Virus record (IMG/VR): IMGVR_UViG_3300042866_002182
Location: 1 to 27,063 of that record
Reading direction: 5' to 3' (one strand)
From: a virus
DNA: 27,063 nt
The translations under genes and the position numbers were made by a program. The notes under the pieces were generated by a model, which saw only the letters and a program-made list of their open reading frames with translations, was not told the DNA's origin and did not search any database. Of this stretch, positions 1 through 27,063 are shown one piece after another (within the stretch, counting starts at the first letter, position 1; each line of letters starts with the position of its first letter).

Positions 1-113
1 GAAATAGTCAACTTGGCTGCTGATTACCATAGCTTTCAAACTTTCGTTTGAAGCCGTAGGCTTCCCAGCAATTCACCGGATTTTCTTTGTTAAAAACAAA
101 GCCACTCCTTTAA
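1..113 (-). ncRNA. Second group I intron, 5' half (cut by window edge)
   Basis: Read on the minus strand, this repeats the core order of the intron at 394-119. A P1-like helix pairs exon CCAT (117-114) with GTGG (105-102), giving a U.G pair at the proposed splice site after 114. A perfect P2 hairpin follows (85-101, CTTTGTT/AACAAAG). The P element AATTGCTGGGA (73-63) is identical to the one in the other intron. Perfect P5-region hairpins come next (GAAGCC/GGCTTC; TTCAAAC-GAAA-GTTTGAA), then the Q element AATCAGCAG (25-17), also identical. The R and S elements that form P7 would lie to the left of the window and are not seen. No ORF is visible in this part. It is a group I intron by core similarity; whether it splices is inference. 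Confidence 0.72.
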
Positions 114-118
114 ATGGG
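114..118 (-). other. Candidate micro-exon between two group I introns
   Basis: If the first intron ends at the G at 119, after its P9.1 hairpin, and the second starts at 113, only CCCAT remains as exon. It continues the frame of exon 1 (GAT then CCC AT). Alternative 3' splice Gs at 130 or 140 would give exons of 16 or 26 nt without a stop. Cuts after 132 or 138 would bring TAA into frame and are unlikely. The exact boundary cannot be fixed from sequence alone. Confidence 0.4.
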
Positions 119-394
119 CAATATGTTATCGCAAAGGCTCTTTATCCCTTGCTTCTACATGTTTCCATGTAGGCCAGACTATATCATCATCCTATAACTC
201 CCATGCTGAGGAGTCAAGGAGCTGGGCGCTCGTGGAGTTTTCATCTGTTCTAGATTACTAACTCTAGTCGTTGAACGTTCCGTCAATCCCTTGACGGCTT
301 CGCTGCTGATTGCCTCTTTTGCATAGCAAAAGTAAGGTGTCCCAGCAATTCACCCAGTTTTCTGCCATCATTAAAATGACAGGGACCCTAATTA
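119..394 (-). ncRNA. Group I self-splicing intron (complete core)
   Basis: The full set of group I elements is visible in order on the minus strand. The 5' splice site follows GAT (395); the intron begins TAATTAGGGTCC, with GGAT/GTCC pairing as P1 and a U.G at the junction, much like the T4 td intron start as I recall it. P2 is at 382-362. P is AATTGCTGGGA (350-340) and P5 is CTTTTGC/GCAAAAG. Q is AATCAGCAG (311-303) and P6 is a perfect hairpin at 297-280. R is GTTCAACGACTAGAG (276-262). P8 pairs AACTCC with GGAGTT. S is GATATAGTCTGG (185-174), and GACTA/TAGTC form P7. P9 is CTACATG-GAAA-CATGTAG (172-155), followed by P9.1 (152-131). It has no endonuclease ORF. The 3' end at 119 is the best guess. 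Group I identity is very likely; activity is inferred. Confidence 0.88.
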
Positions 395-430
395 ATCCAC
401 ACCTGCGTAGGTCTGTTGTAGATTCATCAT
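395..430 (-). CDS. 5' exon of an intron-split gene, probably the major capsid protein
   Basis: ATG ATG at 430-425 opens a 12-codon reading frame, MMNLQQTYAGVD, which meets TAA at 394-392 if left unspliced. An AAAGGAAA purine tract lies about 11 nt upstream. The frame stops exactly where the group I intron is predicted to start, as expected for a 5' exon. The gene follows portal, protease, MuF and decoration genes, which is where Mu-like and many other phages place the major capsid protein. Most of the gene is outside the window, so the capsid assignment is positional inference. A 12-residue exon is short but long enough to carry the P1 pairing bases. Confidence 0.6.
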
Positions 431-455
431 AATAGATGATTTCCTTTTCTAGGTT

Positions 456-505
456 GACTTCAAAGATTGCGTTGGCAATCTAACCCAAAAGTCCGAAAAC
501 TTCGG
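456..505 (-). promoter_or_regulatory. Structured 5' leader of the intron-split gene
   Basis: Between the terminator and the ATG at 430 the minus-strand RNA can fold into stacked elements. One hairpin is CCGAA/TTCGG (505-493). A second is GATTGC-CAAC-GCAATC (480-465), enclosed by an outer GACTT/AAGTC stem (493-489 with 460-456). The first and outer stems share a base, so they may compete. No known riboswitch or leader family is recognised. It could stabilise the mRNA or control translation of an abundant capsid protein. Confidence 0.35.
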
Positions 506-515
506 GGTCACTGTA

Positions 516-521
516 GTTATA
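516..521 (-). promoter_or_regulatory. Weak -10-like box after the terminator
   Basis: TATAAC preceded by TGTGGG resembles an extended -10 element on the minus strand, 31 nt downstream of the intrinsic terminator. No convincing -35 hexamer is found about 17 nt upstream (GGCTTC is there). Separate transcription of the split gene would make sense after a terminator, but the match is poor. Confidence 0.22.
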
Positions 522-551
522 CCCACACTTTGCTAATGGAAGCCTAACCAT

Positions 552-577
552 AAAAAAGGAGCCCCTTTCGGAGCCCC
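552..577 (-). terminator. Intrinsic terminator with GNRA loop
   Basis: The minus-strand RNA reads GGGGCUCC-GAAA-GGGGCUCC followed by six U. The two arms are identical and pair with themselves in antiparallel through two G.U wobbles, giving an 8-bp stem capped by a GAAA tetraloop. It lies 23 bases after the stop of the decoration-protein gene and closes the head operon before the intron-split gene. Confidence 0.8.
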
Positions 578-599
578 GTAGTAAAAATTCAATCAGCAA

Positions 600-1073
600 T
601 CAGTTGAAGGTTGCAATAACCAAGGTACGACGACCGATCGTAACAATCTCACGAATAAGTGGAGTGGTACCATCTAGGGTAACGTTCACACCGCTGTTGG
701 CGACTGGGAGTGCTTTACCGTCAGTGCCAACAGAAAGGCGGCTACCAATGGTAAAAGCAGCGACAGCCGAAGCGCTTACTTCGACGATCAAAGAGCCGCT
801 ACTGGCGACACTAACTTGACGGGCAGTTTGAGGTTGGGATAGTGCAGTCGGGATATAAGACTGGCTAACACCTACGATAGCCCCGGTAAAGGATGTTAAA
901 TTACCAGGGGAGCAGACTAGATTAGCTCCGGCATAGGTTGCTTGAGCGACGACCGAAAATTCAGGGATTTCGACTACGCCAATACTACCAGCTTGGTTGT
1001 CGGTAGCGGCTTGCCAGGTGGAAGCATATCTGATGTACTGTTTTGCGTAAACGGGTGCAATGTTTAGACTCAT
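600..1073 (-). CDS. Candidate capsid decoration (head-stabilising) protein
   Basis: This 157-aa protein is rich in Ala, Val, Ser, Thr and Gly with alternating hydrophobic residues, consistent with an all-beta fold. It resembles DUF2190-type small head proteins, which carry a VVEIPE-like early segment and a late GRRTLVIA-like strand; the resemblance is by pattern only. It starts at ATG 1073, 108 nt after the MuF-like gene, and is followed directly by a terminator and the probable capsid gene. Decoration proteins commonly sit just before or after the major capsid gene, which supports the role. The family assignment is moderate; it might also be a head fibre or another small virion protein. Confidence 0.5.
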   Translation of the reverse strand: MSLNIAPVYAKQYIRYASTWQAATDNQAGSIGVVEIPEFSVVAQATYAGANLVCSPGNLTSFTGAIVGVSQSYIPTALSQPQTARQVSVASSGSLIVEVSASAVAAFTIGSRLSVGTDGKALPVANSGVNVTLDGTTPLIREIVTIGRRTLVIATFN

Positions 1074-1154
1074 GATCTTTTTCTTAATATGTGTTGACTT
1101 TTGGTTTACTCTAGGACTTGTTTTTCACCTAGCTGATGTGATAATTGGTTTTAC

Positions 1155-1170
1155 CCCCACTTACGTGGGG
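1155..1170 (-). other. Perfect hairpin between MuF-like and decoration genes
   Basis: The minus strand reads CCCCAC-GTAA-GTGGGG, a perfect 6-bp stem with a GNRA (GTAA) tetraloop, 12 nt after the MuF-like stop codon. It is followed by GTAAAACC and not by a U tract, so it is more likely an RNA-stability or processing hairpin than a terminator. Confidence 0.5.
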
Positions 1171-1181
1171 TTGCTGATGGG

Positions 1182-1943
1182 TTACCGGTAATCGACCAGA
1201 CATCTGCATCTGTCATAGCATCTGCATCTCTGCCCAGGAAGTGGTAGGGAGCCAATGGGTTGCCAACCTAACTTCTCATATTCTTTGCATTCTTTGCAAG
1301 TTTTTTTGTCCTTTTTGGCAACTCGCATCATTTCTTTATGGCCTTGTTCTTCCTTCACTAGGTAATCACCCAGTTGAAAAAATGCGTAAGCTGGGGTAAC
1401 AAGGTAGCGAGAAACCCTAGAAAAAACCCCTTGCCAGGTTTGCCCCACACCGGAATTAATCGAATTCTGTATGGCATCCTGAACCCCGGGGTCCTCAGAG
1501 TCGTAGTCGGGATCCTCTAAAATATCCCAATCATAGTCGCCAGATGGTCCTTTGGAGGCAAAATCCATTTCGTCACCGACTATAGAGATTGCATTATTGT
1601 CAAATCGAGCCTTTGTCACATTGAGGAATTTAAGTAATGGTGGCACCAATTGTCCGACAACTGTTGGCCATGCTTTTTCCAATTTTGCTTTAGGCTTCGA
1701 TGATGCTGACCCAAGGTAGACTCCTGCTAAAGATGCCTCTAAGGTTTTGTCAACCATGGCACGAGAAAACTCGTCCCACTTTATGTCTTTGTCCTTAAGA
1801 GACTTAACTAAAAGCTTAGAATCCTTAAGCATCATACTCTCTAGATTCTCAATGGTTTTAGCCTTTCTAGCTAGGGATTCGGCATTAGAGAAAAAATCTC
1901 CCCTCCTTTTAGTGGCAGAGCCAATTAAGGAAAGGAGATCCAT
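1182..1943 (-). CDS. MuF-like minor head (morphogenesis) protein
   Basis: This 253-aa protein has a helical, Lys-rich N-terminal two thirds and a Cys-rich C-terminus. The end holds a CKECKEYEKLGW motif followed by GQRCRCYDRCRC. This matches the C-terminal Cys pattern of MuF/SPP1 gp7-type minor head proteins, which bind near the portal inside the capsid. Its place directly after the protease and portal genes is the usual one for this family. It is shorter than many MuF proteins and its N-terminus is divergent, so the call rests mainly on the C-terminal motif and context. The eight cysteines could bind metal. It starts at ATG 1943, five bases after the protease-scaffold stop. Confidence 0.6.
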   Translation of the reverse strand: MDLLSLIGSATKRRGDFFSNAESLARKAKTIENLESMMLKDSKLLVKSLKDKDIKWDEFSRAMVDKTLEASLAGVYLGSASSKPKAKLEKAWPTVVGQLVPPLLKFLNVTKARFDNNAISIVGDEMDFASKGPSGDYDWDILEDPDYDSEDPGVQDAIQNSINSGVGQTWQGVFSRVSRYLVTPAYAFFQLGDYLVKEEQGHKEMMRVAKKDKKTCKECKEYEKLGWQPIGSLPLPGQRCRCYDRCRCLVDYR

Positions 1944-1948
1944 TTAGC

Positions 1949-4522
1949 TCAGTTAGAAGTCCAAAGGCAAGTTTTGATGGCTTCCAAATAGTCGGAGGCT
2001 TCACCGCGTTTTACCATTTCAAGGGCTCTTTCATGGGGATCCATGTTTTCTAAGGTTGCTTCAAATGCTTTGTCTTCCGGTCCAACAATTTCCCCAAAAT
2101 GCACCATGCTTGGCAGGCGATTTAAAATTCCAAAGAGTTTAGACGTTGGTGTTTCACCTTCGGAGAATTCCAAGGTCCCAAATTCTAAACCTTCGCAGAA
2201 ACTTTGCAGTTCATCTTGCTGAATGATGGCATTGGTCAGTTTGCCGTCGCTATAAAGATTCTCAACGTAGTGGGAAATCCTTTGTTTATGGGCATGAACT
2301 TTCTGCTCTTCGAATTCCTTTTTGAGCCTATCATTTTCTTTCCTAAGTGCCTCAACCTCTTTCTCAATCTCCCTGTAGATTTGGGCTGGGAATCCGGTAG
2401 GACGGGCTTGACCTGCAGAACCCATTCCGCTATACTTAACTTCTTCTTCCCCGTCAGAACAAGCTCCCATGGAACCCTTGGGCTCCTTATAAGTCGAACC
2501 CTTGCCTGTTACAGTCATTGGGTCTTCCTCCTCTGCTGCCCTTTTACGGCGGGACATTTCACCTTCAGCATGGTTGACGGATGCCTTCTCACCGGACTTC
2601 TGACGGACAACCCGGACCTTATCACTTTGGGTAGCATCCTTTACGTCAACTGCCATGTCGAGATCATCGGGATCTTCCTCAGAGCGAGTTGGGAAATCAG
2701 TCGGGCCACCCTCGCGGCCACGGGGGGCTTTACCACTGGAAGTCTTGGCGGATTTCGGTTCTCGGACGACTCCCTCTTCATCAGGCTCACCACCTTCGGC
2801 ATGGTCGGCAATTGGGCCACCTTTGAGTGGGGCTCTTTTGTCGCTAGATGATTGGTGAATGACGCGGGAAGTTTTGTTACCTTTAACTGATTTGACATCT
2901 ACTGCCATATCGAGATTGTCGGGGTCTTCCTCAGAAAGGTTAGAAACTGGGGTAGGCCCTTCGCTGCGGCCATGGGGATCCTTCCCATCGGAAGTTCCAG
3001 GGCGTTGCTTCTCCGGGTACTTGGTGCTGGCATCGTCGTACTGATCGTTGTTTCTATCTTTGGCCATAGTATCTTGACCAGCCCAACGACCTTCCTGACT
3101 ATTGTCACCATCTTCCTCTCTGGCAGTTTTTAGGCGGTCTTCGTCTTGTTCGCTATTTTTTGCAGTCTTGAGACGGTCCTCGTCTTGTTCACCATCGCTG
3201 GTTACACCATCGCGGTCTTCCTCTGGGGCTTTACCGGCCTTTTGACGGGCTCCGTAGCTATCATCTTTAGATCGGGCAGTAACCGAACGGCCAGTAACTT
3301 TATCTCCGGTTTCACCTTTGTGAGTGCCAAAGGATACTTTCCCATTAGATGCGGTTTTGTGACTAACTTCGTCGTACTCTAGTTCATTGTACTCTGAATC
3401 CTCGTCATCCATTTCCTCTTCGTCCATGTCCGCTTCGTCAACAGGTTGACTGGGGGCTTTCTTTTTCTTGGACTTGGAAACTTCCTTATGCTGAGAATCG
3501 ATACCTTCCTCAAATACTTGCTCAACAACCTGAACCTCCTGGCCACCAGCCCCTTTAGAGACACGGCGCTTAATGCCTTCCTCGAATTCGGTGTCTTGGC
3601 GCTCTGGTTCATCCTCGGAGGAGTCCATCATTTCGGACTCATTGCCACCTTCGGTAACTTCCTTGAATTCCCCGTCTTCTTCGGCATCATTAAGATCGGC
3701 TTTGGGGGAAGCCTCTGGTTTGGACATTTTTGGCTTGTTTTCTGGTGCTTTGGTTTCTAGATTGGCTACTTCTTGAGTAGACTCAGCGCCTTCGCGCCCC
3801 AAGTTCTTTTTCATTTCAGAGAATTGCTGATTAGGGTTATCGGGGTTGGCGTTTTGATCCGCCGAATTTGTGGTTTCAGGTTGTTGGCCTTGGCCGACAT
3901 CTGGTTCTGTTTGTTGGTCCTGGTTTTGTTCTAGTTGCTGTAGGGACTGATTGACTTCACTTTTGACTTCATCTAGTCTTTCTTTTAGCATTTCTAGGGG
4001 ACTTTTTTCTATAAGCAGCGTCGGTCCTAAGTCCTTATCAAAAATTTGGTCAGGGGACAGGGCCACCGCAAAGTCGAAAACTCCCTCTTCTTCGCTGAAA
4101 GAGAATGGCTCCAAGCCTTTCACAGCTGGGGGTGCAGCTCCGAGCAATGCCAAATGCCTTGCACTCCACTTGCCTTTGTGTGGGTTAATGGGGGAATCGG
4201 GGGAATAGAAGGAAATGGAAACTTTCCTATAATGACCACCTCTAACTAAGTCCTTAGCTACATCTGTAAATTCTACATCTGCATATAAGTCATCACCCTT
4301 TTGAGAGAATCCTTTAATCCACCCGTAAGCAGGTACGCTGTCGTTATCTCCAGAGTGGCCAATTACAAGGGGGGCTGAATGGACTTTGGGGTCATATGAG
4401 TTTGCAACTTCCTTAAGGTCGTCAGCAGAGAAGTTCCTCTGCACACCCTGTGCGCTAGTTTGGGGGCCAGCTTTAAATACGTGGACTTTTTTTGAGAACA
4501 CTTTTTTATCGGATTTACTCAT
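1949..4522 (-). CDS. Capsid maturation protease fused to acidic scaffold (Mu gpI-like)
   Basis: This 857-aa protein has three parts. Residues about 1-150 match the Mu-like prophage I protease family, with a VIGHSGDND segment, an AYGWIKGF segment, and a KVSISFYS strand followed by LALLGAAPPAVKGL. About residues 180-690 are a highly charged, Gln/Asn- then Asp/Glu/Lys-rich low-complexity region with internal repeats. About 700-857 hold a coiled-coil segment (YREIEKEVEALRKENDRLKK) and a helical tail. In Mu the protease gene also yields the scaffold protein from an internal start, and the same fused or nested arrangement is likely here. The gene abuts the portal gene (2-nt gap). The middle region is exceptionally long for the family. 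Confidence 0.78.
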   Translation of the reverse strand: MSKSDKKVFSKKVHVFKAGPQTSAQGVQRNFSADDLKEVANSYDPKVHSAPLVIGHSGDNDSVPAYGWIKGFSQKGDDLYADVEFTDVAKDLVRGGHYRKVSISFYSPDSPINPHKGKWSARHLALLGAAPPAVKGLEPFSFSEEEGVFDFAVALSPDQIFDKDLGPTLLIEKSPLEMLKERLDEVKSEVNQSLQQLEQNQDQQTEPDVGQGQQPETTNSADQNANPDNPNQQFSEMKKNLGREGAESTQEVANLETKAPENKPKMSKPEASPKADLNDAEEDGEFKEVTEGGNESEMMDSSEDEPERQDTEFEEGIKRRVSKGAGGQEVQVVEQVFEEGIDSQHKEVSKSKKKKAPSQPVDEADMDEEEMDDEDSEYNELEYDEVSHKTASNGKVSFGTHKGETGDKVTGRSVTARSKDDSYGARQKAGKAPEEDRDGVTSDGEQDEDRLKTAKNSEQDEDRLKTAREEDGDNSQEGRWAGQDTMAKDRNNDQYDDASTKYPEKQRPGTSDGKDPHGRSEGPTPVSNLSEEDPDNLDMAVDVKSVKGNKTSRVIHQSSSDKRAPLKGGPIADHAEGGEPDEEGVVREPKSAKTSSGKAPRGREGGPTDFPTRSEEDPDDLDMAVDVKDATQSDKVRVVRQKSGEKASVNHAEGEMSRRKRAAEEEDPMTVTGKGSTYKEPKGSMGACSDGEEEVKYSGMGSAGQARPTGFPAQIYREIEKEVEALRKENDRLKKEFEEQKVHAHKQRISHYVENLYSDGKLTNAIIQQDELQSFCEGLEFGTLEFSEGETPTSKLFGILNRLPSMVHFGEIVGPEDKAFEATLENMDPHERALEMVKRGEASDYLEAIKTCLWTSN
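3122..3190 (-). repeat. Tandem 13-codon repeat in the scaffold region
   Basis: Two 30-nt segments, 3161-3190 and 3122-3151, encode the identical decapeptide EQDEDRLKTA at a 39-nt period. The DNA copies differ at several third positions, so the peptide has been conserved since duplication. A second, more distant repeat in the same region carries SEEDPD(N/D)LDMAVDVK twice. Confidence 0.75.
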
Positions 4523-4524
4523 GC

Positions 4525-6252
4525 TTATTTTTTACCCTTGACCTTGTTTTCCATCTCTGATATTATAGAGTCTATTTCCTTACCGGAAATTCCACTTGTG
4601 GATTCGGTCTCATTTGCCTCTTCCTCAGGGAGTTCCCCCGGTTCGGATTCCCCTGGTTCTTCAGCCAATGCAGAGTCTAACTCGGATAGTAAGGAGTCTA
4701 ACTCTTTGTTGGCTTTGCTATTTTTCTTTTTTGGTTGCTTTTCTACAGGGGGTTGCTTTGTTGGAGTTTCTTCATTCGGAGTCGTCTCATCCGGGGTTTC
4801 TTCACCCTGAATTCCCCCATCCGGGGCCTCTTCATCTGGGGTCACATCACCCATGGTCACCTCATCCCGGGCCACATCATCCGGGGCCATCTCAGTGGTA
4901 GATCCAGGGGGCCCTTCAGCATCGCCACCCGAACCATCTTCTGGACCGAAAATCGACTCATATAGGTTCTTATCCTTTTCAGGGTCAAACGTAGTTTCTC
5001 CTTCGCTACCTTGTTGGCCTTCAGCAGATTTGGCCTCATCTTCTAGATCAACTCTAAAGTGCCTCTCAATCCATTCTCTACGGGGTTTGAAACCATTTTG
5101 AATCAATAGGGAAACATCAGCGGGTGTCAGTTGGGACTCCTCAATTCTGAACTCCCTAGTTAAGGTCGGAGATGCAACATCAGCACCGAAATTTAAATCT
5201 ACAATCCACCTTACCAAAGTTTGAGTTAGTTGATGACAGATCATTTCTGATATCTCAGATGCCCTCACCACTCGAACTACGTTAGCAACCATCGACGAAG
5301 CCCTGGAACCAGACTCAGCCTGCCCAGCTTCATTTTCACCGCAAATCAGAAGGCTAATGACTTTATCCAGGTAGTCAATCAAGCCTTTAAACACATCGGG
5401 GCTACCTTCAGGGTTAATAAAATCCAATACGAACCCTTCAGGTAAAACCATCGCGGTCTCTTGGGATAAATTTGAGATCATCCCATAAATATTATCGATT
5501 TCGGCTGTTGATGCACTTAGGGGGGCAGTTGCTACGGTAGTCGGGGTTGCATATCTGTCACCATAAAGGACATAAGACTCTAATGCCCTCTTCCTAAACT
5601 TCACCAGGGGGTATAAAATACGACCAATCGAAGAACCATAGGGATCCCCATTATGCTGAGTCCAGTACCTATTGATGATGAATTTACGCGCAGGTAGCTC
5701 GATACCTTCAAACATCCTGTTGAATGTCAAGCAACGCATTGTAAAACCTGTTTGAGAATCCTCAGCTTCTTGGAAGACAAATCGGCGCTGGTCTCTAACT
5801 CGAACATCAAATGGGATGACACCCCGCTTGGTTTTCTTCCACATTACTTCCGCAACACTGAAACCAACAATTAAGGCTTCGGCTAAGCCTTTGAAAATAT
5901 CGTCTATTGGCAACTCCTCTAAAACTTCTGCTACAAAGTCCCTGACGGCTAAATCCCCAGGTTTATCGCTGTATTCCTGAACATACCATGGCCTAGACGT
6001 AACTTCCTGGAGCAACTTAGAGTAAGAACCCTGGACTTGTTCATCCAATAGCAACCTTTGGTAAGTTGATAATGCGCGATTACCTCCCTTTTGGATTAGT
6101 AGGTCGTCATTAGGGCGAACAATGCTGGAACCAGTCCCCGTAAAAGGAGAGCTAGAACCAAACATGTAAATGGAACTAAGCGCATACGGGTTACTGATGT
6201 ACGAGCTTATTTCACCGGTTGGGACAGGCGATGTCTTAAATCTTTTGGCCAT
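4525..6252 (-). CDS. Portal protein, DUF935 (Mu gp29-like) family
   Basis: This 575-aa protein forms the dodecameric portal at the capsid vertex through which DNA is packaged. DUF935 features are visible in order: WYVQEYSDKPGDLAVRDFV near residue 90, a DIFKGLAEALIVGFSVAEVMW segment with the typical Gly-Phe-Ser, RRFVFQ, KFIINRYW, a GDPYGSSIGR loop, and a VVRVVRASEISEMICHQL helix leading to WIVDLNFG. The last 150 residues are an acidic, Pro/Thr/Glu-rich tail with imperfect TPDE/APDD repeats, ending in a helix. That tail is not part of the core family and looks disordered. The gene starts at ATG 6252, 76 nt after the gp25-like gene. Confidence 0.88.
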   Translation of the reverse strand: MAKRFKTSPVPTGEISSYISNPYALSSIYMFGSSSPFTGTGSSIVRPNDDLLIQKGGNRALSTYQRLLLDEQVQGSYSKLLQEVTSRPWYVQEYSDKPGDLAVRDFVAEVLEELPIDDIFKGLAEALIVGFSVAEVMWKKTKRGVIPFDVRVRDQRRFVFQEAEDSQTGFTMRCLTFNRMFEGIELPARKFIINRYWTQHNGDPYGSSIGRILYPLVKFRKRALESYVLYGDRYATPTTVATAPLSASTAEIDNIYGMISNLSQETAMVLPEGFVLDFINPEGSPDVFKGLIDYLDKVISLLICGENEAGQAESGSRASSMVANVVRVVRASEISEMICHQLTQTLVRWIVDLNFGADVASPTLTREFRIEESQLTPADVSLLIQNGFKPRREWIERHFRVDLEDEAKSAEGQQGSEGETTFDPEKDKNLYESIFGPEDGSGGDAEGPPGSTTEMAPDDVARDEVTMGDVTPDEEAPDGGIQGEETPDETTPNEETPTKQPPVEKQPKKKNSKANKELDSLLSELDSALAEEPGESEPGELPEEEANETESTSGISGKEIDSIISEMENKVKGKK

Positions 6253-6328
6253 TGCCTTCCCCCTTGTTGATATGATGTTTGACCAAGCTACTAAATGTTA
6301 CGCTGTAGAGGTTTTACCCCGTGGAAAC

Positions 6329-6706
6329 TCAGTTTCCAAGGGAGAATTGAACAGGGGGCTGAGGTATGTTATTGACGGCGTAAGTAATGGCCACTAAATA
6401 AACACCGTCGTCCCCCCTGGTTACCCAATCCCCATTAACAGAGAGGGAAGTTAAACCTGAAACCTGTGATGTTATCGAAGTTTGAAATTCTGAATTAATT
6501 TGCCCAGGGTCCATTACATCGAGAGTATGGTCACCAACCCCGTAATCAGCTCTCATCACCCTTTCGAAAAATCTCGTCTCCACTACACTTCTGATCTCTT
6601 GAGATTTCAATTCAAAATCAGTACTTGTAGCTAAATTGCCATTTTCAATTCTTAAAGGGTAAGCTATGCCCCTTACAGTGGGGTATGTCGGTTGCGGCAC
6701 ACTCAT
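6329..6706 (-). CDS. Baseplate wedge protein, gp25/W-like
   Basis: This 125-aa protein has the size and signature of T4 gp25 and P2/Mu W-type baseplate proteins, the lysozyme-like subunit that nucleates the sheath. The early GIAYPLRIENGNLATS, the central IRSVVETRFFERVMRADYG (equivalent to the conserved helix before R-x-x-x-G) and a following beta region are all seen. It overlaps the preceding small gene by 4 nt (ATGA-type) and lies downstream of the sheath gene, fitting a tail module. Confidence is high for family, lower for the exact position in this baseplate. Confidence 0.8.
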   Translation of the reverse strand: MSVPQPTYPTVRGIAYPLRIENGNLATSTDFELKSQEIRSVVETRFFERVMRADYGVGDHTLDVMDPGQINSEFQTSITSQVSGLTSLSVNGDWVTRGDDGVYLVAITYAVNNIPQPPVQFSLGN

Positions 6707-6987
6707 CTATAACACCTTAGAATTTGAAGCTCTAATTGTCTTACCCTCCTTTTTACCTCCTCTGTAGATAAGTCACTTCCCATGACTTTCTTCATTTCTA
6801 ACCTAATTTGACCATTCGGTAAAGACCCGTACAGTGATGGATCTGTCAGTTGTTCTGAAACTCTTTGATTGTCGCTATCTAGCATATAGAGGCAGAATGC
6901 TTCTAATGAAACACCCTGCCCCTTAGCTTCTTGTTCTAGCTTAGAAAAAAGAGAGTCAGGAATCTGTAGCTTTAATTCCTTGTTCAT
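6703..6987 (-). CDS. Small protein with ribbon-helix-helix-like N-terminus
   Basis: This 94-aa protein begins with a short beta strand (LKLQIPDSLF) followed by two helices (SKLEQEAKGQGVSLEAFCLY). This pattern is typical of Arc/CopG-type DNA-binding domains and of HicB/RHH antitoxin-like proteins. The second half is charged and helical. It lies between the sheath and gp25-like genes and overlaps the latter by 4 nt. It could be a phage regulator expressed with the tail genes, or a tail protein that only resembles this fold. No toxin partner is next to it. Confidence 0.5.
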   Translation of the reverse strand: MNKELKLQIPDSLFSKLEQEAKGQGVSLEAFCLYMLDSDNQRVSEQLTDPSLYGSLPNGQIRLEMKKVMGSDLSTEEVKRRVRQLELQILRCYR

Positions 6988-7002
6988 TAACCCTCTTGTA
7001 GA

Positions 7003-10000
7003 TTAACCTAAGCCCCTTGATTGAAGTTCATTGCTCATTTGACCAATGGAAACTCTAATCAATCCAACATCGATTCTTTCCATTGTTGGGACAGGGACAT
7101 CATAGACTTGGACATTGACGATTCCGTTTTCCAAATCTTCGACCCTGTTGATCCTTTCGTCGCAGATGACTTGGAAAGCATCAGAAGGCTTAGCACCATA
7201 AAGAGCACCTTCGTTGTAAAGTTGACCCATGACGCTGTTGCCTATAGTGACAATCTGGTTGAAGATAACTCCAAAGCCATCAATTACCGAGAAGATCTGA
7301 TTATCAAATACCCTACGGAGCGAACCATAAACAACGTTTTGGATGACGCGGGTGTTGACAAATTGGAACTTACGTTGTTCGGGGATAGCAGGGTTGATCC
7401 TAGTTCTTCCGCCCCAGATAAAGATCGCAGAAGAAGCATAGCCAGGTAGGGTCCTAGCAACGTTGCAGCCTCTGGGATTCAACAAGTTCTGTTGAGCAGA
7501 GTTGACAGAAAGTTGAACGCTAACGGCATCGACAAGTTGATATTTAGTGCCAGCTGGAGGGAATTGGAACCCTTCTGAACGATAACGTCTTAGCGCAACA
7601 CCAGCCACATACGGGGAGAGAGGAATGTACTGACCCGCTGAATTAAGGATGTGTGGGCCATAGTAGGCAATAAATCCAAAAGCGTTAAAGTAGCGTTGGC
7701 TATCCTCTAGCAAGCGTGCTACATTATCGACACCAGCCTCTACGAATACGGCCTCTGGAACTCCCGAGTTCCCTACCCCACGTAAAGCATCATCGATAAT
7801 CTCAGTGGATGTAATGGCATCAAAGTTCCACAAATTGGTTAATGGTGTTTGCTCTTCGGTTAATACAAGTTCGACTTGTGAGCCATAGCAAACATGACCA
7901 ACGGAGGTTAAATCACCGCCAAGGGAATCGGCAGGGATAACCGCCCACTCATAATTAGAGCCGTTGAAGACCACAGCAATACGATCACCAACAACTACTG
8001 GGGTTGTCCCATCAGGAGCCAAACCAGCGGCAGTAATCACGTCGAAGTAAACACCTGAGAGGTTAGTAATTCTACCTTGGATGTCCCCTTTACCAGACCC
8101 ATTCAGCAGACCAACGGCGAGAGTGTAGGGTTTGGCACCTAATAGGATACCTGGGCCTGCGGTTATGGTGCCAACAGTAACTGTGAACAAGGTTCCGGAA
8201 CCGATTACAGCAGTAGAGGCAGAAAGCAAACTTCCGGCTGTGTGCCCAAAACCAGTGGCCTTCAGAGTCACAACGGTAACAATCCCACCAGCGACAGTGA
8301 TATCAGCCGTAGCCCCACTACCACTGCCACCTGTGAGGGGGACATTTGTGTAGATGCCATTGGTGTACCCTGTACCCCCGGTAATGGCGCCAAGAGTAGC
8401 GATAGGCCCCCTGGTAGCTGTTCCGGTTGGATTGTAGGAGCCACCATTAATAGCATCGATAGCTGGAACTAAGTATGCCTGCGATGTGAAATTTTGAGTT
8501 GTAGTCGGGGCGCAAATATAGTTTTGAGTTGTAGTCTGAATATCACCCGGGTCAACCAAGTCCAAAGAAGGTAGCCAACCGGCAGAGGTGGTTTCACCGT
8601 ACGGGAAAATTAACTCTTTGCCAAGAACCTTAGAACTTCTGTTCAGGTAGATGGATACGGTGGGGTTGTCTATATTTGGTACCGGTGCTACAGATGCTCT
8701 AGCGGCCTGGCTTGCGACAATACCGCTGTTTAGACCATATTTCCTGGCTCTAATGAGTGGAATAGTGGTTAATTCAGCCAGGTTAACCGACGTCAGATTG
8801 CCACCCAATACACCCGAGTATAAAATAGTCGGTGCTGTGGAAATCGATGCAGATGGATAAATAACATAAGAACCAGACAGGTACCCCGTATAGCTGGTAG
8901 CTAGTAGGATAGTGTCATTATCCAGAACTTTGACGTAGTAGGGATTAATGGAGTTAGAGGTCGTTGCCTTTAGTAAGGTTGCAGCCCCCGCCAAAACAGT
9001 CTGAGTAAAGAAGACCTTTTGGCCATTGACTAATCCGTGTCCTTTCAGTTCAAAAGCCGCATATCCCACAGAACCACCAGGGAATGTGTAGGAACTAATA
9101 CTGGCAGAAGGGTTTAAAAGGGTTCTTGAAATAAAATTCAGCCTGTAATCCCTAGTGGAAGCCTGTAAGGTCGCAGGTAGGTGCAGGGTGTTGACGTATG
9201 TAGTCTCACCTGTGGTGTTCTGAAGGAGGTTAGAGGGTTGTCCGCTGATTTCAACGGGCCAATTCCAACTAGAAACCCCATAGGTAACAATAGCTGTAGA
9301 TCCAGTGGGAGTGCCAACCACATAAGCACCGTTCGCTGCAGCAACACCGGACCCAATAAGAGCAGTTCCACCAGCAGCTAGGACTGCAGTCAGTACAGAA
9401 GTAGCCTCTGAAGCTGTGGCAGTAATGTAGACGTATTGTGTGTTACCATCTGATGGGTAGGTGCCATACAGATTTGTATTATATGGTGGTGCTACGATGT
9501 AAACAGTCGCCGAAGTTTCACCTACACCGAACAACCCAGCAAAATCTGCACCGGCATTACTGATGGTAACTTCTTGAATGTCATATTTGACGGGCCAAAC
9601 TGCGCCATCAATGTAGAATACGCCATCATCAGATTGACCGACTACAGATTCTACTGTAAAGACGGCAGGGTCTAGAAGACCAACCTTTTCACCAGCGGTT
9701 ACTGATTCTGTAGATTGTTCTACGGCTACTTGAGGGTCATAGCCCGAAATCAAAGATTGATATGGCAAACGTCTGTAAGTAACGTCATTGCCGGTCCATT
9801 CATAGATGGTATTATCAACCAAATACTTCAAACCCATTACCAAATCTTCGGCCGGCTGGTGTGGGATATAGTTTTTATACTTATTGATATCTGTAACTAA
9901 GAACGAGCCACTATCTGCCAAAGCCAGCCACTTAAAGTTACCATCTTCGCAATGGGCCGCAGCAGCAGCTCCCACGGCAGTTCTACCTGCAGCATCAAAC

Positions 10001-10905
10001 TGCGCATATGCAGTGGGCGATAGCAGATACCCCTGGTCTTGTTGTCCGTCAAATGCAGTTCTGATGCACTGAACATAGTCTTGAGGGACCCTTTCCAGGC
10101 TAGTCGGGGCACAATCAATAGTTCCGACCACATAGCAATCGGTCATTAAGATTTTAGCAGCGCCTACAATGAATTGTTCAGGTACTACTTGGATAGTCCC
10201 GTCAAAAGTTGTAGCTGCCAGGACTGCAAATCCGCTTTCTGAATTTGTCTCAGGGCAAAGGGTATTTACTAGGCCCGACTCCCTAACATAGACGGAGCTG
10301 CTAATGCTAGGATTAGACTCAATTGCAGCAGCAAATGCGTTGACGATCGCAGATGAAATCTTACGGTTATTTACTTCGTCCCCAACGATATAACCAACGG
10401 GGATAGTAACAGGGACACCGAGCCACTCGCCATCGGCAGTATAACCAGTGGAGCCATCTCCAGCCACTAACTTTTGGCCATTAAGGATCATTTGGATATA
10501 CACCTGGTCACCAGCTTCGAGCTGGGAGGGTAATCCAGTGGAATTGATTTTGGTGCCAGAAGGTAGAAACTCAATTTCAGCAATCTGGGTTGGTGTTCCT
10601 ACTCTGACAACACGAACGTCCCCAACTTGTTGGGCATTTAGGAAAAGTTCATTTACACAATTATAGCTAAGAAGGGGGATTTTTTCGGTGGGTACTCCGC
10701 CTACTAGGGCCCTATAGTCATTTAAAGAAGTGATGACGACCGGGGTGTTAAACGGAAAGCGACTTACTGGGACAGAGTCCTCAGCCTCCACCAACATATA
10801 GGCAGTGTTAAATGTTGCGATTGGCGCGGCTGTAATATTGCCAGCGACTTCGTTTATGAATGTACCAGGGGCCCCAGGGGTGGTGCCAAAAGAGAAAGTT
10901 GCCAT
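7003..10905 (-). CDS. Contractile tail sheath protein with very large insertion
   Basis: This 1300-aa protein forms the contractile sheath around the tail tube. Residues 1-105 match the sheath N-terminus (GTFINEVAGNITAAPIATFN, then VVRVG). The C-terminal 270 residues match the conserved core: ARLLEDSQRYFNAFGFIAYYG, IPLSPYVAGVALRRYRSEG, FPPAG, LNPRGCNVARTL, a FIWGGRTRIN motif and the VIQNVVYGSLRRVFDNQ segment. Phage sheaths are usually 400-700 aa; the extra length is a Gly/Ser/Thr-rich middle part. Residues about 835-915 hold a TGGTGYTNG / LTGGSGSGATADITVAGG module resembling surface repeats of cyanophage virion proteins. This part probably projects outward. ATG start at 10905. Confidence 0.88.
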   Translation of the reverse strand: MATFSFGTTPGAPGTFINEVAGNITAAPIATFNTAYMLVEAEDSVPVSRFPFNTPVVITSLNDYRALVGGVPTEKIPLLSYNCVNELFLNAQQVGDVRVVRVGTPTQIAEIEFLPSGTKINSTGLPSQLEAGDQVYIQMILNGQKLVAGDGSTGYTADGEWLGVPVTIPVGYIVGDEVNNRKISSAIVNAFAAAIESNPSISSSVYVRESGLVNTLCPETNSESGFAVLAATTFDGTIQVVPEQFIVGAAKILMTDCYVVGTIDCAPTSLERVPQDYVQCIRTAFDGQQDQGYLLSPTAYAQFDAAGRTAVGAAAAAHCEDGNFKWLALADSGSFLVTDINKYKNYIPHQPAEDLVMGLKYLVDNTIYEWTGNDVTYRRLPYQSLISGYDPQVAVEQSTESVTAGEKVGLLDPAVFTVESVVGQSDDGVFYIDGAVWPVKYDIQEVTISNAGADFAGLFGVGETSATVYIVAPPYNTNLYGTYPSDGNTQYVYITATASEATSVLTAVLAAGGTALIGSGVAAANGAYVVGTPTGSTAIVTYGVSSWNWPVEISGQPSNLLQNTTGETTYVNTLHLPATLQASTRDYRLNFISRTLLNPSASISSYTFPGGSVGYAAFELKGHGLVNGQKVFFTQTVLAGAATLLKATTSNSINPYYVKVLDNDTILLATSYTGYLSGSYVIYPSASISTAPTILYSGVLGGNLTSVNLAELTTIPLIRARKYGLNSGIVASQAARASVAPVPNIDNPTVSIYLNRSSKVLGKELIFPYGETTSAGWLPSLDLVDPGDIQTTTQNYICAPTTTQNFTSQAYLVPAIDAINGGSYNPTGTATRGPIATLGAITGGTGYTNGIYTNVPLTGGSGSGATADITVAGGIVTVVTLKATGFGHTAGSLLSASTAVIGSGTLFTVTVGTITAGPGILLGAKPYTLAVGLLNGSGKGDIQGRITNLSGVYFDVITAAGLAPDGTTPVVVGDRIAVVFNGSNYEWAVIPADSLGGDLTSVGHVCYGSQVELVLTEEQTPLTNLWNFDAITSTEIIDDALRGVGNSGVPEAVFVEAGVDNVARLLEDSQRYFNAFGFIAYYGPHILNSAGQYIPLSPYVAGVALRRYRSEGFQFPPAGTKYQLVDAVSVQLSVNSAQQNLLNPRGCNVARTLPGYASSAIFIWGGRTRINPAIPEQRKFQFVNTRVIQNVVYGSLRRVFDNQIFSVIDGFGVIFNQIVTIGNSVMGQLYNEGALYGAKPSDAFQVICDERINRVEDLENGIVNVQVYDVPVPTMERIDVGLIRVSIGQMSNELQSRGLG

Positions 10906-10926
10906 TTTATATTTAGTATTCCCCCT

Positions 10927-10998
10927 TTACCTAATCCTCGTACCGGCGGGGATAACTCCGGTGGTGGTGCCCGTAGGCCAAGGATTGTTTATGGACAA
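10927..10998 (-). CDS. Possible 23-codon ORF before the sheath gene
   Basis: From a TTG at 10998, directly after a TAA, a frame reads 23 codons to TAA at 10929-10927. It contains NNPWPTGTTTGVIPAG, which looks protein-like rather than random. A GGTGGG tract lies 11 nt upstream of the TTG. It is in the same frame as the peptide-like stretch 11079-11002 and the LysM-like gene before that. It may be a tiny gene or the remnant of a C-terminal region. Confidence 0.25.
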   Translation of the reverse strand: MSINNPWPTGTTTGVIPAGTRIR

Positions 10999-11001
10999 TT
11001 A

Positions 11002-11079
11002 ATATTTACCCACCATTGAATCGGCATTCTTTCCGGCCTGAATAGTGATGCCCCTAGCCAAAGATTGGAGGTTTTTATC
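11002..11079 (-). other. In-frame protein-like stretch after the LysM-like gene's TAG
   Basis: Continuing past the TAG at 11082-11080 in the same frame gives 26 sense codons ending in TAA (11001-10999). They include SLARGITIQAGKNADSMVGK, which resembles real coding sequence. No ATG/GTG start with a ribosome site opens this stretch. It may be a readthrough extension, a decayed C-terminus or a sequencing-level substitution. Confidence 0.3.
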
Positions 11080-11445
11080 CTATTGGTTACCAGTATCGGA
11101 ATGGATACTAGCGGCTGACCAACCGTTGTTTCTTTCTACATCACTTAAAGACAATCTGGTGTATCTCGATAAGGACTCAGCGTAAGACTCTTGAGAAGAG
11201 AAAGGGAAGAAGTCTCCAACAGAGTTTGTAACGGGGGACAGTACGGGGGATTGTTGGGTTAACCCCACAGACGTAACTGACCCAGTAACACTACCCGGGT
11301 TAAGAATTGTCCCTAAAGGGGGATTTTTTACTACAGACCATGTAGGATTATTATCTAGAACTTCCCTATATGAGAGGGAGTTTGAGTATAGAGCAAAACC
11401 CAGTCTTCTCCAGGTTGAACCAGATTGAAAAACTAGGTTTGCCAT
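11080..11445 (-). CDS. LysM-like tail protein (tail protein X-type candidate)
   Basis: This 121-aa protein starts VFQSGSTWRRLGFALYSNSL and continues REVLDNNPTW, then GTILNPG. This follows the LysM pattern seen in phage tail protein X: an early strand, a helix with Y/L, 'NP' near the second helix and a final strand-turn. The second half is Ser/Thr-rich with no clear fold. Tail protein X-type proteins act at the tail tip or baseplate hub, and the gene lies between virion morphogenesis and sheath genes. It ends in TAG, and protein-like sequence continues in frame after it. Start ATG 11445, three bases after the upstream stop. Confidence 0.5.
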   Translation of the reverse strand: MANLVFQSGSTWRRLGFALYSNSLSYREVLDNNPTWSVVKNPPLGTILNPGSVTGSVTSVGLTQQSPVLSPVTNSVGDFFPFSSQESYAESLSRYTRLSLSDVERNNGWSAASIHSDTGNQ

Positions 11446-11448
11446 CTA

Positions 11449-11898
11449 TCAGGTTCCTCTTTTTGCTTTTGCCATCAGGCGAGCACCAACTTCAGTACCA
11501 CGAGTTAGGGGGAAGCCATTATCCCTAGAAACTTCCTTAACTTCGTTATTAAGTTGACTCGAAGGTACAAATGGGTCTACTTCCGGGGAGTTTAACCTGT
11601 TGGAAAGTTTCTCTTGGATGGACGCCTCGATAGACTCCTTAGTGGGTTTATCCTTAATGGCAGTGCTCTCGGCTGTTTTAAGGTCGATTACAGCGGGTTC
11701 GTGTGATTCGTGTGATTCGGGCTCTAAACCAGGGGGTTCTGTGGGGCCTGGCACCATGGCTACGGGATGCTCAGGGGTTTCTGGATTGGGTGCAATTTCA
11801 GCAGCTGGATTTTCGTCCCAGGCTTCATTTACGTTAGGGGTAGTTGGGTCATCACCAACAAATTTACCGAGGGGGTCTTTAGCGCGTTGTCTTGTCAT
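11449..11898 (-). CDS. Acidic, Pro-rich unknown tail-region protein
   Basis: The product is 149 aa. Residues about 15-80 are rich in Pro, Glu and Ala with an ESHESHE repeat and are probably disordered. The C-terminal half is more helical (ESIEASIQEKLSNRL) and ends in a basic LMAKAKRGT. I do not recognise a family. It lies 2 nt after the virion morphogenesis gene and 3 nt before the LysM-like gene, so it is translated as part of the tail set. A linker or assembly role is possible but not shown. Confidence 0.6.
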   Translation of the reverse strand: MTRQRAKDPLGKFVGDDPTTPNVNEAWDENPAAEIAPNPETPEHPVAMVPGPTEPPGLEPESHESHEPAVIDLKTAESTAIKDKPTKESIEASIQEKLSNRLNSPEVDPFVPSSQLNNEVKEVSRDNGFPLTRGTEVGARLMAKAKRGT

Positions 11899-11900
11899 GG

Positions 11901-12311
11901 TTATTTAAGAATGTGTTTCCAGGCAATGTCAGATAATTTATCAAGGGAGCTATCTGGTACTCCCATCCATGGGCGAGCGGGCATTTTTTTAGTTCCAAAT
12001 TGGTTGAACACCCCCCATGGAGTCGTATCGACTAAGAATCTATTACCCCAAGGTCTAACCACGGCTGTGTTAAACATCTCACCGGTCTCCCTTAGGATAA
12101 ATCTAGACCCATACCCCTCGGCATCTTTTTCTTTTATGGTCTCCGGATCTAGTTTAACCCAGGGTTTACCTTCGTAGTCAGTTTCAGCATACCAATGGGG
12201 CTTATTTTCCTCCAGAAGAGCAGGAGCCCATTCCACTTTGGCAGGACCCCACCACCCTAATTTAAAGGGTTGCATAGAGCCCGGTTCCTTTAGGGTGACT
12301 TTAATTTTCAT
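11901..12311 (-). CDS. Virion morphogenesis / tail completion protein (Mu gpG, P2 gpS-like)
   Basis: This 136-aa protein carries the C-terminal signature of the phage virion morphogenesis family: a GVFNQFGTKKMPARPWMGV stretch (H/N-Q-F-G, then P-x-R-P-(F/W)-(L/M)-G) followed by a helix DKLSDIAWKHIL. These proteins join heads and tails or cap the tail. The N-terminal part (WWGPAKVEW) is divergent. The start ATG at 12311 overlaps the end of the chaperone T frame by 4 nt, so translational coupling is likely. Confidence 0.72.
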   Translation of the reverse strand: MKIKVTLKEPGSMQPFKLGWWGPAKVEWAPALLEENKPHWYAETDYEGKPWVKLDPETIKEKDAEGYGSRFILRETGEMFNTAVVRPWGNRFLVDTTPWGVFNQFGTKKMPARPWMGVPDSSLDKLSDIAWKHILK

Positions 12312-12718
12312 TTCTTTTTCATTAGGCTCTCTTGTTCTTCGGCGTATTTTTTATTGACTTCAATCATGGCTCTAATTTTGCTCATAGGTTGAGTTTCCAA
12401 CCAATCGATAGATGAATCCCACCGTTGTTTGCATAAGTGAAACGCGACTTCAAGCCAATTTTCCACCGACAGGATATTTTCTTGGAAGATAGTTGTCACT
12501 GCCCAGTCAATTAATACTTTGAAAATTTTAGACGGGGTTTCATCGATGGCGTCGGTATTTAAGATCACCCTTAGAAGAAGCGGTAGGAAGCTCTTCTCAC
12601 CATTCCTGAGGATTTGTGCCTTATAGAAGTCTTTGGGGGTTATCTCCCTAAGGTGAAATGGCCCCCACCCGTCTATAGTTACAAGATATGAAAAGTCGTC
12701 TTGATCCTCAATTATGAT
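12308..12718 (-). CDS. Tail assembly chaperone, -1 frameshift extension (T part)
   Basis: This frame is open from the slippery heptamer at 12724-12718 to the stop at 12308 (136 codons), with no ATG, GTG or TTG before the GTG at 12568. Coding-like sequence such as SYLVTIDGWGPFHLREIT extends well upstream of that GTG. It is therefore made by -1 frameshifting from the upstream chaperone gene, giving a fusion of about 240 aa (104 + 136). This is the lambda G/GT and Mu gp41/42 arrangement: the fusion recruits tail tube subunits onto the tape measure during tail assembly. The part beyond 12568 is helical and Trp-rich. A separate 86-aa product from GTG 12568 is less likely. Confidence 0.78.
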   Translation of the reverse strand: MIIEDQDDFSYLVTIDGWGPFHLREITPKDFYKAQILRNGEKSFLPLLLRVILNTDAIDETPSKIFKVLIDWAVTTIFQENILSVENWLEVAFHLCKQRWDSSIDWLETQPMSKIRAMIEVNKKYAEEQESLMKKK

Positions 12719-13029
12719 TTTGGGTCAACTACAACTTCCCCCATTGCCTTGCCGACTAACTCACTGATTTTTTTAATGTCCGAGAGACGAAGATCAGCAA
12801 TTTCGTCAAAGGAAATTTTATCCTCACCGATTGTTAATCGTTCGGCCAATAGAAAGCTTTGCTTGGCTTGTTTGAATTCACCAAGTTCTTCTTCTAGGTA
12901 AATTAAATCCCTGCCGGTCATTTCCCTAATTGTGAGGGTTCGGCCGTCAGACAAAGTTTCACTATAAGTCTCAAGCCCAGTGACTGGTGTAGTCTTTACT
13001 GTGGTGGTTTCGTTGGATACGGTTCGCAT
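12712..13029 (-). CDS. Tail assembly chaperone, main product (G part)
   Basis: This 105-aa protein has an N-terminal beta region (SETLSDGRTLTIREMTGRD), a helix (LIYLEEELGEFKQAKQSF) and a C-terminal helical segment ending DPKS. The 'T-G-R-D' turn followed by a long helix is typical of phage tail assembly chaperones. Just before its TAA is the heptamer C CCA AAA in the right phase for a -1 shift into the following frame, which strongly supports the call. It overlaps the preceding gene by 34 nt. No clear ribosome binding site precedes ATG 13029. Confidence 0.72.
   Translation of the reverse strand: MRTVSNETTTVKTTPVTGLETYSETLSDGRTLTIREMTGRDLIYLEEELGEFKQAKQSFLLAERLTIGEDKISFDEIADLRLSDIKKISELVGKAMGEVVVDPKS
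12718..12724 (-). promoter_or_regulatory. Programmed -1 ribosomal frameshift site
   Basis: The minus strand reads C CCA AAA in the zero frame (X XXY YYZ with X=C, Y=A), two codons before TAA. Slipping back one base gives CCC AAA ATC, which enters the long open frame 12718-12308. The position matches chaperone frameshift sites in other tailed phages. No obvious downstream pseudoknot was traced. Confidence 0.8.
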
Positions 13030-13262
13030 TTGGTTTTTATTGAGGGATACTCAGTGAGTTTTACCCTACTTGCCACCAGATGCCTTTCCAATTCTGCATC
13101 ACCTTTCCCAGCAGGAAGTTTGAGATATAGATGGTTAGCTGTCTGCCAGCTTTTTTCAGCCCCATCTAAATCCCCCATATCGACCCTATCGCTAACATCA
13201 TCAATCCAACTACGGATAACTTCTTTGCGAAACTGTGGGTCTAAGGGTAGCGGAAATGGCAT
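12996..13262 (-). CDS. Unknown 88-aa protein upstream of the tail chaperone
   Basis: It begins with a Pro-rich MPFPLPLDPQFRKEVI, continues with helices (SWIDDVSDRVDMGDLDGAEK; ELERHLVASRV) and ends with a basic PYPTKPPQ tail. No family is recognised. Its 34-nt overlap with the chaperone gene suggests coupled translation. No Shine-Dalgarno sequence precedes ATG 13262; an AGGAG lies about 29 nt upstream, too far away. Its position among tail genes suggests a tail assembly role, but nothing in the sequence proves it. Confidence 0.55.
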   Translation of the reverse strand: MPFPLPLDPQFRKEVIRSWIDDVSDRVDMGDLDGAEKSWQTANHLYLKLPAGKGDAELERHLVASRVKLTEYPSIKTKCEPYPTKPPQ

Positions 13263-13292
13263 GTTGCTGTTTGGGTTGGAACGTAGTAACTC

Positions 13293-13314
13293 CTATGGGC
13301 TTAGTGCCCAATAG
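13293..13314 (-). other. Hairpin between two small genes
   Basis: Directly after the stop of the 65-aa gene, the minus strand forms CTAT(T)GGGC-ACTAA-GCCCATAG, an 8-bp stem with a one-base bulge. No U tract follows; AGGAGTTAC comes next. It could mark the border between replication and tail genes. Confidence 0.4.
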
Positions 13315-13512
13315 TCAAAGGGCTTTAAGCATTTGGACAACTTGATCTTCAGAGTAGTAAAGAGCATTATATGCGCAATCGACTGAAGAAGGGATGAATT
13401 TATCTTTTTTATCGAAGGGTTGCGGCATATAGAAAGTACCGAGGGACCCGGGATGCGCAATAACGATGGCAGAAACAGCGCGATTCTTTTTCAGTTTTGG
13501 TTGTGTTGTCAT
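13315..13512 (-). CDS. Unknown 65-aa protein after the DNA polymerase
   Basis: A small basic protein starts MTTQPKLKKNRAVSAIVIAH and continues with GTFYMPQPF and a C-terminal helix (YYSEDQVVQMLKAL). The composition is protein-like and the frame is open from ATG 13512 to TGA. It lies 41 nt after the polymerase stop. No family is recognised; it could belong to the replication or the tail block. Confidence 0.5.
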   Translation of the reverse strand: MTTQPKLKKNRAVSAIVIAHPGSLGTFYMPQPFDKKDKFIPSSVDCAYNALYYSEDQVVQMLKAL

Positions 13513-13553
13513 GGTGTTTTTGTGATTAGTTTTAGTTAAAGGTAAGTTAAAAG

Positions 13554-16499
13554 CTAAATGAGTCCTTTCTGGATTGAGTCATACCGGAAAGTTAGCTTAC
13601 TGACAGCACCCAATTCAAATAGTTGAGTCATTGAGTATTCAACCCCAGGTGGTTCATCACCCCCAGACTGATTGGATGGAGTTACCGTATTCTCTTTTGG
13701 GGACTTCCGGAGCCTATCATCAATGGCAACCGAGGAGAAAAACGCACGGCTCAATGGTAATTCGGGTATTTCCATCGCGTAGTGGAATAAACACCAAGTG
13801 AAAAGGTGGGCAATCTGGAATAACACGGCAAACTGCTCTGCGTATTTTTCCGGTGTCATAAAATGCAGTTCATCATGGATGCTAATTATGAATCGGTAGG
13901 GGATCTTAAACTCTTCGGCCAGCCATGCCACGGCAGTTAAGGTGATAGACAGGATTTCGGACCCTGAAGCTTGAATTGCCCAGTTGGTCCTCCCCGTCTT
14001 AAAATCATTGCCGACTGCAGATGGCATCATGGCCGTTGAGATTTTTGTCCCCAAACACGGCAACCGGGGGGTCCCTGGCCCCATGGAAATTCTTTCCATC
14101 ATATTGAAAGCACCTGAGTCTGATCCACCTTCGTATTTGCCGAACCTTAAGACCCCCTTCTTAGACGCAATAGCTTTAAGGGCAAAAGTTTTGACCGCAT
14201 CTTCGTCTTTATCGGGGAAGGTCATTCGGATTGGGTTACTAAGGGCTCTGACGCTCCCGCCATACAAGGTAGCAAATCCTACAATCTTGGCCAGGTCTCT
14301 AGCTATTTTAAGCATAGTGTCTTTTTCCTTATCAATTGGAGACACCCAGTAGCCATCACGGGAGCGGCAATCATCGCTGTCTTCAGGTTTTTGCTCATAT
14401 TTATAGCAAATCCCCAGGGTCTTATCCCAAATTAGACCATCATACAATTCCGGGAAGATCGCTCGGGCCAATGCAGTGTGAGGATCAGTACCATTCTCTT
14501 TAGAACCAGAAAGCACGTTATACCCCATGGGCGAACACCCAATGAAACCGCCTTCCCATTTATCACTATAGATAGACGCAATCTGCATCTCTTGGCCGTC
14601 ATAGTCCGCACTAATGATTTTCCACCCCTCCGGGGCCTGTACACGGGTCTTAAGCTCGGTTCCGATGCGCCAGCTCTTGGTAGAGCACATGGTGGCCATA
14701 AGGCTCTCTACGACCCTACGGGTGACGGTTCCGTGGCAGACGATCTCTGGCAGGGTAACGAGGTTAGGTTTTCCCAGGGGGTTGGTGGCCCCCATGACAA
14801 TACGGCTTTTAACTCGGCTGCGAACTGATGTCCAAAAACTAATGGCATTAGCAATTTCCAGTGCCCTTTTTGCCTCGGGTAAGTCACTACTTAGTCTTCC
14901 AACTTCCATGTGAGTAACGAACTCTTTAGAGAATAGGCCGCCTACGTTTTCGCCGGGTTTCTTAGGGTGTGGGATTCTATCCAGGGTGCCGTCTCCCGTA
15001 GTAAAACACCAACCTTGTCCATCTTCCCATATGATGGGGGTGCCTTCCCATTTTAGTTTCAATAGGAAATGCGATAGTTTGCTTTTAACACCAATCTCCT
15101 TATCAGGGTCCTTCTTATAGGGCCTCATCCAAGTGGGGACCCATGCGTAGACACCCTTGATAGACTTCACTTCCCAATCTAATTGGCGAATCCACGGGTC
15201 TTTTGACACCCATTTACTTGCCTCTTTGACCCCAATTTCCTTTGTTTCGTGGCTATCTACTATTTCCTTCCATGAATTGAAAGTATCCCATAGCAAAGTT
15301 TTACAAAGACCGGTCATTTCCTGGTTATGGCTGTTATAGACTTCTTCAGCCCCTTGCACCCATTCAAACCAGTTGTCCACTAGCGGCACCACAGACCCAT
15401 TCAGGTGGTAATGCCCGCAAAGCCCCACCATTGATGGTGTACTATCAAGGTATTTTGGCCATAGTGCCTGGAATAACTCTGAAGTATAATAAGCGTCCTT
15501 AATGGCGTAATCAACTGTCTCGGCTAGTACCTTATTGATTTCGGAAAGCGTATCAGCGGTGACAAAAATGTTCCTAATTTCCTTGTCGGAATCTGATAGT
15601 GGCTTTACATCGCCATCGTCAAAGAAAAATTCTTTTGCCCGTTGAACATGGAAGTTGTATGTTTTAACTAGGGAGTTTGTGCTCCCCCTGTCAAGCCATT
15701 CCGGAGAATACTTAAGTTTCCGCTTCTCATCATCATCAAGCAAATCAAAGTCCTTTTCAGCCAGCGCATAAAGCCACCTCTGACCTGATGCTAAGCCTGA
15801 TACGCCAACGTGCGCTGACAGGGTGTCAAAGTAGAAATTTTCCGGTTTGGTAAAATCTAGCGAATAACCCTCTTGGGCCCTCACACGGTCATAGGATATA
15901 TTGTGGCCAATGACAAGCCTGTCAGTCCCAATTGGAATAAGTTTAAATTGATCCCAATCATTTTGGGGAATATCAAGGTCAATCAGCTCGGCGGCTAACC
16001 AAATATAGGCGGCCCTATCACTTAGAGCAGTTCCAATAATGGGAAAGGCCCCACCTTTAACGAAAGTTTCCGTGTCGAATGTAAATACTTCTTCCTCGGG
16101 GTAGGGTACTTTTCTAGTTTGCCATTGCTTGTTGGGGCCATCCCCGATAAGCTCATACCGTGTCCACCCCGGTTGAAATACTAAATCGTTGATTGACGGG
16201 ATCTTTGGTAGGGCACATTTGGCAAATTTATTGCCTAGTTCCTTATAGCGTCCAACTTGATTTTCTGCAATCTTTTCAAAGTGGTCGCGGATATTGTTAG
16301 CCTTTAGGTTAGGCAGGGGGACTGGCCCATCATAGATGCTTTCGGGATAATCAACGGGGGCCTCAATCCCAAATTTCCTCAAAAGGGAAACGGCCTGGTC
16401 CTTTTGCTTGCTATTCATTTCGGGCCTATAGTCAGATCCAAAAATCTTTAGGTGCAAGTCATCGGACAAGACCGGGTAGCCAAGGGCAGTAGTTTTCAT
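13554..16499 (-). CDS. Family A DNA polymerase resembling mitochondrial DNA polymerase gamma
   Basis: This 981-aa protein is the likely replicative polymerase with 3'-5' exonuclease. Exo I is FDTET (D142, E144), Exo II GHNISYD (D204) and Exo III YAIKDAYYT (D335). Polymerase motif A is ISADYDGQE (D632), preceded by ELKTRVQAPEGW. Motif B is RDLAKIVGFATLYG (R734, K738, F742, Y746) and motif C is HDE (875-877). Beyond the shared motifs, whole stretches parallel POLG: GTVTRRVVE (GTITRRAVE in human), the RVGSELK equivalent, and a tail with LPLSRAFFSSVAIDDRLRK then TPSNQSG. The 350-500 region matches the POLG palm-exo linker only in part. POLG Tyr951 is Phe742 here. No primase or helicase gene is seen in the window. 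It follows a short repeat-bearing gap; no Shine-Dalgarno is evident. Confidence 0.93.
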   Translation of the reverse strand: MKTTALGYPVLSDDLHLKIFGSDYRPEMNSKQKDQAVSLLRKFGIEAPVDYPESIYDGPVPLPNLKANNIRDHFEKIAENQVGRYKELGNKFAKCALPKIPSINDLVFQPGWTRYELIGDGPNKQWQTRKVPYPEEEVFTFDTETFVKGGAFPIIGTALSDRAAYIWLAAELIDLDIPQNDWDQFKLIPIGTDRLVIGHNISYDRVRAQEGYSLDFTKPENFYFDTLSAHVGVSGLASGQRWLYALAEKDFDLLDDDEKRKLKYSPEWLDRGSTNSLVKTYNFHVQRAKEFFFDDGDVKPLSDSDKEIRNIFVTADTLSEINKVLAETVDYAIKDAYYTSELFQALWPKYLDSTPSMVGLCGHYHLNGSVVPLVDNWFEWVQGAEEVYNSHNQEMTGLCKTLLWDTFNSWKEIVDSHETKEIGVKEASKWVSKDPWIRQLDWEVKSIKGVYAWVPTWMRPYKKDPDKEIGVKSKLSHFLLKLKWEGTPIIWEDGQGWCFTTGDGTLDRIPHPKKPGENVGGLFSKEFVTHMEVGRLSSDLPEAKRALEIANAISFWTSVRSRVKSRIVMGATNPLGKPNLVTLPEIVCHGTVTRRVVESLMATMCSTKSWRIGTELKTRVQAPEGWKIISADYDGQEMQIASIYSDKWEGGFIGCSPMGYNVLSGSKENGTDPHTALARAIFPELYDGLIWDKTLGICYKYEQKPEDSDDCRSRDGYWVSPIDKEKDTMLKIARDLAKIVGFATLYGGSVRALSNPIRMTFPDKDEDAVKTFALKAIASKKGVLRFGKYEGGSDSGAFNMMERISMGPGTPRLPCLGTKISTAMMPSAVGNDFKTGRTNWAIQASGSEILSITLTAVAWLAEEFKIPYRFIISIHDELHFMTPEKYAEQFAVLFQIAHLFTWCLFHYAMEIPELPLSRAFFSSVAIDDRLRKSPKENTVTPSNQSGGDEPPGVEYSMTQLFELGAVSKLTFRYDSIQKGLI

Positions 16500-16519
16500 C
16501 GGCGTTAGGTTGATTGACT

Positions 16520-16549
16520 GTGGGCTATTTGACTGTGGGCTATTTGACT
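16520..16549 (-). repeat. Two perfect 15-bp tandem repeats before the polymerase gene
   Basis: On the minus strand AGTCAAATAGCCCAC occurs twice in a row, followed by a third partial AGTCAATCAACC, between the preceding gene's stop and the polymerase ATG. The flank carries TAAATAGTC. The TAAATAGCCCA core also occurs in the gap at 23227-23237. It could be a binding site for a regulator or a replication protein, or a simple slippage repeat. Confidence 0.8.
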
Positions 16550-16558
16550 ATTTAGCCA

Positions 16559-16882
16559 TTAGGACACGGAGTCCAAAGGTGGTGGTACGAGGCTGTCGGC
16601 AACTGGGGAAAGAATCGCACTAAAACCATTGCCAAATATACGTTTTGAAGGCTGCGCCCATCGTGGTTGGTTTCCTAGCCAACTATGGACGTAATAGCTG
16701 AAAGTTACGGGCCTGCCTAAAGTGTCACTGGGGCCATTGCCTGATGTGCCTAAGAAGTAAGCAGAGTAAATGTTGCTCCACCCCATGTAAGGCTTGGCTA
16801 TGATGTTGCCGTATTCACTTACTGACTCCTCCCCAATAATGTCAGCTACGGCTTTTGCCATTACTACTGTAAGTGGTACCAT
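16559..16882 (-). CDS. Unknown 107-aa protein
   Basis: The frame starts MVPLTVVMAKAVADIIGEES; either ATG 16882 or the in-frame ATG 16861 could be used. The first is inside the previous gene and has GAGGAAG very close; the second lies 3 bp after that gene's stop region. The product is rich in Gly, Ser, Pro and aromatic residues (YSAYFLGTSGNGP, YYVHSWLG) and has no recognised domain. It lies between a coiled-coil protein and the polymerase. Function is unknown. Confidence 0.5.
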   Translation of the reverse strand: MVPLTVVMAKAVADIIGEESVSEYGNIIAKPYMGWSNIYSAYFLGTSGNGPSDTLGRPVTFSYYVHSWLGNQPRWAQPSKRIFGNGFSAILSPVADSLVPPPLDSVS

Positions 16883-17787
16883 TCTTCCTCTCTTTCGATT
16901 TCTTCAATTTTACCCCTTACCCAAGTTGATTCCGTATCCTCTGGGTCGGCATCTAGTTGGAAATTAATTGATTGGTTTAGTTTTTGAAAGCTTACTTCAA
17001 AATCCTGAAGACCTGAACTTATGTAAACATCCTTTCTATTTCTCTTGTAGATGTCAAATACGTCATCAATTTTTGAAAATTCATGGGGGCGGCATTCCGG
17101 GTGCTGCTGCCACTTTCTCATTTCGAAGAATGAAAATGGCTCATCGATTTCCCATGATTTATCTTTGCCTTCAAAAAGTCTAATAAGGGCGTCCCTCTTC
17201 CACCAATTGCTTACCCTATCGATATAATACTCCCATGCAGTTTCGTCAGTCAAGTAAGTATCACAATCTTTACGGATTGACTCAAGTTCTTTTTTACCGT
17301 CGTTTATGACATCCATGGTAGCTTCAGGGAGCACACCAAATAGGTACTCAGGGCGGCACTCATTGATGCGTTCATACACACTGGGGAACAAAACCGAGTA
17401 GCACATTAGCTTATAGTCGTCAGAATCCCCACAAATTAAATCTAAGATGGTCTCAAAGATTGATATTGACGTTGCGATTTGCTTTTCTAGGTCTGGCTCG
17501 TGCTCTTCTTCCCGGTCTGGCAGTCCTCTTTCACTTCTAAGTTCACGAATTTCACTCATCAACCCCTCAATATCAAGCTTTAGCTTTTTGTTTTCCCTAC
17601 CCATTTCTCTTTCTAGCCGTGCCTTGTAGGCTTCCACTTCGTAGAATAGGTTTGTAACTTTTTCTTTTAGATAATCAAGAGATAATGCCGTCTTATTATC
17701 TAGTTGGGTGCGAGCATTAAAGTCTTTTTCAACACTGCGAATACTGGAGAGAACGCTGGTTTTTAATTTGAGGATCGAATCGTTCAC
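16864..17787 (-). CDS. Unknown 307-aa coiled-coil protein
   Basis: Translation probably starts at GTG 17787 (MNDSILKLK), one base after the upstream stop. Residues about 1-95 are strongly heptad-like and charged (LYEVEAYKARLEREMGREN, LMSEIRELRSERG), predicting a long coiled coil. The rest is a helical acidic domain with many Trp and Tyr (WEYYIDRVSNWWKRDALIRL). No known family is recognised. It ends in EEIEREEEWYHLQ, overlapping the next gene's possible start. Lying between methyltransferase and polymerase genes suggests a DNA-metabolism or virion-internal role, but this is inference only. Confidence 0.6.
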   Translation of the reverse strand: MNDSILKLKTSVLSSIRSVEKDFNARTQLDNKTALSLDYLKEKVTNLFYEVEAYKARLEREMGRENKKLKLDIEGLMSEIRELRSERGLPDREEEHEPDLEKQIATSISIFETILDLICGDSDDYKLMCYSVLFPSVYERINECRPEYLFGVLPEATMDVINDGKKELESIRKDCDTYLTDETAWEYYIDRVSNWWKRDALIRLFEGKDKSWEIDEPFSFFEMRKWQQHPECRPHEFSKIDDVFDIYKRNRKDVYISSGLQDFEVSFQKLNQSINFQLDADPEDTESTWVRGKIEEIEREEEWYHLQ

Positions 17788-17788
17788 G

Positions 17789-18358
17789 TTAAATTGGTTT
17801 GATGGTTGCTTTTAGTTTGTTTTCTGGTTCTCCGGGTTCAGTTGTATCTGATGGCCGGATTATAAAGCTGAATTTCTTTTCAGGGTCTGATAATAGGTGA
17901 AAATCACCCATAAAATGTTTGCCTTCAGAAGATAACAAAAATGAATTACCCGGTGTTGGCGGAGAACACAAGGCAATGTCACCTTCTAAATCGGGGTCAG
18001 CCTCTTCGATGGCTATTACTAATTCCCTGTAAATGGCAGAGGTCTTAGCCAGATCCTCATCAGTGGTTATTTCAGCCCTGACTTCATCCTGTACGGCCTC
18101 TAAGCGAGATTCTAGACCAGTGTCAAGCTGGATGGTGAAGATGGCTCCGTCATTTTCCGACTCAAACATGACTTCCTCAGGTTCAAATTCGCAATCTTCG
18201 GGCTCTTGATCTGTGAAATCAAACTCCAGAAGCGAGTAGAAAGCTTCTTTAAGTGTGTCACCGTCTGGGCCACCCAGATAGTTGGCTATGGCATAGAAGA
18301 TTTTGGGGTTTGCTAACAATCTGGAGACAGGGTATACAATTGACATAGTTCGGTCCAT
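17789..18358 (-). CDS. Unknown 189-aa acidic protein
   Basis: It begins MDRTMSIVYPVSRLLANPKI and has a strongly acidic middle (DFTDQEPEDCEFEPEEVMFE). Its second half has alternating strands (SFLLSSEGKHFMGDFHLL, FSFIIRPS). An ATG four codons in is an alternative start. No family is recognised. It follows the methyltransferase after a 59-nt gap and is followed after one base by the coiled-coil gene, so the two are probably co-translated. Confidence 0.58.
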   Translation of the reverse strand: MDRTMSIVYPVSRLLANPKIFYAIANYLGGPDGDTLKEAFYSLLEFDFTDQEPEDCEFEPEEVMFESENDGAIFTIQLDTGLESRLEAVQDEVRAEITTDEDLAKTSAIYRELVIAIEEADPDLEGDIALCSPPTPGNSFLLSSEGKHFMGDFHLLSDPEKKFSFIIRPSDTTEPGEPENKLKATIKPI

Positions 18359-18417
18359 CTACTCTTAGTATAGCAGGGAGGCCCCGTAAGTAAACCCCCC
18401 TTGTGTTTTACCCTGTT

Positions 18418-19476
18418 TCACTCTGGGTTTTCTCTAACTTGTTGGATTCTTTGCTGGGCGATGTCGAGGTACGATTCCTCCATTTCAATGCCAATAAAGT
18501 TGAATCCCTCCAGTAGGGAAGCCTTTCCAGTTGTTCCAGAGCCTAAGAATGGGTCAAGTACGGTACCACCGGGCGGCGTAATTAAGCGGCACAAGTAACG
18601 CATTAAATTTGTTGGTTTGACTGTGGGGTGATTGTTGGTTTCACCATTGAGACCTTCGTTTCTGTCTTTTTTATTAGCTTTGGCGCAGTAGAAGAACCGG
18701 GCGGCGCTGCCCCCGTTGTCGTCGTGGCCACGCACTGTGGATTCACCACCGTACACGCCATAGGCGTTTGATTTGCCCTTGCCCGTGCCACGATGAGCAG
18801 CTTTAGCCGGACCCGTCTGTGGAAACAACCCCACCACCTCGTCGCTGCCATCCGTGATCAGGTTAGCGGGCCATCTACCGGTGAGCCCATCGCCGGTCCT
18901 GGTTCCGCGTTCCATGCCATAGCTGCCATAAACCTTGTTCTCGCCGCCATAAGGGCGCCCAAGTCCGTCATTCGTCCCCACCCTGCACCCATCAATGTTG
19001 ATAGCCCCGGTGCCGTGCTCCAGCACGTTTGCGGCCACGGTGCCCTCTGAGATGGGCTTGCGGGCCATGGTGATCGGCTCTAGGGCGGGCTTTAAGGAGC
19101 CTCCCCAGCCATCACGCACAGTCTCACCGTTGCTGTCCTTGATGTAGCCCACCTTGTTGAATCCACTTCCGTAGACCCACGCAATCATATCACGAATCTC
19201 AAACCCCGCATCCTCAATCCGCACCGCCATCCGGTGCTGCGTGCGCGTGCCAGCAAATGACAGTAAATGGCCACCAGGCTTCAGCACCCGCAGGCACTCT
19301 TTCCAAATATCAACACTTGGCACATCATAGTCCCATTTTTTACCCATAAACGCCAGGCCATAGGGCGGATCAGTACAAATAGCATCGATACTATTGTCGG
19401 GCATTTCCTTTAATACATCAAGGCAATTGCCATGGTACAGTTGATAGCGGTCTTCGGAAACGTAAGGCTTAATCAT
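18418..19476 (-). CDS. Site-specific DNA methyltransferase, beta class (N6-A or N4-C)
   Basis: This 352-aa enzyme transfers a methyl group from S-adenosylmethionine to an exocyclic amine of a base. The catalytic motif IV DPPY is at residues 36-39 and the SAM-binding motif DPFLGSGTTG at about 308-317. The order IV before I defines the beta class, and DPPY fits N6-adenine or N4-cytosine. KPGGHLLSFAGTRTQHRM and a GSGFNK segment are typical of phage and prophage members. The central region (about 140-260) is Gly-rich and probably recognises the target. No restriction partner is nearby, so it is an orphan enzyme, perhaps protecting phage DNA. Codons in the middle look more GC-rich than the neighbours, hinting at recent transfer. 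It overlaps the topoisomerase gene by 4 nt. Confidence 0.9.
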   Translation of the reverse strand: MIKPYVSEDRYQLYHGNCLDVLKEMPDNSIDAICTDPPYGLAFMGKKWDYDVPSVDIWKECLRVLKPGGHLLSFAGTRTQHRMAVRIEDAGFEIRDMIAWVYGSGFNKVGYIKDSNGETVRDGWGGSLKPALEPITMARKPISEGTVAANVLEHGTGAINIDGCRVGTNDGLGRPYGGENKVYGSYGMERGTRTGDGLTGRWPANLITDGSDEVVGLFPQTGPAKAAHRGTGKGKSNAYGVYGGESTVRGHDDNGGSAARFFYCAKANKKDRNEGLNGETNNHPTVKPTNLMRYLCRLITPPGGTVLDPFLGSGTTGKASLLEGFNFIGIEMEESYLDIAQQRIQQVRENPE

Positions 19477-21533
19477 GGTAGTTTAATCTCATTTAGGTTT
19501 GCAATTTTAGCCCCTTTCGCACCGGGTTTCCCCAGCTTTACAGAAAGGTCAATTTTTGTTGGTTTTTTCTTTGTTGATACCCACTCGACGGTAAATGGTT
19601 TCTCCCCAAAATACATAAAGACGGCCCCTTCCGGCAACCATTGCTTGCCCGTGCTTGTGGTTCTACACAGGGTTTCACCATCCATGGCCATAGCCCTTAG
19701 TTGACCATCAACCATAAATACAGCCAGGTATTTGCGTCCCGAGACGTATGCTTCCGGTTTTGCAAGCACCACAGGTGAATACCCTGTGGAAATTACACCC
19801 TTAAACGAAGCAGGCACCTTCTTTAGCATTCCGTCCTCGCACACTAGGATTAGCTTGTCGGTAGACCCCATGGCCAGGCAACCCTTGGGCCCTTTAGACT
19901 GTTCAATCACACCTTTCTTCATGTCGATTTTTAAGAAACGTGGTTTTGCTATTGGGGTGGTGTCTGAGGGGGTAGTGGCCGGAGGGAGAGACCCTGCGTT
20001 GTCTACTTTGGACCGGACCCCTACGGCAACAGGAACATCAATCAAAGGGCTCCTGCGGGGGACCCCATATTGCTTGTTGATCCTAGCAAGTTCCTCCAAC
20101 ATGTATGACTTTCGGGCACTGACATTATTGGCTTTGTCCCCCACCAGGGACTCTAGCCTATTGATGTCAGCCAATAGCTCATTTTTCTCACAAGACATCA
20201 AATCAAAGTCTAGGCACGTTAATTGCCGCAACCTCATTTCTAAAATGGCATCAGCTTGTTGCTCGGTGAATTTAAGCGGTGCTGACATTAGGGACTGCTT
20301 GGCTTCAGATTTGCCATTTGCGGCACGAATGCGCTTAATGACTAGGTCCATACGGTCAATAGCCTTTAGGAGACCATCAACGATGTGTAATCTTTTGTTT
20401 TTTGCCTCCAGTTCATGTTCAAATTTAACATCAAGCCGATCCAATCTCCATTGGACCCATCGTTGGATGATTTGTACCGGTGATAACTCAACGGGCTTAA
20501 ACCCATCGATAACCAAGGTTTTAGCTGAGTATTTGCAATCAAGGTCTGTATATGTGTATAGCAACTGCTTTACCAAATTAATATCAGCACCAGGTTTGAG
20601 GACCACCACCAGCCTATCCCCACTAATATCACTTTCATCTGTGATTTCGGCGATCCCTTCAATACGTCCTTTTTCTAACTCACTCTTGATCTGCTCACCA
20701 AGTTTCTCTGGATTGGTGCCAGGTGGCAAACAAGTGAAAGTCAAGGTGGATCGATCCCTGGCTTTTCCGCCCCTTTTCTGAATACCAGTCTCAACACAAG
20801 CCACGCAGCGTATTCCCCCGATTCCAGTACGGGTATAAGCATCTAGTTGCTCGTCTTGGACGATTTGGGTGCCAGTTGGGAAATCGGGAATTAGAGATAG
20901 GCTGGCTTTTTTTATATTATCAAGGTGGGCCTTTTCGGTAGGGGCATCCTTGCAAATTAACTTAATGGCTTCTACGATGGAGCGTAGACTGTGGGGAGCC
21001 AAACGGGTAGCAAAACCCACGGCAATTCCTGAGTCACCGTTTAGCAAAACGGTTGGCAAAGAAGTATTAAACCTGATGGCCTCCCGCTTACTGCCATCAT
21101 AGTTTGATTTAGTTTCCCACACTTCCCGGTCTTGTAAAAGAAGTTCCACTGCGGAAATTCGTAGTCTATTTTCTAGGTACCTTTCTGCTGAGGGGGAGTC
21201 AACTGTGCTTCCAATATTTCCATGACAATCAATCCAAGGGACATTATTGTTCCAAGGAGTAGCCATGTTAATGAGGGCCCCGTATGCAGAGCCATGGGGA
21301 TGGTAATAGGCACTAGTTAGGCCCGTAGTTCGGGCACACTTTACATACGGTTTATTCGGAAGCAATCCCTCTTCAATCATTGTCTGAAGGATGCGTCTTT
21401 GAACTGGCTTTAGCCCATCGCAAATGTCCGGTATCGATCTCCCGATAAGCACGGCCATACTATAGCTCAAATAGTCTTCCTTGAGCTGATCGACGAGATT
21501 GACTTCTGTGATTTTTGGCCTAGTTTTAGTCAT
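19473..21533 (-). CDS. Type IIA DNA topoisomerase, subunit A
   Basis: This 686-aa protein is the DNA-cleaving subunit of a gyrase/topoisomerase IV-type enzyme. An N-terminal YLSYSMAVLIGRSIPD leads to GLKPVQRRIL, then YYHPHGSAYGAL, and the catalytic Tyr119 in SAERYLENRL with Arg118 before it. A VGFATRLAPHSLRSIVEAI segment follows, then a tower and coiled-coil region. The C-terminal part after residue 500 is short and holds only a few blade-like repeats (KKVPASFKGV, YLAVFMVDGQLRAMAM). No clear GyrA box (QRRGGKG) is seen there, so it may lack true supercoiling activity. The B subunit is not in the window. The gene overlaps the HNH-like gene by 8 nt and the methyltransferase by 4 nt. Confidence 0.92.
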   Translation of the reverse strand: MTKTRPKITEVNLVDQLKEDYLSYSMAVLIGRSIPDICDGLKPVQRRILQTMIEEGLLPNKPYVKCARTTGLTSAYYHPHGSAYGALINMATPWNNNVPWIDCHGNIGSTVDSPSAERYLENRLRISAVELLLQDREVWETKSNYDGSKREAIRFNTSLPTVLLNGDSGIAVGFATRLAPHSLRSIVEAIKLICKDAPTEKAHLDNIKKASLSLIPDFPTGTQIVQDEQLDAYTRTGIGGIRCVACVETGIQKRGGKARDRSTLTFTCLPPGTNPEKLGEQIKSELEKGRIEGIAEITDESDISGDRLVVVLKPGADINLVKQLLYTYTDLDCKYSAKTLVIDGFKPVELSPVQIIQRWVQWRLDRLDVKFEHELEAKNKRLHIVDGLLKAIDRMDLVIKRIRAANGKSEAKQSLMSAPLKFTEQQADAILEMRLRQLTCLDFDLMSCEKNELLADINRLESLVGDKANNVSARKSYMLEELARINKQYGVPRRSPLIDVPVAVGVRSKVDNAGSLPPATTPSDTTPIAKPRFLKIDMKKGVIEQSKGPKGCLAMGSTDKLILVCEDGMLKKVPASFKGVISTGYSPVVLAKPEAYVSGRKYLAVFMVDGQLRAMAMDGETLCRTTSTGKQWLPEGAVFMYFGEKPFTVEWVSTKKKPTKIDLSVKLGKPGAKGAKIANLNEIKLP

Positions 21534-22314
21534 TAGTAATTTCTTCCCTTAGCGAGGGATCAATGCCCCTAGCAGTTTGATATCGAGTGAGGCCGCCAGG
21601 TGTTGATATTTTTCCCGTTACTAAGCAGCGTACGCGCCTAGAATTAGTTTTTTTAGCCATATCGGAAAAATGCAGGGGATTCTTGGCCAATGTCACACGC
21701 GCTGATCGCCTAGCATGATTGCTAAAAAACTCAGGGTCTTTGCTTAGTTTAGTTTGATTAGCTTTTTCATATGCTTGTTTCCTCTTTTCTGGAGTCATGG
21801 CCTTTTTCATCGCCAAATACCTACTTTCTTTTTCTTCAGGGGATAACTTGGCCATCGCCGCTCGACCCCCTGCTTGTTTCTGCTCCCGGGTTTGACTAAG
21901 TGCCCCCTTTCTAGAAAACTCTGCTTTTTCTTCAGGGGATAACTTGGCCATCGCCGCTCGACCCCCTGCTTGTTTATGCTCCCGGGTTTCTTCTCTGGGG
22001 AGACCTTTCCATCTAATTATTCCGGGAATGGCTTTAACCCCCATCCACTTTCGCCAAAGAGATAAAATCTCCGCCTCAAGGTAAGATTTCTCCCAGCCCC
22101 AAATACAAGGGTGGTTACACTCCTCTGACTGCAAAACACCTTGAATAGCGTGGTGCTCTTTGAGCAGAAGAACGGTATTACTTCCCCCTAGGCATTTTGG
22201 GACAGGGTAATGACAAGACTCCCAATCCCCGTGGCAAGGATTACCAGGTTCCAGCCGGTTGTCAAAGTAATAGTCTTCGCACCACCTTACAAATTGCTCC
22301 TGAGTCGGCATCAT
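21526..22314 (-). CDS. HNH-like putative homing endonuclease with internal repeats
   Basis: I chose ATG 22314, preferring it to the TTG at 22329. The 262-aa product has an N-terminal part with Cys/His positions fitting an HNH-type nuclease (NPCHGDWESCHYPVPKCLGG, then LKEHHAIQG and CNHPCIW). The middle carries two copies of an HKQAGGRAAMAKLSPEEK repeat of the NUMOD/helical DNA-contact kind. The C-terminus has RCLVTGKISTPGGLTRYQ, reminiscent of end domains in cyanobacterial and phage endonucleases. It sits between kinase and topoisomerase genes, overlapping the latter by 8 nt. Free-standing homing endonucleases often sit like this and spread into intron-less relatives. Catalytic residues are not proven. 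Confidence 0.6.
   Translation of the reverse strand: MMPTQEQFVRWCEDYYFDNRLEPGNPCHGDWESCHYPVPKCLGGSNTVLLLKEHHAIQGVLQSEECNHPCIWGWEKSYLEAEILSLWRKWMGVKAIPGIIRWKGLPREETREHKQAGGRAAMAKLSPEEKAEFSRKGALSQTREQKQAGGRAAMAKLSPEEKESRYLAMKKAMTPEKRKQAYEKANQTKLSKDPEFFSNHARRSARVTLAKNPLHFSDMAKKTNSRRVRCLVTGKISTPGGLTRYQTARGIDPSLREEITND
21828..21989 (-). repeat. 66-bp direct repeat inside the HNH-like gene
   Basis: Positions 21828-21893 and 21924-21989 are identical except one base (C at 21880, A at 21976), at 96-bp spacing. They encode the two AGGRAAMAKLSPEEK peptide copies. Near-perfect DNA identity shows a recent duplication or conversion, unlike older diverged protein repeats. Confidence 0.9.
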
Positions 22315-22325
22315 TTTAGCATTAG

Positions 22326-22886
22326 TCAAGGTAAAAAATCCAGATAGTCAAGGATCGTTTCCTTGGCTTCCGATGCTTTTACCCGAACAGGAGTAAAACT
22401 TTTGCCGTACTCAGTTGAAAACGAATTAAGATACTCCTCAAGGTGCCCATCCAAACGTAAAGCGTCTTCTTCAGATTCATATCTGCCTTGGGGGTCATAC
22501 GGGAAATCCCTACTAAGAAGAAAATTCAAATGCACCACACCGTCATTAGTAGAGTGGTTTACAAACCCCTTGGCCGCCTCATCGACGTAACTGGATATCA
22601 CACCGTGATAATAGGTGGCATAAAACCCGGCAAGCAATACCGGGGAGTCAGTGACAATGTACCTCACGGTGCCATACAGGAAAGACTCATAATGGGATTG
22701 TTTACCTAGTAGGTACAATTGGTCGTACTTCCCGATTTTCCTCTTTGTGTAAGCCCAGTGTTTGACATATTCGCGAACAAGTTCTGCGCTTTCGCCTTGT
22801 TTCTTGAGTTCGCTGTAAATGTCGGGCGCAGCAGTGGATTTACCCGTACCTGGGCCACCAAATAGATTAATTACGGTAGTTTGCAT
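22326..22886 (-). CDS. P-loop kinase-like ATPase (AAA_28/NadR-like)
   Basis: Starting at ATG 22886 (preferred over a TTG 30 nt upstream), the 186-aa protein shows a Walker A GGPGTGKST at residues 10-18. It also has a VREYVKHWAYTKRK segment and a Walker-B-like IVTDSPVLL near residue 90. A basic lid-like region (LLSRDFPYDPQGRYESEE) and LDGHLEEYL follow. This is the arrangement of AAA_28/NadR-type kinase-like proteins, frequent in phages, that phosphorylate nucleosides or nicotinamide riboside. The substrate cannot be told from sequence. A sigma70-like promoter lies directly upstream. Confidence 0.75.
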   Translation of the reverse strand: MQTTVINLFGGPGTGKSTAAPDIYSELKKQGESAELVREYVKHWAYTKRKIGKYDQLYLLGKQSHYESFLYGTVRYIVTDSPVLLAGFYATYYHGVISSYVDEAAKGFVNHSTNDGVVHLNFLLSRDFPYDPQGRYESEEDALRLDGHLEEYLNSFSTEYGKSFTPVRVKASEAKETILDYLDFLP

Positions 22887-22924
22887 GGCGAATGTGGTTT
22901 GTGAAGATGGTGTCAATCATGGAT

Positions 22925-22952
22925 ATTGTATCGTTTGGCGCCCCAAAGTCAA
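22925..22952 (-). promoter_or_regulatory. Sigma70-like promoter before the kinase gene
   Basis: The minus strand reads TTGACT (22952-22947), a 16-bp spacer, then TACAAT (22930-22925), close to the bacterial consensus. The spacer holds an inverted repeat TTTGG-GGCG-CCAAA that could be an operator. The predicted start near 22918 leaves about 32 nt before ATG 22886. It lies in a 97-nt gap after the zinc-ribbon gene. Confidence 0.5.
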
Positions 22953-22983
22953 TGGCTGTAGGTATGGATGTGGCTAGGGGGGG

Positions 22984-23181
22984 TTATTGTCGGCATGCGC
23001 CTACTTCCCTCAGGCAATCAGGACATTGCCACCCGGTAATCTTACCATTTTCTAAAACTCCTATCAACCGCGAATGAAAAGCCCCTGGCTCGCATGTGTG
23101 AGGCAAAAGCATTTCGCTTGCTATGAGATTTGTGCAACAATGGGGGCATTGCTTGCAGTGTAGAATGGTGGGATATGGCAT
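22984..23181 (-). CDS. Small zinc-ribbon protein
   Basis: This 65-aa protein has CKQCPHCC near the N-terminus, HTCEPGAFHS in the middle and CPDCLRE near the C-terminus. The paired CxxC motifs suggest one zinc ribbon. Such phage proteins often modulate transcription or translation, but no target is evident. It starts at ATG 23181 after a repeat-bearing gap and ends 97 nt before the kinase gene. Confidence 0.6.
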   Translation of the reverse strand: MPYPTILHCKQCPHCCTNLIASEMLLPHTCEPGAFHSRLIGVLENGKITGWQCPDCLREVGACRQ

Positions 23182-23190
23182 TAGGGTTAT

Positions 23191-23230
23191 TAGTGTAGAA
23201 TAGTGGGGGCTAGTATGGGCTAGTATGGGC
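23191..23230 (+). repeat. Decamer tandem array
   Basis: Four consecutive 10-bp units begin TAGT: TAGTGTAGAA, TAGTGGGGGC, TAGTATGGGC, TAGTATGGGC. The last two are perfect, and a related TATTTAGACC follows. The 10-bp period matches one DNA helical turn. It lies in the gap between metallophosphoesterase and zinc-ribbon genes and shares the GGGCTATTTA core with the repeat before the polymerase gene. Confidence 0.7.
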
Positions 23231-23252
23231 TATTTAGACCAACCCCTCAGCA

Positions 23253-23888
23253 TCAAACATCGATGTCAACGTATTCTAATTCACCTAGGCTAATAATCTC
23301 GACGCCGTTGTAAATTTTACGCGAAGACAGATGCCAATGGCCATGCACCCATAGGTCCGGCTTATGAATTTCAAGCATATTGTCGAAACACCTTCGGGTT
23401 ACAGACGGGATATCATACTTATGTATTCCTTTTTCATGGCAAATACGGGTTATGACCGAATCCGGGCACTCATGGGTGACGACGATTTTTGGTTTTATCA
23501 ACTCATAAGCATCCATTATATTGGACAATTCACCATAGGACAATTCCTCATCGTGCCACCAGTCGTAGTTTTCGGTCCGCCGATCTCTGTCAATGGAAAA
23601 AGCCCCGCCAACACAAAATATATCGTCGCGGCCAAAGGCAGACCCACCGTCTTTGATCCAGAAGGGGTGTCTCTTGCAAGCTCCGGGACTATCGTGGTTT
23701 CCACGAATGAAGAAGTGCTCCCCCTTGGCCATGTGGTCGTAGGGCGGGTTGCTATAGGGTTTGTTGGTACGAGGGTTGATGAATCCGACTCCAAAATCCC
23801 CAACTTGCAAGGAACGGTTGCACCCTTTAATGATGTCCTGAAATTTACTCCATTTCGCGTGGACATCTCCAATGAATCTAATTTGCAT
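23253..23888 (-). CDS. Calcineurin-like metallophosphoesterase
   Basis: This 211-aa protein shows the full metal-binding set: GDVH (residues 7-10), GDFG, GNHD (IRGNHDS), the VVTHE histidine and the final GHWH (VHGHWHLS). These bind two metal ions and hydrolyse phosphomono- or diesters. Such enzymes are common in phages, with proposed roles as protein or nucleotide phosphatases or nucleases; the substrate here is unknown. The gene overlaps the end of the preceding small gene by 11 nt and precedes a repeat-rich gap. Confidence 0.88.
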   Translation of the reverse strand: MQIRFIGDVHAKWSKFQDIIKGCNRSLQVGDFGVGFINPRTNKPYSNPPYDHMAKGEHFFIRGNHDSPGACKRHPFWIKDGGSAFGRDDIFCVGGAFSIDRDRRTENYDWWHDEELSYGELSNIMDAYELIKPKIVVTHECPDSVITRICHEKGIHKYDIPSVTRRCFDNMLEIHKPDLWVHGHWHLSSRKIYNGVEIISLGELEYVDIDV

Positions 23889-24087
23889 TTTGTTTTTTGG
23901 CGATTTTGTTAAATTGCTTCACGATAGACTCAGCTTGTGCGGGGCTGTCTACTTCACAGAGAACAATGTAGATACCCGCGAATAGGGACCTGGCTATCCC
24001 TGAGCCTTGGGTAGTATAGGTTGCTGTGCCGACTGTGAGTAAGCGGCAAAGAATAGGGCTAAGAATGGGGATTTGTGGTACTATCAT
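23878..24087 (-). CDS. Unknown small protein with hydrophobic segment
   Basis: I chose ATG 24087 over an upstream TTG at 24123. The 69-aa product begins MIVPQIPILSPILCRLLTVG and has a second hydrophobic stretch (RSLFAGIYIVLCEV), ending in a basic helix (IVKQFNKIAKKQNAN). The pattern looks like a small alpha/beta domain rather than a clear membrane protein. No family is recognised. It overlaps the metallophosphoesterase start by 11 nt. Confidence 0.45.
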   Translation of the reverse strand: MIVPQIPILSPILCRLLTVGTATYTTQGSGIARSLFAGIYIVLCEVDSPAQAESIVKQFNKIAKKQNAN

Positions 24088-24119
24088 AGTTTTTGTAGGT
24101 GGGTAGGGTTGCCCCCAAA

Positions 24120-24440
24120 TCAAACGGACTCATAAGATACGACAGTTTTTTCTTTCATCTTGAAGAAGACATAAGAGTTACCACAATCTGACCAAGACAT
24201 TTCTTCACTGAAAACATCACAAACTCCCCGGATGCCAAGTAGACCACCCTGCACCTGAATAACAGAAGTTGAAAGGGCATACCATCTGTGCCTATCGTAG
24301 TCCAGGTTATCCTCCAAAATGGTGAACCCATCACTGAAGTACTCTTCATAGAGATCATATGGTAAGTCATCTTCCCAACAACCCGCTTGGTTTAGGTTTA
24401 GCGATTGGAGTTTGTCAAGCATTTCGTCAAATTTGTTCAT
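24120..24440 (-). CDS. Unknown 106-aa protein
   Basis: The product is an acidic, aromatic-rich protein (DDLPYDLYEEYFSDGFTI) with a beta-rich second half (VIQVQGGLLGIRGVCDV, YVFFKMKEKTVVSYES). No domain is recognised. It starts at ATG 24440, about 58 nt downstream of a TATAAATA box. It ends 32 nt before the next likely start. Composition and frame support a real gene; function is unknown. Confidence 0.55.
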   Translation of the reverse strand: MNKFDEMLDKLQSLNLNQAGCWEDDLPYDLYEEYFSDGFTILEDNLDYDRHRWYALSTSVIQVQGGLLGIRGVCDVFSEEMSWSDCGNSYVFFKMKEKTVVSYESV

Positions 24441-24497
24441 TTTAGGTTGGGTTTGGTTTGGATTGAGGTAATTCTCAAGGTTGTCTCCAGAAGCTTG

Positions 24498-24505
24498 TAT
24501 TTATA
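24498..24505 (-). promoter_or_regulatory. T4-late-like TATAAATA box
   Basis: An exact TATAAATA is seen on the minus strand just after the DUF1517 stop codon, 58 nt before the next ATG. In T4 and T4-like cyanophages this octamer is the late promoter. It is a short motif in AT-rich sequence, and no gp55 or gp33 homologue is visible in the window, so chance is possible. Confidence 0.35.
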
Positions 24506-24510
24506 ATAGG

Positions 24511-25623
24511 TTACCCCAAGACGTTCAAATCGGGATACAAACTCAAAAGCTCCTCCTTCGAAAGAACATCATACTCATCTTCCGGTTGCCAGATAATCTC
24601 AAGGGCGACTAGGTCATCAGGTGTGATAGATCCTAGGGCTACCAGATTTGACTTTAGGCCCTCATGTGAGTCAGATGGCCTTAGGTTAAGATCCCCGTTC
24701 GTAACTACCAGGACATTCACAAGGATGTATTCGTTGTCTTGGGTTTTTTCGTGAGCCTTTTCCTTACTCTTTGAGAGACGACCGTCAACGTTCGTCAAAG
24801 TTTCTTCCGACGCTCGGGAACGCTCTTCCATGGAGAACTGGTTAAAGAGATCTTCCGCATTGTCAATGGACTCCCTGTTCTTATCACTCCAAGCGTAGAT
24901 GACCTTATCAGGGTGCCGGAGAAGAGCAAGGGTTGTTTCTTGTAGGATCTTGGCAAGGCCGTATGAACTGTCGGTATCTCCTTGTTCGGCCATCCGAATT
25001 AGGTCAGATTGAATGTCTTTGGCTGACGCAAGTAGGGCCACTCGTTGACGCACTACTGTGAGTTTCTTATACTTTTCCTTTTGGGTGCTTAACCACGGGC
25101 CTACAAAGTCTTCCCACCCTCCGCACAAAAGAATGCCTGCAATAATTACCACACCCATTGAAGCAAGCAGAGTCAAAAGAACCACCGGATTGGCAGGTTG
25201 TTGACTGACTGTGGTCACCCGCGAAGGCAAGGAGTATGGGATAGCCGGTGCAACATTTGGAGTCAAGTCAGGCATGACGATGATGTTAGTGCTCGAATGA
25301 CTTGGGGGGTTGTAAGAGGGTCTGGGGACAGGTGAAGGAGTGTATGTTCTCGGTGCAGAGTAACTATGGCTGGGACGGCTGATACTTGGGGAGCTGGGGC
25401 GACTATAGCTAGGGGAAGGGCTACGACGGCTGTAGCTCGGGGTGCTAGGACGACTATAGCTCGGCCTACTATAGCTCGGGGAGCTTGAGCGGCTGCGAAA
25501 GCTACTACCGCCGATGCGACCAGCAGATGCAGCAAAAGCGGGGGACGCCGTCAATAGCATCGCAACCGTGAGCGTCAGAATTATTGTCTTGAGTGATTTG
25601 GTGTTCATGGGTTTCATTTTCAT
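24511..25623 (-). CDS. DUF1517 membrane protein (cyanobacterial/chloroplast family)
   Basis: This 370-aa protein has a signal peptide with cleavage likely after AFA (residue 31). A Ser/Pro/Tyr/Arg-rich region with SYSRPS repeats follows (about 36-115), with one membrane helix near 146-168 (VVLLTLLASMGVVIIAGILL). The C-terminal domain matches DUF1517 strongly: ALLASAKDIQSDLIRMAE, ETTLALLRHPDKVIYAW, MEERSRASEETLTNV, EYILVNVLVVTNGDL, LVALEIIWQPEDEYDVLS and a terminal YPDLNVLG. The family is found in cyanobacteria and plastids and has no settled function. A full-length copy in a phage is most simply a host-acquired gene. It follows a second small membrane protein. Start ATG 25623; two more in-frame ATGs lie within 18 nt. 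Confidence 0.88.
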   Translation of the reverse strand: MKMKPMNTKSLKTIILTLTVAMLLTASPAFAASAGRIGGSSFRSRSSSPSYSRPSYSRPSTPSYSRRSPSPSYSRPSSPSISRPSHSYSAPRTYTPSPVPRPSYNPPSHSSTNIIVMPDLTPNVAPAIPYSLPSRVTTVSQQPANPVVLLTLLASMGVVIIAGILLCGGWEDFVGPWLSTQKEKYKKLTVVRQRVALLASAKDIQSDLIRMAEQGDTDSSYGLAKILQETTLALLRHPDKVIYAWSDKNRESIDNAEDLFNQFSMEERSRASEETLTNVDGRLSKSKEKAHEKTQDNEYILVNVLVVTNGDLNLRPSDSHEGLKSNLVALGSITPDDLVALEIIWQPEDEYDVLSKEELLSLYPDLNVLG

Positions 25624-25626
25624 GTA

Positions 25627-25713
25627 CTAATGGTAACGGTTCTGCAACGCAGAAACAAGGGGAGAAGCCGAAGGCTTCCGTTCGGTTAACCGACCTTGGG
25701 TTTCATCAATCAC
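25627..25713 (-). CDS. Possible 28-codon ORF before the DUF1517 gene
   Basis: From GTG 25713 a frame reads 28 codons to TAG, three bases before the DUF1517 ATG. It contains ETQGRLTERKPSASPLVSAL, which looks like coding sequence. It begins just after the stop of the upstream membrane-protein gene in a different frame. It may be a tiny translated gene coupling the two, or the shifted C-terminus of the upstream gene. Confidence 0.35.
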   Translation of the reverse strand: MIDETQGRLTERKPSASPLVSALQNRYH

Positions 25714-25717
25714 GGCA

Positions 25718-26170
25718 TTAATCACTTCCACAATCAAAGCCGCCAAAGTCGTGACCACCGCAATCATGACCCCCGTAGTCATGGCTGCTTCCATAGTCAT
25801 GGCACCCGGAGTTATAACTGCTGTGGCTACTATAACTAATGAAAGTATCATCGTCTACGTCTCTTGAGTAACGTTCAGTTGTAGCCCTTCTTCTTGTTTG
25901 TGATTTATTTCCTATCTCGGATCTCGGGCCACCTGCTTGGTGTTTAGATATGAAATTGACAGCGGCTTCTTCGCCGAACGAGGTACGAATGCGACTAAGG
26001 AGTATTGGATCTATAGGACCTTTGAAACCTTGATACAGGGCTGAGGGTTCAGGTTTCTCGGCAGTATCCTCTTTGCGTTTGACTTTGGGGGCTTTTTGAG
26101 TTAAGCTCATGCTTGCGGTTAATGCCGTAGTGATTAGGAGAATGGCTATGACTGGTAAAAGAAAGGTCAT
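25718..26170 (-). CDS. Small membrane-anchored protein with His/Cys/Gly-rich tail
   Basis: This 150-aa protein starts with a hydrophobic helix (FLLPVIAILLITTALTA) serving as a signal or anchor. A basic linker and a short conserved-looking segment follow (IDPILLSRIRTSFGEEAAVN). The tail (about 105-150) holds repeats of H-D-x-G-G with two Cys, for example HDYGGHDCGGHDFGG. The tail could bind metal. It is unassigned to a family. It precedes the DUF1517 gene, and the two may act together at the host membrane. Confidence 0.6.
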   Translation of the reverse strand: MTFLLPVIAILLITTALTASMSLTQKAPKVKRKEDTAEKPEPSALYQGFKGPIDPILLSRIRTSFGEEAAVNFISKHQAGGPRSEIGNKSQTRRRATTERYSRDVDDDTFISYSSHSSYNSGCHDYGSSHDYGGHDCGGHDFGGFDCGSD

Positions 26171-26201
26171 TTGTGGGTTGGTTGTAGAGGGTGGTGTGGG
26201 C

Positions 26202-26248
26202 CGGGTATCGCCTGCGGCGCCCGTCCCTGGTCGGGGGCTTACGCCCCC
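26202..26248. other. Two GC-rich hairpins in a 111-nt gap
   Basis: The first is CGGG(TAT)CGCC-TGC-GGCGCCCG (26202-26223) and the second GGGGGC-TTAC-GCCCCC (26233-26248). Read on the minus strand, the second has a GTAA tetraloop like the hairpin at 1155-1170. On the plus strand ATTTTT lies 8 nt beyond it, but no plus-strand gene needs a terminator. On the minus strand no U tract follows. They probably separate transcripts or protect mRNA ends. Confidence 0.5.
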
Positions 26249-26281
26249 TCCCGAAATTTTTAGGGGGCTGTCATTAGATGG

Positions 26282-26590
26282 CTACCCAGCCAGCCAGCAC
26301 TCTTTGGCGTTTTCGAGGATGACGGCACCAGTATTCACAGCATGGGGCCATAAATCTATGGGCAAGTGATAGGTTATTTGTATTGGGACTCCTCTACTCC
26401 CCAAGTCCATCCCTGCAATAAACCAGTTTGGGTCACCAAAGGGGATCTCCCCGTCATGGTGTCTCAGGCTGATCCAACTTCTTTGGGGGTTGGAACGCAT
26501 CAGTGCCAAAAACAAAGCGTGCCGGTGCTCGTAGAGTTCGGCAAAAGTATGGTAGCCATCTGATTGGAGTTGGGTGCTTTCGTGTGTCAT
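26282..26590 (-). CDS. Conserved phage protein of unknown function (HHDG...TYHLP type)
   Basis: This 102-aa protein carries the ordered motifs FAELYEHRHALFLALM, SWISLRHHDG, NWFIAGMDLG and ITYHLPIDLW. I recognise these from a family widespread in phages of many hosts; its function is not established. Many members end in a WDGHT-like motif, which is absent here; the product ends ENAKECWLAG. ATG start at 26590 follows a 20-nt gap. Confidence 0.65.
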   Translation of the reverse strand: MTHESTQLQSDGYHTFAELYEHRHALFLALMRSNPQRSWISLRHHDGEIPFGDPNWFIAGMDLGSRGVPIQITYHLPIDLWPHAVNTGAVILENAKECWLAG

Positions 26591-26610
26591 GGTACTGCTG
26601 TAGTTTAAAT

Positions 26611-26934
26611 TTAAAGGAGGTTCCCCCTAAGGTATGCGATTGGTAGGGTAACTAAGCGATTTTGTAACTTCCCAAGGACAGAACATTCCCTAGTTACAAT
26701 TGCTTCTATTGCCATCCAGTTGTTGCATTCGATGGTCCACCCATTCATACCCTCAATCGGTACTGAAACCTTGAAAAACCATTCGGTCATGAACGGTGTG
26801 ATGTCCTCGGGTTCAGCAGCATCCGCAGTGATTACGGCTACCTGGCGCCCAGTTTCGTTGTCATACACGACTATACGGGCTTTGTAGGGGGTGTTTAAAA
26901 CAAGTTTTGCTGTTACCTTGCAGTTCTTAACCAT
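26611..26934 (-). CDS. Unknown 107-aa protein
   Basis: The sequence alternates strands and turns (AKLVLNTPYKARIVVYDNET, QVAVITADA, FKVSVPIEGMNGWTIEC) and looks like an all-beta or alpha/beta domain; the C-terminus is more hydrophobic (LVTLPIAYLRG). No family is recognised. ATG 26934 overlaps the end of the preceding partial gene (AATGGTTAA), which supports this start and coupled translation. Confidence 0.55.
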   Translation of the reverse strand: MVKNCKVTAKLVLNTPYKARIVVYDNETGRQVAVITADAAEPEDITPFMTEWFFKVSVPIEGMNGWTIECNNWMAIEAIVTRECSVLGKLQNRLVTLPIAYLRGNLL

Positions 26935-27063
26935 TGGTTAACCCCTTGGCGTCGTCATACAAAGCAATGCCCCACCTCAGAGCCCAACAACACCATAGGA
27001 AATGATAGGTGTATTCCGTGCAGTCGTATTCATAAAAGTCCTGGAACAAGTGAGGGTGGGCAC
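26927..27063 (-). CDS. 3' end of an unknown gene, cut by the window edge
   Basis: From the right edge a frame is open for 44 codons to TAA at 26929-26927. It includes HLFQDFYEYDCTEYTYHF and WALRWGIALYDDAKGL. The aromatic- and Cys-rich sequence looks like real protein, and the stop overlaps the next ATG by a few bases, as elsewhere in this window. The start lies outside the window. No family is recognised. Confidence 0.55.
   Translation of the reverse strand, partial: AHPHLFQDFYEYDCTEYTYHFLWCCWALRWGIALYDDAKGLTNG

Follow-up and report, generated by a model that had tools for sequence, protein, structure and literature searches.

A DNA polymerase gamma gene of a predicted S-CBWM1-like cyanophage and its relevance to the origin of the mitochondrial replicase

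The locus described here raises the question of whether a virus-borne polymerase gene that resembles mitochondrial DNA polymerase gamma (POLG) shares descent with it and, if so, in which direction such a gene passed between phages and mitochondria. The DNA analyzed (the window) is a virus record of 27,063 bases, itself a fragment. The initial annotation placed a 981-aa polymerase gene at 13554..16499, and this gene is real: the minus strand has an open frame of 981 codons from ATG to stop with no internal stop, and the plus strand of the same interval contains many stops in the frame translated.

The protein was compared with all PDB sequences using phmmer. The best matches were yeast Mip1 (E 4.7e-98) and mouse POLG (E 2e-96), and 14 of the 16 matches up to E 1 were Pol gamma chains, down to an E-value of 3.6e-92, while the remaining two (E 0.64 and 0.68) were unrelated proteins. 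Neither T7 polymerase nor Pol I was matched by the full-length protein up to E 1. When the C-terminal 321 residues were searched alone, the E-values were 7e-36 for mouse POLG and 6e-31 for yeast Mip1, a likeness far beyond chance, and the best non-gamma family A polymerase was a Pol I with an E-value of only 0.31. The peptides that had been said to parallel POLG were all present and aligned with mammalian POLG, GTVTRRVVE with GTITRRAVE, ELKTRVQAPEGW with ELKAMVQAPPGY, and ISADYDGQE with VGADVDSQE. The claimed POLG-type C-terminal tail (residues 919-943; 13671..13745, minus strand) was also recovered in phmmer alignments, in which AFFSSVAIDDRLRK faced AFFSAVDIDQCLRK and TPSN faced TPSN.

The mitochondrial-type 3'-5' exonuclease domain (residues 61-350; 15450..16319, minus strand) matched Pfam PF18136 DNApol_Exo at E 2e-61, with 208 bits against a cut-off of 26.7. 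The polymerase domain (approximately residues 584-934; 13698..14750, minus strand) was located by Pfam DNA_pol_A (1.9e-10, best stretch 836-894) and by alignments with POLG. Within it, and on the same strand, are motif A, ADYDGQE (residues 631-637; 14589..14609), which aligns with ADVDSQE of POLG and holds the catalytic D632; motif B, RDLAKIVGFATLYG (residues 734-747, including F742; 14259..14300), which was placed by alignment; and motif C, H875-D876 (13872..13877). Residues were counted in 108 aligned rows, consisting of 102 distinct ORFs and six rows added to them. The exonuclease acids D142/E144 (Exo I), D204 (Exo II) and D335 (Exo III), which lie in 15450..16319 on the minus strand, and the polymerase residues D632, E637, R734, K738, H875, and D876 were the same in all 108 rows, and Y746 was kept in 107. 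Judged from its sequence, the window POLG has all the catalytic residues tested, both exonuclease and polymerase.

An AlphaFold2 model built with an alignment of 33 sequences (the window protein and 32 IMG/VR phage rows) had a mean pLDDT of 88.4 and a pTM of 0.87. Foldseek placed Pol gamma chains at ranks 1-36 of the best 50 listed, and in VIA-align Pol gamma entries filled the top 35 of the best 50 rows listed. The comparison with POLG that the initial annotation had proposed gave Z 45.2 for the best Pol gamma match (838 residues aligned, rmsd 2.5 A), with yeast Mip1 scoring Z 30.5 to 30.7 and T7 DNA polymerase Z 17.8 (523 aligned, rmsd 5.7 A). The whole chain is homologous to mouse and human POLG and to Mip1, at 23-34% identity in the structure alignments, with the same fold and the same C-terminal tail. 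In a rooted tree of 18 rows plus seven outgroup rows (T7, E. coli Pol I, and five other phage polymerases; 488 columns), the POLG family formed one clade with support 100/100 against the outgroup, and the window fell in the clade of cyanophage S-CBWM1. A placement with T7 or Pol I, which the initial annotation had set against its own reading, was tried and rejected, at p-AU 5.8e-61 for the window clade grouped with T7-type enzymes and 1.9e-6 for grouping with E. coli Pol I. That the protein is a standard phage polymerase of the T7 or Pol I type, resembling POLG only in motifs A, B, and C, which family A does share with T7 and Pol I, is practically excluded by these rejected trees, by the lack of T7 and Pol I among the full-length PDB matches, by the E-value of the Pol I in the C-terminal search, and by the far weaker fold match. 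Motif convergence as the source of the likeness is likewise refuted by tree and fold. Similarity to POLG is better than that to T7 or Pol I over the full length in both sequence and fold, and the full-length match, the tail match, the fold, and the tree together argue for common descent with POLG, as had been proposed. Along its whole length the window protein truly belongs to the DNA polymerase gamma (POLG/Mip1) family, and its POLG kinship is secure by these tests.

Phage genes of this family have been described before. A tblastn search of 50,697 phage records with the window POLG gave 11 matches, all of them cyanophages, and five of the 11 records carry the annotation 'DNA polymerase gamma' or 'polg'. 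The available part of PMC7156551, a review of cyanophage POLG, credits Chan et al. 2011 with the first report, and the available parts of that review and of PMC4928673 show that cyanophage POLG has been described in publications from 2011 onward, for A-HIS1/2, S-TIM5, S-CBWM1, and Mic1. The window POLG is another example of this known kind and not a new kind, and the impression that it is unusual among phages, whose family A polymerases had been called mostly T7- or Pol I-like, is not supported. DNA polymerase gamma of S-CBWM1 (gp77, MG450654) is 55% identical over 100% of the window protein. The POLG of S-TIM5 and its kin (36% identity) and of the Acaryochloris phages A-HIS1 and A-HIS2 (31%) shares the family and the domain order with the window POLG, but these enzymes belong to clades separate from that of the window. 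The POLG of Microcystis phage Mic1 (30%) and of its IMG/VR relatives L140, L205, and L207 is of the same family, at about 30% identity to the window protein. However, the Mic1-type gene is often split in motif A, and the L140 protein reached 619 bits against Mip1 and 568 against mouse POLG, whereas L174, a near-copy (98.6%) of the window protein, reached 381 and 374.

The genes around the window POLG are of phage type, a context that mitochondrial POLG does not have. On the minus strand we found genes for a Mu-like portal protein (4525..6252; Pfam Portal_Mu 3.5e-66), a tail sheath protein (7003..10905; phrog_17610 4.2e-43, with a Pfam sheath match under its cut-off), an N6/N4 DNA methyltransferase (18418..19476; Pfam 1.2e-34), a phage type II topoisomerase (gyrase/topo IV) A subunit (19473..21533; Pfam DNA_topoisoIV 5.7e-96, 51% to S-CBWM1 gp73), and a P-loop nucleoside-kinase-like protein of the thymidylate kinase family of PHROGs (22326..22916; AAA_28 1.4e-10, phrog_2107 5.7e-11); a neck protein gene is also among the named neighbors. 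The tail sheath gene points to a contractile-tailed phage. The proteins scanned in the 27-kb window included none identified as a primase, helicase, or SSB, so a replisome is not seen in this fragment. Nine window ORFs matched, in conserved order, within the 31-kb stretch of S-CBWM1 compared, among them gyrase A (51%), POLG (55%), and the neck protein (35%), and genes similar to gp75/gp76 lie in the same order in both phages. In contrast, the window methyltransferase gene had no match in that stretch, the DUF1517 gene of the window was not found in S-CBWM1, and the S-CBWM1 genome is 139 kb, while near relatives of the window lie on contigs of up to 279 kb. Over the 14,943 bases compared, an IMG/VR contig of 103,308 bases shared 99.993% identity with the window, and a contig of 279,339 bases shared 91.6% and 94.8% in the two largest matched blocks. 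On this gene content and order, the window is very probably a fragment of an S-CBWM1-like cyanophage.

The host was approached through these kin. A photosystem reaction-centre gene (Photo_RC) was present in eight of 18 related records, a set of our own choosing, and no such gene was found in the 279-kb relative, which is the closest long one. DUF1517 was found in the window and in four large contigs out of 11 records searched, and among 14 control genomes it matched Synechococcus elongatus, Thermus, and Deinobacterium. Given the synteny with S-CBWM1, Photo_RC in the relatives, and DUF1517, the host of the window phage is most likely a cyanobacterium.

With exonuclease and polymerase domains of the POLG type joined in a single polypeptide and a phage gene neighborhood around it, the window protein very probably serves an S-CBWM1-like cyanophage with a contractile tail as its replicative polymerase, one that belongs to the DNA polymerase gamma family. 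It would copy the phage genome inside the cyanobacterium with its own proofreading. Two differences from the mitochondrial enzyme bear on how it may act. The spacer between two well-aligned blocks is 59 residues (449-507) in the window protein against 250 (461-710) in the mouse chain, thus about 190 residues shorter, although a weak middle block (3.2 bits) would split the difference into two insertions. The accessory subunit (POLG2) of mammalian POLG binds in the spacer region. The short spacer would leave little room for a POLG2-binding insertion, with the gap placed by that weakly aligning middle block, so the phage enzyme probably acts as a single subunit. The second difference is in motif B, where the window protein has Phe (F742) at the position of the mitochondrial Tyr, which is Y951 of human POLG, a residue that governs ddNTP selection. 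The window POLG would therefore probably discriminate against dideoxynucleotides. Phe was found in S-CBWM1 and in 71 of 71 rows best matching the S-CBWM1 lineage, and the mitochondrial-type Tyr in S-TIM5 and its type (26 of 26 rows) and in the Mic1-type, L132, L227, and mitochondrial rows; for the isolates, the available part of PMC7156551 agrees on Phe or Tyr in motif B.

The occurrence of POLG in sequence collections was examined with a 126-base DNA signature of conserved residues at fixed spacing, which found 92 of 105 POLG loci on the plus strand and missed 13. At least 119 stretches of IMG/VR matched this signature and, among the matches listed, a POLG-like ORF was found by BLAST in all 116 new loci, several of which share contigs already sampled. 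A stricter, mitochondria-like form of the signature matched 11 stretches in the whole IMG/VR collection, an A2-based pattern recovered four relatives there, and an A3-based pattern recovered none. POLG is common in public viral contigs, and there are lineages beyond those of the 11 isolate records, namely L222 and L132/L227. A Leptolyngbya phage gave the best match both to the portal protein of the L132 contig (33%) and to a tail/lysis gene on the L227 contig (29%), so these phages look like cyanophages too. No phage was found by tblastn with one protein of the L222 contig. The L132 POLG, on a 46-kb contig, has an intein in motif B, and the phrog_25243 primase occurs on both the L132 and L222 contigs. 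Pfam DnaB_C, which we take to be the family of the Twinkle helicase, had no match in 12 records of these phages, mostly fragments, but matched 14 of 14 controls, 10 of them over the cut-off. Pfam RNA_pol (T7-type RNA polymerase) was silent in 11 records and in every control alike. In a non-exhaustive scan of 84,980 prokaryote genomes of GTDB with two short peptide patterns, 265 pattern matches yielded one relative.

For the main tree, 151 full-length ORFs (partial ones were dropped) were reduced to 52 representatives under 88% identity, and 31 of these were combined with S-TIM5, Mic1, L205, L207, L132, yeast Mip1, and mammalian POLG (38 rows, 873 columns). The mitochondrial enzymes grouped with the Mic1-type phages (support 99/89), and L132 and L227 stood apart from that group. 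A branch with support 100/98 set off the A-HIS, L222, S-TIM5-type, and S-CBWM1-type phages, and the window lay within the S-CBWM1 clade. Grouping mitochondria with the window and S-CBWM1 was ruled out (p-AU 0.0002), and grouping them with L132/L227 in place of Mic1 was not rejected (p-AU 0.060). On these alignments, the window lies on a side branch and not on the branch adjoining mitochondria. The close relation to POLG that had been claimed is thus right as to family, but the phages closest to the mitochondrial enzyme in the trees are the Mic1-type and not the window.

The rooted tree described above joined mitochondria to the Mic1-type phages with support 98/95 and rejected a phage-only clade (p 0.020). 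Three variants were also built, with the polymerase domain only, without L222, and without L222 and four outgroups. They gave the same pairing at 91/81, 94/86, and 92/86, all under the threshold for a secure branch, and p-values of 0.047, 0.028, and 0.098 for the phage-only clade. Thus, mitochondrial enzymes joined Mic1-type cyanophages in five of five trees, and mitochondrial POLG lay inside phage diversity in all four rooted ones, which leave the order of the deep phage lineages variable. The eukaryotic rows in these trees were only two, both of them incomplete and pieced together from printed alignment blocks, with a letter composition unlike that of other rows and with long branches.

The available part of PMC7156551 describes the origin of the mitochondrial replicase as unclear and proposes, from an unrooted neighbour-joining tree, a common ancestor of the cyanophage and mitochondrial genes. 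The available part of PMC4928673, which references Chan et al., cites cyanophage POLG in favor of a phage origin of the mitochondrial DNA polymerase. Our trees favor the phage-to-mitochondrion direction moderately, with two incomplete eukaryotic sequences, through the position of mitochondrial POLG inside phage diversity and the rejection of a phage-only clade at p < 0.05 in three of four rooted analyses. The broader suggestion that mitochondria took replication enzymes from phages therefore gains support for POLG, but only to this moderate degree. The ancestor shared by mitochondrial POLG and the window enzyme was most likely a phage gene.

The opposite direction, in which cyanophages took POLG from early eukaryotes and all the phage lineages descend from that gene, appears improbable. 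The root does depend on the long branch to T7 and Pol I, one of the four rooted analyses lets the phage-only clade stand, and POLG is reported in the available part of PMC7156551 to be missing from bacteria. However, such a clade was rejected in the other three analyses, and mitochondrial POLG was placed beside the Mic1-type phages, inside the phage spread, in every rooted tree, although the pairing reached the threshold in only one; the deep phage lineages S-CBWM1, S-TIM5, A-HIS, and L132/L227 (and L222 where included) fell outside the pair. It is similarly unlikely that the phage and mitochondrial enzymes arose independently from some third source outside the sampling, for instance a polymerase of bacteria or plasmids. 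With only two eukaryotic rows in the trees, and a GTDB scan of genomes with two short patterns that could overlook divergent bacterial copies, there is some room for such a source, but the single relative from that scan lies on a MAG contig, and the sequences flanking it there match phage contig L186.

Within the favored phage-to-mitochondrion direction, we give about even chances to a narrower reading, in which animal and fungal mitochondrial POLG arose within cyanophages, on the branch represented today by the Mic1-type phages, which infect freshwater cyanobacteria, and the L132/L227 group comes next to it. The donor phage may have come without a Twinkle-type helicase, since DnaB_C was not found in the 12 mostly fragmentary records. 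The window itself adds one member to a well-populated clade and a testable Phe-for-Tyr difference in motif B. The wider scan weighs more, with POLG common in viral contigs, extra lineages, and Mic1-type phages beside the mitochondrial enzyme. The POLG family is of interest for the question of how mitochondria acquired their replicase, to which these lineages and a rooted tree contribute, short of proof; if the narrower reading is true, the donor of that replicase could be named to a phage clade.

POLG genes related to the polymerase of the window were found on large contigs, L005 (279,339 bp), L073 (277,244 bp) and L074 (201,260 bp), and the identity of their products to the window polymerase was 98% and 68%. 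Their length is in the range of jumbo phages and reaches as much as double that of cyanophage S-CBWM1.

The window also encodes a DUF1517 protein of 370 aa (24511-25623, minus strand; DUF1517 match, 8.6e-56). This gene was present in the window and four large relatives and was absent from 6 of the 11 records searched, including S-CBWM1; it may have been acquired from a cyanobacterial host. A direct repeat of 66 nt, with copies 98% identical (21828-21893 and 21924-21989), falls within a 267-aa ORF of unknown function in the window.

A POLG fragment was detected on a contig (L096, CALGUV010000157.1) that had been assigned to an actinobacterial MAG. Because its flanks match phage contig L186, this is probably a misbinned phage contig.

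The POLG encoded at L222 (2252-4900) represents a deep lineage whose placement is unsettled. Its Exo II motif is altered (NFNTLFDA), and LFFGG is present at the end of motif B. Phe replaces Y746 (window numbering) in one of the 108 aligned rows, which is L222 according to the motif table.

Several related POLG genes are interrupted. The 1092-aa POLG of L239 (9449-12727), which comes from the same record as locus L132, carries an intein in motif B; among the matches listed for the intein part, the non-cyanophage ones were Campylobacter and Escherichia-type phages. In L017, L205, L207, and L224, the split in the Mic1-type POLG falls within motif A, directly after ADVDS; the near relatives L140 and L226 have an uninterrupted gene. 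The split is probably due to a mobile intron, with the uninterrupted relatives representing empty sites. In L195, L196, and L138, POLG genes of the S-CBWM1 and S-TIM5 types lie in two or three separate frames, and introns or inteins are the probable cause of these breaks.
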